Both the position numbers and the translations under genes were made by a program. Below, in pieces: positions 1-64,000 of a DNA stretch of 64,000 bases. How positions within the stretch are numbered: position 1 is the first letter of the stretch; every line of letters starts with the position of its first letter. This DNA is from Candidatus Scalindua japonica. Lineage in GTDB: Bacteria; Planctomycetota; Brocadiia; Brocadiales; Scalinduaceae. A model generated the notes under the pieces. It saw nothing but the letters and a program-made list of their open reading frames with translations, did not search any database and was not told the DNA's origin. The DNA lies in the NCBI RefSeq assembly GCF_002443295.1, contig NZ_BAOS01000005.1:1-64000 (forward strand), in the 5' to 3' direction.

Positions 1-1158
1 TACAATCGGCAAGACACTGTAGAGAAAGAGCGCCATAATAGCAGGAGGCCCACCAATACCCAGTAATGGAATCATAAAAACAAGAATGGCCAGTGAAGGA
101 ATTGTCTGGATTACCCCAACAATGCCCAGAACAATCTGTCCCAATTTCGGTAGTTTTGCGGAAAGGATACCTAGAGGTATTGAAATTATAATAGCGGCTG
201 ATAATGAGATTGCTACCAGAAAAAGGTGTTCTCCTGTATGGCGCATCAATCGGCGAATTGCAGATTCTTCAAAAAATTCAGTTTGCAGAGATAACTTTTC
301 CAAAAGGAAGTCGGAAGCTATCTTACTTTCCGATACCATTTCAAGGTTGGCACGGGAATTCATTTTGATCATTTCTGATTCATTTATTTTGCTTTGAAGT
401 TCTTTCAGAACAGCTACCACATACGGAGCACGTTTTTCTAAATCAGATCGATACAAAATAACAGCATTGTACATAGGAAAATGATTCAGGTCGTCTTCCA
501 GTAACCGCAGCCCATAATACTTTATCCTGGCGTCGGTTGAATAGATATCAATTGCCTGAATACTACCTTTTTCAAGACCTCGATAGGCAAGATCATGATC
601 CAGACCTCTTACATTCTTCTGTGGTAAATTGTAAATTTTGCGTAGGGCCGGCCAGCCGTCTCCTCGGTCCATGAATTCATTACCAAACCCGAATTTTAAA
701 TCAGGATAGTGGCGCAGGTCTGATATCTTTTGAATCTTGAGCTCTTCCGCGACTTCCTTGTTCATCCCGATTGCATAGGTATTATTAAAACCCAACGCCT
801 TTGTCATTTTAATATGATGCTTTGTCAGGGCCTGACGAATCTCCTCTTCGCTATATACTCCCTCACCTGCCAGGATTTCCTCACTGATTGTGCCTGTATA
901 TTCAGGATAAATATCAATCTCGCCTTTTTTTAAGGCATTCCATAGTACACGGGTACCTCCAAGTTCACGCATATAAACAGGTTGTTTGCCAGTGCTCTTT
1001 ATTAGATGAGTTACTATCTCACCGAGAATTACAGATTCAGTAAACTTTTTAGAGCCAATTTTGATCTCTGCTGTGGAACTCTGTACAGAAAGAGGAAGGA
1101 TGGTTATGCTGAGAATATTGCATACAAAAAGGGGTAGGATAATAAAGTATGTTTTCAA
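1..1158 (-). CDS. Osmoprotectant ABC transporter, substrate-binding/permease fusion (partial)
   Basis: This gene reads off the left edge; about 386 residues are visible. It starts at a TTG that shares bases with the TGA of the upstream ATPase gene, so the two are translationally coupled. Residues 1-25 form a hydrophobic signal sequence. Residues about 30-280 look like a ProX/OpuAC-type periplasmic binding domain, with KIGSKKFTES near the start and a middle containing YPEYTGT, both typical of quaternary-amine binding proteins. From about residue 310 the sequence becomes membrane-spanning and resembles an OpuAB/ProW permease (IPLGILSAKLP, then VIQTIPSLAI). The fused order, binding domain first and permease second, is known in the betaine/choline/carnitine class. 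The exact substrate cannot be read from sequence. Confidence 0.85.
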   Translation of the reverse strand, partial: MKTYFIILPLFVCNILSITILPLSVQSSTAEIKIGSKKFTESVILGEIVTHLIKSTGKQPVYMRELGGTRVLWNALKKGEIDIYPEYTGTISEEILAGEGVYSEEEIRQALTKHHIKMTKALGFNNTYAIGMNKEVAEELKIQKISDLRHYPDLKFGFGNEFMDRGDGWPALRKIYNLPQKNVRGLDHDLAYRGLEKGSIQAIDIYSTDARIKYYGLRLLEDDLNHFPMYNAVILYRSDLEKRAPYVVAVLKELQSKINESEMIKMNSRANLEMVSESKIASDFLLEKLSLQTEFFEESAIRRLMRHTGEHLFLVAISLSAAIIISIPLGILSAKLPKLGQIVLGIVGVIQTIPSLAILVFMIPLLGIGGPPAIMALFLYSVLPIV

Positions 1159-1907
1159 CTGGAATCCTTCCTCTTAACATCTAAAGGACTCCGTTGAGCA
1201 TTAATAAAGCTTGTAACAAATGCATCGGCTGGTGATTGTATCAGATCTTCGAGTGTACCTTTCTGTAAAACTCTTCCATCCCTCAGTAACGTAATAGTAT
1301 CCCCAAAGAAACCGGCTTCCGCTATATCATGAGTTACCAGAACAACTGTTTTGCCAAGTGCTTGAAATATCATTTTCAAATCCTCCTGGAGATCGGCCCT
1401 TATCATCGGATCAAGTGCACCTAAAGGCTCGTCTAACAGGAGCACGTCAGGGTCTAACATAAGAGCACGCATCAGACTCACCCTCTGTTGCTGACCGCCC
1501 GAAAGCTGTACCGGAAAACGCTCAAGCCCTTCATACGGAAAATGCGTCAGCCTGGTTAGCTCATTCAGCCGTCCATTAATCTGTTCATCACTCCAACACA
1601 GGTAGCGTGCCATCAGTACTATGTTTTCATGAGCGGTAAGGTGCGGAAAAAGACCTCCCTCCTGGATAACGTAACCCATTTTTCGCCTTAAAGAAATCAC
1701 AGTCTCAGGAGTAACTTTGGTTCCTTTAAAAAAAACAGCTCCACTGTCTGCTTGTATAAGGCCTATAATGAGCCGAAGTATAGTTGATTTTCCACTGCCA
1801 CTCTGGCCGATGAATGCCGTTGTCTGACCTGCAGGAATGGTCAAATTAATGGAATGAAGTGCTGCTGTTCGACCATAAGTTTTAGAAACACTATGTATTT
1901 CAATCAT
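1155..1907 (-). CDS. Osmoprotectant ABC transporter ATP-binding protein
   Basis: This is the 250-residue cytoplasmic ATPase that energises the neighbouring permease fusion. Walker A is GQSGSGKST (about residue 34), the ABC signature is LSGGQQQR (about 135), and Walker B plus the catalytic glutamate are VLLLDEP. The H-loop is VTHD. It matches the OpuAA/ProV/OpuCA group but ends soon after the nucleotide-binding domain, so the C-terminal CBS domains that sense ionic strength in some relatives are absent. The stop codon overlaps the TTG start of the transporter fusion. Glycine betaine or a related quaternary amine is the likely cargo, inferred from the partner. Confidence 0.92.
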   Translation of the reverse strand: MIEIHSVSKTYGRTAALHSINLTIPAGQTTAFIGQSGSGKSTILRLIIGLIQADSGAVFFKGTKVTPETVISLRRKMGYVIQEGGLFPHLTAHENIVLMARYLCWSDEQINGRLNELTRLTHFPYEGLERFPVQLSGGQQQRVSLMRALMLDPDVLLLDEPLGALDPMIRADLQEDLKMIFQALGKTVVLVTHDIAEAGFFGDTITLLRDGRVLQKGTLEDLIQSPADAFVTSFINAQRSPLDVKRKDSS

Positions 1908-2123
1908 AAAAAGGTATGTTTTTAACTAATCGTTCTTGTCTGATTATATGCCCGGTATGTCATTATCGTTTCATAATATAATGAGTTGTAATTCTATTTT
2001 GATTGGCAGGTGGAGGTATGTACAGGTACACTTCAGAAAGAAATCGCGCAGCCATTTACGGTTTTGTAACCCATTCGCCACAACTTGTATGACTAACAGA
2101 AGTACTTCTTTCCTCAAATTAAG

Positions 2124-2900
2124 CTAATCAAAATATTTATCATAAAAATCTTTGGGGACATCATAATTTTTTTTACCTGCAACAGCAAAGTAAAATAATG
2201 GTTCTCCTTCTATTGAAACACGGTGACGGTATCTCTCTAAATGATATAAATCCATATACTTAGAGAAAATTAAATCTCTAATCATTCTTGAGAACCCGCT
2301 GTCGTCACTATTATCAAGAAATGTTTCTTTTATATTAAATGCTACCCAGCCTTCTGATTGGATGATATTAAATGCTACCATAAATGCTTTGGGTGGAATG
2401 TCACCAAACCCTAAAGCAGCGACTGTTGTCAAACAGTTTAACGACCATGAAGATAAATCCTCTGCCTCACTTTCATCTAAATTACACAAATCTATAGTGT
2501 CATAAGCATCGTATATATGTGGCCTGTCTCGTTCTGTCGCCCGTTTTGCTTCTGGGATAATATCAACACCTACAAGCCTGGAAACACCATGTTTTTTAAG
2601 TTCTGCACCCATTAGTCCATTTCCTGCTCCTACGTCTAGTACCCTGAGTTCTGTGAAGTTTTCATTTGTTTGCGCCACACTTGTGTTAAGAATTTCAGTC
2701 ACTTTTTTTGGAGAGCAGCATTTGAGACGATCATAAAATATCTGTTCATATAATCCCGGGATGTTATAAATCACGTCGTAATCATGAAATTTAATCTTTT
2801 TTTGATCCTTAGACTCTAATAAATAAAAAAAAGCTTCATCCTGGTCAGCATTTTGGCATTCACTTTTCGGAAATTGGATTCTGTATCGTTTGTTATTCAT
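2124..2900 (-). CDS. Class I SAM-dependent methyltransferase
   Basis: This is a 258-residue protein with a Rossmann-type methyltransferase core. Motif I is VLDVGAGNGLMG (about residues 88-99), followed by the acidic end of strand 2 in LVGVDIIPEA, and a post-I acidic stretch YDTIDLCNLDE. The N-terminal 85 residues and the C-terminal sheet are not diagnostic, so the substrate (small molecule, lipid or protein) is unknown. It stands alone, 44 bases from the left end of an IS1380-like element whose insertion may have separated it from its original promoter region. Confidence 0.75.
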   Translation of the reverse strand: MNNKRYRIQFPKSECQNADQDEAFFYLLESKDQKKIKFHDYDVIYNIPGLYEQIFYDRLKCCSPKKVTEILNTSVAQTNENFTELRVLDVGAGNGLMGAELKKHGVSRLVGVDIIPEAKRATERDRPHIYDAYDTIDLCNLDESEAEDLSSWSLNCLTTVAALGFGDIPPKAFMVAFNIIQSEGWVAFNIKETFLDNSDDSGFSRMIRDLIFSKYMDLYHLERYRHRVSIEGEPLFYFAVAGKKNYDVPKDFYDKYFD

Positions 2901-2944
2901 AGATTTTTTTGATAAAAAAATTTTATTAAGGACATTATATATAA

Positions 2945-2961
2945 CCTAAGTTGAGCGATTT
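2945..2961 (+). repeat. Left terminal inverted repeat of the IS1380-like element
   Basis: CCTAAGTTGAGCGATTT pairs with the right end at 4642-4658 with two mismatches. The preceding five bases, TATAA, recur just beyond the right end. Confidence 0.8.
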
Positions 2962-3066
2962 GTATTTGCTAAAAAGACTTAAAACCCACTTAAAAGGCAA
3001 TAGTAATTTGTTATAATACATTTTCAAGAAAACAAAATCCATCACCCATTAAGTGAGGAGAGTATT

Positions 3067-4461
3067 ATGAAGAAAAATGTATTTAAAAGCAAGTGCAAGA
3101 TTAACAAAATCGGAGTAACAAATGACACATTAACCGGCAGAGGAGGCATGTCTTTATTTGTTAAATATTTAAGTAGTGTAGAAATATACCCGTTATTAGA
3201 AGAGTTTTTTGGAGATATCAGAAAAAGTGGCAAAGGTCTTCCGGTGTGGAATATATTCAAACAGATATTTTGTTGGTTTTATGATGGGACGAGTCGCCAC
3301 CTAAATTCATTTGATCAATTAAGAGCAGATGAGGGCTATGCATCAGTAATAGAGAATTCTCAGACAGAGATGGTGTCGTCACATCAGATAAAACGGTTTT
3401 ATAAATCGTTTTCATGGGTATGTGGAGGCCCATTTCGGAAGATATTACGAAAGATGTTTATTTGGAGGTTAAGGCGAGAAAACCCTGAGGTCATAGACTT
3501 AACATTAGATACAATGGTTATGGACAACGATGAAGCACAGAAGCGCTATGGAGTACAGCCCACCTATAAGAAAGTAAAAGGTTTCCAACCTTTACAAGCA
3601 ATTTGGAATGGTAAGATAGTGGATGCGGTCTTCCGAGGTGGAAAGAAACACAGCAACTATGGTAATACCGTGGTGAATATGATGAGAGACCTTGTGCGGG
3701 TAATCCGTGAGGAATATAGTGAGACAGTCACGATAATAGTCAGGCTTGATAGTGGATTTTTTGATGAGAAAATATTACAAGCATGTGACAATCTTGGAGT
3801 AGGATTTATCTGTACTGGCAAGATGTATAAGGGAGTAAAGGAGTATGTAGGTGTCCAGTTAGAGGACCAATGGGATGTCTACAGCAATAGGAATCAAGAG
3901 TGGAAGTATTTGGAGTTTGGTTATAGATGTGATTCGTGGGAGAGGTTTTATCGTGCAATATACACCAGATTGAGTCATGATGGAGAACAAAGGTTATTGG
4001 ACTTTGCGCGGCCAGATAATGTAATTCTCACGAATATAGGAGTTAATCCAAAGGTGTTAGCCAACTGTAGTACTCAGGAGGAAGAGAGAAGATTGTTGCA
4101 TACAGAAACAATTATAGAGAGCCATCATATGAGAGGAGCAGATGAATTACCGCATAGAGGGTTAAAGGATTTTGGATTTGAAGAATTACCGTTTAAGAGA
4201 TTTGTACCAAATAGTGTAGTATATTATTGCATGCTCATATCATATTTTTTGTTTGAAACATATAAGGAAGATGTATTAGACGGAGTAATGCCAATCGGCA
4301 GCTATGCAACAACTGTAAGGAGAAAGGCATTAGACTTTGCAGCAAAGATAATAGGCACTGGCAGGCAGTTAATCCTTAAAGTAACACAGGCAGTAATGGA
4401 CAATTTGCACTTTGATATATTATGGCAACGAAGTCAAAAACCCATACCAATAATCATATAA
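3067..4461 (+). CDS. IS1380-family-like DDE transposase
   Basis: The protein has 464 residues, a normal length for this family. The start at 3067 has an upstream GTGAGGAGAG that fits a ribosome binding site. A first catalytic aspartate lies in VIDLTLDTMVMD, and the second in the block RLDSGFFDEKILQACDNLG, which is typical of DDE group 1 (IS1380) transposases. A later region with ETIIESHH and RGADELPHRGLKDFG probably carries the catalytic glutamate. It is the only gene between the terminal repeats. The frame shows no decay. Confidence 0.88.
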   Translation: MKKNVFKSKCKINKIGVTNDTLTGRGGMSLFVKYLSSVEIYPLLEEFFGDIRKSGKGLPVWNIFKQIFCWFYDGTSRHLNSFDQLRADEGYASVIENSQTEMVSSHQIKRFYKSFSWVCGGPFRKILRKMFIWRLRRENPEVIDLTLDTMVMDNDEAQKRYGVQPTYKKVKGFQPLQAIWNGKIVDAVFRGGKKHSNYGNTVVNMMRDLVRVIREEYSETVTIIVRLDSGFFDEKILQACDNLGVGFICTGKMYKGVKEYVGVQLEDQWDVYSNRNQEWKYLEFGYRCDSWERFYRAIYTRLSHDGEQRLLDFARPDNVILTNIGVNPKVLANCSTQEEERRLLHTETIIESHHMRGADELPHRGLKDFGFEELPFKRFVPNSVVYYCMLISYFLFETYKEDVLDGVMPIGSYATTVRRKALDFAAKIIGTGRQLILKVTQAVMDNLHFDILWQRSQKPIPIII

Positions 4462-4641
4462 GCGTGACAAGAAGTTGAAAACAAGGTTATCTGTGGGAGA
4501 GGTATGTCCATGTTCCGGAAAATTGTACTAAAAATGCATTTCTAAAAGAATTTTTTTAGTAAGCGAAGGTTTATTGCCAAACCGAAACAATTTTGGCTAG
4601 AAAAAATTGAATATATTTCATTTTTTTTTGTCGTAATATTA

Positions 4642-4658
4642 AAACCGCTCAATTTAGG
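4642..4658 (-). repeat. Right terminal inverted repeat of the IS1380-like element
   Basis: AAACCGCTCAATTTAGG is the inverted partner of 2945-2961. It is followed by TATAA, which matches the bases left of the element. Confidence 0.8.
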
Positions 4659-4871
4659 TATAAATTTACTATTAAATTCCTTAATATTGTTTAAAATATT
4701 TCAAATTCAACCTCTGATTACGTCTGATACAAGTGATTTCTGCATATGGCTAAAGAAATATCGAGCGAAATATAGACTCTTCATAAATCTAATGAATTTA
4801 ATGTTTCCCGCATTTGAGCATTTGCAGTTTTCCTTATTCGTTATGTACAGAATAATAGACAGAAGCTGATA

Positions 4872-5246
4872 TTACCATTTTGAGTTATTGTAATTATTTA
4901 ACATCGCCTGATCCTTAGTCACTAATACATCTCCACCTAATGCTGCATTGCTTACAATGATCCTATCAAAGGGATCTCGCGTCCATTTTAAGTTTGTAGC
5001 CTTTGTAATAATATTTATAAAGTCTTTATTACATACCTCCAGTCCTATTCGGTTTGAAAGATCAGCAATAACATCGCTAGCTTTTTTTGTAATGCGTTTA
5101 ATCTCATATAGATATTGCAATTCAAGAATAACTATAGGAGAAACAAAAAGGTCATGTTCATTGATCAAGGCTATTGATAAGTTGCTCAATCGCCCAATAT
5201 CTCCACTGTAAAGCCAGACAACTATGTGTGTGTCAAGGTAGATCAA
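4872..5246 (-). CDS. PIN-domain toxin (VapC-like ribonuclease)
   Basis: This 124-residue protein has the PIN-fold acidic set: D5 in MIYLDTHI, E42 in ILELQYLYE, D91 and D94 in RDPFDRIIV, and D112 in VTKDQ. These residues coordinate metal for RNA cleavage in VapC-type toxins. Its start lies inside the 3' end of the antitoxin gene, so the pair is translationally coupled with the antitoxin first. The target RNA cannot be inferred. The pair lies about 210 bases from the right end of the IS1380-like element. Confidence 0.88.
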   Translation of the reverse strand: MIYLDTHIVVWLYSGDIGRLSNLSIALINEHDLFVSPIVILELQYLYEIKRITKKASDVIADLSNRIGLEVCNKDFINIITKATNLKWTRDPFDRIIVSNAALGGDVLVTKDQAMLNNYNNSKW

Positions 5247-5469
5247 GATTCACCTCCTTGTCCCAATGTATATTTACCAGATCACCAGGATTACCTTTTA
5301 TGAAATCAGGCCTTCTTTTCAATTTACTGATTTTATCCTGTTTTTCGACAGGCACTATCTTTAATTTTTTTCCTTTTCTGTTAATTTCCACAGGAACTCC
5401 ACTCCGAGCAATCTCATCAAAAATTTTATATATATTAGTCCTAAGCTCTGTGGGAGTTACTGTTTTCAT
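5233..5469 (-). CDS. Phd/YefM-type antitoxin of the PIN toxin
   Basis: I place the start at the methionine of MKTVTPTELRTNIYK because AGGAGG lies just upstream; a longer frame from 5490 would put that ribosome binding site inside the coding region. The product is 78 residues. The N-terminus has the Phd/YefM pattern of a TPTELR-helix followed by VPVEINRKGKKLKIVP, which normally dimerises and binds DNA. The charged C-terminal tail probably wraps the toxin. It overlaps the toxin start by 14 bases. Autoregulation of its own promoter is expected from the family. Confidence 0.82.
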   Translation of the reverse strand: MKTVTPTELRTNIYKIFDEIARSGVPVEINRKGKKLKIVPVEKQDKISKLKRRPDFIKGNPGDLVNIHWDKEVNLDLP

Positions 5470-5686
5470 TTTCACACCTCCTTTTACCATTGTTATATTT
5501 AGACGTTGTCCATTTGTAATTTAATAAAAAAATTGCCATATCACAGATTATACCAGAGCTGTCGTACATGTCAATAATCAATAGCGTACGCACAAGGCTA
5601 TGTTTAAAGAAGAATATATACTTGGGTAAAACAGAAATGTGGCAAAAAAATAACTACACAAAAAATCTAACCGGAAGATGTAGGTT

Positions 5687-6552
5687 TCAATTGTAAAATC
5701 TACCCATAATCTCTTTTTTTCTGTTCTTATAATCTTCTTCTGAAATTGAACCCTTTATCATTCAGGGCTTTCAATTTTATTAGTTTATCATGTATGTCTT
5801 TATCTTTACTCTTTTCTTCTATGGCGTGTTCTGTTATTCTCACTTTTCTTTCAACAATTCCACCACTACTGCCTGCTTCAATTGAATTATCATTAATTTC
5901 ATCACCACCAGCCATACCAAACAAATTACTACTTAAGTCAATAATAAGCCAATTTGGACGTCCCGGTGTAAATCGTTGTCCTTCGATGGCAACAAGTCTC
6001 CAGCGACAGCCTCTCTTTACTACAAACGGATCTTTAAATATAGATTTATTGCTCTCTCTGGAATAGGTGTCCATCTGGATTGCTCTTCCGTCAGTAAGCC
6101 AGCTCTTTTTGCTTTTGATTGCACTGAATACAATGTTAAGTTCGTTGTTTGTCATAAACAAACTAAAATAACTTCGAGTATTGACCTTAATCTCATCATG
6201 AGGACGCGAAAAAACTAAAATATCTTGTGATTCGTCAGCCATTGAAAAAGCACTTATAATAGGAGGTATGATATTCTGCAGCTCATCCTCCCGAAACACC
6301 ATTCTTTCTTTTTTGCCGGTAATATACCCACTTTCTTTGTAAAAGACAGATGAAAGGATATTGAAAAGCCCCACCTCCGTAAAGTAATATGGATGATTGA
6401 AACTTCTCTCTATTACATCTCCTTTTTCATCAAGTATTTCTCGTATCTCAACAGAAGCATTTTGGTCGTTAACCGTTACTCCAACTATTTTACTATTTCT
6501 GTGAGTTCTCTTAGAATGTGAGGAAGAACAACCAGATGATAAATATAACGAA
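5687..6552 (-). pseudogene. 3' part of a disrupted SHOCT-domain lipoprotein gene
   Basis: An open frame with ATG at 6374 continues upstream without a stop to about 6552 and includes a lipobox-like SLYLSSGCSSS, but no start codon is present. The body, about 270 residues, has no family I recognise. Near the 3' end the text KLIKLKALNDKGF is the first half of a SHOCT domain. The frame then reaches an early stop at 5727. Reading one base out of phase from about 5746 gives ISEEDYKNRKKEIMGRF and a stop at 5687, which completes the SHOCT domain. So there is a one-base insertion near the 3' end, and the 5' end is missing where the IS91-like element begins. Confidence 0.65.
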
Positions 6553-6556
6553 TAAG

Positions 6557-6592
6557 GTTAGATTGTGTGAGGGACGAACCACAATCTGAACC
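6557..6592. other. Hairpin at the transposase-3' end of the IS91-like element
   Basis: GATTGTG (6561-6567) pairs with CACAATC (6580-6586) around a 12-base loop, with an outer GGTT/AACC stem. It lies exactly where the disrupted lipoprotein frame ends. A second small stem, AGCCC/GGG(T)GCT, follows at about 6604-6622. Subterminal hairpins are expected at the ori or ter ends of HUH-type elements; this role is inferred. Confidence 0.5.
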
Positions 6593-6838
6593 GTTTGTTG
6601 GACAAGCCCGTTGTTTGGGTGCTAAACATTGTATAAGAAAATATCTTATGAAGATTGCTTCTCTTTTTTACCGCAGAAGCTATGAAGCCAAAGAAGTGGA
6701 TTTTTCAATTGCTGTCGTCATGCTTTAGGAGCTACAGAACATGGTTTTTCGGCCATTTTACCTCAAATTTGGGCAAACGGGGGCCATCTCGACCCGATAA
6801 TGCCGTTTTTGCAAATCTTAGATGCATAGCGGATTCGA

Positions 6839-7957
6839 TTACATAACCAGAACAGCCTCCTCTTTTGTTAACTTGTAGGGGAAAGACCTGGATTTGTGTG
6901 ATGGAGGTATCATCGTTTTTATGATCTTCATTATTCCTCCACAGCATTTGCACGTAAGCTTTGGACGCTCTCTGAACCAGGCTGACGACTTATTCGGGTT
7001 GATACCGGTAAGGTACTGAAGCAATGCAATCAAGCGTTTGCTATTAGGGTGGAGGAAACCAAAGTTCCGTGTTCGCCTGAAACCTTTGGGTAGAACATGC
7101 TGGAGAATCAACCTGAGAAACTGCGGGCCGGGAAGTGTTCTTGTGAGCATTTTTTTGCTCTTACTATCCTGGTAACGAAAGGTCACCTGACCATCTTTGC
7201 ACGTAATAATATCTTTCTCTTGAATGACCCCTTTGTAGAGATAACGACCAAGATAGACCAGTGCCTTTTCACCGTTGCCGACAAATTTGCAATCGACGAC
7301 CCATGTTTTGGGATAATTAACTGGAAGCGTAAGAGCCGCTTTGTTCACGGCATCGAGCATTTTTGCTCGAAACACTTTAGCCAGCGCTTTGTGATTGAAA
7401 AGGTACCGCGTCTTTCCTTCGCTTTTTTTGAAGCTCCAAAGCTTTTTCTTCTGATTGATGGCCCCGGCTGGCATTACCAGATGGATATGCGGGTGGTAAT
7501 CGAGAGAGCGAGAGTGGGTGTGCAAAACAGTGATGGCTCCAGCGTTTCCTTGTAATACGCTGTCATTTTGGACAAAGGTTTTTACGGTTTCCCAACAACA
7601 CTGTATCATTATCGAGTAAAGCAAGCGTTGATGCTGCCATGCTAATGATCGAAGCTCTTTGGGTATAGTAAAGGTGAGCATAAAATAGTCAGCAGGCACT
7701 TCTTTTTTCAGTTGACGCTCCAACCACTGCTGACACTCATGACTCTGACAATGAGGACAATTGCGGTTACCGCAGGAGTGCGGTACAAAAACCTGTTTTT
7801 CACAGTCATTACATTGGACCAGCATGACGCGGCTTTGCGTAGTGCGACAATCCTTCATGGCTGCCAGGGCTTTGAATTGACTTGGCAGGATCGAACCATG
7901 ATAAAGAGTGATAAAGTCAGCAATGAAGGTCTCAATTATAGAGGAGAGAGATATCAT
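6839..7957 (-). CDS. IS91-family HUH (Y2) transposase
   Basis: The chosen start, MISLSSIIE at 7957, forms ATGA with the stop of the recombinase read in its shifted frame; an ATG at 7972 is the alternative. The protein is about 372 residues. An N-terminal zinc-binding region has CNDCEK and [10 protein letters not shown]. The HUH motif is YHPHIHLV, and the twin tyrosines lie in [10 protein letters not shown] second Cys cluster, CKCCGG, is near the C-terminus. Proteins of this type nick and transfer single strands during rolling-circle transposition. Confidence 0.9.
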
Positions 7958-8861
7958 ATAACATTCCCCCATTCTATGGAAAAACCATTCATCAAATCAT
8001 TAATTAATTGCAAGGCATTACGATTTGTATGAGAGGTCAGGTGGGTATATTTGGCAGTGGTTAAAATACTGTGGTGGCCGAGGATTTTTTGTACTTCAAG
8101 CAGATCAACACCCGCCTCAATCAGATGGGTTGCGTAGCTGTGTCGCAGACTGTGTGGTGTAATTTTTTTTTAATTCCACACTCCCGGGCTACCTTACGCA
8201 GAGTGGCCTGAACGCCATTTCTATTCAGAGGTGTTTTTGCCAGGTGGGCTGATTTCAAGCCACCATGACGGCCTGGAAATAGAAAGACAGGATTGCGATG
8301 AACAAGCCAAAAACGGCGTAAGAGATTCAGGGTTACCTTTGGCAGGGGTACGAAACGGTCTTTATTGCCTTTGCTATCGCGGATATGCACCCGCATTCGC
8401 TGAGAATCGACATCGCTAACCTCAAGACGTAGTCCTTCACCCAGGCGGAGACCAAGACTGTAAAGAACAAAGTAGAAGGCCCGGTAACTGAGTTTTCTCG
8501 TCACCTGGAAAAGTTGGTGGGCTTCATTAATGGTGACAATATCGGGCAAACGTTGCGTTTTGGGTGGTTTAATAAGATTTACTTGCTCCCAACGCTTATG
8601 AAGCACATGAGTGTAGAAAAACTTTAGTCCGTAGAGGTCTAATTTGACTGCGCTCCATGAATGGGTATTGAGGAGATTGGAAAAATAGTCAAGTAGTTGC
8701 TGTTCAGATAGATCGTGTATCTGATTGTCAAAATAATCACCGATCCGTCGGATGGCACGTGAATAAGCCTCGATTGTTTTTGGCCGGAGTCCTTTCAAGC
8801 GTAGGTGCTTTAGATGCGTTTGGTAATTTTTGTTGAAATCGGATTGAGATAATGTTTTCAT
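7954..8861 (-). CDS. Element-encoded tyrosine recombinase, interrupted by a -1 frameshift at A9
   Basis: The main frame runs from 8861 to a stop at 8121 and gives a SAM-like N-terminal domain plus catalytic residues R (LGLRLGEGL) and K ([11 protein letters not shown]). It then ends in nonsense. Reading -1 from the nine-base A run (complement of T at 8163-8171) gives [29 protein letters not shown] and a stop at 7954. This restores the HxxR, H and Y catalytic residues. The restored stop overlaps the transposase start as ATGA. This favours a functional frameshift or a homopolymer error over old decay. Such recombinases accompany many IS91-like elements. Confidence 0.8.
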
Positions 8862-8974
8862 AGACCTGTAACCTCCTATTTGTTAATAGATTCACCCTCC
8901 CGTTGAGGGTGTGAGGTTACATTATATAATAAATTTCCGATTTTGTTCTCCGCGATAGCGGCTTCGTCCAACAA

Positions 8975-9031
8975 CAGAAGTATAGATACAATTGATAAAC
9001 ACCCAGGGTAGCGATAATGATATTCAGTCAT
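8975..9031 (-). pseudogene. Probable 5' fragment of the disrupted lipoprotein gene
   Basis: ATG at 9031 is preceded by AGGAAAGC at a suitable distance and begins MTEYHYRYPGCLSIVSILL, a signal-peptide-like start. The hydrophobic core runs into IS91-element sequence at about 8974. The other side of the element begins with a lipobox lacking a start. I infer that both pieces were one gene; the exact join is not resolved. An alternative ATG exists at 9085. Confidence 0.45.
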
Positions 9032-9235
9032 ACGTTTGCTTTCCTGAAATAATTTTTTCTTTAAAAAATTTAATTTAGATGGCATAGAGAATATATGTAT
9101 ATTATTCAGTTCATATACATAATAACACGTAATGACTTGAGGATAAAAACGTAAATGGAGTTTTTCTTAGTACCTTGAAATTATTGCTGCATTAACTAAA
9201 AACCGTTGGGGAATGATATCATGAAATATTTATAA

Positions 9236-9316
9236 GGTGAACGAAAAATTCAGGTACATTATGAAGACATAAATGTACCTTCCGATGAATGGCAGGAATA
9301 TGAAGAGAAGATATGA
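9236..9316 (+). pseudogene. Short remnant resembling a Tudor-knot/Agenet-type segment
   Basis: The 325 bases between 9086 and 9410 hold no complete gene. A 26-codon open piece, GERKIQVHYEDINVPSDEW followed by QEYEEKI and a stop, has the VHYxxxxxxxDEW look of chromo-like or Tudor-knot folds. It is preceded in frame by MKYL and a stop. It looks like the tail of a lost gene. The similarity is weak. Confidence 0.25.
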
Positions 9317-9410
9317 ATCCCTGGACATCAAAAATAATATAGTTATAATCTTCTCAGGTTTAATATGAAGAGACTATCACTATCTATTCAAAAATTGTAT
9401 AAACAAACAA

Positions 9411-9815
9411 TTACATACCGGCTAATTTATCATACTCGCCATAGAGAATGTTTTCTTCGTACCTCATTCTGTTGCGAAGTACTGAAAAAAGAATCCCAAA
9501 ATCCAACAAAAACCTATCACCGGAAAATCCTTTTTCATAGCTATCGAAAATTTCAAAAGCAATGCCGGATACATTTCCCCAGTCTTTTGCAAATACATCT
9601 AATTCCTTTTTGAGTTTTGTATTTTGCACTGCTGCTTTTCGGAGAGCAGGATAAAACTTTTCCTCCTCCTCTTTGAAATGCTCAAGCAGATTTGCTTTTA
9701 TTGATATTAGTTTGGTTTGTCCTTTTTTTGTAAAAAACCCAAGCTCTCTACACTCCTTGAGCGTGTCAATAATTTCCGTATGCTCTTTTTTTAATTCTTC
9801 AATTAGTGCTGACAT
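9411..9815 (-). CDS. Hemerythrin-like (HHE-type) protein
   Basis: The start MSALIEELKKEH at 9815 has GGAGG upstream; the longer frame from 9884 adds an unlikely extension. The product is 134 residues, all helical in character. Possible di-iron ligands are H12, H46 and E50 (LLEHFKEEEEKFYP), and an E in MRYEENILYGEY. The usual third and fourth histidines of the C-terminal half are missing, so iron or oxygen binding is uncertain. The protein is clearly paralogous to the one at 22775-23176: the same opening, length and YEE-type ending. Confidence 0.75.
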   Translation of the reverse strand: MSALIEELKKEHTEIIDTLKECRELGFFTKKGQTKLISIKANLLEHFKEEEEKFYPALRKAAVQNTKLKKELDVFAKDWGNVSGIAFEIFDSYEKGFSGDRFLLDFGILFSVLRNRMRYEENILYGEYDKLAGM

Positions 9816-9999
9816 TTTTCCTCCTATTGCTTTTTTCCAGTGGTTTGCCTTATAAACGGTGTAAAAAAATATTAACCTTGACATGATAAGGTTTTCAATA
9901 TTCCATACCTGTTGTTCTTTCTCAGCTATCGCCAGGCTTTTAGAGCCTAGCCAATAATTCTAATATATTATTTTTTAAAACATGAAATACCGTACATTC

Positions 10000-10710
10000 T
10001 TAGCTCTTTGTGAGGTAAATTTCACGTGCTTTCAAATTATCTTTACCTGTCTTACCTGTTTCAGTATTTTTAGAATGTTTATCTTTGCTTTCTGCAGATT
10101 TCAATCCGGTTTGATTTTCTTCTTCTGGAATGTGATAAATTATGTTTTCTGAATTATCACATTCCGTATACTTCTTAACTTCATACAATTTTACTTTTGC
10201 CTTTAGAGTCTCAGACCAATCCTTTAAATCGTTGGATACGGAATCTATCGGCATACCGATAACAGGAGACTTACAGAAAATCTCTCCCAGAACATTACGA
10301 ATGTCATTCAAGAAGACCCCCTCATTCTCTTTGCCAAATCCGTCATCATTAAACTTCTTCATAATATTCTTGTCCTCCCTGAGTCGCTGTATAATAAGCT
10401 CTATTATCAACTGTTTTGTAGTCGACCGTTCAGCAGTTACCAGTTGTTTTATAACTTGTGGGACTATATGGTTCCAAACGTTGTGCCTGGCAAGTGTAGC
10501 ATTCATAATAAACCATTGTCGGTTTGCGATATCAACTGCAAGCCCATCCGTAATCCCACCAAGACCATCTTTATTTAAAACCAACTCCCTTGACAGGAAG
10601 AAAGAACCTGGCCCAAAGAAGTAATCTGTATTTTCTAAAACCATCTTTTTCAACTCTTCTTCAGAAGTAAAAGAAGATTCGAAAAATTTACTCTTTCCAG
10701 ATATTAGCAT
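10000..10710 (-). CDS. Hypothetical protein with PDDEXK-like N-terminal region
   Basis: The protein has 236 residues, and its start has AAAAGGG about nine bases upstream. The segment GGITDGLAVDIANRQWFIMN followed by ATLARHNVWNHIVPQVIKQL resembles the strand-turn-strand core of PDDEXK-type nuclease-like proteins, in which an acidic residue and a following E/Q-x-K or E-L-x-x-H pattern occur. Here the usual E of the second strand appears as N or T, so catalysis is doubtful. The last 50 residues are Lys/Glu/Ser-rich and probably disordered. No neighbour suggests a role. Confidence 0.5.
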   Translation of the reverse strand: MLISGKSKFFESSFTSEEELKKMVLENTDYFFGPGSFFLSRELVLNKDGLGGITDGLAVDIANRQWFIMNATLARHNVWNHIVPQVIKQLVTAERSTTKQLIIELIIQRLREDKNIMKKFNDDGFGKENEGVFLNDIRNVLGEIFCKSPVIGMPIDSVSNDLKDWSETLKAKVKLYEVKKYTECDNSENIIYHIPEEENQTGLKSAESKDKHSKNTETGKTGKDNLKAREIYLTKS

Positions 10711-11220
10711 TTAATATACCCTTTTCTATAATGCATAAGCACGGAAGCAGAGCGATCTCTCCCGAACATTTTTATGAATCTATTTATTCGCTCTTCATTA
10801 TTTAAATAGAGTCAGTATAAAAAGACCATGACGTAATATGTTAATTAATACATTCAAAATGAATAGCAAAATACATTCCATTGTCATTCCCAAACTTATT
10901 ATATAGCAATTATTGTTCTAAGGTATGGTAAACATACACTTAAAGTCCTAAATCACGTTGCTGATCGAATTGATTAATTACAAAGAAATAGATATGGTTT
11001 TCTTTTTATAACACTTACAAGGTAAGGTTGTCTTATTTTATTACACTATCTGGAATATACTATGAGTGGGATCTGTTTTAAGGCACGTTAATAATCGCCC
11101 ATCAAAAACAGGTCAATTTTTTCCCCTTCCTGATTGAAATTATATAGTAGCCTTACTGTTTAGTCTTTTTAGATCTTCGCCTTACTATTATCTAATACCT
11201 TAGTTTTGTCCAGGCTATCT
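10711..11220. other. Gene-free stretch
   Basis: About 510 AT-rich bases carry no open frame with coding character on either strand. I see no repeat or strong hairpin here. It presumably holds the promoter of the minus-strand gene at 10710 and the 3' region of the gp16-like gene. Confidence 0.6.
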
Positions 11221-11595
11221 TTAAGTTGAACGTTGACTTCGAAGGATTTTGTTTAACGCCACTATGAGATTGCTGGCATCGTGTTTGGAATAGGTGTCGA
11301 GATCGCAATTGTGGAAATATTTATTTATGTAGTTCCGGAAATGGGACTCGTCCCAGCCAAGGTTCTTTTTTATCTGTTTAATATAATACTTTTGCCGTAA
11401 TGTTATCCCTTTCCCTGTGACACGATAATGCAATGTACGCACAAAATATCGCATCAGCTTATGAAACTGGCTGTCAGTTAAATCTTTGGATGAACGAACA
11501 CATGCAATCCGTTCAAGTATATTACGATACTCCTCATCAGTCAAAGAGAGTTCTTTCTTAACAATGTGAATAACCGCCAGTTTTTTATTGTCCAC
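11221..11595 (-). CDS. Phage Mu gp16/GemA-like protein (DUF1018)
   Basis: This 124-residue protein begins at a GTG with AAGGAC just upstream. It shows the gp16/GemA pattern: LAVIHIVKKELSLTDEEYRN, then RSSKDLTDSQFHKLM, and a second half with ITLRQKYYIKQIKKNLGW. In Mu-like phages this small protein influences host gene expression. No other phage genes are nearby. It lies 17 bases behind gmhB on the same strand, so it is probably cotranscribed with it and may be a domesticated copy. Confidence 0.75.
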   Translation of the reverse strand: MDNKKLAVIHIVKKELSLTDEEYRNILERIACVRSSKDLTDSQFHKLMRYFVRTLHYRVTGKGITLRQKYYIKQIKKNLGWDESHFRNYINKYFHNCDLDTYSKHDASNLIVALNKILRSQRST

Positions 11596-11612
11596 AATGT
11601 CCTTAAAACTTT

Positions 11613-12170
11613 TTAGAAATTTTGTATAAGATGTTTTACCGCACTCAACATATCCGGCTTAATGTAATCAGCCCTGGTATCATTCTGGTACTCTCTACCA
11701 TATCCGGTCAGTACTAAATATGTAGTCAAACCCAACTTAAACCCGGCTTCAACATCACTATCTCTGTCCCCTACAAGGGCTATTTCATTTGCATTAAGTT
11801 TCTCTTTATCCATAACATCTTCGATTAATTTAGTACCGGGTTTTCTACATTGGCATTTCCGGGTATATTCGGGTATTGTTCCGTCAGGATGATGGGGACA
11901 GTAAAGGACCTTCTCTATTTTACACCTGTTTTTATCAAAACAACTAAGCATATACCGTGTCAGATCAAGGAATTGCTTCTCTTTATAATAACCCCTTGCA
12001 ATACCTGCCTGATTTGTAATTATATAAATTTTTATATTACAGTCTGTTAGTAATCTGAGGGCTTCAAGAGTACCTGGTATTAATTCAAAATCTTCAATCT
12101 TATGAACATAGTTCCTCTCATAATTTATTGTACCGTCTCGGTCCAAAAATACAGTTTTCACTCTGCTCAT
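11613..12170 (-). CDS. gmhB: D-glycero-D-manno-heptose 1,7-bisphosphate 7-phosphatase
   Basis: This 185-residue HAD-superfamily phosphatase removes the 7-phosphate in ADP-heptose synthesis for lipopolysaccharide inner core. The nucleophile motif is FLDRDGTI (DxD), motif II is IITNQAGIARG, and motif IV is VGDRDSDVEAG. A Cys/His zinc loop CPHHPDGT ... CQCRKP, typical of GmhB, is complete. Length is normal. It sits between a coiled-coil membrane protein upstream and a gp16-like gene downstream, all on the minus strand. It supports a Gram-negative envelope. Confidence 0.93.
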   Translation of the reverse strand: MSRVKTVFLDRDGTINYERNYVHKIEDFELIPGTLEALRLLTDCNIKIYIITNQAGIARGYYKEKQFLDLTRYMLSCFDKNRCKIEKVLYCPHHPDGTIPEYTRKCQCRKPGTKLIEDVMDKEKLNANEIALVGDRDSDVEAGFKLGLTTYLVLTGYGREYQNDTRADYIKPDMLSAVKHLIQNF

Positions 12171-12219
12171 TAATTGGTAAGTCCTATAAAAAAAGCCAGG
12201 AAAATATGGAAGTAATATT

Positions 12220-12807
12220 TTATTGAAGACTGGTTACGAGGTTTTTCAATATCGTTTTGAGTTCCGGATCATAGTTTTCTGAAATGCCAAGCCTGTTAGC
12301 CTGAGATTCTAACGCAATCTTGAGTATCATCTTTTCTCTGGACTCTGCTGCAAGTTTACTCACTAATTCATCATTACGGTCTCTCAACTCTCTTAATTGC
12401 GTCTCTTCTCTACTGATATCCACATCTCCTATTATTGGATCCTGTGTGCGATTCTCTACTAATTTGATAACCTTCTGTATCTCACTGACATCTTTTTCAA
12501 GTATTTTTATTGTTGTTGCGAGTGATGTGTATTTTTCTTTAATGGTTGCATAATCTTTAATTATTTGCCCTTTCTCCACACTCAAACCATATCTAACAGC
12601 CTCCAACTCTTTAGTTTTGATATCAAGTTTTTTGATCTCTTGGTTAAGGTCTTCCACTCTTTGCTCTAATAATATCGTCTGCACAACCTTATTTCTGTAT
12701 CTATCAGCAAATCTTATGGATACAAACAGGCACACTATGCAGATAATAACTAAAGCACCGCCTGCAACAAGGACTCTTTTAAATTTTTCATCTTGTGTCA
12801 ATTTCAT
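12220..12807 (-). CDS. Single-pass membrane protein with coiled coil
   Basis: The protein has 195 residues. After a short basic N-terminus there is one membrane segment at about residues 11-31 (VLVAGGALVIICIVCLFVS). Residues 40-170 are heptad-rich and strongly charged, consistent with a long periplasmic or cytoplasmic coiled coil. I recognise no named family. It is 49 bases upstream of gmhB, so an envelope role is possible. It is divergent from gcvT. Confidence 0.7.
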   Translation of the reverse strand: MKLTQDEKFKRVLVAGGALVIICIVCLFVSIRFADRYRNKVVQTILLEQRVEDLNQEIKKLDIKTKELEAVRYGLSVEKGQIIKDYATIKEKYTSLATTIKILEKDVSEIQKVIKLVENRTQDPIIGDVDISREETQLRELRDRNDELVSKLAAESREKMILKIALESQANRLGISENYDPELKTILKNLVTSLQ

Positions 12808-12921
12808 ATTTTTTAATAATTATTCCCTTTGATATTTGAGCTCAAGTTTAATATATTATTACGTCTTAAACTTTACAAGTTAATTATTGTGTAATTATTA
12901 TTACAGAAAGTGGATATTTAG

Positions 12922-14019
12922 TTGGAAAATCTCCTCAAAAAGACACAATTATATGACGTACATGTAGATCTCGGTGCCAAGATCGTAGATTACTACAACT
13001 TTAAGATGCCATTACAATATGATAGCATCATAAGCGAACATAAGTGTGTAAGAAGCAATGCCGGTCTTTTTGATATCTCACATATGGGAGAATTTGTAAT
13101 AGACGGCAAAGGGGCGACGGATTTTGTTCAGAAGATAATAACCAATGACGTAAAACACCTCCAGGATTGTACGGCAGTGTACTCCCCTATTTGCGACGAG
13201 GAAGGCGGAACTATCGATGATATTATAGTTTATAAATATACCTCTGAAAAATATATGTTCGTAGTAAATTGCTCCACTACCAAAAGAGACTTAAAGTGGA
13301 TTAATAAACATAAAACTGAAGATATAAATATATATAACAAAAGCGACCAAATCTCCCTTCTGGCCCTTCAAGGACCTAGATCTGAAGAGATAATGCGACT
13401 CATTTTTGGGGATAAATGCGCCTCTCTCTCTCGTTTCCAATTTATAGAGATAAATGAACACGAAATGAAACCAACTATATCCAGGACCGGTTACACCGGA
13501 GAAGATGGATTTGAGATATTTGTCGACAATTCACATTGCATAAAATTATGGGATCTATTACTAGAAAAAGGAAAAAAGATGGGACTGAAACCTGCTGGCC
13601 TTGGAGCGAGAGATACCTTAAGACTGGAAGCCGGTTACCTGCTCTTTGGCCATGAGATTGATGATTTTACAACACCTTTTGAAGCAGGTATCGGCTGGAC
13701 CGTAAAATTTGATAAACCTGAATTTATTGGAAAAGAACCTTTATTAAGATCAAAAAAATATGGTTCAAAGAGAAAACTTATTGCGTTCAAGATGCTTGAT
13801 AAGGGCATCCCCAGAACAGATAATGAGATCGTCCTCAATGGCAATGTTATAGGCAAGGTAACAAGTGGGACTTTCAGCCCTAGCCTGCAAATAGGCATAG
13901 GTCGTGGTTATGTGCTTAAACATATTGCTGAGCACAAAAGCCAGATAAGTATAAGGATCAGGGACAAAGATTTTCCTGCAAAGATAGTAAGTACTCCTTT
14001 TGTCACCCGGGATCAGTGA
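12922..14019 (+). CDS. gcvT: Aminomethyltransferase, glycine cleavage T protein
   Basis: The 365-residue protein transfers the aminomethyl carbon of glycine from the H protein to tetrahydrofolate. The start is TTG at 12922; the following KKTQLYDVHVDLGAKIVDYY aligns with the normal GcvT N-terminus. Family motifs include FDISHMGE, a central TGYTGEDGFEI and GLGARDTLRLEAG. Length is typical. No other gcv gene is adjacent; leuS follows after 139 bases. The spacer contains imperfect GACGTCA-containing repeats that could form a hairpin at about 14070-14125. Confidence 0.95.
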   Translation: MENLLKKTQLYDVHVDLGAKIVDYYNFKMPLQYDSIISEHKCVRSNAGLFDISHMGEFVIDGKGATDFVQKIITNDVKHLQDCTAVYSPICDEEGGTIDDIIVYKYTSEKYMFVVNCSTTKRDLKWINKHKTEDINIYNKSDQISLLALQGPRSEEIMRLIFGDKCASLSRFQFIEINEHEMKPTISRTGYTGEDGFEIFVDNSHCIKLWDLLLEKGKKMGLKPAGLGARDTLRLEAGYLLFGHEIDDFTTPFEAGIGWTVKFDKPEFIGKEPLLRSKKYGSKRKLIAFKMLDKGIPRTDNEIVLNGNVIGKVTSGTFSPSLQIGIGRGYVLKHIAEHKSQISIRIRDKDFPAKIVSTPFVTRDQ

Positions 14020-14158
14020 TTTTATGTCGGGTATGAAGATCCGACTAAAACAATAACCTTGACTCCGCCTAAGATGACGTCACGCTGAGCGCCAGCCAGA
14101 CGTCATTCTGGCCGGTAGTCGAAGTGCTATTAACATTAAATTTAATATATACCTAATC

Positions 14159-16678
14159 ATGAACAATAGAGAATACAAATTTAGCGAAATAGAGAAAAAA
14201 TGGCAGGATTTCTGGGAAGGGAGTGGTCTTTTTCGTGTAGATGAGGAATGCGACAAAAATAAGTTTTACTGCCTCGTCATGTTTCCATATCCCTCCGGTA
14301 CACTTCACGTAGGACACGGCAGAAACTATATTATAGGAGATGTTGTCTCCCGCTACAAAATTATGAAAGGGTACAGAGTACTCTCTCCTATTGGATGGGA
14401 CGCCTTTGGCCTGCCGGCTGAGAATGCGGCAATTGCGAACAGCATCCATCCCTCCATACATACAAAGAACAATATCAAAAAAATGAAAATACAGCTCGAA
14501 AAATGGGGTGTAGGCTACGATTGGGATAGAGAAGTCGCATCCTGTGAACCTGACTATTACAAATGGACACAATGGATTTTCCTTAAACTATTTGAACAAA
14601 ATCTGGCATATAAAAAGAAAGCTGCTGTAAACTGGTGCCCTTCCTGCGCGACAGTCCTGGCAAACGAACAGGTAGTTGACGACCTTTGCGAAAGATGTGA
14701 TACAAAGGTCAAACAGAGGGATCTTGAACAGTGGTTTTTTAAAATCAGTGACTATGCACAAAGGTTGCTTGATGATCTTGATACACTCGACGGATGGCCG
14801 GAACGAGTAAGGACCATGCAGGCAAACTGGATTGGCAGGAGCGAAGGCGCAAAGATCAACTTTGCATTAGACGGGTCTGACAAGGCTGTCCCATGCTTCA
14901 CCACAAGGCCTGATACTATATTTGGCGTCACATTTATGTCATTAGCCCCTGAGCACCCCATTATAAGCGAATTGATTGATGGTACTGAGTACGAAAAACC
15001 TGTATCAGCATTCATTGAGAGAGTAAGAGGGCAAAGCACCATTGAAAGAACTTCTGAAAGCACTGAAAAGGAGGGTATCTTTACAGGCAGATATGTCATC
15101 AACCCTGTAAACAATGAAAGAGTGCCTTTATGGATTTCAAATTACGCACTGATGGGGTACGGTACCGGAGCTGTTATGGCCGTACCTGCTCATGATCAGA
15201 GGGATTTTGAATTTGCAAAGAAATACAATCTGCCCATAAAACTCGTCATTCAACCTGCAGGCGATGATACTATTCTAAATCCGGATGAGATGCAGGAAGC
15301 ATATGTTGAAGATGGAGTACAGGTTAACTCCGATCAGTTTAACGGCATACCGAACAGAGAAGCTATCCCAAAGATTTTAGATTTCTTTGAAGAAAAAGAT
15401 ATTGGAGAGAAAAATATAAATTTCAGACTGAGAGACTGGTTAATATCAAGACAAAGATACTGGGGCGCCCCTATACCTATTATTTATTGTGATAGCTGTG
15501 GAACAGTACCCGTAGCAGAGGAAAACCTCCCGGTACTTCTACCGGACCATGTAGAATTTAAGCCGCATGGACGTAGCCCGCTTGATGATGTAGACGAATT
15601 TGTAAAGGTGACCTGCCCAAAATGCGGAGGCGGTGCAAGACGGGAGACGGATACGATGGACACCTTCGTTGATTCGAGCTGGTATTTTCTCCGGTATATT
15701 TCATCTAAAGACAATAACCAGGCGTTTGACACGACAACTGCTAATAAATGGCTGCCGGTTGACCAATATATTGGAGGCATTGAACATGCGATCTTACACC
15801 TCCTCTATTCACGGTTTATAACAAAGGTATTTTTTGATCTCAAACTTATAAACTTCAATGAGCCCTTTAAAAACCTTTTCACACAAGGTATGATCATAAA
15901 AGACGGGGCCAAGATGTCTAAGTCAAAAGGGAACGTTGTTAATCCTGATCTGTTCACCGATAAATATGGAACGGATACGCAGCGCCTCTATACCCTATTT
16001 ATTGCCCCGCCACAGCGAGACGCTGAATGGAATGACAGGGGCGTGATCGGTTCATACCGTTTCCTGAACAGGCTATGGAACACTATTACGTCATTTGAAG
16101 AACACTTTAATACTATTCCTACATCAGAGATCAAACGCAACTTATTTTCAAAAGAGACAAAAGAACTTTACAGACAGATAAATATAACAATAAAAAAAGT
16201 TACTGAGGATATAGAAAAATCCTGGAGTTTTAACACAGCAATCGCCTCAATAATGGAAATGCTGAATATAGTAGTAGATTTCAGCGCTGAGTTAAGAGGC
16301 AAGGATTTTAATGATGAGGTTAATATCAATGCTTTGAATGTCCTGAGACTTTCTCTTGAGACAACGGTTAAGATTCTGGCTCCATTCGTACCCCATATAT
16401 GCGAAGAACTATGGGAGATACTCGAAAAAAATCCAAGTATATTCTCCGAACCCTGGCCGACGTATGATGAGAGCGCAATTGCAGCCGATGAGGTGGAAAT
16501 GGTGATCCAGATAAATGGTAAAGTAAGAAGCAAACTGGTTGTACCGTCAGAAATAAATGAGGATGACTTAAAATTACTCGTAATGGAAAACAAAAAGATA
16601 CATGAAAATTTGAATGGAAAGAGGATAATTAAAACTATTGTAATTCCAAAGAAGCTTGTAAACCTCGTGGTCAGATAA
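14159..16678 (+). CDS. leuS: Leucyl-tRNA synthetase
   Basis: This 839-residue class Ia synthetase charges tRNA-Leu. The HIGH-type motif is HVGHGRNY (about residue 49), and the KMSKS motif is AKMSKSKGN (about 582). A zinc-binding region CPSCATVLAN ... CERC is present. The CP1 editing domain lies at roughly 220-420 and contains the TTRPDT threonine-rich motif. Tail domains end in KVRSKLVVP. Length is normal. No strong ribosome binding site precedes the ATG. Confidence 0.97.
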   Translation: MNNREYKFSEIEKKWQDFWEGSGLFRVDEECDKNKFYCLVMFPYPSGTLHVGHGRNYIIGDVVSRYKIMKGYRVLSPIGWDAFGLPAENAAIANSIHPSIHTKNNIKKMKIQLEKWGVGYDWDREVASCEPDYYKWTQWIFLKLFEQNLAYKKKAAVNWCPSCATVLANEQVVDDLCERCDTKVKQRDLEQWFFKISDYAQRLLDDLDTLDGWPERVRTMQANWIGRSEGAKINFALDGSDKAVPCFTTRPDTIFGVTFMSLAPEHPIISELIDGTEYEKPVSAFIERVRGQSTIERTSESTEKEGIFTGRYVINPVNNERVPLWISNYALMGYGTGAVMAVPAHDQRDFEFAKKYNLPIKLVIQPAGDDTILNPDEMQEAYVEDGVQVNSDQFNGIPNREAIPKILDFFEEKDIGEKNINFRLRDWLISRQRYWGAPIPIIYCDSCGTVPVAEENLPVLLPDHVEFKPHGRSPLDDVDEFVKVTCPKCGGGARRETDTMDTFVDSSWYFLRYISSKDNNQAFDTTTANKWLPVDQYIGGIEHAILHLLYSRFITKVFFDLKLINFNEPFKNLFTQGMIIKDGAKMSKSKGNVVNPDLFTDKYGTDTQRLYTLFIAPPQRDAEWNDRGVIGSYRFLNRLWNTITSFEEHFNTIPTSEIKRNLFSKETKELYRQINITIKKVTEDIEKSWSFNTAIASIMEMLNIVVDFSAELRGKDFNDEVNINALNVLRLSLETTVKILAPFVPHICEELWEILEKNPSIFSEPWPTYDESAIAADEVEMVIQINGKVRSKLVVPSEINEDDLKLLVMENKKIHENLNGKRIIKTIVIPKKLVNLVVR

Positions 16679-16707
16679 ATAACAGTTTTCTACTATTAAT
16701 AAATCGG

Positions 16708-17418
16708 ATGAGAGTCCCAAATGCCTGTAAAAATCGTTTTTTGTTTTTTGTCCTCTTTTTATTACAAATTAAACCTGTCCCTGGACAGATGAATATTTCT
16801 CACCAGATTAGAGATATTTATGTGTCGGATGATAAAGGAAATGGAATTCAAAGCGAACTATTTAAAGTAGACTTTCAAGATAGTCGATCTGGATTGGGCA
16901 CAACTGATGAATATGGATATAAACAAATTTATCTGTTATGTAAAAATGGAGATCAAATCGAAGTTATTCCCGAAAGTGGAAACTACTTTCAACGAACAAT
17001 TGATTGTACAAAGAGCAGGACAATAAATGTAGAACTGGGTAAAAAGAGGCTCTATAAACTTATTTTTATTAATGGCAATGAAATAGTAGCTGAAATAGTA
17101 GCTATGGACCATGAAAAAATTAAGATTGATCCCGTTGATGGTCTTCCAACGGTAACAATATTTTTTAGAGACCTGGACCAGATAATTACAGTAAAAAATC
17201 TCAAAACTACCGGTAAAATTGGAAGCAGGGTTGTAACAGGTGCTGGAATTGGCGCCGGAATTGGTGCTCTCTTTTTTGGAATTGGTGCTATCCCGGGCGC
17301 TATTATTGGAAGTATTTTTGGTGGAACAACTTCAACAACAGTTATTGGAGATGGAAAAGACGTGTTGCCAATATATTACGCACCGAAAGCAAACTTAAAG
17401 AAGGAACTGAATTATTAA
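16708..17418 (+). CDS. Exported protein with C-terminal glycine-zipper segment
   Basis: The protein has 236 residues. A basic start and hydrophobic stretch RFLFFVLFLLQIKPVPGQ form a probable signal peptide. The middle (about 40-110) looks like a beta-rich carboxypeptidase-regulatory-like fold (DEYGYKQIYLLCKNGD). Residues about 172-205 form a glycine zipper (GAGIGAGIGALFFGIGAIPG), likely inserting into or spanning a membrane. It lies 29 bases behind leuS and may share its transcript. Function is unknown; envelope association is inferred. Confidence 0.65.
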   Translation: MRVPNACKNRFLFFVLFLLQIKPVPGQMNISHQIRDIYVSDDKGNGIQSELFKVDFQDSRSGLGTTDEYGYKQIYLLCKNGDQIEVIPESGNYFQRTIDCTKSRTINVELGKKRLYKLIFINGNEIVAEIVAMDHEKIKIDPVDGLPTVTIFFRDLDQIITVKNLKTTGKIGSRVVTGAGIGAGIGALFFGIGAIPGAIIGSIFGGTTSTTVIGDGKDVLPIYYAPKANLKKELNY

Positions 17419-17453
17419 GCATTAAGATAGTAATAATTAAAATGAAGTGAATT

Positions 17454-18470
17454 TCAACTAACAAGTTTATGTAAGTATGTAGTTTTTACCCAATCTTCAT
17501 TTCTGTACTTTTTCTGATAATGAGTAAGTAAGTGCATGATCACATCTTTAACCTCCAGCCTCTCAATTTCCTTGATCCTGAAGTAATTCCACTCAGGAAA
17601 AACACTGAGCCATTTTTTCATCTCCCTATGAACATTTTTTATCTCTTTAATACCATACATCTCATTTTCAGCATACCATTTAACTAAATGACCTTCCAAT
17701 TCCCTCTCCCACTGTTTCATTATCCTGGTTCTTCCTACACCCGATCTTTTGCCGTTATTCGTTAATTCCATCACCTGGCTTCCATGTGCAATCAATTCAT
17801 GATACATAGTGCCAATTAATGACTTCTCGCTTGTCTCTTTAAAGGTACGGGCAACATGAATTTGATGAACAGCCTTACCACACATAAAATATGTTAAATC
17901 AACATAATATGGATGATACCAGATCTCATATGTTATATGACTGTTTTTCTTGTTAAATTCAGTTAGTATTTCATAACATCTGTGAGCTTCACACAACCTG
18001 TTAATCACTTTTTTATATGTTTTGAAGAATATCTCATTTGTAGGCTCCCAGTCGTATCTTTTTAAGCTGCCTATCAGTTTATACTCTTTTTTTGCATCTA
18101 TATATATGTTATCAGGACGTACCTTTCCTTCAGCTAATCGTGATTTTTCCAGCTCTAATCTTACCTGCCATTCACCATTTATTTTTAATCTCTTCTGCTG
18201 TCCATAGTACCCCGGATAGTGTACGATTTCAGAACCAGATGTGTTCAATCCTGTACCATTAAGAATAAGCCCCATCACCGCTGCTGCCATTCCGGTTTTA
18301 ACAGTATATCCAGCGAACGTAATACCAGGTATGTCGCTGAACATGAATTGTCTTCTACCATAATTGAGTTCTGAATTATTGTTTCTTGAATTATTGTTTT
18401 TATTATAGAGCGTAAGCATAAACTCGCACGAAAAGCGCTTGATGCAAAAATTTTTTTCAATCGTACTCAA
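17454..18470 (-). CDS. Putative zinc metallopeptidase-like protein (HELIAH)
   Basis: The longest frame starts at a TTG (18470), and internal ATG codons at residues 18 and 43 are also possible. The notable feature is MYHELIAHGSQVME at about residues 230-243, an HExxH zinc-binding motif. Downstream ELEGHLVKWYAENEMYG could supply a third ligand. Residues about 50-75 are hydrophobic (TVKTGMAAAVMGLILNGTG). The rest has no family I recognise. It is convergent with the glycine-zipper gene. A protease role is inferred from the motif alone. Confidence 0.5.
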   Translation of the reverse strand: MSTIEKNFCIKRFSCEFMLTLYNKNNNSRNNNSELNYGRRQFMFSDIPGITFAGYTVKTGMAAAVMGLILNGTGLNTSGSEIVHYPGYYGQQKRLKINGEWQVRLELEKSRLAEGKVRPDNIYIDAKKEYKLIGSLKRYDWEPTNEIFFKTYKKVINRLCEAHRCYEILTEFNKKNSHITYEIWYHPYYVDLTYFMCGKAVHQIHVARTFKETSEKSLIGTMYHELIAHGSQVMELTNNGKRSGVGRTRIMKQWERELEGHLVKWYAENEMYGIKEIKNVHREMKKWLSVFPEWNYFRIKEIERLEVKDVIMHLLTHYQKKYRNEDWVKTTYLHKLVS

Positions 18471-18586
18471 AAATTACGTTAAAAGAAGACAGTATAAAAC
18501 TGCACAGCACCAACAATGGAGATAATTTGCAAATTTGAAAACACCTCTCCTACGGTTTTTTGTTTTTTACTTTAAAAATCACCAAT

Positions 18587-20194
18587 TTAATTCTGTAACA
18601 ACAGATGAAAAGCAATCATCGTCTTGTCCAGGTATGCCTGAAACGCAAGATTCCCTCTCTTGCTTAAACGATCATCACCAATATCACACTTCAAGCGCTT
18701 TATCATCCGCTCAACTGAAGGACGACGTGTCATTATTGCCTTGAATCTCTTTGCCATTGGAGGATCTTCCGTGTCTATGTGGGGTAATAACCCAAATGAT
18801 ATATTAATCATCCTGCCAGTTAACGAATTGGGACAACACTCTACCTGATGCAAGCATGTTGAACACACCGGTTCACCATCTGTATCCGTTGGCGCATGGT
18901 AAATGAATTTTTCTTTTTCATAACGCATTCCTTTGTAATCCATCTCATGGCCACCATTGCATATTACCACACCATACGGCGTTATCTTCTCCATGCCACG
19001 CGGCAAACCATCTGTTATTCCATTCTTGCGCCTTGGATTTAAAGATGCCTTTAATTCTAAGCCGAGTTTGTCCATAAACTTATCTTTCAAATCTCTGCTA
19101 TCACACGCGCTATCATACAACGCTCTTTTAACCGATTCTTCAATCACCGGATATGTATCAAATACCTTTTCTACATGTGGAAAATATGTCTCTCCATCAT
19201 GTGTCGGTCCATCCAACACTGCTCTTGCATCCAGAGGCACGCCTTGACGTGGAAAACCTACAATACTTGCTTTGTGCCCCCAATACATCTTTGTTATGGA
19301 TTTCACGATTGTCCCCGCTCCTTCATCTGCCAATACCCAGTCATGTTCACACTTGTCTCTGTCCTGACAGCGACACCTCTTAGTCAGCTTTGATTGCGAC
19401 TTCTTCTGCTCCTCCTTACCATCTTCGTCCTTATACTTTACTGTCTCAAACCCTGAATATGCATAATAGTGAGTTGTATCTCCTACTACTTCCTTTTCTA
19501 TTTTAATCGCACCTGTCTCTATGTTCTCAGTTACCAGCGCAATCTTCATCTTATCCCATAGCCCCCACTCACTCATGATCTGGTCAAATTGCTGCAGTTT
19601 ACGCTCACTTGGTATATGCCTGCTACAATACTCATCCCTTTCCCCCTTCGGTGCAAATCCACATACTCGCACAAAACTCGGATTACTCTTTAATAACATG
19701 GACACTTTTTCCGGCTCGCACGGAAATCCCATTAGAGCTGTACCCAAAAAACTTTTTAACAACGCAAAAAAACATTTTGGCCTCTTACCTCCCAATCGAA
19801 ATGGCACTACCCCGGGAGATATACTCAGGGGACTTACCATCCGCTGCTTTGATTCAGCCGCTACTTCATAAAGCACATCACCTCTCTTCTCCTTGTCAAC
19901 TTGCATTGTTGCTCTATTAAACAAAAGCTCCTGTCTTGCATCTTCTTTGCTCTGAGATAATACTACTTGCTTTTGGGGTTGATTTTTCAGCCTCTTTCTC
20001 TCTTCTCGTTTATTAAATTCATAAAGTGCATCGTAGTACTCAGCACCGAAATTACGGTGTTTCTCCCAGGGAAAATAATATAAAGCCCGAAACCATTCCG
20101 CATCTGGTGTATTAAGCAGTACTTTGTCATCTTCGTGAACAGTGTGAATTAGTAGCGATTTTTGGTTGATTTGAATTTGTGATATTGGTAGCAT
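18587..20194 (-). CDS. DDE-type transposase, family uncertain
   Basis: This 535-residue protein has a C-terminal block RRPSVERMIKRLKCDIGDDR followed by LSKRGNLAFQAYLDKTMIAF, typical of DDE transposases. A central Cys/His cluster (CRCQDRDKCEHDW) is followed by DEGAGTIVKSI, and a CSTCLHQVECCP cluster is near the end. Candidate catalytic aspartates are in VLADEGAGT and LYDSACDSRDL. IS1182- or ISNCY-type relatives are plausible. I could not find convincing terminal repeats, so whether a complete element is present is unclear. Confidence 0.7.
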   Translation of the reverse strand: MLPISQIQINQKSLLIHTVHEDDKVLLNTPDAEWFRALYYFPWEKHRNFGAEYYDALYEFNKREERKRLKNQPQKQVVLSQSKEDARQELLFNRATMQVDKEKRGDVLYEVAAESKQRMVSPLSISPGVVPFRLGGKRPKCFFALLKSFLGTALMGFPCEPEKVSMLLKSNPSFVRVCGFAPKGERDEYCSRHIPSERKLQQFDQIMSEWGLWDKMKIALVTENIETGAIKIEKEVVGDTTHYYAYSGFETVKYKDEDGKEEQKKSQSKLTKRCRCQDRDKCEHDWVLADEGAGTIVKSITKMYWGHKASIVGFPRQGVPLDARAVLDGPTHDGETYFPHVEKVFDTYPVIEESVKRALYDSACDSRDLKDKFMDKLGLELKASLNPRRKNGITDGLPRGMEKITPYGVVICNGGHEMDYKGMRYEKEKFIYHAPTDTDGEPVCSTCLHQVECCPNSLTGRMINISFGLLPHIDTEDPPMAKRFKAIMTRRPSVERMIKRLKCDIGDDRLSKRGNLAFQAYLDKTMIAFHLLLQN

Positions 20195-20260
20195 TCTAGC
20201 GTGTCCTTTCTTGTATAGTAGTTTGTGTTATTGTGTGACTTCTATTATACAAGTTGGGCA

Positions 20261-20323
20261 CCGTATTTTGTAATTCTACTATTGGATTTTGTAAATTATT
20301 TCACAAAACCCTTTAAAATACGG
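20261..20323. repeat. 9-bp inverted repeat upstream of the transposase
   Basis: CCGTATTTT at 20261-20269 is repeated inverted as AAAATACGG at 20315-20323, with a 45-base AT-rich spacer. It lies between the divergent regions of the transposase and xerC-like gene and could be an operator or a subterminal element sequence. Confidence 0.4.
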
Positions 20324-20475
20324 CTTACTGGCTCGTTGGCACATTATTCTTGTCTCTCCTTTTACAAAATATTGCCTCTAACTCTTTTTATAACTCTTTT
20401 ACTATCAACATCTTTGTAAGTTTATGCGTCTGCTCTATATTCTGACATATTGATATCTTACAAATGACAGGAAAA

Positions 20476-21378
20476 TTATTTTCGTGGATGGGCTTTATCG
20501 TAAACGTTTTTTAATCGTTCTGTCGTAATATGTGTATATATCTGAGTAGTTGAAAGATTGGTGTGCCCAAGCATCTCCTGGACTGATCGCAGATCGGCCC
20601 CTTCATCCAAAAGGTGAGTTGCAAAACTGTGCCGGAAGGTGTGTGGTGATGTAAGCATATTAAGCCCGGACATCTTCAAATATTTATCAAGAGACCGCGC
20701 GACACTTCTCGCCGTCAGGCGACCTCCAAATTTGTTTAAAAAAAGAGGCCCACTCGTGCTTACTTCTTTTTCTCCATATTTTATCCCTATTGATCTGGAT
20801 TCTACATATTTATTTATGGCATTTATTGCGTGACTCCCGATCGGTACCAGTCTCTCCTTCTTACCTTTCCCCTGTACCTTTACCATCCCACCGAAGAAAT
20901 CAATATCTTTTTCATCCAAACTCACCAGTTCACTTACTCTGATTCCCGTGCTGTAAAGAGTTTCCAGGATCGCCATATCTCTTAATCCCATCACAGTAGA
21001 ACAGTCAGGTGTCTTCAATAAGAGGTTCACATCGTTTATACTTAAAAAATGAGGTAGTTTCTTGTCCTGCTTGGGTGTCCGCAACATCTCAAAAGGATTT
21101 GAAACAAGCACACCTTCCTGAATGAGAAATTTGAAAAAAGATCTTATTGATGCCAGCTTACGAGCAATGGTAGTTTTTGAATAATTCTTTGCTCTCAATA
21201 CAGCAAGAAATTTTCTTAATAGAAGGTGATTTATGCTCTCTAAACCAGTACGTTTTTCAGACTTCAGGAAATTGTTAAATTGTAGCAAGTCTTTGTGATA
21301 CGCTCTCAGCGTATGCTCGGAGAAACCCTTTTCAAGTTCCAATTTAGTAATAAAATCCAGGAATAGTTTTTCAATCAT
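20476..21378 (-). CDS. xerC: Tyrosine recombinase, XerC/XerD type
   Basis: The start MIEKLFLDFITKLELEKGFS at 21378 overlaps the stop of the upstream NYN gene by 8 bases and has GAGG upstream; the longer frame from 21477 is an extension into that gene. The product is 300 residues, normal for Xer. The SAM-like core-binding domain is followed by a catalytic set: R in TGIRVSEL, K in GKGKKERLVPIG, HxxR in HTFRHSFATHLL, H in LGHTNLSTT and Y in QIYTHI. It probably resolves chromosome dimers; XerC versus XerD is not certain. Confidence 0.88.
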   Translation of the reverse strand: MIEKLFLDFITKLELEKGFSEHTLRAYHKDLLQFNNFLKSEKRTGLESINHLLLRKFLAVLRAKNYSKTTIARKLASIRSFFKFLIQEGVLVSNPFEMLRTPKQDKKLPHFLSINDVNLLLKTPDCSTVMGLRDMAILETLYSTGIRVSELVSLDEKDIDFFGGMVKVQGKGKKERLVPIGSHAINAINKYVESRSIGIKYGEKEVSTSGPLFLNKFGGRLTARSVARSLDKYLKMSGLNMLTSPHTFRHSFATHLLDEGADLRSVQEMLGHTNLSTTQIYTHITTERLKNVYDKAHPRK

Positions 21379-21913
21379 CAGTCCTCTTCCCCGTTTCTTC
21401 AGAGAATATTCTAAGCCAGTATTGTGCCTCACTCCTGGAAGGCCCCAGGTATTTACTGATTGGCTCATCATCTTCATTCTTTTTAAACCTTCTTTCTTCC
21501 TGCCCTGCTACCTGCAAATGCGCAACCTTCTTTTTAATATCTCGATAAAATGCTAATGGTCCAACTACCTTAGATCCATATTTCTTTACATACTGTTCTA
21601 TATCCCTGTCTGAAGTAATTACCGTAATGTGCCTGGGATTTACACTGGCACTCACCATCCTCTTAATCTCTTCATCTGCATCAAGGCCCTGCCTTGAAAA
21701 AACGACGTCTATACCGGCTGCTCTCATTCCGGAGGAGTTACCGTTACCCTGACCATCAAAAACAACTATTAATTTGTGTTTCCTTTTTTCTTTATACTGT
21801 TCAAGCAATGTGAGTAATCTGTTTCGCAGGACCTCAATATCACACTTTTCAGTAGTGTATCCCAATTCAGAAATCTTAAAGATTACATTATACCCATCTA
21901 TAATTATATCCAT
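21371..21913 (-). CDS. NYN/PIN-like ribonuclease (YacP/Rae1 type)
   Basis: The ATG at 21913 (MDIIIDGYNVIFKISELG) is preferred over a TTG three codons earlier because AAGG lies at a suitable distance. It encodes 180 residues. The NYN fold is shown by IIDGYNVI, VVFDGQGN and ITSDRDIEQY, which provide the acidic metal-binding residues. YacP/Rae1 relatives cleave mRNA associated with ribosomes. It lies between a DNA glycosylase gene and xerC on the same strand, with overlap to xerC. Confidence 0.85.
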   Translation of the reverse strand: MDIIIDGYNVIFKISELGYTTEKCDIEVLRNRLLTLLEQYKEKRKHKLIVVFDGQGNGNSSGMRAAGIDVVFSRQGLDADEEIKRMVSASVNPRHITVITSDRDIEQYVKKYGSKVVGPLAFYRDIKKKVAHLQVAGQEERRFKKNEDDEPISKYLGPSRSEAQYWLRIFSEETGKRTDD

Positions 21914-21934
21914 ATAAGTCAAACCTTCAGCATT

Positions 21935-22630
21935 TCATTTTCTATTCTTTCTAATTTTATCTGCCTTTGGGTTATAGGCGCCTTTACGATGAACATTTAC
22001 CAGAGGACACTCTTCACACTGCATTTTAGGTTTACAATAGTGTTTACCCACCATTACGATAAGAGCATGATACTCATTGTAAAGAGAGACCTCTTTCGGA
22101 AGATTATTTTCAAAAACAGCCTTTATTGCATCATATTCATAATCTTCCGTTATCAAACCATGCCTGATAAGGACACGTTTCGTATACGCATCAACAACAA
22201 AAGCAGGCTTCTCGGCTGCATACAAAATTATGGAGTCTGCAGTCTCTCTCCCGATCCCATTAACGGAAAGTAATTGCTCGCGTAACAGGGGATAATCCAG
22301 TTTAAAAAGCTTCGACAAACGACCATTATAATTACTGAAAAGCCACTCTATAAAGTATTTAAGTCTTTTTGCTTTTACATTGAAATAACCTGAAGGTTTT
22401 ATCAGTTCAGCAAGTCTGTCTATGTTAATTTCGTACAATTTCTTTGGCGTGAATATTTTCGCTGCCTTCAGGTTCTTAATAGCCTTTTCAACATTGGTCC
22501 AGTTTGTATTTTGAGTAAGTATAGCTCCGATAACAACCTCAAAATCAGTGTCCCCAGGCCACCAATATTGTTTGCCAAATGATTTCAACAGACTTTCGTA
22601 GATCTCAGTAAGAACTTTTGTTTTATTCAT
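21935..22630 (-). CDS. HhH-GPD DNA glycosylase, MagIII/endonuclease III-like
   Basis: The 231-residue protein has the helix-hairpin-helix LLSVNGIGRETADSIILYA and the catalytic aspartate in FVVDAYTKRVL. The C-terminal CKPKMQCEECPL could bind a 4Fe-4S cluster, as in endonuclease III, although I see only part of a four-cysteine set. At the position of the endonuclease III catalytic lysine (GVGRKTA) there is a glutamate (GIGRETA). Together with the WWPGDTDFEVVIGAILTQNT opening this resembles 3-methyladenine glycosylases of the MagIII type. I infer base excision of alkylated bases rather than lyase activity. Confidence 0.8.
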   Translation of the reverse strand: MNKTKVLTEIYESLLKSFGKQYWWPGDTDFEVVIGAILTQNTNWTNVEKAIKNLKAAKIFTPKKLYEINIDRLAELIKPSGYFNVKAKRLKYFIEWLFSNYNGRLSKLFKLDYPLLREQLLSVNGIGRETADSIILYAAEKPAFVVDAYTKRVLIRHGLITEDYEYDAIKAVFENNLPKEVSLYNEYHALIVMVGKHYCKPKMQCEECPLVNVHRKGAYNPKADKIRKNRK

Positions 22631-22774
22631 GTCAGCTATTCTAACAAACCTCGTTACATAAAAGCAAAAATTAAAAATGTCTTCATAAAAATATCATCTT
22701 ACAATTTTCTTATAAATTTGATACTATATTTCAGACATCTTATACCCATCAAACCATTATTGAAAGGAGTAAAC

Positions 22775-23176
22775 ATGTCAATACTGATTGATCAGCTTAC
22801 TAAAGAGCATTCGGATATTTTTGCCGAACTCAACGAAGCTGATAACCTTAGTATTATTACGGAAGAGGGACAGAATAGACTATTTTCTACAAAAGCGGAT
22901 TTACTTGTACATCTTCACAATGAAGATGAAAATCTCTATCCTGTCCTGAGAAAGGAAGCTGAAAATAATAAGCATCTTGAAAGTGTATTAAAATCATTTT
23001 CAAGTGAAATGGAGAGTATTACAGAATCTACGATGAAATTCTTTGAAAGATATTCTAATGGTGTAATAGACTCAAAGTACGTAGAATCATTTCAAATTAT
23101 TTTATCAGCCCTTAGCGAAAGAATGAAAAAAGAAGAATCAGTTCTTTTTGTGGAGTATGAAAAAATAAATCAATAA
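22775..23176 (+). CDS. Hemerythrin-like (HHE-type) protein
   Basis: The start MSILIDQLTKEH at 22775 has AAAGGAG upstream. It is a 133-residue helical protein with H12, then LLVHLHNEDENLYP supplying further possible iron ligands, and a final KKEESVLFVEYEK. The C-terminal histidines of canonical hemerythrins are absent. It is a paralogue of 9411-9815. It is followed after only two bases by a receiver-domain protein, so the two are almost certainly one operon, which suggests a redox or oxygen input to that regulator. Confidence 0.75.
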   Translation: MSILIDQLTKEHSDIFAELNEADNLSIITEEGQNRLFSTKADLLVHLHNEDENLYPVLRKEAENNKHLESVLKSFSSEMESITESTMKFFERYSNGVIDSKYVESFQIILSALSERMKKEESVLFVEYEKINQ

Positions 23177-23178
23177 TT

Positions 23179-24036
23179 ATGAGAAAACCAGTTTATTGCT
23201 TCATAGATGATTCACCATTCGAACTTAATCTTTTCAAGGATGTTATTGAAGTTCGTTTCCGGGGAATACAGTTTATATATGCCTCCACATACGATGAGTG
23301 CCACAGACAACTGAAGGAACTGGAACTGTATCCATCTCTATTTATTCTCGATCTTTATGGCCCTGAAAATTTACAAAATAGTGGCTGTATTCCCAGGAAA
23401 GAGTTGCTGGAAGAACGAATAAAGAAAATACCAGGCGTGGGCGTTGCCTATGATGGCCTTGAGAAGTTTGATCACGATAAAAAACTGCATGCAAATGAGT
23501 ATCTTAAACGCCTGTTTTCAATATTGAATGAATGGAGGAATCTCTTCTCTGAACAGTGTGCCAGCCTTGACCAGGGATGCCAGTTTGGAATCAATAACCT
23601 CCTGCGGGTCAGGCAAGACTATCCATCCGTCACTGCCATCATGTATACCAGAAAAGGTGTATTTACAGATGCTGTAAAATTGTCTCAACACAACTGTGAT
23701 GGAATATATATAAAGCCTCCCGGTGCTACTGACGAAGACATTTTCGTAGAAACGGAAAAACAAGCAGAAAGCCTTATGGACAACTGGAACAAGAGTGTGA
23801 TGAATAGCTACTGCCTGTTTCTCCAAACACTAAATACACACGATAAAACACCCAAAAAACTTGCAGATATGTTATCCAGAGATAAGTATCAGATCTCAAA
23901 GAATAAAGAAGAAATGAACAATGTGAGTACACTTCTGGATTCATTACAAACTACACTTTCTAACACAACAGATACATCAACACCAAAAATAGAGGCACTC
24001 ATTCAATGGGTAAACTTTTATTATAGTTTGCCTTGA
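23179..24036 (+). CDS. Atypical response-regulator receiver protein with internal insertion
   Basis: This 285-residue protein opens like a receiver domain: CFIDDSPFEL (D10, D11) and LFILDLYGP (D58, likely phosphoacceptor). The matching later motifs, IMYTRKG (T157) and IYIKPPG (K179), come about 80 residues later than in ordinary receivers, so residues about 62-140 are an insertion. The C-terminal 85 residues are helical without a recognised output domain. It is coupled to the hemerythrin-like gene. The function is inferred to be signal transduction; a DNA-binding domain is not visible. Confidence 0.65.
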   Translation: MRKPVYCFIDDSPFELNLFKDVIEVRFRGIQFIYASTYDECHRQLKELELYPSLFILDLYGPENLQNSGCIPRKELLEERIKKIPGVGVAYDGLEKFDHDKKLHANEYLKRLFSILNEWRNLFSEQCASLDQGCQFGINNLLRVRQDYPSVTAIMYTRKGVFTDAVKLSQHNCDGIYIKPPGATDEDIFVETEKQAESLMDNWNKSVMNSYCLFLQTLNTHDKTPKKLADMLSRDKYQISKNKEEMNNVSTLLDSLQTTLSNTTDTSTPKIEALIQWVNFYYSLP

Positions 24037-24246
24037 ATACAACACAGCCATCCTCCTTAATATAACAATAAAAAATTGACAATTTCTCTAAATATTTGAT
24101 AATACGTGAAATTTAAAAAGGAATTATTGTTTTTTTCAATAAGAAATGAGAAGATGTAGCATATGAGCAAACAAGCCCCGCAGTTTATATGGTACTAGAG
24201 TACAATTAACTTAACTACGGCATTCTTTCATTGAAGGAGATAGTAG

Positions 24247-24936
24247 GTGAAAATAGGATTTACGGGAATTGATTTACCGGAAGGAAAAACTAAATATAAG
24301 GATGAAAAGCTTATTGCATTGGAAGCAAAAGACAATGCAAAAAAAGTTTCTCCGTTTTTTGCTGAATTTATAAAAGACGAATTTGTACATTCTGAAGCAA
24401 TCGTTGTTCCGAAAAGTAATATTATTGATCTATTGATTCTTGATATGGATAAGCTTGAGACCCGAATGTCAAAGCTGGAAGATGGTGAAGAAAAAAACTT
24501 AATGACAAAATGTATGGAACTGTTGGAGCTGGAAAAACCACTTTGTGATGTCGATTTCAATGATCAGGAGATTGAGTTATTGACAGCCATAGCTCCGGTA
24601 AGCTTTAAACCTGTAGTACAGATTGAAGGGAGTGAGGATATCAATACTATTATTTTCCTGGCACTCGAAAAAGCAAATCAGATGTTCTTTTATACTTCAG
24701 GTCCAAAGGAGTCGCATGCCTGGCTCGTACAAAAAAATTCAGAGATTATTGCCTGTGCCGAAAAAATACATTCAGACCTTGCACGCGGATTTATAAAAGG
24801 CGATGTTGTAAGTTTTGAGGACTATATGAATTGTCATAATTTTAATGACTGCAAATCAAAAGGGGTAGCTAAATTGGTTGATCGTGACTATAAAGTCCAA
24901 CCTAATGATATTATAGAAATCAGGTTTAATGTGTAA
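24247..24936 (+). CDS. YchF-like protein lacking the GTPase domain (TGS-like C-terminus)
   Basis: The start is GTG with AAGGAGA upstream. The 229-residue protein has a C-terminal block (about 165-229) matching the TGS-like DUF933 end of YchF/OLA1: ACAEKIHSDLARGFIKGDVV, VSFEDYMNC, then DYKVQPNDIIEIRFNV. The middle (about 55-120) resembles the helical coiled-coil arm of YchF (LLILDMDKLETRMSKLEDGE). The N-terminus starts MKIGFTGIDLPEG, like YchF strand 1, but there is no Walker A and no NxxE-type nucleotide motif. It therefore looks like a YchF derivative that lost its nucleotide-binding domain. It leads a three-gene operon. Confidence 0.7.
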   Translation: MKIGFTGIDLPEGKTKYKDEKLIALEAKDNAKKVSPFFAEFIKDEFVHSEAIVVPKSNIIDLLILDMDKLETRMSKLEDGEEKNLMTKCMELLELEKPLCDVDFNDQEIELLTAIAPVSFKPVVQIEGSEDINTIIFLALEKANQMFFYTSGPKESHAWLVQKNSEIIACAEKIHSDLARGFIKGDVVSFEDYMNCHNFNDCKSKGVAKLVDRDYKVQPNDIIEIRFNV

Positions 24937-24948
24937 AAGGAGAAAAAG

Positions 24949-25965
24949 ATGATTAACGAAGACGAACTATACCGAAAAGTAGAAAGCGCCTGCCGATTAA
25001 TATCGGCTGAATCTTTTAACCTCCGGAGCCGCATCCATAGATTGCGATGGTTTAACCGTTCGGATATATGGATTAAGCGTGACGATGAACTCAGTTTTGG
25101 TGTGTCTGGGACCAGGTTGCGTAAGCACGCGTCAATAATCCCCGCATTAAAGCTGAAAGGAATTGAAGAAGTCGTCGTAATTGGCGGAGCAAATTCTAAC
25201 AATGTTCTTTCTGCCGCTCAGACGCTGACAGAAAATAATATTAAGATAACTCCTTTTTTGCTGGGACCACCGGCAAAAAAACAGGGCAATTTAAAGCTGC
25301 TCTCTCTATTTGTTGACGATGATGAAATACATTGGATTCCACGTGAACAATGGACTGAGATTGAATCCCATGTAAACAAATATGTAGAGAAGGAAAATGA
25401 ACAGGGTATAAAGGTATTTGTGATTCCGGAAGGCGGACACCATCGTCTGGCCCTGCCGGGCTCATTAAGCATCTTATTAGATATTCTTCGAAATGAATCT
25501 GAATCCGGTACCACTTTTGATCATATTTTTATTGACTCCAGTACCGGTATGGTAGCGCAATCCCTTCTAGCGGGAGCTGCGGCAATTAATAAGAAAACAC
25601 AATTTCACATAGTCGTCCTGGCAGGTTCGTTTGAAACTTTTGAATGCGGACTAAGCCAGATTATTCAATATACTGAGGAGTTTCTTCAGGGTTTAATTGA
25701 ATCGCAGCCTGACTATAAGCTCTATTATCCTGCTATTGCCAAGTCTTTTGGAAGCACCGAGAGGACTATTTTCAGGGAAATAAAGAGTATTGCCAGAAAT
25801 GATGGTATTCTCACAGACCCGGTTTATTCAGCTAAACTTTTTATTACGGCAAAACAGATTATTCAGGATGTTCCAATTGATGGTAATATACTCCTGATTC
25901 ATTCAGGAGGCACATTGGCATTAAGCGGTCTTATGGACTATCCACTATCCGGTACCGAGACATAA
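24949..25965 (+). CDS. D-cysteine desulfhydrase/ACC deaminase-fold protein, atypical active site
   Basis: This 338-residue protein has the TrpB-type fold II layout: WIKRDDELSFG, GGANSNNVLSAAQ, a phosphate-cup-like DSSTGMVAQSLLAGA and a terminal IHSGGTLAL. In the family the pyridoxal lysine sits in SGNKxRK; here the segment reads SGTRLRKHAS, so that position is R56, with a lysine at 59. The QSNH substrate motif is NSNN. It may be catalytically altered or may use K59. The start follows the YchF-like gene by 12 bases with AAAAGGAG. The substrate is unknown. Confidence 0.7.
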   Translation: MINEDELYRKVESACRLISAESFNLRSRIHRLRWFNRSDIWIKRDDELSFGVSGTRLRKHASIIPALKLKGIEEVVVIGGANSNNVLSAAQTLTENNIKITPFLLGPPAKKQGNLKLLSLFVDDDEIHWIPREQWTEIESHVNKYVEKENEQGIKVFVIPEGGHHRLALPGSLSILLDILRNESESGTTFDHIFIDSSTGMVAQSLLAGAAAINKKTQFHIVVLAGSFETFECGLSQIIQYTEEFLQGLIESQPDYKLYYPAIAKSFGSTERTIFREIKSIARNDGILTDPVYSAKLFITAKQIIQDVPIDGNILLIHSGGTLALSGLMDYPLSGTET

Positions 25966-26007
25966 AAAGAGAAAACATACTTTTATAAAAAATGGAGTAA
26001 TCAAAAT

Positions 26008-27174
26008 ATGACTTATCAAAATGTTGTAGTTTTAGGAGGAAGTGGCAATGTTGGCCGGGAATTTATGTCCCAGGTAATGCGACATGATACTGTTTTCTCA
26101 AAAAAGCACCTTAATCCCACAAATATAATAGGCCTGACAGACAGCAAGGGTTTCTGGTTTAATCGCCACGGTCTTAATATCCAGAAGAATCCTGAAAACA
26201 TTTATAAATGGAGGGATTCAAAAGAGACATTTAATACATTTATGCGGGATTTAGATGAATATCACCAGTATGACAATTTATGCGATTTATTAAAATTTAT
26301 TCAAGATGAAGGAATGGCCGGTGAAATTGTTTTTGTTGATATTACTGCCGGTAAGGACGATTTGAGGGATTTTCATCTTAAAGTAATCAATGATTCAGAA
26401 GAGACTATAATTACCGCAAACAAAAATCCGCTCTCCATATACTCAACCGACGTTTTCGGAACACTTACCAGATTTAGAGAAAGATATGGGTTTCTGTGCA
26501 CTGTAATGGCGGGCGCGAATGCGGTCTCCAACCTACTGGACTATTACGATACCTCAGAGATAGTAAAGAAAATAGAAGCATGTTTTTCCGGTACCCTTGG
26601 ATACCTGTGTGCAGAACTGGAAAAAGGCGGAAGAAGTTTCTCAGAAATACTGAATGATGCGAAAATAATGGGTTATACCGAACCTCACCCAAAAGATGAC
26701 CTGAATGGAATTGATGTTGCCAGGAAACTGATAATCTGTGCAAGAACATTTGGGCATAATGTTTCAATGACAGATATTGAGCTGGAGGGTTTCATAGATG
26801 AATCATTCCTTAATATCGATGATGTAGACGATTTTATGGAATCAGTAAAAGGAGCTGATCAGGATATGAAAAACAAATTTGATTCTGCGAAAAGAAACGG
26901 AAAAACCTTAAGATACATTGCCTGTTTTGAATTGCATGAAAATGGAAATTCAGTTTTTAAAGTAGGTCTGAGAGAAGTCCCTCCAGACTCCCCTCTTGGC
27001 AGCCTGAAGGGTTCGGCAAATAAAGTCATCGTCGAGACAGATATTTTTTGCGGTGATAAACAATCTATTATAGAGTCACCCGGAGCAGGGCCAGATGTGA
27101 CTGCCTGGGGATTAAGAAGAGAACTCCTGTCAAGGTTGACAGGGAGAAAGGGTGGAGACTACAAACTGACGTAA
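26008..27174 (+). CDS. Homoserine dehydrogenase-like protein
   Basis: The 388-residue protein has an N-terminal nucleotide-binding motif VVLGGSGNVGREF, the family motif ITANKNPLS, and the catalytic-domain sequence SGTLGYLCAELEKGG ... GYTEPHPKDDLNGIDVARKL, which keeps the catalytic aspartate and lysine. There is no ACT domain. It would reduce aspartate semialdehyde to homoserine, or act on a similar substrate. It is the third gene of the operon, 42 bases after the fold-II enzyme. Absence of other threonine or methionine genes nearby leaves the pathway open. Confidence 0.8.
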   Translation: MTYQNVVVLGGSGNVGREFMSQVMRHDTVFSKKHLNPTNIIGLTDSKGFWFNRHGLNIQKNPENIYKWRDSKETFNTFMRDLDEYHQYDNLCDLLKFIQDEGMAGEIVFVDITAGKDDLRDFHLKVINDSEETIITANKNPLSIYSTDVFGTLTRFRERYGFLCTVMAGANAVSNLLDYYDTSEIVKKIEACFSGTLGYLCAELEKGGRSFSEILNDAKIMGYTEPHPKDDLNGIDVARKLIICARTFGHNVSMTDIELEGFIDESFLNIDDVDDFMESVKGADQDMKNKFDSAKRNGKTLRYIACFELHENGNSVFKVGLREVPPDSPLGSLKGSANKVIVETDIFCGDKQSIIESPGAGPDVTAWGLRRELLSRLTGRKGGDYKLT

Positions 27175-27521
27175 CAAAGTAGAAAGAATTTATACCTGAA
27201 GAAAAAAATTTAGATTCTATTGAATGGAATAATGGTCTAGATTTAGATCGTGAACTGCTATATCAAAAAAGCATAGAATTAAGGGGAGAATTAAACACAA
27301 GCTCACGTGCATGATGGCAGTAATTATTTTGGAGTACTTGGGCCCAAACCTCATTTTCTAATTGGATTGTTTGAAAGTGCCAATTAGCAAGATCATTCTC
27401 TGCTCTACCACAACCGTTGAAATGGTACCATGCACCAGGAAATTCTATTGGTAATGACCCTGACGACCCAACAAACTAACACGTCAGATCAAGTTTATCA
27501 ATAGATTAGGTTTGACCCTAA
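27175..27521. other. Gene-free debris region
   Basis: About 350 bases without an intact gene. A minus-strand open stretch without a start codon (27263-27475) includes PIEFPGAWYHFNGCGR; I do not recognise it. The region separates the homoserine dehydrogenase gene from an IS21 remnant and is probably decayed mobile DNA. Confidence 0.4.
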
Positions 27522-27851
27522 ACCCTGGAGTTACTTGAGTCGGTTGAAATTGGAGAAAGTAAAGGAGAGTTAAAAAAGAAGATTAATGCGATCTTGAAAT
27601 ACGACATCGTAACCATTGACGAGTTGGTTTATTTGCCACTAAACAAACAGAGCGTCTTTAACCTGTTTCAGTTGATTAATGCCTTGTACGAGTATAGATC
27701 AATTATCATTACTACAAAAAAGGAGTTTACCAGTTGGGAAGACTTCTTTGCTAATGAAAATGTTGCAGTCCGTATTGTTGACAGGGTCATACATCATTCA
27801 CACATTTTAATGATGGGAGGTGATAGTTATAGACTAAAAAAAGCAGAATAA
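27522..27851 (+). pseudogene. istB: 3' remnant of IS21-type istB ATPase
   Basis: The open piece carries the second half of an IstB AAA+ helper: KYDIVTIDELVYLPLNKQ (Walker B region), then SIIITTKKEFTSWEDFF, and DRVIHHSHILMMGGDSYRLK. The Walker A half and istA are missing. Just downstream, at about 27870-27912, GTGGTCATTTTATTGTCCG and GGGGGTCACTT resemble IS21 terminal repeats, so the right end of the element is probably kept. Confidence 0.75.
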
Positions 27852-27877
27852 ATTGTAGTTTTTATCACTATGAGTGG

Positions 27878-28432
27878 TCATTTTATTGTCCGCAAGGGGG
27901 TCACTTCAAAATGGCCATTGACACTATAATTTACACGTTTTGTCCTTTCACTCCCAAGTGACCCGGTAGTGGTAGTCAAAGCAGTCCTTCTTCCAAGGGC
28001 ATCGCACTCGTATTCAATCTTGCCTATACCAGGATAGTTTAAGGAGATCAGTCTGTTATCTACATCGTCATATCCATAGTGTGTCCAATTTTCTAAAATA
28101 TCACTATTTGAGGTCATTCTACCATTCGCGTCATAATTGATTTCTACTATCCCAGCTGGTGTAGTCTGCTTGATTACATTGCCATTTGGATCATATGTAG
28201 TTTCAGAGATGATCGTATCTTCTTCAGCCGTTCCAACATCTACAGCTTGAATGGTTTTGGTTACACATCCCTGGTCGTCGTACTCAGTCTCTGTCTTTGT
28301 TAATAATGCGTCAGGTTCGCCTTCTCTATACGTGGTAGTCTGTGTCAATAGGTTGTTCGTGTTATACTCAAACGCACTTACCACACTTGAATCGTCCTTT
28401 AGTGTTAAAAGGTTATTACTATCATTAATCAT
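27878..28432 (-). pseudogene. RHS/YD-repeat protein fragment
   Basis: The 184-codon frame contains repeated YD-type units (TEYDDQGCVTKTIQ, TTYDPNGNVIKQTT, INYDANGRMT, YGYDDVDNRLISL), the beta-repeat shell of RHS proteins. It has no signal peptide, repeat shell of normal size or core domain. Its last codons, from about 27915, read into the IS21-like end, so the gene was cut there. Its ATG overlaps the der stop as ATGA, probably by chance. Confidence 0.7.
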
Positions 28433-29802
28433 CTATAGGTTTGAGGTTTTTTGTTGCTGAAATATCTGGTCTCTTCAGCTTCCGTATTGTACTTACTTTT
28501 CGGTCTGAAATAAAATTTCAGTGGGATTTCACTGAAAGGGAGTTTCGCCCGCAACTGATTTGAAAGATATCTTTCGTAATCTGAGTTGAATAACCTCTTG
28601 TCATTGACAAACAATACAAATGTCGGAGGGCAGACAGACACCTGTGTGGCATAATAGACTTTTGATACTTTGGTTTTCCTTTTTGTAGGTCGGTGGCGTG
28701 TAAATGCGCGTTCAAGGACCGTGTTAAGCTCTGCTGTTGATACTCGTGTATTTGCCTGCTGAAACATTTCCTGTGCCAGTTCTATCGTCTCAATGATGTT
28801 ATCTCCACTGAATGAGCTTATGAATGAGAGAGGCGCGAAGCCCATACCTGGTAAACGTGCATGAACATATTTAATAAATTCTTCTACTTCCACATCTTCC
28901 GCAAGATCCCATTTACTTACAACCAGTAAACAGGGTTTATATTGGGTCTTGATGTAGTCACTTATTTTCTTATCTACCTGAGAGATATCTCTGGGTGCGT
29001 CAATCAAAAGGATCACAACATCCGCACGTCGAATAGATCTCTCCACCCTTGTCATACCATAAAATTCAATAGAATCCTGAATATGTTTCTTTTTTCTCAT
29101 CCCTGCAGTATCAATGGCAATAAATTCTTTTCCATCTATTTCGAATTTTACATCAACAGAATCTCTTGTTGTACCGGGAATCTCACTTACAATAACCCTC
29201 TCCTCTTGAGCAAGTGTATTTATCAATGTAGACTTTCCCGCATTTCTTTTCCCCACTATCGCAATCTTCATTAACGGCTCCACATTAACTGGCTTTGAGT
29301 CAGCCTCAGGAAGCATGGATACAATTTTATCTAAAAGGTCTGATCTGCCGAATCTTTGTAACGCGGAAACCGGGATAGGATCTCCCAACCCCAGTTTGAA
29401 AAACTCTGTTGCCTGAAGATCAAATTTCTCTGCGTCACATTTATTAGCTATGAGAAGGAGTGGTTTTTTAATCTTCCGCAGTCTGTCCGCAACTTTCAGA
29501 TCCAGCGGTGTGATGCCGTCTCGAACATCTACAACGAAGAGGATCAGGCTTGCCTTTTGAATTGCAATTTCTATTTGAACGTCAACTTCGTGGGCTATAT
29601 CCTCAATGTCTGTTATCCCTATACCGCCTGTATCAATCAACTCAAATAGAGTCTCTTCATGTTCGATATCTATGGACACTCTATCTCTGGTAACACCGCT
29701 TGTTGGATCAACAATTGAAACACGTTTATTTGCCAGACAATTTAACAGAGAAGACTTACCTACATTAGGTCTTCCTACAATGGTTACGATGGGAAGGAAC
29801 AT
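28429..29802 (-). CDS. der: GTPase Der (EngA), ribosome biogenesis
   Basis: The 457-residue protein has two tandem G domains. The first has GRPNVGKSS, DTGG and NKCD; the second has GKRNAGKST, DTAG and SKWD. A KH-like C-terminal domain follows. It acts in 50S subunit maturation. Length and both domains are normal, so the gene is probably functional despite the RHS debris next to its stop. It is transcribed alone or from the chaperone side; a hairpin repeat lies about 120 bases upstream. Confidence 0.96.
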   Translation of the reverse strand: MFLPIVTIVGRPNVGKSSLLNCLANKRVSIVDPTSGVTRDRVSIDIEHEETLFELIDTGGIGITDIEDIAHEVDVQIEIAIQKASLILFVVDVRDGITPLDLKVADRLRKIKKPLLLIANKCDAEKFDLQATEFFKLGLGDPIPVSALQRFGRSDLLDKIVSMLPEADSKPVNVEPLMKIAIVGKRNAGKSTLINTLAQEERVIVSEIPGTTRDSVDVKFEIDGKEFIAIDTAGMRKKKHIQDSIEFYGMTRVERSIRRADVVILLIDAPRDISQVDKKISDYIKTQYKPCLLVVSKWDLAEDVEVEEFIKYVHARLPGMGFAPLSFISSFSGDNIIETIELAQEMFQQANTRVSTAELNTVLERAFTRHRPTKRKTKVSKVYYATQVSVCPPTFVLFVNDKRLFNSDYERYLSNQLRAKLPFSEIPLKFYFRPKSKYNTEAEETRYFSNKKPQTYR

Positions 29803-29920
29803 TTTTTTATTTTTTAAAATCCAAACACTAATTTTACAAATTTACACTGACTAAATGGCATTAAGTAATCAGGATAATAATTGATGCCGTTCGCGGTATA
29901 AAAGTGGGCTTATTTTAATT

Positions 29921-29938
29921 CCCCCTTAAAAAAGGGGG
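29921..29938. terminator. Hairpin CCCCCTT/AAGGGGG (terminator or dispersed repeat)
   Basis: CCCCCTT and AAGGGGG form a perfect 7-bp stem with a 4-base A loop, followed on the plus strand by GATAAAGGGGGTTG. It lies between the membrane-protein gene at 29998 and der at 29802, and could end the upstream minus-strand transcript. G/C-run hairpins of this look are also common dispersed repeats. Confidence 0.5.
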
Positions 29939-29997
29939 ATAAAGGGGGTTGTCAAAAACTATTTAACTTGTCTTAACAACATTCAGTTGTTTTCAGG

Positions 29998-31173
29998 TCA
30001 CTTTTCCGGTACATCCGATTTTTCCTGTACCGGAGGTACTATTGATTCAGGTGTCAACTGGGTTTTCTGTTCTACAGGTTCTTCAGGCATCTCGTCCTCA
30101 ACTGCTACCTCTTCATCGCTTTCTTCAATATAGACATCATCAATTTCTGTACCATCGACGTCCTTTCTCAGGATTAAATATGCAATAGTGCTGGCAGAGC
30201 CAGTAAACGCAATTATTATACTGCCAACGATCATCTTAACCAAAACTATATACAACATAAACAACAGAGCTGCAATCCGCATTGTTATTGGATTAAGCGA
30301 TGAGACTATATCACCGACTTCACTTAAGCCTGTTATGAAATTTCTTATTTCATTAAGTTTGCCTCCCATACCTAAACCAACTGTAAAATAGCTGATCCGC
30401 ATAACAAAACAGGCGCCATATCCAACGACAAAAGTTAAGATTGTTCCACAAACTATTATAGTTATAAAAAGTGATAAAAAATGTAACGGTCTAGATAATA
30501 CATAACTATATGCTCTACTGATTGCGTCAAAAGCATCAGAGCCCTCAGAACTTATTGCTGGAAACATAAGGACAAATCCTATTAAACCAACAATACCTAA
30601 AAAGACGATTAAGAATCCGGAAAGAATAGCTAATGGAAACCCAACGGCAACGGCTATCTCACCTGCAAATTCTATTTTACCCAACAACCCACCGGCCACA
30701 TTACACGCAATAAAGAACAACACACCCAGGATAGGCGTAAGTGGAGACCAGAAATATGACCAGAACTTCTTCATCACAAAAGTTAGAGAGTCCTTAAGTC
30801 CTGTCTTTTCACCTCTGGCAAATTCCAAAGCCGCCAGGCGTGTAACAGCGCCTGCAAAAACTGACCAGATCAGCATTAATCCCAGGACCAATACCATGAG
30901 AACAACATACTCTCCCCACTCAACACTCTTTATTGATTCCACAAATACATTTACCAGGCTGCATAGACCAAGCCTGGGCGAAATTAAATAACCATTGATT
31001 ATCTCAAACGGGGTAATTTTTATTAATTTAAATGCTGAACCAAAGGCAAGTATTACTAAAACCCAAAGTATACTGAATATAATCCCTACAAAGGCAGAGA
31101 TCAGCTTGTTGAAATCAAGTGACATCTTAATCCCCCGTAGAATATTCTGAGTATCCTGTATGAACGATTGCAT
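29998..31173 (-). CDS. Multi-pass membrane protein
   Basis: The start MQSFIQDTQNILRG at 31173 has AAAGGGG upstream; a longer frame from 31296 is less likely. The 391-residue protein has about six membrane segments: around 25-50 (ISAFVGIIFSILWVLVILAF), 85-110, 155-190, 195-220, 245-275 and 310-345. The last 50 residues are acidic (EESDEEVAVEDEMPEEPVE) and probably cytoplasmic. No family is recognised. It follows yacG on the same strand. Confidence 0.75.
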   Translation of the reverse strand: MQSFIQDTQNILRGIKMSLDFNKLISAFVGIIFSILWVLVILAFGSAFKLIKITPFEIINGYLISPRLGLCSLVNVFVESIKSVEWGEYVVLMVLVLGLMLIWSVFAGAVTRLAALEFARGEKTGLKDSLTFVMKKFWSYFWSPLTPILGVLFFIACNVAGGLLGKIEFAGEIAVAVGFPLAILSGFLIVFLGIVGLIGFVLMFPAISSEGSDAFDAISRAYSYVLSRPLHFLSLFITIIVCGTILTFVVGYGACFVMRISYFTVGLGMGGKLNEIRNFITGLSEVGDIVSSLNPITMRIAALLFMLYIVLVKMIVGSIIIAFTGSASTIAYLILRKDVDGTEIDDVYIEESDEEVAVEDEMPEEPVEQKTQLTPESIVPPVQEKSDVPEK

Positions 31174-31234
31174 TAACACACCCCTTTCTAATTTAGGCAC
31201 TTTTAACTTTGAACTTTCAGGTGCCAGTATATAT

Positions 31235-31417
31235 CTATTCGTTGTGGTCTTCAAGCGTTTCGTTAGTAACCGGTTCTTCAATACATCTATCCTCATTAAA
31301 CCATGAACCCAGGTCCATTAGCTTGCATCGATCACTGCAAAAGGGAAATGTTGGTATGTCGCTTATAGAATTGTAGAGAAGTTCTTTACCACAACTACGG
31401 CATTTAATCTTTGACAT
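31235..31417 (-). CDS. yacG: YacG-type zinc-ribbon protein
   Basis: The 60-residue protein starts at MSKIKCRSCGKEL and has CRSC ... PFCSDRCKLMDLGSWF, the YacG (DUF329) zinc ribbon; in E. coli YacG inhibits DNA gyrase. Its start lies within the 3' end of the fmdB-like gene (14-base overlap), so translation is coupled. A longer frame from 31510 would overlap more deeply and is rejected. Confidence 0.88.
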   Translation of the reverse strand: MSKIKCRSCGKELLYNSISDIPTFPFCSDRCKLMDLGSWFNEDRCIEEPVTNETLEDHNE

Positions 31418-31691
31418 CTTTTTTTGTTTCTTTTTTCTTGGTTTTACTATCTTTCTTCTCAGCGGTACAAGATGATTTATCAGCTTTCTGTCGTGACTTA
31501 TACTCTTCACTACGGTAGTCAGTTTGATAGAATCCTGAACCTTTAAAAATAATTGTACTACCGGCCCCTATCAGACGTTTTACCTTCAGCTCACCACACT
31601 CCGGGCATTTTCTAATATGCTTTGCAGTTATTGATTGAAACAGTTCGAATGTATGGTTACACGCGTTACATTCATAATCGTAAGTAGGCAT
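31404..31691 (-). CDS. FmdB-family zinc-ribbon regulatory protein
   Basis: The start MPTYDYECNACNHTFE at 31691 has AAGGAAAA upstream. The first 45 residues are the FmdB/CxxC zinc ribbon (CNAC, CPEC), with GSTIIFKGSGFYQTDY typical of the family. The C-terminus is a Lys-rich tail. Total length is 95 residues. It follows grpE after 39 bases in the chaperone cluster. Confidence 0.9.
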   Translation of the reverse strand: MPTYDYECNACNHTFELFQSITAKHIRKCPECGELKVKRLIGAGSTIIFKGSGFYQTDYRSEEYKSRQKADKSSCTAEKKDSKTKKKETKKDVKD

Positions 31692-31730
31692 AATTTTCCT
31701 TCTTTCTAACAAATATTAAGACATACAACA

Positions 31731-32432
31731 TTAATCATCAGACTTCTCATCTTCTTCTTTTTCTCCTTCTTCCTCCATGGCCCTTCTCGAAACCTTTACT
31801 TTTGAAGGCCTGATAACACGTTCCTTTAAGAGGAAACCTTTTTGAAATTCATCAATAATTGTATGATGAGGCATTTCATTATTCTCTTCTTCCATAACAG
31901 CTTCATGAAGATTTGGATCAAACGGTTTTCCTACTGTTTCAATAGGCTCCACACCGTATTTCCCTAAAACTTTAAACAACTGCTCTTCTATTAACTTGAT
32001 ACCTTCCACAAACTTATCAAAATCTTGAGAACTATCCGCAAGTTTCATGGCCCTGTCAAAATTGTCAAGTTCCGGTAAAAAATCAAGTATAAGGTTTCGC
32101 ACAGCAAACTGTGCGGTTGATTCATTTTCCTTAACCATCCTCTTTTGATAATTCATGAATTCCGCCTTGGTCCTCAGTAATTGATCGAGATAAGTATCAC
32201 GTTCTTCAGCTTTTTTCTTTAACTCAATAATATCTTCCATTGTCAATTCTTCAGGAACTTTTACATCGTCCTGGGACTTTGCCTGCACAGTCTCTTCACC
32301 GCTTTTCTCTTCATCATTTACGACTGAATCAGTTTCCTCCTTAGAATTTTCCTGATCTTTATCACCGTTCATACCGTCTCCCTGTTCAGCTCTGACATTT
32401 TCTTCATCATGATTATTTTGCCCTTTAGACAT
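31731..32432 (-). CDS. grpE: Nucleotide-exchange factor GrpE
   Basis: The 233-residue protein has an acidic disordered N-terminus (about 1-70), a long coiled coil (about 75-135; RDTYLDQLLRTKAEFMNYQK) and the beta domain with FDPNLHEAVMEEE and VIRPSKVKVS. It releases ADP from DnaK. It lies 41 bases after dnaJ. No dnaK is in the window. Confidence 0.95.
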   Translation of the reverse strand: MSKGQNNHDEENVRAEQGDGMNGDKDQENSKEETDSVVNDEEKSGEETVQAKSQDDVKVPEELTMEDIIELKKKAEERDTYLDQLLRTKAEFMNYQKRMVKENESTAQFAVRNLILDFLPELDNFDRAMKLADSSQDFDKFVEGIKLIEEQLFKVLGKYGVEPIETVGKPFDPNLHEAVMEEENNEMPHHTIIDEFQKGFLLKERVIRPSKVKVSRRAMEEEGEKEEDEKSDD

Positions 32433-32473
32433 AATAACAAATACCCTCCAATGATTTCATAAGAATGTATTAT

Positions 32474-33601
32474 TTAAAAGAGTTTTTTTACCTTCTGAAA
32501 AAAGCTCTTTCTCTTTGGAGTCACATTCTTATGTTCTGATTCTGCAAATTCTCTTAATAATTCTTCCTGCCTTGGAGTCAATTTAGTTGGTGTTTCAACA
32601 ACAACATGTACCAGCAAATTCCCAACACCATAACCACGAACATGAGGAAAGCCCTCCCCTTTTACAGAAATGATATCATCACTTTGCATCCCGGCAGGTA
32701 TTCTTACCTTCCTCAGTTTTCCAAGAATAGTAGGAACTTCAATTTCACATCCTAAAGCCGCCTGAGTAAACGTAATGGGAAACTCACAAATAATGTCGTA
32801 ATCCTGTCTCTTGAAGATAGGATGAGGTTTAATATGTATGTCACAATACAAATCTCCCGGATGTGCTCCATTAGCCCCTGATTCACCCTGACCTGTAACA
32901 CGCAATCGCACGCCATCTTCAATACCGGCAGGTACCTGGACCTTAATATTTGACTTTTTAGGATAAACGCCATGTCCATTACATTTTTTACATGGTGTCT
33001 CTATAATCTTACCATTACCCTGGCATTTAGGACATGTAGTTCTTATAGTAAAGAAGCCTTGTCTTTGATGAATCTCTCCCTTGCCCTTACAATAAGGACA
33101 AGAAACAGGAGATGTGCCTTTACGCGCGCCTGTCCCACGGCACTCTTCACAAAAGTCTCTTTTGGTAATCTCTATTGTTTTCTCAATCCCTGTGGCAACC
33201 TCCTTAAATTCCAGAGATATATCACATCTTAAACTGGCACCACGCTTTTCTGTCTGACTTCTCCCACCACCAAAAAAATCCTCAAAAATGCTGCCACCAC
33301 TACCGCCACCACCAAAGATATCACCAAAGGCATCGAATATATCTTCAAAATTGCCAAATCCCCTGGAATCTCCACCTCTTAATCCTTCATGACCAAATTG
33401 GTCATATCTTTTGCGTTTAGCAGGATCGCTAATTACTTCATATGCTTCAGCTGCAATTTTAAATTTCGCCTCGGCCTGCTTGTCATCAGGATTTTTATCA
33501 GGATGATACTTCAATGCCAATTTTCTATAAGCACGTTTTACATCATCCGGGCTCGCGCTTCTTTCAACTCCAAGAACGATATAATAATCTTCTTTTTGCA
33601 T
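32474..33601 (-). CDS. dnaJ: Chaperone DnaJ
   Basis: The 375-residue co-chaperone has the J domain with HPD ([11 protein letters not shown]), a Gly/Phe-rich region (about 75-110), four CxxCxGxG zinc repeats ([32 protein letters not shown]) and C-terminal substrate-binding domains. Length is normal. It leads dnaJ-grpE-fmdB-yacG. A terminator separates it from groEL upstream, so it likely has its own promoter at about 33610-33780. Confidence 0.97.
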
Positions 33602-33791
33602 TTTTCAGCTCTAAATACGTTATCGTCTGTCCAAACTCCGAAGACTCAACACGCTTCACCAATTAGCACGTAAGTGCTTGTACCACAACTGCTTAATACA
33701 GTTCTGCCGCTAATTACAACTACTATAATACAAGTGATAAATAAAATGTCAAGCAGGTTCTACCCCTCATAATACCGTAAAACATGAAAAT

Positions 33792-33820
33792 AAAAAGGCC
33801 ACATAAATGCGGCCTTTTTT
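33792..33820. terminator. Rho-independent terminator after the groE operon
   Basis: AAAAAGGCC (33792-33800) and GGCCTTTTTT (33811-33820) form an A/T-flanked GGCC stem with a 10-base loop. It lies 34 bases beyond the groEL stop at 33854 and should work in both directions. Confidence 0.85.
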
Positions 33821-33853
33821 AGAAACAACAATCTAATGTTTTCAGTCAATAAG

Positions 33854-35476
33854 TTAAGACACGCTTCCCTCAACCGGGTTTGCTTCCTCATCGTCCTCTT
33901 TTAATTCAGTAATCATCACATCTGTCGTCAGCATGAGTCCTGCTATACTTGCCGCATTTTGTAATGCAGTACGTGCAACTTTTGTAGGATCAATAATTCC
34001 TCTTTCAAACATATCCACATATTCAGAAGTGTTTGCGTCAAACCCTGTATTGGTACTCTTCTCTTTTACTTCTTCAACAATTACCGAACCCTCACCACCT
34101 GTATTGGACACAATCTGTCTCAGAGGTGCCTCAATTGCTCTTGCTATAATATCTGCACCCATTTTTTCATCACCTCTAAGCTTTTTGCGTAACTCATCAA
34201 CTTTTGGTATTGTCCTTATCAGGGCTACCCCACCTCCGGGAATAATACCCTCCTCTACAGCAGCTCTTGTTGCGTTCAACGCATCTTCTACACGCGCCTT
34301 CCTTTCATTTACTTCAGCCTCTGTCGCGCCACCTACATTTATCACAGCAACACCTCCGGTAAGCTTTGCCAACCGTTCCTGAAGCTTTTCTTTATCATAA
34401 TCAGATGTCGTCTGTTCGATTTGATTTCTAATCTGCGAAATCCTGCCCTGTACATCTGATTGTTTCCCGCTACCTTCTATTATTGTAGTATTTTCTTTGT
34501 CAATAGTAACACGCTTCGCGGTACCAAGATCACTAAGTTCCAGGGTCTCTAACTGAACACCAATATCTTCCGATATCAGACGACCGTTTGTCAAAATTGC
34601 TATATCCTCCAGCATTGCTTTCCTTCTATCTCCAAAACCAGGGGCTTTAACAGCCGCACAGTTCAAAACACCTCGCAGTTTATTTACCACTAACATAGCC
34701 AACGCTTCACCTTCAACTTCTTCTGAAATAATTACAAGCGGTTTGCCAACACCCGCAAGCTTTTCCAGCAGAGGCAACAGTTCTTTCATATTGGAAATCT
34801 TTTTTTCATGAATTAATATGTACGGATCATCGAATATAACTTCCATAGTCTGGGCCTTTGTAACAAAATAAGGTGAGATGAACCCTTTATCAAACTGCAT
34901 ACCCTCAACTATATCTAAAGTTGTCCCCATACTTTTCGCTTCTTCAACCGTAATAACACCGTCCTTGCCAACCTTATCCATCGCATCCGCTAACAGGTTT
35001 CCAACGGTTGAGTCATTATTAGCCGAGATAGTACCAACCTGTGCAATCTGTGCCCTGTCCTTGACCTTCTTGCACATGTTATTTAACTCATCTACCACAG
35101 CGCCTACAGCTTTATCAATACCTCTTTTGAGGGCCATTGTATTTACACCGGAAGTAACATACTTCATCCCCTCATTGTATATCGCTTCAGCCAGAATAGT
35201 TGCGGTTGTTGTTCCGTCACCAGCTTTATCACTGGTTTTAGAAGCCACCTCACATACCATTTTTGCACCCATATTCTCAAATGGCTCACTGAGCTCTACT
35301 TCTTTAGCTACTGTAACTCCGTCTTTCGTAACGGTAGGTGAACCAAAACTCTTTTCCAAAATCAGATTTCTGCCAGTAGGACCCATAGTTATTCTCACAG
35401 CGTCTGCCAGCTTCTTTATACCGTTTTTTATGTTGCGCCTTGCCTCTTCATCAAACAACAGCTGTTTTGCAGCCAT
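33854..35476 (-). CDS. groL: Chaperonin GroEL, paralogue without GGM tail
   Basis: The 540-residue protein has standard GroEL blocks, including [30 protein letters not shown] and [16 protein letters not shown]. Unlike the second copy it ends [11 protein letters not shown], without the Gly-Met-rich tail that lines the cavity. It is preceded by a clear AGGAGG. It is the third gene of groEL-groES-groEL, 20 bases after groES, and is followed by a terminator. The differing tail suggests altered substrate choice. Confidence 0.95.
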
Positions 35477-35496
35477 AATATACCTCCTGAACTTGA

Positions 35497-35784
35497 TTAA
35501 TCAATTTTAGCCAAGATATCGTTTTCTTTTAAAATAAGATAATCTTTTCCACCAACTGTTATTTCTGTTCCAGCGTACTTTCCGTAAAGGACCTGGTCAC
35601 CTTTTTTCACTAACAGTTCCGCTCTTTTTCCGTTATCCAGGAGCTTACCTTCTCCCACAGATACCACCTTACCTCTTGTTGGTTTTTCTTTTGCTGAGTC
35701 CGGCAGAACAATTCCACCCTGCGTTTTCTCTTCCGCTTCAAGCGGTTCAATAACAACTCTATCATCTAAAGGTCTAACTGCCAT
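35497..35784 (-). CDS. groES: Co-chaperonin GroES
   Basis: The 95-residue lid protein starts [20 protein letters not shown] and has the mobile-loop [13 protein letters not shown] and C-terminal [11 protein letters not shown]. It lies between two groEL genes and probably caps both. It has AAAGGAGG upstream. Confidence 0.97.
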
Positions 35785-35885
35785 AACAAATACCTCCTTT
35801 TATTTTTTATTATTACGTAAAAACTGAATTATTTACACCGTCAGGAAAACTCCATAATCGGCTTACGGTTCTATCAGGTTATATC

Positions 35886-37583
35886 CTACATCATTCCAGG
35901 CATACCACCCATGCCGCCCATTCCAGGCATACCACCCATGCCGCCCATGCCGCCCATACCACCACCTGGCATACCGCCACCTGGAGGCATCATAGCTTCT
36001 TCTTTACCGGGGACTTCTGAAATAAGACAATCACTTGTAAGCAGAATACTTGAAATGCTTAAAGCGTTTTGTAACGCACTCCTTGTTACTTTTGCGGGAT
36101 CAATCACACCGGCTTCAATGAGATTACCATATTCTTCTTTTTCCGCATCATATCCAAATGCGTTATCCTTTGATTTTAAAATATTCCTCACTACAACAGC
36201 GCCTTCCAGCCCCGCATTTCTGGATATCTGCTTTATTGGTTCGCTGAGAGCATTTTTAATGATGTCAACACCGAAATGTTCATCACCCTTCAATGCAAGA
36301 CCATCCAATGCCTGAGATGCCCTTAACAGAGCAACGCCACCACCGGGCAATACTCCTTCAGCAATTGCAGCACGTGTGGCATGTAACGCATCCTCTACAC
36401 GCGCTTTTTTCTCTTTCATCTCTGTTTCAGTTGATGCGCCCACGTTTATTTGTGCCACACCGCCTGCTAATTTAGCCAATCTTTCCTGTAGTTTTTCACG
36501 GTCATAGTCAGAAGTTGTCTCTTCAATCTCTTTCCTTATCTGATTTATACGCGCACTTATATCTTTCGCGCTGCCTCCGCCCTGCACAAGCGTAGTATTT
36601 TCAGAATCTATATTTACCTTTTTTACAGTCCCAAGATCTTTTAACTCAATATTTTCAAGCTGTGTACCCAAATCCTTAACAACAGCATTACCACCCGACA
36701 GGACTGCAATATCATCCATCATTGCTTTTCTTCGGTCTCCATACCCGGGGGCCTTGACTGCGGCACAAACAATAGTACCACGAATATTATTTATAACCAG
36801 AGTAGCCAGAGCCTCACCCTCTACATCCTCCGCGATTATCAAAAGAGGTTTTTTAGTTTTTGCCACCTTTTCAAGTAACGGGACAATCCCCTTTATATTT
36901 GATATCTTCTCTTCGTGAATTAATACATAAGCATCTCTTAACTCTACCTTCATATTCTCTTTATCTGTTGCAAAGTGAGGCGACAAATAACCACGATCAA
37001 ACTGCATACCTTCAACTATATCAACGTCCGAACTGATACCTTTACCCTCTTCAACAGTAATAACACCGTCCTTACCAACTTTTTCCATTGCATTGGCAAT
37101 CATTTTGCCAACTTCACTATCGTTATTGGATGCGATAGTACCGATGTTAGCAATTTCACTCTGGTCCTTGATTTTCTTACTCATGCTCTGAAGTGTTTCC
37201 ACAACATTGTCAACCGCTGCTTTCATACCGCGGTTAAGAGCAACAGGATCAATACCTGCTGAAACACATTTCATTCCCTGGTTAAAGATCGCTTCAGCCA
37301 GTACTGTGGCAGTTGTAGTTCCGTCTCCCGCAATGTCACTTGTTTTCGACGCCACCTCTTTTACCAGTTTTGCTCCCATATTCTCATACGGGTCCTTCAA
37401 CTCAACTTCCTCAGCAACGGATACACCGTCTTTTGTTATTGTAGGACTTCCCCACCCCTTATCAAGAACGGCATTTCTACCTCTTGGCCCCAGTGTACAT
37501 TTCACCGCACTGGCCAACTTAGTAACTCCCCTTTTGATTGCCATTCTTGCATCTTCTTTGAATAACAACTGCTTTGCTGCCAT
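35886..37583 (-). CDS. groL: Chaperonin GroEL with GGM tail
   Basis: The start [19 protein letters not shown] at 37583 has AAAGGAGG upstream; a longer frame from 37700 is rejected. The 565-residue protein keeps all GroEL blocks ([33 protein letters not shown]) and ends in a long Gly/Met tail from about residue 533. It is the first gene of the groEL-groES-groEL cluster. The promoter should lie in 37584-38030, which contains a palindrome but no CIRCE element. Confidence 0.96.
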
Positions 37584-38030
37584 TACATACCTCCTTTTAA
37601 AATTGCAAGCTCGATTTTTTAGATGCCAATGTACAAAGCAAAATATGTACCAAAATTTAAAAAAACTACTTATGCCATTGCTGTATAACATGTTACACAC
37701 GTAACAATTAAAGTTTTTTAAATAGTTTTTATAACAACAACCTGCAAAATGCCATTTTGGCAGTAGCCTATTTCCATTATATTAGCGCAAATGTCAAATT
37801 GGCATAACAGGAAATTGTTAGAGAATTTCAAAAAAAGTTTTTTCTCAAAGAATTTTAAACTTTCAATCGTCTAAACATAAGTATAATTATTTATTAGTAA
37901 GAAAACCAAAAATCAGGAATTGAGATATTCCCACCTAACAAACTGACGGACAGGCAGGAACTCCAGCAACGCTTGACTCCCCAATATTTAATAATTCTGA
38001 TTTGTTCAGATTTGAAAATAAATACCGACA
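37584..38030. other. Divergent intergenic region groEL / ECF sigma gene
   Basis: About 450 bases serve as promoter space for both directions. They contain the palindrome at 37743-37764 and a GC-richer ACTGACGGACAGGCAGG at about 37941-37957 that resembles other dispersed repeats in the window. No gene is visible. Confidence 0.6.
37743..37764. promoter_or_regulatory. Palindrome upstream of groEL, possible operator
   Basis: CTGCAAAATG is followed directly by CCATTTTGGCAG; except for one missing C the halves are inverted copies. It lies about 160 bases from the groEL start. No bound regulator can be named. Confidence 0.4.
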
Positions 38031-38573
38031 ATGGAAAACCCTGAATATACTGAATTAGTAAAACTTGCTAAAGACGGTGATTCAACCGCTTTTGAAAACC
38101 TGGTAGAACAGAATTATCTGCTTGTATATAAAATATCGTATAACTGGTGCAGAGCAAAAGAGGATGCTGAAGATATTACTCAGGAGGTTTTTGTTAAACT
38201 AGCCAAAAAAATTTTCAGCTTCAATGAAGAATCTACATTTCAGACCTGGCTATATCGTATTGTAATCAATACTGCAAAAGATTATAAAAAAAAGCAGGAA
38301 AGAAAGCGTATAAAGGAAATGAAGTACAAAGAGGCACAAAGAATAAAATCTGAGTCACTTCAGGAATCACCCTCAAATGCTGATAAAATCCATCAATTAT
38401 TTGAGCTCCTGCCAACAAAACTAAGAGATACCGCCCTTCTGGTATTTACAGAGGGTTTGACGCATAAGGAAGCCGCGGTAGTCCTGAATTGCGCGGAAAA
38501 AACCATCTCATGGAGGATACATCAGGTAAAAAAGGAGTTGAAGAGGCATTTAGAACATGGAGAAGTCATATGA
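38031..38573 (+). CDS. ECF-type RNA polymerase sigma factor
   Basis: This 180-residue sigma-70-family protein has region 2 at about 15-85 (KEDAEDITQEVFVKLAKKI, TFQTWLYRIVIN) and region 4 at about 118-172 (LLPTKLRDTALLVFTEGLTH, then KEAAVVLNCAEKTISWRI). The two are joined by a basic linker. Its stop overlaps the start of a membrane VWA protein (ATGA), so the neighbour is the likely partner or anti-sigma factor. Confidence 0.93.
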   Translation: MENPEYTELVKLAKDGDSTAFENLVEQNYLLVYKISYNWCRAKEDAEDITQEVFVKLAKKIFSFNEESTFQTWLYRIVINTAKDYKKKQERKRIKEMKYKEAQRIKSESLQESPSNADKIHQLFELLPTKLRDTALLVFTEGLTHKEAAVVLNCAEKTISWRIHQVKKELKRHLEHGEVI

Positions 38574-40732
38574 ATGATGAAGAGATAAAAAAAATTATGC
38601 AGCAATTAGACATTCCCGGACCGGATGAGTCAAAGAAAAAGGTGACTGTCAACGCAGCTATGACTGAATTCAATAGGCAAAAACAGATAATCCAAAAAAA
38701 TTTCAAAGGAATTGAAGGCGAACGACGTCTAACAGGCAAATTAAAAACAGTTTTAACCTTTTTCGGAGAATTTGCCATGAAGAAATCTTTTGTTATCACC
38801 GGAGCTGTAACTGCTTGCATCGCCCTTCTCATCATTGGATTATCATATTTCTCTGTCTATAAGTCAGATTTCCAGACTAAAGTTGTTCAATACGAACCTG
38901 AAAAAACTCCCATACAACCCAGTGATACTTTAGAACAAAACAATAAAAGATCTCAAAAAGATACTGTAACAAACAACCTGCAGAAGATCGGGAGTGTAGA
39001 CTCAAACCAATCTGTCTTAACTAAAACAGAGAAGCAGGATGGTAAGATGAGATTTGAGGATGAAGGCATCTTCGCTTCGGTTATGGTAAATGAAGAAAAA
39101 GTTGACATGGCATCCCCTTCTGTCACTACTCAGCCTAAACCTAAAGAACGTTCCAGGAATATAGTATCTGAAAAAAAGAAAACTACTGCCGGTCTCAGGC
39201 AAGGTAATATAACTCCCAGACGAGAAGCATTAGCATTAGAAGAAATGGACTGCATAGCAACAATCCCTCCACCCGGAGAACACGGAATCAACGAGTATCG
39301 AGAAACCGGAAGGGACAGATTTGAAACCATTAAACCAAATCCGGTTAAAATGGTAACGGAAGAACCTGTTTCTACATTTTCTGTGGATGTTGACACCGCT
39401 TCATACGCATTCATTCGCAGACAACTGAACCATGGAGCACTGCCACAGAAAAATGCTGTACGAGTAGAGGAGATGATCAACTATTTTGATTATGATTACT
39501 CCGTACCAACTGACAGATCCAGACCGTTTCAACCAACCATAGTGGTATACCCGACTCCATGGAATTCGGAAACAAAGTTATTGCATATTGGGATAAAAGG
39601 TTATGATATAGTGCCTGAACAAAAACCGGTATCAAACCTTGTCTTTTTACTGGATGTATCAGGTTCTATGAATTCTCATGACAAATTACCATTGTTAAAG
39701 CATTCCTTCCGAATGCTTATTAACACGCTTAACGAAGAAGACACTATAGCGATTGTAGTCTACGCAGGTGCGGCCGGAACCGTGCTGGAACCTACAAAAG
39801 TAAAAGAGAAGAGTAAAATACTCGCGGCATTAGATAAATTACAGGCCGGCGGGTCAACTGCCGGTGGAGAAGGCGTTCGAAAAGCTTACGAATTGGCTGA
39901 AGCTAATTTTAACAAAGAGGGAGTAAATCGAGTTATTTTAGCCACTGATGGTGATTTCAATGTAGGCATTCAAAATCCTGAAGAATTGAAAAACTTTATA
40001 GAGAGAAAGAGAGCAAAAGGTATCTTTTTATCTGTCCTTGGTTTTGGGCAGGGAAACTACAATGATGCCCTGATGCAAAAACTCGCGCAAAATGGAAATG
40101 GTAACGCAGCATATATTGACAACCTCAATGAAGCGAGAAAGGTTTTAGTGGACGAATCCAGCTCCACTATATTCACTATTGCCAAAGATGTTAAGCTCCA
40201 GATTGAATTTAACCCGAATCTGATAGCTGAATATCGATTGATAGGGTATGAAACGCGAATTCTTAAACGAGAAGATTTCAACAATGATAAAGTTGACGCC
40301 GGTGATATTGGATCTGGCCACTCAGTGACAGCCTTATATGAAATCACTCCGGTTAACAGTAAGCAAAAGCTGATTGATGACCTTCGATACAAGGACAGTA
40401 ATCATAGTGGAAAAACTGAGAAAAAATCATTTAATAATAATGAATACGGATTCTTAAAAATCCGTTATAAATTACCTGATTCTGATAAAAGCGATCTGAC
40501 AACTACATCTATTAATAAAGATAATGAGTATACACGGATTGATGATGTTTCTGCTGACGTCAGATTTGCGGCATCGGTAGCCGCATTCGGACAACTCCTG
40601 AGAGGAGGCACCTATACCGGTGAGTTTACTTACAAAGACGTAATCAATTTAGCAAAAACCGCAATCGAAAAAGACACATTTGGCTATCGACATGAATTTC
40701 TCAATCTTATTCGATTAGCAGAAAACTATTGA
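38570..40732 (+). CDS. Membrane-anchored VWA (YfbK-like) protein, possible anti-sigma factor
   Basis: The start MNDEEIKKIMQQLDI at 38570 overlaps the sigma stop by 4 bases; the longer frame from 38489 lies inside the sigma gene. The 720-residue protein has a short cytoplasmic N-terminus (1-72), a membrane segment (about 73-95), a low-complexity linker to about 250, the YfbK-type block TFSVDVDTASYAFIRRQLN, a VWA domain from about 355 with MIDAS DVSGSMNS, and a DUF3520-like C-terminus. Topology and coupling suggest that the N-terminus binds the sigma factor; this is inferred. Confidence 0.8.
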   Translation: MNDEEIKKIMQQLDIPGPDESKKKVTVNAAMTEFNRQKQIIQKNFKGIEGERRLTGKLKTVLTFFGEFAMKKSFVITGAVTACIALLIIGLSYFSVYKSDFQTKVVQYEPEKTPIQPSDTLEQNNKRSQKDTVTNNLQKIGSVDSNQSVLTKTEKQDGKMRFEDEGIFASVMVNEEKVDMASPSVTTQPKPKERSRNIVSEKKKTTAGLRQGNITPRREALALEEMDCIATIPPPGEHGINEYRETGRDRFETIKPNPVKMVTEEPVSTFSVDVDTASYAFIRRQLNHGALPQKNAVRVEEMINYFDYDYSVPTDRSRPFQPTIVVYPTPWNSETKLLHIGIKGYDIVPEQKPVSNLVFLLDVSGSMNSHDKLPLLKHSFRMLINTLNEEDTIAIVVYAGAAGTVLEPTKVKEKSKILAALDKLQAGGSTAGGEGVRKAYELAEANFNKEGVNRVILATDGDFNVGIQNPEELKNFIERKRAKGIFLSVLGFGQGNYNDALMQKLAQNGNGNAAYIDNLNEARKVLVDESSSTIFTIAKDVKLQIEFNPNLIAEYRLIGYETRILKREDFNNDKVDAGDIGSGHSVTALYEITPVNSKQKLIDDLRYKDSNHSGKTEKKSFNNNEYGFLKIRYKLPDSDKSDLTTTSINKDNEYTRIDDVSADVRFAASVAAFGQLLRGGTYTGEFTYKDVINLAKTAIEKDTFGYRHEFLNLIRLAENY

Positions 40733-40787
40733 TATTTAAGAAAAAACCTCTATTCTTGTTAATAAATAAACCTGAAAGGAGGTTATA

Positions 40788-41177
40788 ATGAGTGAAAATA
40801 GTATGACTAATTTGACAACCGATGTAGAAATCAAGGGTACGATAAAATTTGAAAAGGTTATGAATGTTGATGGAAAGTTTGAAGGAGAACTGATAGCCGA
40901 CAATGGAGAGCTCATAGTCGGCAAGACAGGTATTGTCAAAGCAAACATTAAGGTGAAAAATGCCACAATTGAAGGACGTCTGGACGGAAACATTGAAGCG
41001 GCAGAAAAAGTTGAGCTTAAACAGAACGCACAACTCCTTGGAGACCTTCAAGCAAAAACATTAATTATTGAGGAGGGTGTTGTTTTTGTCGGTAATTGTA
41101 ATGTAAATCCCGATGGCACTAAGACAGAGAAGCAAAATGTGGAAAACCAGAATATTAAAGTAATCAAAAACATATAG
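40788..41177 (+). CDS. Bactofilin
   Basis: The 129-residue protein has a central bactofilin beta-helix (about 15-110) with repeated G-x-I-x-G units (IKGTIKFEKVMNVDGKFEGE, IVKANIKVKNATIEGRLDGN). AAAGGAGG precedes the ATG. Bactofilins polymerise into membrane-associated filaments that affect cell shape. It follows the VWA gene by 55 bases. Confidence 0.9.
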   Translation: MSENSMTNLTTDVEIKGTIKFEKVMNVDGKFEGELIADNGELIVGKTGIVKANIKVKNATIEGRLDGNIEAAEKVELKQNAQLLGDLQAKTLIIEEGVVFVGNCNVNPDGTKTEKQNVENQNIKVIKNI

Positions 41178-41220
41178 CATATAGAGAGAATGTTGTTTTG
41201 TTTAAATTAGAAAATGATTT

Positions 41221-41769
41221 ATGAGTCCTAAATCAAACGAGTTGCCAGAAACCAGGAATATAGCATGTCCTTATTGCAATGGAAGCCTGACAGTATCAGT
41301 CAATTGCGTGTCAATACCGTGCAATCATTGCAATAAACACATTAATGCCAAAGAGATTATTTTCCCACCTGAAAAAAAACGAATATCTCATATTGGCAAA
41401 AAAAAAATTCTCTGCTTTAAATGTAACAGAGAGATTTTCACTGATGAAAAAGCACAAGCGACAACATGCCAACACTGTTACAACAGTAACGACTTGAGCG
41501 ATCATAAAGTAAAGACTCTTCTGGGTGTAAACCTTGAGACTTATGGCACGCTTCATTTAAAAAAGAGAGGCATAATCGAAATTTCAAGTATCCACGTTGG
41601 AAATGCTATTGTAAAAGGTAAAATTAATGGAGACATCAATGCAATGGGTACTGTTGAAATAAAAAAAAAAGGCGAGGTATATGGCAAGATAACCTGTCGA
41701 AAATTAATCGTTAATAAGGGAGGAGTATTCAGCGGAAAAGTAAAAATGCTGAATAGCGAAACAAACTGA
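41221..41769 (+). CDS. Zinc-ribbon/bactofilin fusion protein
   Basis: This 182-residue protein has two CxxC pairs near the N-terminus (CPYCNG, CNHCNK) and a second set (CFKCNR, CQHCYN), followed from about residue 95 by a shorter bactofilin-type beta-helix (IVKGKINGDINAMGTVEIKK). It sits 43 bases after the first bactofilin, so both are probably coexpressed with the sigma/VWA pair. Confidence 0.8.
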   Translation: MSPKSNELPETRNIACPYCNGSLTVSVNCVSIPCNHCNKHINAKEIIFPPEKKRISHIGKKKILCFKCNREIFTDEKAQATTCQHCYNSNDLSDHKVKTLLGVNLETYGTLHLKKRGIIEISSIHVGNAIVKGKINGDINAMGTVEIKKKGEVYGKITCRKLIVNKGGVFSGKVKMLNSETN

Positions 41770-41843
41770 CAAAGTGTACAATGGCATGGCTAAAAAAACA
41801 TAAACGTTTTATCACTTATCAATAAATTTGTCATTCCAAAATT

Positions 41844-41876
41844 CTGCCCGCCCGGCAAGCCGGAACTGACGGGTTG
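41844..41876. repeat. GC-rich dispersed palindromic repeat
   Basis: CTGCCCGCCCGGCAAGCCGG and ACTGACGGGTTGAG stand out in an AT-rich spacer. They resemble the words at 37941-37957, 52585-52615 and 61861-61893. Confidence 0.4.
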
Positions 41877-41911
41877 AGTGAGAATCCATCAATAATATTT
41901 TTTTACATTAC

Positions 41912-42295
41912 ATGATCAAACAAATTACCGTTAAAACATCAAAACGTAATGAGTTCATCGACATCACGTCGCAAGTCCAGGACCTTATAGGAGGAGTTTC
42001 GGAAGGCGTGGTTACAGTATTCGTCCCACACACCACAACTGGGATTACTATTAATGAGAATGCAGACCCCGACGTTCCCCGGGACATTCTGAAAAAACTT
42101 GAACAGATGATACCACAACAAGACAATTACTCTCATATGGAAGGCAACAGCGACGCACATATCAAGGCATCCCTATTCGGGTCATCCGTAAGTGTCATCG
42201 TCCAAGACAGTCGCCTATTATTAGGAACGTGGCAATCTATCTTCTTTTGTGAGTTTGACGGGCCCAGGACGAGGAAGTTTTATGTTCAGTCTTGA
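41912..42295 (+). CDS. YjbQ/UPF0047-family protein
   Basis: The 127-residue protein matches the YjbQ family throughout: VFVPHTTTGITINENADPDV, DNYSHMEGNSDAHIKASLFG and the end LGTWQSIFFCEFDGPRTRKF. Members can show thiamine-phosphate synthase side activity; the true role is unclear. The two conserved histidines are present. It is not obviously linked to its neighbours. Confidence 0.92.
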   Translation: MIKQITVKTSKRNEFIDITSQVQDLIGGVSEGVVTVFVPHTTTGITINENADPDVPRDILKKLEQMIPQQDNYSHMEGNSDAHIKASLFGSSVSVIVQDSRLLLGTWQSIFFCEFDGPRTRKFYVQS

Positions 42296-42356
42296 TTTCT
42301 AAGTACACAGAACGACAACGGTGAACGCTGATAAAAAATTTTAAGGGAGTTAGTAA

Positions 42357-42794
42357 TTGCATATTGATATAAAATTTTTATTTTCCGGAACCGCAATTGC
42401 TGTCTCGATTATTGCTATCACCGTTTCATATTTATCTGCCAGAAAATCAAGAGTTATCGGTCTTCGTCCTGTTCTTGTTTTTTGTTTTAATACCGGAAGT
42501 GGGTGGAGTGTCAAAAATATTGGAAACGGTCCGGCACTGAATACTGTTTTAGCATTGTTAGATGCAGATGATAGATGGATATCACCCGAAGGGATTCCCT
42601 CACTTGGGGTAAATGGCGAGTTTGTATTTGGTGGATTCAACACACAAATCGGAATCGTTGGCTGGGGTTGTCTTTATACCGATATTTCTGAAAGGCCATA
42701 TTCAACAATACATAAAGGCAACAAGACTCAAATCGTTAAAGGTTCAATATTTCCTGCCTGGAATAGTGATGAAATAAGTATGAAAGAAAAATGA
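42357..42794 (+). CDS. Small membrane-anchored hypothetical protein
   Basis: The start is a TTG preceded by AAGGGAG. The 145-residue protein has one N-terminal membrane segment (about 6-27; LFSGTAIAVSIIAITVSYLS) and a soluble remainder with GSGWSVKNIGNGPALNTVL, a pattern seen in many single-pass proteins of unknown function. Its 3' end overlaps the metallo-beta-lactamase-fold remnant on the opposite strand. Confidence 0.6.
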   Translation: MHIDIKFLFSGTAIAVSIIAITVSYLSARKSRVIGLRPVLVFCFNTGSGWSVKNIGNGPALNTVLALLDADDRWISPEGIPSLGVNGEFVFGGFNTQIGIVGWGCLYTDISERPYSTIHKGNKTQIVKGSIFPAWNSDEISMKEK

Positions 42795-43120
42795 TAGGGG
42801 CCAAAAAAACAACTTAACCAGGGCAGCCTGGACCTTTTTTTATCAACCTCATCTTCTCGTTCTACTTCATATTTTACTGATACTTTTAAACCAAAATTGT
42901 CAGGTAAGTATCCAGGCTTGTGTACTTCTGCGACTTCCCCGACATCAATTAGAAAAGGTCCGTCAGGATGTTCCACTAACCAACAATAAATTGGATACCA
43001 ATCGCTCCAATTTTTTCCAAAAAAAAGCTGCCACAGACGTGAAATTATACTATTTGCGCCCGTTATTTGAAATTGTTTAACCTTGACTTTACCCGTTTGT
43101 ATTGCATGGATCTTTATCAT
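42728..43120 (-). pseudogene. N-terminal fragment of a metallo-beta-lactamase-fold protein
   Basis: The start MIKIHAIQTGKVKVKQ at 43120 has GGGAG upstream. The first 100 residues look like an AHL-lactonase-type hydrolase start (IYCWLVEHPDGPFLIDVGE). The HxHxDH zinc motif that should follow is missing; after KYEVEREDEVDKK the frame loses similarity and ends. The gene is truncated. Confidence 0.65.
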
Positions 43121-43550
43121 TTTCATCTCCCACCGCCACTTCATAACCAATCATAAGAAACTACCACATATTCGCAATGTGCACAAGAAAAGCTTAAACT
43201 GTATTATTTCTGGTGGTTAACATTGCTGATTTCACTCAATTATGCTATATTTTGTCAAAACTATTTGCAACTATTTTAAGATATTCCAGCCCATTAGAAA
43301 TGACACCTGCCTTCTAATCTTCATCATCAGAACAAAACACATTCTTCCGTTGCTGTTTATGTTCATTCAAAATAATGTCAGAGAGCGTTATTTTATCAAT
43401 AGTATTTTCATTTATCAATCCAAAGAGAACATCCAAAAGGGAATATGTTCCTCTAAATTTATGTTATCAGTTTGTGAAAAATATTTGTTTTGGACAGTTG
43501 GCTGTATAAGGGTTTGTCTGTGTTATAAATGGTATCTATAAGATAATCTC
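43121..43550. other. Decayed region downstream of the AbrB-like gene
   Basis: No intact gene is seen. On the minus strand, ATG at 43554 overlapping the AbrB-like stop opens MRDYLIDTIYNTDKPLYSQL, which soon stops. A different frame then gives GTYSLLDVLFGLINENTIDK and ILNEHKQQRKNVFCSDDED. They may be parts of one frameshifted toxin or partner gene. Confidence 0.4.
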
Positions 43551-43784
43551 TCATTTCTTCTTCAACACCCTCATTTTTCTGGATTGTAGAATATCTTCTC
43601 TAATATTCCCGGATTTAATTTTGATAGATCCCTTATATTTTAGAAATGGTTTATTGACAGGCCCAACTACTATCTTATCTTCTTCAATCTTCCATTCAAT
43701 TGAATCTGATACGCTTAATTTAAGCCTGTCACGGATTTCCCTTGGAATTGTAGTCTGGAATTTTGACGTGATCTTTGACTTCGT
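43551..43784 (-). CDS. AbrB/MazE-type antitoxin with no standard start codon
   Basis: The 77-codon frame includes SKITSKFQTTIPREIRDRLK, a SpoVT-AbrB swapped-hairpin DNA-binding domain. There is no ATG, GTG or TTG before the domain. AAGGAAAA lies eight bases upstream of ACG AAG TCA, exactly where family members start MKSK. I infer that ATG became ACG at 43784, either silencing the gene or using a weak ACG start. It sits 52 bases behind hicA. Confidence 0.6.
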   Translation of the reverse strand, partial: TKSKITSKFQTTIPREIRDRLKLSVSDSIEWKIEEDKIVVGPVNKPFLKYKGSIKIKSGNIREDILQSRKMRVLKKK

Positions 43785-43836
43785 CTGGATTTTCCTTGAA
43801 TTTGGAAATGATAATTATCGGCAGCTAACACCACTA

Positions 43837-44065
43837 TTACACTTCTTCAAGCAATACAAAGTATTCTTCCCTAGATATACCCGCAGTTCTCAAATTGTTT
43901 TTTAATAAATACCGGTACTTCTTTCCAGTTAGGAATAACTACTGGCCTTACAATCCCTTTTTTCGTATATGTAAAGTGGTCACCTTCGACTCTTACACAC
44001 GTAAAGCCTGCCTTTTTAAACAACTTTTGTAATTTACCAGCAGGTATGGGATTTATTTTAGGCAT
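43837..44065 (-). pseudogene. hicA: HicA-type toxin, frameshifted near the 3' end
   Basis: The main frame ends at 43871 after 64 residues and contains KLFKKAGFTCVRVEGDHFTY and VVIPNW, the HicA double-stranded RNA-binding-like fold with its catalytic histidine. The tail QFENCGYI is nonsense. One frame over, AGISREEYFVLLEEV followed by a stop at 43837 gives the normal HicA end. A one-base insertion near 43890-43896 explains this. Confidence 0.75.
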
Positions 44066-44332
44066 TTACGATAACCTGACCAATTCTGTTGCTACAAGCC
44101 TTGGTGGTAACCATCGCCCATTTACATCTTTTTTGAATCTAGACTCTTCAAGAATATCCTTAAGGGTACCCATTTTCTCTGTTTCTTCAATAAATAATCT
44201 TATTGCTGTTCTCAACATCTCTTTTGAATGTTCGATAGAATGTCCACAACTTGAGACATCAAGCTCCGGGCAATACGCTATATAAGTCTCGTTTTCTTCA
44301 AAAACAATAACATCATAATCAATAGATATCAT
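44066..44332 (-). CDS. hicB: HicB-type antitoxin
   Basis: The 88-residue protein has the HicB partial RNase-H-like fold: YDVIVFEENETYIAYCPELD, then SCGHSIEHSKEML, and a C-terminal tail. Its stop is directly followed by the hicA start, so the pair is coupled. With hicA frameshifted, it may now act alone. Confidence 0.85.
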   Translation of the reverse strand: MISIDYDVIVFEENETYIAYCPELDVSSCGHSIEHSKEMLRTAIRLFIEETEKMGTLKDILEESRFKKDVNGRWLPPRLVATELVRLS

Positions 44333-44430
44333 AATAGACCCCTCATTTGGTCACATTATTAACTCTTTTTTTGCCCTTCCTGCATTCCTTAGAGAAAGAT
44401 TTTGCTTTCCTCTGTATTCGCGTAATAATA

Positions 44431-46512
44431 TCATCCCGTATTTATCAAATCAAGCTTATCCTTAAATTTCTCTATTATCTTTTTTAGCAGTATCTGTTTC
44501 TCAGAGTCCTTTGATTTATATCCTTCCTTGACCAGCTCAAAGGCATCCGCACGTGCCAGTTTTATTATATCGTAGTCATTAATTATATCACCTATCTTGA
44601 ACTCAGGCAGGCCGTGTTGTCTTGTGCCGAAGAACTCTCCCGGTCCTCTAAGTTTAAGATCTTCTTCAGCAATCTTGAAGCCGTCGTTTGTTTCCAGCAT
44701 GATATTGATTCTCTGTCTTGACTCGATACTCTTTTGTATACCAAAGAGAAGACAGTAGGACTGATGTTCACTGCGTCCTATTCTGCCCCTGAGCTGGTGA
44801 AGTTGCGCAAGACCAAATCGTTCAGCGTGTTCTATCGCCATTACGGTAGCATTAGGCACATCGATCCCAACCTCTATCACAATAGTTGATACAAGAATGT
44901 CGTACTTATGTTTAACAAAATCGGACATTATCAAATCTTTCAACTCCGGTTTCAGCTGTCCATGCAATAACCCAACATTTAAACCGGAAAATACTTTATC
45001 CCTGAGTCTCTCGGCTTCGACTGTTGCTGATTTTAGATCGAGCTTTTCAGATTCATCAACCAGAGGGAATACAACAAATGCCTGCCTCCCCTTCTCTATC
45101 TCTTTACGAATAAACCTGTAGGCATCATTCTCTTTCTTTGCAGGCACTCGATATGTCTCCACCGGAGTGCGGCCGGGTGGAAGTTCATCAATAGTTGAGA
45201 TATCAAGATCACCAAATACGGTTAGGGAAAGACTCCTGGGTATGGGAGTTGCCGTCATGACCAGCACATCCGGTTCGTGTTTGTCGTACCCTTTTTGTCT
45301 CAGGCGTGTACGCTGCATCACACCAAATTTGTGCTGCTCGTCAATTACAATAAGTCCCAGTTTCTTAAACTCCACTCCTTTATCAATCAATGCGTGTGTA
45401 CCAATGATCAGATCAATATCTCCCTGTTTTATGCGCTCAATATTTTCCTTCTTTATCTTTGTCTTAGCGCCACCTGTGAGAAGTAACATTTCAACCTCGG
45501 CTTTTTTCAGAAATACACTGAGTGTGCGATAGTGCTGTTCGGCAAGGATTTCTGTCGGTGCCATAAATGCAGTCTGAAAACCGTTTGCAACGGCCGCAAG
45601 CAACGCGTAAACAGCAACTGCCGTCTTACCTGACCCAACATCCCCCTGCAGCAATCTATTCATCGGTTTCTCACTGCACATATCTTCGTGGATTTCTCTG
45701 ATTACTTTCTGCTGACTTTTAGTAAGTTCAAATGGGAAAAGTTTGTAGATGTGTTTTTCAACATTTTGACCAATACGGAATTTATAACCACTCACCTCCT
45801 TTATGCCGCGTTTACGAAGAGCCATTGCCGTCTCAAACAGAAAAAATTCCTCATACTTGAGCCGTCGTTTAGACTCTTCCAGATTCTCCATGGAATCGGG
45901 AAAGTGAATATTCTTTATTGCAAACGTGATTGGCACAAACTTGCGCTTTTTAATAATATCATCCGTAAAAACCTCTTCAACCTTATGAGAGTATTCATCA
46001 ACAACCATCTGAACCAGTTTTCGGAAGCTAAGTTGCTTCATCTCCTCAGTCAATGAATATACCGGCAATATACCAGCACTCTTACCCGGACTATCTTCCT
46101 CTGTAACTATCTCATATTCAGGATTCACCATCTGAAGTGACTGCTTATACAGAGAGACCCTTCCATACAAAAGCACATGGTCGTCTACCTGAAATACTTC
46201 ACTTTGATAGGGCCGGTTGAACCACTTGATCTGGAGCATGCTGGTCCCGTCACCAACTGATGCCTCAAATACACTCTTCCACCCTCTGGTCCTGAATGAC
46301 TTGATATTGATGACAATGCCCTTCACCATTGCAGTGTCGCCATCTTTCAGGTTTGAAATTTTTTCTACACGGGACCGGTCCTGATATGTACGTGGAAAGT
46401 AATAGAGTAAGTCTTTTACGGTATGTATTCCGAGCCGTCCAAGAGTCTGTGCTCTTTTGGGACCAACACCTTTGATGTATTGTATTGATTTGTCTAGATC
46501 GGATATGGACAT
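44431..46512 (-). CDS. recG: ATP-dependent DNA helicase RecG
   Basis: The 693-residue protein has the wedge/OB domain (about 1-160), Walker A GDVGSGKTAVA, Walker B DEQH (VIDEQHKFGVMQ), motif III TATPIPRSL and the later motifs RGRIGRSEHQSYCLL. Length is normal. RecG reverses stalled forks and processes junctions. It has a 205-base gap from aspS upstream, so it may have its own promoter. Confidence 0.97.
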   Translation of the reverse strand: MSISDLDKSIQYIKGVGPKRAQTLGRLGIHTVKDLLYYFPRTYQDRSRVEKISNLKDGDTAMVKGIVINIKSFRTRGWKSVFEASVGDGTSMLQIKWFNRPYQSEVFQVDDHVLLYGRVSLYKQSLQMVNPEYEIVTEEDSPGKSAGILPVYSLTEEMKQLSFRKLVQMVVDEYSHKVEEVFTDDIIKKRKFVPITFAIKNIHFPDSMENLEESKRRLKYEEFFLFETAMALRKRGIKEVSGYKFRIGQNVEKHIYKLFPFELTKSQQKVIREIHEDMCSEKPMNRLLQGDVGSGKTAVAVYALLAAVANGFQTAFMAPTEILAEQHYRTLSVFLKKAEVEMLLLTGGAKTKIKKENIERIKQGDIDLIIGTHALIDKGVEFKKLGLIVIDEQHKFGVMQRTRLRQKGYDKHEPDVLVMTATPIPRSLSLTVFGDLDISTIDELPPGRTPVETYRVPAKKENDAYRFIRKEIEKGRQAFVVFPLVDESEKLDLKSATVEAERLRDKVFSGLNVGLLHGQLKPELKDLIMSDFVKHKYDILVSTIVIEVGIDVPNATVMAIEHAERFGLAQLHQLRGRIGRSEHQSYCLLFGIQKSIESRQRINIMLETNDGFKIAEEDLKLRGPGEFFGTRQHGLPEFKIGDIINDYDIIKLARADAFELVKEGYKSKDSEKQILLKKIIEKFKDKLDLINTG

Positions 46513-46717
46513 TTTAAAAAAACAGATTATGTCATTTACTTCGTTGTCATTTAGGCAACTGGCGTTACCAAAGTCATTTTGGCTTCGCCGTCATTAAATC
46601 AAAAGGTTTTGCCGTCAGTATGGTTTTGCTCAATTTTTGGCACCGATTGACTTAATATAATTGTTCAGCTTATAAGCGATAATGACGTCCATACTATAAT
46701 TAATTTTAATGGACAAC

Positions 46718-48490
46718 TTAATCCGGTTTTAAAAGTGACAAGCCAAGATCCCTGAGTTGCTTCTCATCTACATCTGAGGGCGCATCCACCATGAGGCATG
46801 TTGCTTTCTGAGTTTTCGGAAATGCGATGACTTCTCTTATATCGTCAAGCCCCAGGAGTAACGTAACCATCCGGTCAAGTCCCAATGCAATACCACCATG
46901 TGGCGGCGCACCATATTTAAGCGCTTCGAGCAAAAAACCGAATCTCTCCTGCGCCGTCGCATCATCAATGTTAAGCAGATTGAATATCTTCTTTTGTACT
47001 TCCTGACTGTGTATTCTTATACTGCCGCCTCCCAGTTCAACACCATTCAATACCAGGTCATAAGCCCTTGCCCTGACGTCGAGCGGACGATCTTCAAGAT
47101 GTTTCAGATCATCAGGATGAGGTGATGTAAAGGGATGATGAAGTGAATCGTTTCTGTCCATCTCCTCGTTATATTCAAATAACGGAAAGTCTACAACCCA
47201 TGACAGATTAAACTCTTCCTCATTGATCATGCCATTACTCTTAGCAATATTGAGTCGCAGTTGTGAAAGAGTCTGTGACGCCACACTCTCCTTGTCTGCA
47301 ACAAACAGGAGCAGGTCACCGGGAGCAGCATTAAGACGTTCGATTATTTCCTTCTGCAATTCAGCATTAAAAAACTTTGCAATCTGAGATGTCAGCCCAT
47401 TTTCATCAACTTTAAACCAGGCAAGTCCTTTTGCTCCGAACTGATTTACAAATGAGGTAAGTTCGTCTATATTCTTCCTGGAAAGGCTTGCACATCCGAC
47501 AGCATTTATACCCCTGATCTGACCACCTGATTCAGCAACACTCTTAAATACCTTAAAGTCAGATTTTGCACCAATATCGGTAATCTCCTTTATCGTCATC
47601 TCAAATCTCAAGTCCGGGGCGTCACAACCGTATAGATTCATGGCATCATGGTATGAAAGTCTTGGAAAAGGAGCGGATATCTCTTTACCAAGCACTTCCT
47701 TAAAAATCTCGACCATCAAACCCTCTATCATATTGATAACATCATCCTCCCTGACAAAAGACATTTCCAGATCTACCTGTGTAAATTCTGGCTGGCGTTG
47801 CGCACGCAGGTCTTCATCCCTGAAACATTTGACTATCTGAAAGTATCTGTCGAAACCGGAAACCATCAATATCTGTTTAAAAAGCTGCGGAGATTGTGGC
47901 AACGCATAGAACTGTCCCCTGTTTATCCTGCTTGGTACAAGATAGTCCCTGGCGCCTTCCGGTGTACTCTTTGTCAAAAAAGGTGTTTCTATTTCAACAA
48001 AATCATTACTGTCAAAATAACGCCTGGTAATCTGATACACTTTATGTCTGGATGTTAAATATTTCTGCATTTGCGGTCGTCTGAGGTCAAGGTATCTATA
48101 CTTGAGCCTCAATTCAGTTGATACTTCCGTGTCACCTGTAATTTCAAATGGTGTCGTTTCACTTGAATTTAATATTTCAAGTTTATCAACCATCACATCT
48201 ATTTCACCAGTATCTAAATCCGGGTTAGCCATTCCCTCCGGCCTCTCCTCAACCTTTCCTTTCACCGATATAACGTATTCAGTCCTGAGCACCGAAGCGG
48301 CTTCGTGAGTCTCTGCGTTATGTTCCGGATTGAATACGATCTGCGTCTTACCGTATCTATCTCTTAAATCGATAAAAATAACACCACCATGATCTCTTCT
48401 GGTGTCTACCCATCCTGAAAGTGTGACCTCATCCCCGGCATCCGCCTTGCGAAGTTGCCCGCATGTTTGCGTTCTCTGTAAATCAGACAT
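46718..48490 (-). CDS. aspS: Aspartyl-tRNA synthetase
   Basis: The 590-residue protein has an anticodon-binding OB fold (about 1-105), the class II catalytic core (FVEIETPFLTKSTPEGARDY, FRDEDLRAQRQPEFTQVDLE) and a bacterial GAD-type insertion, ending with GGIALGLDRMV. Its ATG directly follows the hisS TAA. hisS-aspS is a common bacterial pair. Confidence 0.97.
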   Translation of the reverse strand: MSDLQRTQTCGQLRKADAGDEVTLSGWVDTRRDHGGVIFIDLRDRYGKTQIVFNPEHNAETHEAASVLRTEYVISVKGKVEERPEGMANPDLDTGEIDVMVDKLEILNSSETTPFEITGDTEVSTELRLKYRYLDLRRPQMQKYLTSRHKVYQITRRYFDSNDFVEIETPFLTKSTPEGARDYLVPSRINRGQFYALPQSPQLFKQILMVSGFDRYFQIVKCFRDEDLRAQRQPEFTQVDLEMSFVREDDVINMIEGLMVEIFKEVLGKEISAPFPRLSYHDAMNLYGCDAPDLRFEMTIKEITDIGAKSDFKVFKSVAESGGQIRGINAVGCASLSRKNIDELTSFVNQFGAKGLAWFKVDENGLTSQIAKFFNAELQKEIIERLNAAPGDLLLFVADKESVASQTLSQLRLNIAKSNGMINEEEFNLSWVVDFPLFEYNEEMDRNDSLHHPFTSPHPDDLKHLEDRPLDVRARAYDLVLNGVELGGGSIRIHSQEVQKKIFNLLNIDDATAQERFGFLLEALKYGAPPHGGIALGLDRMVTLLLGLDDIREVIAFPKTQKATCLMVDAPSDVDEKQLRDLGLSLLKPD

Positions 48491-49789
48491 TTATCTATTT
48501 CCTTTCACTATCTCTATAATCTTATCTGTATCTTCCGAGAAATTTTCATCTCCCGTCTGCATATTCTTTAGTTTAATAACCCCTTTTTCTCTTTCTTCAC
48601 TACCCATTATGATAGTAAACCGTGAATTAAGCTTGTTGGCAATCTTCATCTGCGCCTTGGTTGGCCGGCATTCGTAATCCATATCAACCCTTATCCCTCC
48701 CTGTCTCAGCTGATTGAGCAGTTTGAAACAGTAATTTCTGGATTCAATACCGATTGACACAATGAATATATCCGGAGCCAGAGAGGAAGTGTCGAGTTTT
48801 GATTCCTTGTTCTTTTCTCTCACTTTCAACAGGGCTATCATTGATGCTTCCATCCCGGCAGCAAAACCTACCGCACCTGTTGGAGGCCCTCCAATATCTG
48901 ATATCAGGTTGTCATAACGCCCTCCCGCACATATAGTATCCCTGGCGCCCATTGCCGAATGTGTTATCTCGTAAACTGTTTTTGTATAATAGTCCAGGCC
49001 CCTGACAAGATGCGGGTCTACAGTATAATCGAGGCCAATATCCTCAAATGCACCTTTGACAATCTTAAAATGTTCCAGGCAATCTTTACAAGTATGGTCT
49101 TCGGTATTCGACACATTCTTGCGTATCTCTTTACATTTTTTATTTTTGCAGTCAAGCACCCTGAAGACATTTCTCTCAAGCCTCGCCTTACAGAGTTCAC
49201 ACAATTCATCTTTATAATTAGAAAGTTCTTTCTTTAATATGTCTCTATATCCTGGTCTGCATTTCTCACATCCGATAGTATTTATCTTTACCACATAACC
49301 GTCCAGCCCAAGCCGGTCGTAAACCCTTGTGGCAACCTTAATCGTTTCAACATCCAGTAAGGGATCGTAAGACCCGATTGCCTCTACGCCCATCTGATGA
49401 AACTGTCTCAACCTCCCTGCCTGGGGACGCTCTTTCCTGAACATCGGCCCGATGTAATAAAATTTCTGGAATTTCTTTGTCTTATACAATTCATATTGTA
49501 AGTATGCCCTCATTACAGATGCTGTATTTTCAGGACGAAGTGTAATGGATGTTCCTGCGCTATCACCAAAAGTATACATCTCTTTCTCTACTATATCTGT
49601 CGCCTCCCCAATACTCCTTACAAAGAGGCGTGTATCTTCGAAAACCGGCGTTCTTATCTCATGATATCCCGCTATTTCAAACTCTTCCCGTGCTGCATTT
49701 TCCATCTCTACCCATAACAACCTCTCCTCAGGAAAGAGATCTTTCATACCTAACGGGGCTTGTACATATTTATCGTTACCTTTTTCCAT
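48491..49789 (-). CDS. hisS: Histidyl-tRNA synthetase
   Basis: I choose MEKGNDKYVQAPLGMKDLFP at 49789, which aligns with the usual HisS start and is preceded by AAGGG. The product is 432 residues. Class II motifs are FRKERPQAGRLRQFHQMGVE and the histidine motifs LVRGLDYYTKTVYE and AGGRYDNL. A longer frame from 49924 passes through a duplicated copy of the start region in another phase and is probably artefactual. Confidence 0.95.
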   Translation of the reverse strand: MEKGNDKYVQAPLGMKDLFPEERLLWVEMENAAREEFEIAGYHEIRTPVFEDTRLFVRSIGEATDIVEKEMYTFGDSAGTSITLRPENTASVMRAYLQYELYKTKKFQKFYYIGPMFRKERPQAGRLRQFHQMGVEAIGSYDPLLDVETIKVATRVYDRLGLDGYVVKINTIGCEKCRPGYRDILKKELSNYKDELCELCKARLERNVFRVLDCKNKKCKEIRKNVSNTEDHTCKDCLEHFKIVKGAFEDIGLDYTVDPHLVRGLDYYTKTVYEITHSAMGARDTICAGGRYDNLISDIGGPPTGAVGFAAGMEASMIALLKVREKNKESKLDTSSLAPDIFIVSIGIESRNYCFKLLNQLRQGGIRVDMDYECRPTKAQMKIANKLNSRFTIIMGSEEREKGVIKLKNMQTGDENFSEDTDKIIEIVKGNR

Positions 49790-49886
49790 ATTACCCTTAA
49801 TCTTCTTTGCTTTTTTTCCCTTACCCCCCAGGGGCTTGTACATATTTATCGTTACCTTTTTCCATATTACCCTTAATCTTCTTTGC
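49755..49886. repeat. Tandem duplication at the hisS start
   Basis: A 56-bp sequence at 49755-49810 is repeated without mismatch at 49831-49886 (period 76). It covers the ribosome binding region and first codons of hisS. Because 76 is not a multiple of 3, the upstream copy is out of phase with hisS. Confidence 0.95.
49821..49865 (-). other. Possible leader ORF created by the duplication
   Basis: The upstream copy has its own ATG at 49865 and encodes MEKGNDKYVQAPGG followed by a stop at 49821, a 14-residue echo of the HisS N-terminus, 32 bases before the real start. Whether it is translated is unknown. Confidence 0.4.
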
Positions 49887-50173
49887 ACTCTTTGCGGTGA
49901 ATAATTATTAATTTGTTTTAACATTTAACGAAAATCTTAACCCTAAGATCAATTTGCCAAAGGAGTTAGATTTGTGCAATTATATCAAGTCAGGCTTAAG
50001 ATTCAAGGGATTTAAAAAAACAGGGGAAAAGTTGCCATATAAGACACAAAAACACAAAGAAAAACAGAAAGATATTAAAGAGAACGTTGTAATAAAAGCA
50101 AATAAATGCTTTATTATGTCCCTTATCCTATATTGGTACCTTAGTGTTTTTATGGCTGAATTTATTAAAAAAA

Positions 50174-52178
50174 ATGGATAAAGAAACACACAAACTATCT
50201 TCAGACGCATATCAGGAAATACCGGGTGATCACTATAAACCATATATTGGAAAACGTGAATTTCTACCGGAATTTACCCTAAAAGCAATAGTTACGGGAA
50301 TGGTCCTGGGTATTATCTTTGCCGCTGCTAACGCATATATAGGACTTAAGGTAGGTTTAACCGTAAGTGCCTCTAACCCCGGTTGCAGCAGAAAAGATAG
50401 GACTTAAGGTAGGTTTAACCGTAAGTGCCTCTATACCGGTTGCTGTTATGGCAGTTGCCATATTCCGCATTATTGGCAAAGGGAGCATTCTTGAAAATAA
50501 CATGGTCCAGACAGTAGGGTCAGCAGGTGAATCTCTGGCAGCCGGAGTTATCTTCACCTTTCCAGCACTCATCATCTGGGGAATGAAACCTGAACTGACT
50601 AAAATATTTGTCTTCTCTCTTCTAGGCGGATTATTGGGTGTATTGTTTATGATTCCCTTACGCAGCCTTCTCATATCCCGACAGCATGGACTTCTGCCTT
50701 ACCCTGAGGGTACCGCCTGTGCAGAAGTACTGGTTGCAGGTGATAAAGGGGGAGGAGATGCGAAGACCGTTTTCATGGGATTGGGTATAGGAAGTTTTTA
50801 TGAATTTCTGATGAATGGTCTCAAACTCTGGCATTTCAGGCCCTCATGGAACATCCCCTTCTACAAAGGTGGTAAGATAATTGGAGAAACCACACCCGCC
50901 CTACTCGGAGTTGGATACATTATCGGGCCCAGGATTTCAGCAATTATGTTAAGTGGTGGAGTTGTTGCATGGCTGGTAATAATACCTTTAATTATGGCAG
51001 TTGGCGAGAACACTACCGAACCGATATATCCAGCCAAAGTCTTGATTTCTCAGATGAGTATTGAAGAGATATGGCACTATTATATCAGATATATAGGTGC
51101 AGGAGCAGTAGCTTTCGGTGGACTGATAACATTATTCAGAGCAATACCAACCATACTGGACACATTCAAAACCGGCTTAAGCAAGGTATCAAATAAAAGC
51201 AGAGACAAAGAGGAGAGAACCGACAGAGATCTTCCCATGGCGGTTGTTATTGGCGGCTCTGCCATATTAGGAATATGCCTCTGGCTGGTACTCTCTTTCT
51301 GGACGGCAACAGAAATAGGAACTGTACCTAATCTCCTGGTTTCAGTTCTTATGGTCATCTTTTCCTTTTTCTTTGTTACCGTATCTTCGAGGATTGTCGG
51401 TCTCATCGGATCTTCCTCAAATCCGGTTTCCGGTATGACGATTACTACGCTCCTGTTAACAAGCCTGATATTCTCCCTCATGGGATGGACCTCAGAGGCG
51501 CATATGGTAATAGCGCTGAGTGTTGGTGCTGTTGTCTGCATCTCGATCGCGATTGCAGGAGACACGTCACAAGACCTGAAGACCGGTTTTCTGGTAGGGG
51601 CAACACCCTGGAAACAGCAGTTAGGTGAGTTTATCGGTGTACTGACATCTGCTGTCTTTGTCGGTTGGGTAATTTTAAGACTCCACAAAGGAGTGGGAAT
51701 TGGTTCTGAGGAATTGCCTGCACCTCAGGCAACGTTAATGTCGCTGGTAGTAAAGGGCGTAATAACAGGTGAACTTCCCTGGAGATTTGTCATTATCGGA
51801 ATATTCCTTGCGGCACTTATAGAACTTGTCGGTATCAGATCTCTTCCATTTGCGGTAGGTGTATATCTACCGTTATACCTTACTACACCCATAATGGCAG
51901 GAGGACTACTGAGATTTTTCACAGAAAAAACAAAAGAAGAAAACCAGTTGAAGAAAAGATGTGAAAGCGGGATCTTATTCAGTTCAGGATTGATTGCCGG
52001 AAGCGCGCTTATAGGAGTTGGGCTGGCGCTGGCGGCGTCATACAGCGGAACATTTATCACCTCTCTTGAGCTTGGCCATCAATGGATGGGACCATTCAGC
52101 AACGCAGCATCACTGTTTATCTTTGCTGGATTATCTTTACTCGTGTGGAAATATACCAATAAAAAACACCCTCCATAG
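50174..52178 (+). pseudogene. OPT-family oligopeptide transporter, broken by a 58-bp duplication
   Basis: The start MDKETHKLSSDAYQEIPGDH at 50174 leads to AAANAYIGLKVGLTVSAS, then nonsense and a stop at 50407. A second frame from about 50367 carries GLKVGLTVSASIPVAVMAVA on to 52178 and contains many membrane segments (at least 12). Removing 58 bases (the repeat period at 50339-50433) joins both parts. OPT proteins import peptides or metal chelates. It may be inactive, or the duplication may be an assembly artefact. Confidence 0.8.
50339..50433. repeat. Tandem duplication in the OPT gene
   Basis: A 37-bp sequence at 50339-50375 recurs at 50397-50433 (period 58), separated by 21 bases that partly resemble the sequence after the second copy (CCGGTTGC). 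Since 58 is 3n+1, it shifts the frame. Confidence 0.9.
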
Positions 52179-52718
52179 TATTACAAAACAATAAACAACG
52201 TATTGTAACCATTAAGTTTTTTCTGTACTATTGTTTAATTATTTATACATATCTGCCAATTATATATAAAATGGAAGATCATCCATTTAGCTTTCCAAAA
52301 AACACACAAACATATTTAAATCAAGGGGTAAAAACATGTTGTCAAGCCAATTTATAATGTCTTGTTTTTAGCGAAATAGAAAAATCCTGTTTTTTTATAA
52401 ATACATTAATAAATATTTTGTAATAACGATTGGCTTAACAGAACACATTTTTTTATTTGATTAATTACTTAATTTGTATAAAATCAAATATTTCCTATAA
52501 TTTACACAAGCTCGAATGATTTATATAACTATATACCAGACATAGACATAATGGCGTGGCAAAACTGCTACCAAGTTATAAGTACCTGCCCGCCTGACCG
52601 AACAGTACGGGCAGGAAGTGTCAAGTAAAGCTTATAGGAAAAGACGGTAGCTGTTGTTAGAAATCTTTCAATTCAGGCTTTTTTATTTGATAATTAATTT
52701 TTTTTAGTAAGAGTAAGC
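52179..52718. other. Gene-free stretch upstream of the hemX-like gene
   Basis: About 540 bases, mostly AT-rich, contain a GC-rich hairpin (52585-52615) but no coding frame. Promoters of the hemX/hemA genes probably lie here. Confidence 0.6.
52585..52615. repeat. GC-rich hairpin, dispersed-repeat type
   Basis: CCTGCCCG (52585-52592) and CGGGCAGG (52608-52615) form a perfect 8-bp stem around a loop with CCTGACCGAACAGTA. Related words are found at 37941, 41844 and 61861. Confidence 0.6.
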
Positions 52719-53594
52719 ATGCTTAGTCCGATACAATACATTTTTATAGCAGCAATTGTCCTCTATCTTCTGGATTCAATCTGGGAAGTAGGATCTATAT
52801 TTAATTCGAACAGATTCAGTAAAAAGCTGGCCGATTACTTTCTCCTTTCAGGTTTATCAATCCACTGTGCATTTTTGATTATTATAAGTTCACAATCCGG
52901 TACACTGCCGATATCGACCCTTTTTGAGTCATCCACATTCTATCTGTCCCTGATTGTATTACTCTCTGTGATACTCAAGTTTTTATACAGGTTGCAATCT
53001 CTGATGCCATTTGTTATGCCGGTCGTTACAGGGTTTTCAATTGCTGCAATCACGCTGGTTAATAACGATCTGGCCCTGACGGCTGACTTGAAAACATTCT
53101 GGCTGTTTGCCCACATAATACCAATATTCCTGGGCTATGCCTCATTTACTGTCTCTTTCATATTCAGCATAATGTACCTGACGATGGAAAGACAATTGAA
53201 GAAAAAATCATTTGGCCCTCTTTTTGAGAGTTTACCCTCTCTTGAGACCCTGGACACGTTAATGTGGAAAACTATCACGATGGGTTTTCCATTATTGACG
53301 ATTGGCCTGGTTTCAGGAACCGTATGGGCCAAAACAACCAATATACTGGGACTACAATGGTATCTGGACCCAAAAGTATTATTGGGATCTTTGACGTGGC
53401 TTATTTATGCCGCAATATTACACTTAAGGCTCGGGGCTTCTTTTCATGGTACAAGGGTAGCGGTGGTTACCATAGCCGGTTTTGTTATTGTAATACTTAC
53501 CTTTATCGGCCCATTTTTAATGGGGCATAAACATGGGTATGAAAAAAACTCAGCTACGCTTGAGCAGGAGATAATAATACCGGAAGAAACCTGA
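52719..53594 (+). CDS. Cytochrome c assembly/HemX-like membrane protein
   Basis: The 291-residue protein has about eight membrane segments. It shows the CcsA/HemX family features: HIIPIFLGYASFTVSFIFSI and a tryptophan-rich-like loop VWAKTTNILGLQWYLDPK, with a normal WxWDPKE partly changed. Histidines in HIIPIF and HLRLGASFHGTR are possible haem ligands. It lies 119 bases before hemA, as hemX does in other bacteria, and probably affects haem synthesis or delivery. Confidence 0.82.
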   Translation: MLSPIQYIFIAAIVLYLLDSIWEVGSIFNSNRFSKKLADYFLLSGLSIHCAFLIIISSQSGTLPISTLFESSTFYLSLIVLLSVILKFLYRLQSLMPFVMPVVTGFSIAAITLVNNDLALTADLKTFWLFAHIIPIFLGYASFTVSFIFSIMYLTMERQLKKKSFGPLFESLPSLETLDTLMWKTITMGFPLLTIGLVSGTVWAKTTNILGLQWYLDPKVLLGSLTWLIYAAILHLRLGASFHGTRVAVVTIAGFVIVILTFIGPFLMGHKHGYEKNSATLEQEIIIPEET

Positions 53595-53713
53595 ATGGTA
53601 AAAGTTTAATCTAAAAACTAATAACATCCATGATTATTAAATGAAAGATAGAAACCATAGAATGGTATCTGTGTAATCAGTGGTTCCTAAAATAAGAATT
53701 AATATATATTATT

Positions 53714-55000
53714 ATGAATTTACATACACTTGGTCTAAATCATGACTCCGCACCAGTGGAAATCAGGGAGAAGCTTGCATTCAGCCCTTCCTCTGTTCCA
53801 ATCGCGCTCTCTTCATTTGCACAGTCTTTTCCGTCTTCAGAGACTGTTATTCTATCGACATGTAATCGTGTTGAGATTTACGCGACATCACCTGATAACA
53901 GCATGGACAAAGATACGCTGCTGGATTTTCTTTCCGCCTTTCATAATTTGCCAAAGGAAAAATTTGCTGATCATATGTATCACTACCAGGGCATAAACGC
54001 TGTCAGGCACTTGTTCTTTGTCTCTTCCAGCCTTGACTCCCTGGTAAGAGGTGAGACGCAGATCCTTTCCCAGGTAAAAGAAGCGTATATGACTGCAACA
54101 GCTGCGGAAACGACTGGAAGTATTTTAAACCAACTCTTTCAACGTTCCCTGAACGTTGCCAAGGAGGTGCATACAAAAACCAATATCGGCCGTGGAAAAG
54201 TTTCCGTTAGCACAGTAGCTGTTGACCTTGCCATCAAAATCTTCAAAGATTTCTCTGAAAAGACGATTTTTATTATCGGCGCAGGAGAAATGTGCGAACT
54301 TGTTTTAAAACATTTAGTGGATTGCGGTGCAAAGTCTACAATCGTCGCGAATAGAAGCTTCGACAAGGCTATGTCACTTGCAGAAGAGTATGATGGGAAA
54401 GCCATCAATTATGAAAAGCTTGAAGATTATCTCCCAGAAGCAGACATAATCATCAGTTCTACTTCTGCCCCTCACTATGTGGTCAAAACAGAGCATGTAA
54501 GACATGCTATAAAGGTTCGCAGGGGAAACCCCATGTTACTTGTAGATATTGCCGTACCCAGAGACATAAACCCGGAAATAGCAAATATCGACAATGTCTA
54601 TCTCTATAATATTGACGACCTGCAGACAGTAGTGAGCAGTAATATAGACGAAAGGGAAAATGAACTCGGCAAGTGCCAGGTCATTATTGATAAGGAAGTA
54701 TCTCAATACATGGCATGGACAGAAGAACTGAAGATCGGTCCTGCTATTTCTCAGTTAAGAAATCACTTTCATGATATTGGTGAACAGGAACTTGAAAGAC
54801 TGCGCCCAAAACTTGGAGATATTGCACACGAAGAGTGGGAACACATCGTCTATTCAATGCAGCGGACGCTTAATAAAATCCTCCACAAACCTGCCAAGGT
54901 AGGAAAAGAAAAGGCAAAAAACGGAGGTGGGTTTCAATATGTAGAAACTATAAAACACCTCTTCGGTATCCACCACAAAAAAGATAGTTCTAAGAAATAA
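53714..55000 (+). CDS. hemA: Glutamyl-tRNA reductase
   Basis: The 428-residue protein catalyses the first step of the C5 haem pathway. The N-terminal catalytic domain has the nucleophile in STCNRVEIYA, the GETQILSQVKEAY segment and a NADPH-binding GAGEMCELVLKHL; a helical dimerisation domain ends the protein. Length is typical. It follows the hemX-like gene on the same strand. Confidence 0.96.
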   Translation: MNLHTLGLNHDSAPVEIREKLAFSPSSVPIALSSFAQSFPSSETVILSTCNRVEIYATSPDNSMDKDTLLDFLSAFHNLPKEKFADHMYHYQGINAVRHLFFVSSSLDSLVRGETQILSQVKEAYMTATAAETTGSILNQLFQRSLNVAKEVHTKTNIGRGKVSVSTVAVDLAIKIFKDFSEKTIFIIGAGEMCELVLKHLVDCGAKSTIVANRSFDKAMSLAEEYDGKAINYEKLEDYLPEADIIISSTSAPHYVVKTEHVRHAIKVRRGNPMLLVDIAVPRDINPEIANIDNVYLYNIDDLQTVVSSNIDERENELGKCQVIIDKEVSQYMAWTEELKIGPAISQLRNHFHDIGEQELERLRPKLGDIAHEEWEHIVYSMQRTLNKILHKPAKVGKEKAKNGGGFQYVETIKHLFGIHHKKDSSKK

Positions 55001-55168
55001 CAGATAAAAATATTTGACAAGATATAGGCTAAAGATACACAATTCCGTTAAGTTTTTTAATATATATTTACTACTTTAACATATCTGGTAATTTATTTAT
55101 TTTACTGACACGGATGATAAACATTTATCCGCACAATCTGTACTCGTAGAAAAGAAGGAGAAGTAGCC

Positions 55169-55549
55169 ATGGTTGTAAAAAAGATATCTTTTGTATTGGT
55201 TGTACTTGCAATTGCTATTATGGGAACTGCAATTCCCCCTGCATTGGCAGCAGATGACGCTGCGAGTATAGCGAGAAGGGATAAGATGATAAATGCATTA
55301 AAATCTGAATGTGCCGTAAAAGTTGGAGCAAAAAAGAAAGCGGCTTCAACAGTTCCTGAAACTGCTGAGGCTACTACAGATATAAAAACAGTGATTACTG
55401 AGAAAGTAGAAGAGTTGAAAGCTGAAACAGACTCTGAAGCAGAGCCTGTAGTTACTGAAACAATTTCAGAAGTTAAGGATGCCGCTGAAGCTGCCTCAGA
55501 ACATGGAACAGAAGCAGCCGAAAAAGTTAAAGCGGAGATTACGTGTTAA
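55169..55549 (+). CDS. Small secreted Ala/Glu-rich protein
   Basis: The 126-residue protein has AAGAAGGAG upstream and a signal peptide ending at ALA-AD (MVVKKISFVLVVLAIAIMG, cleavage about residue 27). The mature part is rich in Ala, Glu, Thr and Lys with predicted helices, and has a Cys at about 49 and another as its last residue. No family is recognised. It is followed by a hairpin terminator. Confidence 0.65.
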   Translation: MVVKKISFVLVVLAIAIMGTAIPPALAADDAASIARRDKMINALKSECAVKVGAKKKAASTVPETAEATTDIKTVITEKVEELKAETDSEAEPVVTETISEVKDAAEAASEHGTEAAEKVKAEITC

Positions 55550-55585
55550 TCAAATCGTAAATTTATAGCCATGTCATTCGCTTTT

Positions 55586-55624
55586 AAGCCGTAGTTGTAA
55601 ATCACAAACACACAACTGCGGCTT
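55586..55624. terminator. Hairpin terminator after the small secreted protein
   Basis: AAGCCGTAGTTGT pairs with ACAACTGCGGCTT with one mismatch and a 13-base loop. It lies 36 bases after the stop. The T-run is poor, so strength is uncertain. Confidence 0.6.
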
Positions 55625-55798
55625 ATTAATCTCGTTTATATCCATCACGATTCCTATTAAATCTGATCTGGTTATAGATTTTCTGAAAACACTACTGAAA
55701 TAAATATACACAATCTCTTTCAGAAGACAGAGATCCTCTTCTAACTCAATAGTTCGTGTGATATCAGCATCGATTTAACAAGTACCAACACCACATCA

Positions 55799-55815
55799 GT
55801 AAGCACCAAGTTAAC
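55799..55815 (+). repeat. Left terminal inverted repeat, IS66-like element
   Basis: GTAAGCACCAAGTTAAC matches the inverted right end with two differences; the 8 bases before it (CCACATCA) are the target duplication. Confidence 0.9.
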
Positions 55816-55898
55816 ACCCTTTAAAGTTTGGTAAAAAAACCAGTAATAATTGCAGTATAAGCTATCGAATGAATAGGAAATATGGTATGATTTAGGTC

Positions 55899-57458
55899 AT
55901 GGAAGCGGTGGTTGAAATAACAGATTTTAGTATTGAAAATGTGCTTGCGCAGAACGATGAGTTGCGTTGTAAACTCGAATCTAGAGACCACCAGATCATG
56001 CTACTCGAAGAAAAGATCAACTACCTCCTTTATCATCGTTTCAGTTCAAAGTCTGAGCGTTTTGATAAGCGCCAGCAATTGCTGTTCGGTAACGAGGATG
56101 CTGCTTGTGAGGTTGAACCTGCAACCGAAACTAAGGTACCTGAGCACACCAGAAAGACTGGTGGTCGACGTGTCCCTCCCCAGCATCTTCCGCGTGTTCG
56201 CGTGGAGCATGATCTGCTGGAAGAAGAGAAACAGTGTTCCTGTGGTTCTTGCCTGAATCGAATAGGAGAAGAGGTTTCATTTCAGTACGACGTGATTCCC
56301 GCCAGGTTTCAAGTAATAGAGAACATTAAGTTCAAGTACAGTTGCTCTAACTCCAAGTGCAAGCAACCGCCAATAACTGCACAACAAAGTCCACCGGCTC
56401 CTTTGCCTCGAACCCAAGCATCACCAGGTGTTCTTGCCTGGGTTGGTTCGAGCAAATTTGCTGATGGTCTTCCGCTAAACCGTATAGCTTCTATTGCTGG
56501 AAAACGTTTTGGCGTACCGTTCACCAGTACCACATTGGCAGACTGGATGATCAAAGGTGCAGAGCAAATTATTTCTCCTCTGGTAGCTACCATGGAAAAT
56601 GCGCTTGATGGACATGACTATCTTCACATTGATGAAACCACCCTTCAGGTTCTGAGCGAAGAAGGACGAACTGCTAAACAGAAGTCCTATATCTGGTGTC
56701 GTGTTACTGGCGGTAACGATACCCCGATTGTACTTATGCACTACAGTCCCAGCCGTGCAGGAGCTGTAGCCAGCAAACTGTTGGAAGGGTTCAGTGGTTT
56801 TTTGCAAACCGATGGTTACGCTGGTTATGGGGCATCAGCCTCGCGTCCTAATGTTATCCAGTTGGGATGCTGGGCACATGTTCGTCGTAAGTTTGATGTT
56901 GCAAGAAAAGCCAGTTCGCCAGGCGCTGCCAATATTGCCCGGCAAGGCATGGAGTTGATCAGAGAACTCTACTACCTTGACAATCAAGAAAAAGAGAAAC
57001 CACCGGATCAACGAAAGAGATATAGACAAGAGGTAGTTAAGTCTTGCTTGGATAAGATCCGTTCCTGGATTAATAGAAATCAGGTGCAGGCGTTTAGCTA
57101 TGGAGGTTTGCTGTCGAATGCATTTACCTACATTAACAACCAATGGTCAAAACTAACAGTTTTCGTGGAAGACGGACGCCTGCAACTGGACAACAACAAT
57201 GCGGAACGTCATATCCGGCCTATTGCGACGGGTAGAAAGGTGTGGTTGTTTGCACAAAGCGAGGCCGGTGCAAGGGCAACTGCAACTTGGTATTCGCTGG
57301 TTGAAACTGCAAGGGCTAATGGATTAGAGCCTTACTGGTATCTTCGAAAGGTTTTCGAAGAGATGCCAATGTATTTACGAGATCGAAAACCAGTAAATGA
57401 TTTACTGCCTTGGAATGTCGATTCCAAGGAACTGGAGCAACTCGCTAGACGTGATTAA
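55899..57458 (+). CDS. tnpC: IS66-family transposase (TnpC)
   Basis: The 519-residue protein has an N-terminal leucine-zipper-like helix, a zinc-finger region (CSCGSCLN), then the DDE core with HIDETTLQVL, LQTDGYAGY, LGCWAHVRRKFD and the final LDNNNAERHIRPIATGRK. Length is normal for IS66. The frame is intact, and the stop falls inside the right terminal repeat. Confidence 0.93.
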   Translation: MEAVVEITDFSIENVLAQNDELRCKLESRDHQIMLLEEKINYLLYHRFSSKSERFDKRQQLLFGNEDAACEVEPATETKVPEHTRKTGGRRVPPQHLPRVRVEHDLLEEEKQCSCGSCLNRIGEEVSFQYDVIPARFQVIENIKFKYSCSNSKCKQPPITAQQSPPAPLPRTQASPGVLAWVGSSKFADGLPLNRIASIAGKRFGVPFTSTTLADWMIKGAEQIISPLVATMENALDGHDYLHIDETTLQVLSEEGRTAKQKSYIWCRVTGGNDTPIVLMHYSPSRAGAVASKLLEGFSGFLQTDGYAGYGASASRPNVIQLGCWAHVRRKFDVARKASSPGAANIARQGMELIRELYYLDNQEKEKPPDQRKRYRQEVVKSCLDKIRSWINRNQVQAFSYGGLLSNAFTYINNQWSKLTVFVEDGRLQLDNNNAERHIRPIATGRKVWLFAQSEAGARATATWYSLVETARANGLEPYWYLRKVFEEMPMYLRDRKPVNDLLPWNVDSKELEQLARRD

Positions 57459-57470
57459 CTGGGTGCTTAC
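57454..57470 (-). repeat. Right terminal inverted repeat, IS66-like element
   Basis: ATTAACTGGGTGCTTAC is the inverted partner of 55799-55815; CCACATCA follows. Confidence 0.9.
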
Positions 57471-57774
57471 CCACATCACATTGATTATTTTTCGCTTAAC
57501 ACACCCTTGTCTTTCGTAATATTTTCGCAATAATTAAGCCATAGTAAAATGTAATGTTTTAAATTTGTTTTTTGTATATTTACAAGATGTTACTATAAAA
57601 CTGGTTATATAGCACAAGATCATTATGCTTGCCTGATAAATATTCGGCATTAATATTGCTAATAACCAATCCTAACATTAATACCCGGTTATGTCTGTTA
57701 CATACATATGCTGTTTTCATCATTCCTTCCCGACGGCCGGACGACATTATTTTTTTTTGAAAATATTTGCGATA
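57471..57774. other. Gene-free stretch before the carbonic anhydrase gene
   Basis: About 300 AT-rich bases with no gene or strong hairpin. They should contain the carbonic anhydrase promoter. Confidence 0.5.
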
Positions 57775-58589
57775 ATGAAACAGATAATCATTGTAATCTT
57801 ACTGGCAATTCTCCTGTCAGCCGCCTGTAATTCAAGCAATAGTATTAACATCAGTAAGATTCTACAGGATAATAGACAAGCTGAAGAGTTAGAGGCACAA
57901 TTCTTTGATGTTTCAAAAAAAACAAACAGGGGTTTGCTTTGCCGGGCCTTGAACACGGTTTGATCCAGTCGCCTATTAATATTCTTACTAAATCGGTTGA
58001 GCAGGTAGATAGCCGTACTATTACCGTCAGATACAAGGACGAAGTAAATGCCGTTGCAAACCTGGGCCACACAATACAGCTCCATTTTGCTGAGGGTAGT
58101 ACTATCTCGGCTCACGGTAAAACATTCCAATTCAAGCAGATGCATTTTCATACCCCATCAGAGCATCAGTTGGACGGTATGACATATCCAATGGAGATGC
58201 ATATTGTAAATGCTGCTGAAGATAAGGAAAATGGCAGGATCGAATATCTGGTGGCAAGTATTCTCTTTAAGATGGGAGAAGAGAATAAGTTTATCAGTGA
58301 CTTTCGTGAATTCATTCCGGAAGAAACACACTCAATCCAGAATATCCAGTCAGGCCGTGTAAGATTAAGTGATCTTTTAATGGTTGCCAGAAAAAACAAA
58401 TCCGAAGAAGGGCTTTATTTCTACAAAGGTTCACTCACCACACCACCATATACAGAAAGTGTGAACTGGTATATTGACAAGCACATTTATGAGGCGTCTC
58501 CAGAGCAGATCCATACTATTAAAAAAATTGAGGGTCATAATGCCCGTAAAGTCCAAAAGATTCATGATAGAATTATTGAAGGAAGTTGA
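57775..58589 (+). CDS. Alpha-type carbonic anhydrase lipoprotein, -1 frameshift at A8
   Basis: ATG at 57775 opens a lipoprotein signal (IIVILLAILLSAAC). After the A8 run (57915-57922) the frame ends at 57963. Reading -1 from there gives KKNKQGFALPGLEHGLIQSP and the full alpha carbonic anhydrase domain to 58589: zinc ligands in FQFKQMHFHTPSEH and MEMHIVNA, and SLTTPPYTESVNWYI. The usual N-terminal WxYxG segment is not visible. The enzyme would hydrate CO2 in the periplasm. The shift may be slippage or a homopolymer error. Confidence 0.82.
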
Positions 58590-58704
58590 TCTAGGCTACT
58601 TAAGAAAAAGTAGTTTCAATAGTTCATCACGTCCAGACTAATTGTATTGTATTCTGATAACGGTTAAAGAGCACCTCCCTCTCCTATACTCACTTTATCC
58701 TGAA

Positions 58705-59250
58705 TTATTTTGCATCGTCCTTCTTCATCCATCCAGGCCATTCCAGACGTGATGTTTGGTGACACTTAAAGCACGCTTTTCTCAACATGGAGTCAAAACT
58801 GTTATAGGTTTCTACTATATTTTTTCTCCTGGATGTTTCAGCGACTTTTTTGGCAGCATCAGTGACCAGATTAAGATATTTCTCAAAGTCATCCTTCATA
58901 GCTTGAACAGCTTTTGGATCATCAGGATCATTTCCCGCTTTCTGAAACCACTCTCCAGCCTTTCCTTCTTCAGGAAAAAACATACGCATGACCACTTCAC
59001 TGGCATTGATAATTTCTTTTGACTCCTTGATAACCTCCTTAAAATCACCAATCATTATAGCATCCAGCATTTTAGATGTATGAGAGTTGATTATGCGCAT
59101 CAAGCCCTGACTTGGTGTAGATCTATCTGTATGAAGAGATTCAATACCTCCGCAAAAAGCCTCTTTAGAGTTCCACCCAAAGGCTAAAATCCCTGTTGTC
59201 AGAAAAAATGTAAAAATCATAGCCAAATATCCATTATTAATTTTCTTCAT
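58705..59250 (-). CDS. Cytochrome c'-like protein
   Basis: The 181-residue protein has a signal peptide (about 1-33) and a helical body ending with CFKCH (about residue 161), one haem-binding motif near the C-terminus, as in four-helix cytochrome c' proteins. Other Cys residues are absent from the mature body. It would act in the periplasm, possibly binding NO or CO as family members do. It is convergent with the carbonic anhydrase gene. Confidence 0.82.
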   Translation of the reverse strand: MKKINNGYLAMIFTFFLTTGILAFGWNSKEAFCGGIESLHTDRSTPSQGLMRIINSHTSKMLDAIMIGDFKEVIKESKEIINASEVVMRMFFPEEGKAGEWFQKAGNDPDDPKAVQAMKDDFEKYLNLVTDAAKKVAETSRRKNIVETYNSFDSMLRKACFKCHQTSRLEWPGWMKKDDAK

Positions 59251-59672
59251 TCAACATATCTCCCTTAAATATATTTCTCATAAGCATTGCTTATTGATAA
59301 CAAATTTATAGTTAGTATCTCCCATATTTTAATTCATCAAAATTTTCTTACCACGACTGCTGCGCTCTAGATTAAAACATTGGAAACTTTTTATCAAATT
59401 ATTTTTTTATTCTGGACTGAAATGTATTTAAAATTAATTTACTATACATTGATAATTATGTTTCTACTCAGTAAATAATACAATTTAGCAGGCTCTATCT
59501 TATGTTGCTTTTGAGGAATCACCCAATGTGCTCCTTGCACTCCCCTACCATATGTGATAAACTGTTATCCCCCTATTCTCTTCATTTATATAATGTAATA
59601 TACTGTGGAATCTTATTTGAACAACTTCATCAGCGTAGCTTTTGATAAATATTCGATGAAATGGAGGTAATG
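59251..59672. other. Gene-free divergent region
   Basis: About 420 AT-rich bases separate the cytochrome c' gene from the XXXCH-type gene. No gene is visible. Promoters for both directions are expected here. Confidence 0.6.
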
Positions 59673-60248
59673 ATGTCAGACTCAAATAAACAAAAACAAG
59701 AGTTTTGTCTTTCAGCCAAAGAGACAGCAACGAAGCTGAGAACACTTGCAAACGAACTGGAGAGTGGTGTCGTTGCTATAGGCAGAGACAAGTTCTCAAT
59801 TGCAGATAATACAGAGGTAAAGATCAGCCTGAAAGCCAAAGGCGACACATTCTCGTCTAAACTAAAATTTAAAATAATAAACTCCTTATCATCAATAGAG
59901 GAAGATGCGAGGAAAGCGGATAACAATGGCGAATCTACATCATCAACAGAATCTGGCGTTGAAGGCTACAAAGATTTGAAGAAACGTATGTCACTTGATT
60001 TTAAAGCCATCAAGAAGAGTTGTATACAAGAGCAAACTCTCCCGGAGTTAGATATGGTAGAACGATTTTATCAGGATTCAAAAAAAATGTGTAGTTATCC
60101 TGACAAAGGAGAGGAATTTTACGAAACATTTCTAAAACAGGCTTCTTATTTCTATGAAGCATATAAATCCTCTGACTCGAAAGCAATGATTTCAGCAATT
60201 GAATCTCTTGCACAAATCAGAAGCGATTGCCATAAAAAGCATAAATAA
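59673..60248 (+). CDS. Amphi-Trp/XXXCH-type protein
   Basis: The start MSDSNKQKQEFCLS at 59673 has GGAGG six bases upstream. The 191-residue protein has an N-terminal amphi-Trp-like domain (about 10-70; SAKETATKLRTLANELESG). Its C-terminal helical domain (about 115-191) ends IRSDCHKKHK, a CH without the first haem-binding Cys, as in XXXCH-domain proteins of GAK-type systems. No signal peptide is seen. Its partner genes of that system are not in the window. Confidence 0.65.
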   Translation: MSDSNKQKQEFCLSAKETATKLRTLANELESGVVAIGRDKFSIADNTEVKISLKAKGDTFSSKLKFKIINSLSSIEEDARKADNNGESTSSTESGVEGYKDLKKRMSLDFKAIKKSCIQEQTLPELDMVERFYQDSKKMCSYPDKGEEFYETFLKQASYFYEAYKSSDSKAMISAIESLAQIRSDCHKKHK

Positions 60249-60400
60249 AGAAGAGCCATTAACGCCTGTTTCCTTCCTTCGGAGTTCATGACAAATACTC
60301 ACCTATTAGGTATGAATTTCTACTTGCTTTATCAAAAACATTATATTAAAATCGATAAAGTATATCAAAAAGGAATGATTGTTAAGAAAAGGAGTGAACA

Positions 60401-60847
60401 ATGCCTTTGACCGAATATGTAACAAAAGATGAAGTTAAGAGAGTATGCGATAAACTTGGATTGAGAGATTGGTCTTTAATAAAAGATCCCGTCGTCTCCG
60501 ATGAAGAGACGTCAATAATCTTGAAACTGGTAAATACAACAAACATGGACATCTCACTTGCAACTTTCCGACAAGGCCTGGAAGTAGAACTTGAACATGG
60601 AACGATTTTTGAGGATGCAAATGTCACCAATAACCATCCGGTTCTGACCGGAAAAATTGTTCTGGCTCATTTGAAAGAAACTATGGATTATTATAAAAGA
60701 ATTGAAGTTGCCGAAATTGAAGGTGATCTACTTGACGCAATACGGTCAAAGAATATGCAAAGAATTGAATCCAAATATAAAAAACTCGTCGAAGCTCAAC
60801 ATGTTCTCATTACATCAGTTGCCAATCAACTCAAGAAGGATGGATAA
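60401..60847 (+). CDS. DUF5661 family protein
   Basis: The 148-residue protein has AAAAGGAG upstream. MPLTEYVTKDEVKRVCDKLG and FRQGLEVELEHGT ... TGKIVLAHLKETMDYYKR match the DUF5661 pattern. The role is unknown. It follows the XXXCH-type gene and ends before a strong palindrome. Confidence 0.8.
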   Translation: MPLTEYVTKDEVKRVCDKLGLRDWSLIKDPVVSDEETSIILKLVNTTNMDISLATFRQGLEVELEHGTIFEDANVTNNHPVLTGKIVLAHLKETMDYYKRIEVAEIEGDLLDAIRSKNMQRIESKYKKLVEAQHVLITSVANQLKKDG

Positions 60848-60887
60848 CTCAGTAAGCAATCTTGAAGTGTCTAAAATCAGGAAATAG

Positions 60888-60923
60888 AAGCTGTTCAAAC
60901 GGTTTAAACCGTTTGAACAGCTT
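60888..60923. terminator. 36-bp perfect palindrome between convergent genes
   Basis: AAGCTGTTCAAACGGTTT (60888-60905) is followed directly by its exact reverse complement (60906-60923). It is centred between the convergent stops at 60847 and 60948 and is probably a two-way terminator; ATTTTTATCC follows. Confidence 0.75.
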
Positions 60924-60947
60924 AAACTATTTTTATCCCCCTTACCA

Positions 60948-61799
60948 TCACTCGTACTGTGACTGAATCTGCTTCACTCTTTCCGCGAATAGTTCTGCTT
61001 CGTCTGCCTTTCCAATCTTCTCATAAAACTCTACCATGTTCACCAGCACGGTTGCGACAAATGGATGGCCTTTACCATACGTTTTTTCATATATCTCCAG
61101 TGCCCGTATATAAAGAGACTCAGCCATATCATTAATTCCCAGATAGTAATTAAGTGTAGCCAGATTGTTCAGTGACGTGGCGATATCAGGATGATCCGGG
61201 CCAAGTGTCTCTTCTTCGATACTCAATGCACGTTCGAAAACCGGTAACGCATCTGCGTATTTCCCCTGATCCTGGAAAAGCCCTCCCAGACTGTTCAACG
61301 CAGCCACAACACTGGGATGGTCAAGTCCAAAAGCGTTCTCATATATATTAAGAGCATCCTTGTAAAGAGGCTCTGCTTCACCATATCTATCCTGAGCCAG
61401 ATACATATCTGCTAAATTCTGCAAGACTGTGGCAACTTTGGGATGATCAGGACCAAGACCTTTTACATAAATATCAAGTGCCTGTCTGAAGAGAGGTTCC
61501 GCTTCTGAAAACCTGCTATAGGTCCAATAAAGTGTTCCAAGTAAATTCTTGGAAATAGCAATACAGGGATGGTCTGGAGTAAATATATCTTCCGCAACCT
61601 TAATTGCTTCTTCACCCACCTTTATTGCATCCGCGTATCTTCTCTCCTGTAAAAGCTTAGCAGCCTTATCATTCAATTCCTCCCACAATTCCTCCTGAGC
61701 AAATACCGGTAAAGTAAACAATGTTACCAGAACCATCATCAAAAAACAGTTGATCCTACGTGAATCTAAACAACTAATTATATTTACAGAAATTTTCAC
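60948..61799 (-). CDS. Exported tetratricopeptide-repeat protein
   Basis: I place the start at GTG 61799, which has AAAGGG upstream; the frame remains open to 61829. A signal sequence ends near VFAQEE. The mature part has about five kinesin-light-chain-type TPR units, each with a D-H-P turn (GPDHPKVATVLQNLADMYL, GLDHPSVVAALNSLGGLF). TPR arrays bind other proteins. No partner is indicated. Confidence 0.85.
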   Translation of the reverse strand: MKISVNIISCLDSRRINCFLMMVLVTLFTLPVFAQEELWEELNDKAAKLLQERRYADAIKVGEEAIKVAEDIFTPDHPCIAISKNLLGTLYWTYSRFSEAEPLFRQALDIYVKGLGPDHPKVATVLQNLADMYLAQDRYGEAEPLYKDALNIYENAFGLDHPSVVAALNSLGGLFQDQGKYADALPVFERALSIEEETLGPDHPDIATSLNNLATLNYYLGINDMAESLYIRALEIYEKTYGKGHPFVATVLVNMVEFYEKIGKADEAELFAERVKQIQSQYE

Positions 61800-62201
61800 T
61801 GTTAATACCCTTTCTATAGTAATCATCATGTGTTACATAAACATTAACTGACCTCTATTTCGACCCGCCAGACCAAACCGCTCGGACAGGGAGGACTCCA
61901 ATTCCAGATCCCTCGTGAAAAGTCCTCGGTGCTTTTTGTCCAAAAAAAAAGAGGCATACCGCCAAACTTTATAATTGCCACCTTTTAATAAACATAATCG
62001 ATATTAAGACAATGGCCGGATAATATCAAGTTGTTTTCCCTGTACTGAATCAAAAAGGCTTTATAATTTTACATTTCTTTATACAATAATGGAAATCTTC
62101 AGTGTTTTTTTCTGAGGAAAGTCCTCGACACCTTTTGTCCGGGAGAAATTTAAAAAAATCAGGCTCTCATATGACAAGGTTGGCGTGAAAGGAGCAATGC
62201 C
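61800..62201. promoter_or_regulatory. Upstream region of glgC with repeated words
   Basis: AAAGTCCTCG-N5-TTTTGTCC occurs at 61919-61941 and again at 62118-62140, with only the five middle bases differing strongly. GAGGACT at 61891 can pair with AGTCCTC at 61921, and GAGGA/TCCTC pairs at the second copy. A GC-rich repeat lies at 61861-61893. They may be regulatory sites of glgC; no known riboswitch is recognised. Confidence 0.4.
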
Positions 62202-63488
62202 ATGAACAATCCGAACATGAACCATGTAGCTGGTATAATTCTGGGTGGAGGAAAAGGGACTCGCCTTTTCCCTTTAACAAAAGAGAGGTCAAAGCCGGCA
62301 GTCCCACTTGCCGGAAAATATCGGCTTGTCGACATACCGGTGAGCAATTGTATTAATTCCGGAATAAAAAAGATCTTTGTCATTACTCAATTCAATTCAG
62401 AGTCTCTTAACAGGAGTGTTTACGAAACCTACAAATTCGACCATTTCTCGCATGGATATATTCGTATCCTTGCTGCTGAGCAGAGTATGGAAAGTAAGGA
62501 GTGGTTACAGGGAACTGCAGACGCTATAAGAAAAAACATTAAACATATTTCGGCTGACATGAATGTAAGATACTGCATGATCCTTTCAGGCGACCAATTG
62601 TACAAAATGGACTATAATCAGATTATCTCAAAGCATAAAGAGAGCAGTGCGGACGTAACAATTGCACTGACCGTCGTGGACAAGGCAAAAGCATCTGAGT
62701 TTGGACTTGCCATGGTAGATGATAAAGGAGATATCACGGCATTTACAGAAAAGCCAAAAGACACTTCACTTATTAAATCATATTATATTCCTTCATCAGT
62801 TAAACAATCTGAAGGGCTAAGCCCTGACAAGGATTATGTCCTGGCAAATATGGGGATCTACCTGTTTTCTAAAGATTATCTCTGCGAGCTTATGGAAAGC
62901 ACTGATGAAGCTGATTTCGGAAAACATATTATCCCAAGCCTTCTCGGAAAGAAAAAGCTGACCGGTTTCTTTCATAATGCTTATTGGGAAGATATTGGTA
63001 CGATACGGGCATTTTATGAAGCCAATATTAAGCTGACTTCTCCTTCTCCACAGATCTCATTCTACGACACAGAACATCCTATTTATGCGCAACCGCTGTT
63101 CTTACCCCCTACCCGCTTAGAACAATGTGACATTCGAGATTCACTCATTTCTGACGGGTGCAATGTTCACAAAGTCTCTATCAACCGATCCGTAATTGGT
63201 GTGCGAAGTATAATTAACAGGAATACCTCCATCACAGACTCAATTATTATGGGAGCTGATTATTACGAAACGAGAGAAACAGGGAAAGAGGGGCAGATAA
63301 AACTTGGTATTGGAAACAACTGTGTAATTGAACGAGCAATCATAGATAAGAATGCTTATATAGGCAATAATGTAAAAATTATCAATCAGGAGAAATCAGA
63401 CTATAGGGAAGGAGATGGTTATTTGATCAAGGATGGAATAGTTGTAGTGGAAAAAGGAGCAGTTATTCCTGACGGGACTGTTATATGA
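62202..63488 (+). CDS. glgC: Glucose-1-phosphate adenylyltransferase
   Basis: The 428-residue enzyme makes ADP-glucose for glycogen. It starts after AAAGGAG. The nucleotidyltransferase motif is GGGKGTRLFPLTKERSKPAV, followed by VDIPVSNCINSGI; YWEDIGTI and the C-terminal left-handed beta-helix (IIDKNAYIGNNVKI) complete it. No other glycogen gene is nearby. Confidence 0.96.
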   Translation: MNNPNMNHVAGIILGGGKGTRLFPLTKERSKPAVPLAGKYRLVDIPVSNCINSGIKKIFVITQFNSESLNRSVYETYKFDHFSHGYIRILAAEQSMESKEWLQGTADAIRKNIKHISADMNVRYCMILSGDQLYKMDYNQIISKHKESSADVTIALTVVDKAKASEFGLAMVDDKGDITAFTEKPKDTSLIKSYYIPSSVKQSEGLSPDKDYVLANMGIYLFSKDYLCELMESTDEADFGKHIIPSLLGKKKLTGFFHNAYWEDIGTIRAFYEANIKLTSPSPQISFYDTEHPIYAQPLFLPPTRLEQCDIRDSLISDGCNVHKVSINRSVIGVRSIINRNTSITDSIIMGADYYETRETGKEGQIKLGIGNNCVIERAIIDKNAYIGNNVKIINQEKSDYREGDGYLIKDGIVVVEKGAVIPDGTVI

Positions 63489-64000
63489 AGAAAAAATTAA
63501 TTATTCCTCTCTTTCGAGAGAAATCCAATACTGGAATTCTCTCGAAAGAGAGGACGATCATGTGTAACATAAATTTTGAGCAATTTTATTTGCTGTTTTA
63601 CTTTAACCAAAAGCAAGCCATGCAAAGAAATAAAAGCGCCGCTCATCCTCAAATGTTCACATCTGTATTATTACGGTACAACCCGATCTGAAACACCAGT
63701 TGGCAATAATTTTCACATCAAAATAAGGCTATCATAACTACTATTTACTCCTGTTCACGACCACCAGCCCTAAGCATATATTCGCCCATACCTACAGTAT
63801 TGTTGAATATGCCATCTCCTTTTGTGTTCACCGCTTCAACTTTCCCAAAGGGGAATTTGCAAAAAGCCTGTTTGGCCAGCCCAACTTGTCATTCAGGCGG
63901 AGAAACTGGTTTATTCTCAGCTATCAATAATTTCCAATATTTCCAAATAATCAACAATTAATGTTTAATACAATAAAAAAAGAAGAATACATCTTAACTA
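63489..64000. other. Gene-free right edge
   Basis: About 510 bases after glgC contain the hairpin at 63506-63553 but no gene I can support. A 68-codon frame starting in the glgC stop runs through the hairpin and has no family. Confidence 0.5.
63506..63553. terminator. Long hairpin after glgC
   Basis: CCTCTCTTTCGAGAGAA (63506-63522) is the exact inverse of TTCTCTCGAAAGAGAGG (63537-63553); the loop is 14 bases. It lies 17 bases past the glgC stop. No T-run follows, so it may be a repeat or mRNA stabiliser as much as a terminator. Confidence 0.65.

Follow-up and report, generated by a model that had tools for sequence, protein, structure and literature searches.

The window analyzed here is a 64,000-nucleotide stretch of DNA from Candidatus Scalindua japonica, a member of the anammox order Brocadiales (contig NZ_BAOS01000005.1, positions 1 to 64,000). 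Within it, three tightly spaced open reading frames lie on the plus strand at 24247-27174, as the original prediction had stated, separated by gaps of 12 bases (A-B) and 42 bases (B-C). Gene A (24247..24936, GTG start) encodes a 229-residue YchF paralog with a deleted G domain, recognized by PF06071, TIGR00092 and alignment to canonical YchF. Gene B (24949..25965) encodes a 338-residue relative of fold-II PLP enzymes of the D-cysteine desulfhydrase/ACC deaminase family, assigned by TIGR01275, PF00291 and the PDB entries 1j0a and 7ysk. Gene C (26008..27174) encodes a 388-residue homoserine dehydrogenase, assigned by PF00742, NF006959 and comparison of its catalytic motif with 1ebf. A purine-rich, ribosome-binding-like sequence precedes each gene, and a possible sigma-70-like promoter (TTGACA-16-GATAAT, 24076..24103, plus strand) lies upstream of A; this is a consensus match only, from a promoter scan whose overall yield was not above shuffled expectation. 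The three genes are probably co-transcribed. In relatives, each of them is under purifying selection as measured by dN/dS, which indicates that the features of the locus are more than chance.

The Scalindua block sits between nth/yacP-like/xerC and der. Upstream of A, the window encodes a 285-residue protein (23179-24036, plus strand) with no Pfam match above cut-off, in which receiver-like motifs (FIDDS, FILDLYG, MYTRKG and IKPPG) can be discerned by eye; it is perhaps a divergent response regulator, and in G004, G007 and G012 it is likewise conserved ahead of the block. Between C and der lie an IS21 IstB ATPase fragment (27594-27851, plus strand), identified by Pfam, and an RHS/YD-repeat-like fragment (27878-28432, minus strand), identified by reading; both are remnants of mobile or polymorphic elements. 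Elsewhere in the window, a 535-residue protein without a Pfam match (18587-20194, minus strand) carries a cysteine/histidine-rich, zinc-finger-like stretch.

Gene C has the marks of an intact homoserine dehydrogenase. It contains the PF00742 (Homoserine_dh) domain (E=3e-37), and its closest profile is the homoserine dehydrogenase half of ThrA (NF006959, E=3e-62). The yeast-type catalytic motif EPxPxDDLNGxDVARK, with its Asp and Lys, aligns to that of the yeast enzyme 1ebf, in agreement with the original claim that C keeps this motif. A glycine-rich NAD(P)-binding motif, GGSGNVGRE (residues 10-18), was identified by reading and is conserved in the alignment of C proteins. In 12 of the 13 Scalindua genomes C is the sole PF00742 match, the thirteenth (79% complete) having none; C is also found in G014 and G021, and most of the other Brocadiales searched encode a different, larger homoserine dehydrogenase in its stead. 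Being the only such enzyme in these 12 genomes, C probably supplies the homoserine pathway and is probably a housekeeping dehydrogenase. A literature search combining Scalindua with homoserine dehydrogenase returned no match.

Gene A retains the complete C-terminal domain of YchF (PF06071, YchF-GTPase_C, DUF933/TGS-like; E=2e-25, profile positions 3-84 of 84), while its best stretch against TIGR00092 begins only at profile position 263. Aligned by hhalign with the canonical YchF of its own genome, which is retained (L145) with an intact P-loop, GLPNVGKST, A matches end to end (E=1e-44, 228 columns) with large internal gaps that remove the stretch from the P-loop to the switch and later segments of the G domain. 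This end-to-end match identifies A as an internally deleted paralog rather than a loose C-terminal fragment. The Walker A pattern GxxxxGK[ST] is absent from A, as had been predicted together with its TGS-like end; the nearest sequence is GIDLPEGKT (G-x5-GKT from G7; codons 7-15, 24265..24291, plus strand), which is one residue too long. This is a remnant of the P-loop region, and two distant relatives carry GLDLPEGKI and GLELPEGKF at this place, with the Thr replaced by Ile or Phe.

The distribution of A is narrow. It is present in eight Scalindua genomes, where the window copy shares 83-87% identity with the other seven and dN/dS is ∼0.05-0.11. Outside Scalindua, it was found only in G154 (70% identity) and G091 (42%) among 343 sampled genomes of the phylum; none was found in two further neighborhoods of the phylum, viral contigs gave no match, and in plasmids ordinary YchF alone matched. 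Short DUF933 proteins probably exist in other phyla as well. A literature search combining DUF933 with YchF returned no match. In G154, 4 bases are shared between the end of a typA/BipA gene, named by reading, and the start of the A-type gene that directly follows it (L118:8201-10743, minus strand). This overlap, seen in that one genome only, suggests co-expression with a ribosome-binding GTPase. By analogy with YchF, A is probably linked to translation: with its nucleotide switch gone but a shortened helical region and the TGS-like end still present, it most likely acts as a constitutive binding module on the translation apparatus.

Gene B matches TIGR01275 over residues 36-325 (E=4e-31), although its score falls short of the curated cut-off (289 bits) and lies far under every curated cut-off; it also matches PF00291 and the structures 1j0a and 7ysk. 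The original prediction had given B this family layout, with R56 at the position of the PLP lysine, and both parts hold. In the alignment, R56 (codon AGG, 25114..25116, plus strand) occupies the position of the Schiff-base lysine in the Pyrococcus horikoshii ACC-deaminase homolog 1j0a and in a solved D-Cys desulfhydrase. The proposed test of R56 versus K59 placed no lysine at the catalytic position; K59 was rejected as the aligned catalytic lysine, since it pairs with the next conserved lysine, that of the RK motif. The Schiff-base lysine motif (G-N/T-K) is absent from B in the window and in G006, G007 and G012. A search of the window's genome (G000) at E<=1e-5 gave no further copy of B. AlphaFold2 models of B (7 sequences; mean pLDDT 41) and of A (2 sequences; mean pLDDT 43) were too poor to use.

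Comparison of orthologs traces the loss of the lysine to a single, recent event. Orthologs of B occur at 24 Brocadiales loci including the window, with 69-89% identity. All 19 other rows that cover site 56 have lysine, including those of sister Scalindua that carry B at the same locus; arginine occurs only in the window, G006, G007 and G012 (R-type, as opposed to K-type). These four genomes form one clade with 100/100 support. The codon is AGG in four independent assemblies, which rejects a sequencing error, and AAG or AAA in the K-type orthologs, AAG -> AGG being the change. K56R therefore arose once, in one Scalindua subclade. The trees of the neighboring genes disagree elsewhere, B pairing G001 with G010 and C pairing G001 with G011 (L093, L101, L102), which suggests that B has been exchanged or has recombined within Scalindua.

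The lysine was not the only predicted pocket residue lost. An otherwise invariant glycine, the first of the predicted PLP-phosphate loop (loop role from PMC3344862), is serine in the same clade (G198S; codon 198, 25540..25542, plus strand). When the 16 complete K-type proteins were compared with the four R-type proteins, five sites invariant in the former were replaced in all of the latter, and two of these five, K56 and G198, belong to the ten conserved predicted PLP contacts, a modest enrichment (P=0.04); the contacts were transferred from the StDCyD structure (PMC3344862) by matching motifs. In four control clades, twelve fixed changes of this kind occurred, all of them away from the predicted PLP contacts. 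G80 is also replaced, by Gln or Glu, in three of the four R-type members. The rest of the pocket is largely intact: T55, S83, N84, G200, M201, Y293 and S319 are unaltered in all four. On the other side, 13 of 122 conserved sites vary in at least one R-type protein, though mostly outside the pocket. Pairwise dN/dS (NG86) is 0.09-0.13 among R-type genes, against 0.13-0.20 among K-type Scalindua genes, and is close to that of neighbors such as nth and C. These values show that B is not a decaying gene, and a simple pseudogene was rejected on the same ground. This single loss of a catalytic lysine within one genus, with selection maintained, is the strongest finding of the analysis.

What the arginine form does can be approached from related enzymes. 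B descends from an ordinary fold-II PLP enzyme of D-cysteine desulfhydrase type. One Scalindua subclade replaced the Schiff-base lysine by arginine and the first phosphate-loop glycine by serine while keeping the remaining pocket. In StDCyD, Lys51, the glycine-rich phosphate loop 194-198, Tyr287 and Thr315 are the named residues, and the proposed base is Tyr287, not Lys51; the K51T mutant of ACC deaminase still binds ACC as an external aldimine (PMC3344862). The latter result makes retained ligand binding by B plausible. The R-type protein is probably a ligand-binding pseudoenzyme: it would most likely be a non-catalytic or very slow binding protein whose old pocket holds an amino acid, whether or not PLP is also bound there non-covalently.

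The same data leave some room for B as a PLP enzyme of altered specificity or rate, with external-aldimine chemistry proceeding in the presence of R56, or with K59 as the residue that makes the Schiff base. The pocket is mostly retained, the proton-abstracting base proposed for StDCyD is Tyr287, a lysine-substituted ACC deaminase forms the external aldimine (PMC3344862), and K59 or another lysine could in principle substitute for the lost one. B may also be a slow PLP enzyme that forms no internal aldimine. However, K59 is conserved beside the catalytic lysine throughout the family and so already has another place in the fold, and the R clade has lost the phosphate-loop glycine and, in three of four members, G80; we regard continued catalysis as unlikely. 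Less probable still is that B is inactive and drifting towards the loss seen in other Scalindua. B is indeed absent from G002, G004 and G005 and was not found in G008, and the R clade is variable at some conserved positions, but the four reading frames are intact, the window protein shares 85-89% identity with the other three, and dN/dS matches that of housekeeping neighbors. The literature search returned few papers, none of them on lysine-less fold-II proteins.

Genomic neighborhoods bear on whether the three genes belong together. The proposed search for side-by-side genes found the order A-B-C in five genomes (G000, G001, G010, G011 and G012). A and C occur without B in three (G002, G004 and G005), B and C without A in two (G006 and G007), and C stands alone at the corresponding place in G014; contig ends interrupt the loci of G003 and G008. 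Intergenic gaps range among genomes from called overlap to >300 bases. In other Brocadiales, B lies at other loci, far from any C, and in 9 of 16 cases it adjoins, or lies close to, a gene for a DTW-domain protein (PF03942, tRNA aminocarboxypropyl transfer family). This neighbor of the lysine-bearing B (L077-L079, L081-L083, L085, L090 and L091) may hint at the role that B first had. In G154 and G091, A has no C-type gene next to it. The adjacency of A, B and C is real, and the genes are separable.

The original prediction had two repurposed proteins acting with a real dehydrogenase, perhaps to sense or make an amino acid or sulfur compound. Its description of the parts stands: the features it named as absent are absent, both A and B are under selection, C appears intact and the adjacency is seen again in related genomes. 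Joint action of the three is unsupported beyond that adjacency, given that A is absent in G006 and G007, B in G002, G004 and G005, and C is alone in G014. Because A or B is missing at several loci, an obligate three-protein machine is unlikely. Because sister species keep the lysine of B at the same locus, the cluster did not arise around a lysine-less B. We favor, with a probability of roughly 55%, a housekeeping C that accreted two separately useful genes, B as a ligand-binding pseudoenzyme and A as a switch-less, translation-linked YchF paralog. The locus would be the home of Scalindua's only homoserine dehydrogenase, beside which two more genes were placed and kept for functions of their own.

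A single functional module, either a complex or a regulatory circuit, with B as an amino-acid sensor and A passing the signal to homoserine dehydrogenase or translation, would account for the recurrent order and the short gaps in the window, and the five-genome adjacency would also be compatible with a joint function that is partly redundant. The single module fits poorly with the loci that lack A or B, with the solitary C, with the B genes found far from any C and with the A genes that have no C-type neighbor, and we consider it improbable. A specific version, in which R-type B is a lysine-free fold-II sensor or carrier that binds an amino acid, possibly as a trapped PLP external aldimine, and together with a nucleotide-independent A couples homoserine, threonine or methionine supply to translation, is the longest shot among these proposals.

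Under the preferred reading of accretion beside C, the R-type B at the sole homoserine dehydrogenase locus of these marine anammox bacteria offers a natural case of an enzyme becoming something else. Lysine- and arginine-type orthologs share the locus in closely related species and the substitution is placed on one branch, so this clean pair makes such a transition testable with natural proteins. Gene A, for its part, indicates that a YchF paralog can drop its nucleotide switch and stay under selection, and thus that the function of the TGS-like end is separable from the ATPase.

Several known systems provide a frame for these proteins. An inactive deoxyhypusine synthase paralog, an example of a pseudoenzyme (PMC3663545), resembles B as a catalytically impaired relative kept by selection. 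B differs in that no second active copy was found in its genome, which makes activation of an active partner copy unlikely. C shares its catalytic motif and domain order with the homoserine dehydrogenase half of ThrA-type bifunctional enzymes and with the yeast enzyme (NF006959, 1ebf) and is monofunctional, unlike the reading frames of 818-1013 residues that matched in other Planctomycetota. With YchF/OLA1 (TIGR00092, PF06071; 1jal, 2ohf and 8kie), A shares the N-terminal strand, a helical region, here shortened, and a full TGS-like DUF933 domain at the C-terminus, but it is 229 rather than 362 residues long, has a P-loop overlong by one residue, and lacks the switch regions and later G-domain segments. 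Finally, B shares with D-cysteine desulfhydrase and ACC deaminase (TIGR01275, PF00291; 4d8t, 1j0a and 7ysk) the fold-II sequence layout over its whole length, the SNN loop, the TG phosphate-loop core and the DPVY and GG motifs, and departs from them in having arginine for the Schiff-base lysine and serine for the first glycine of the phosphate loop.
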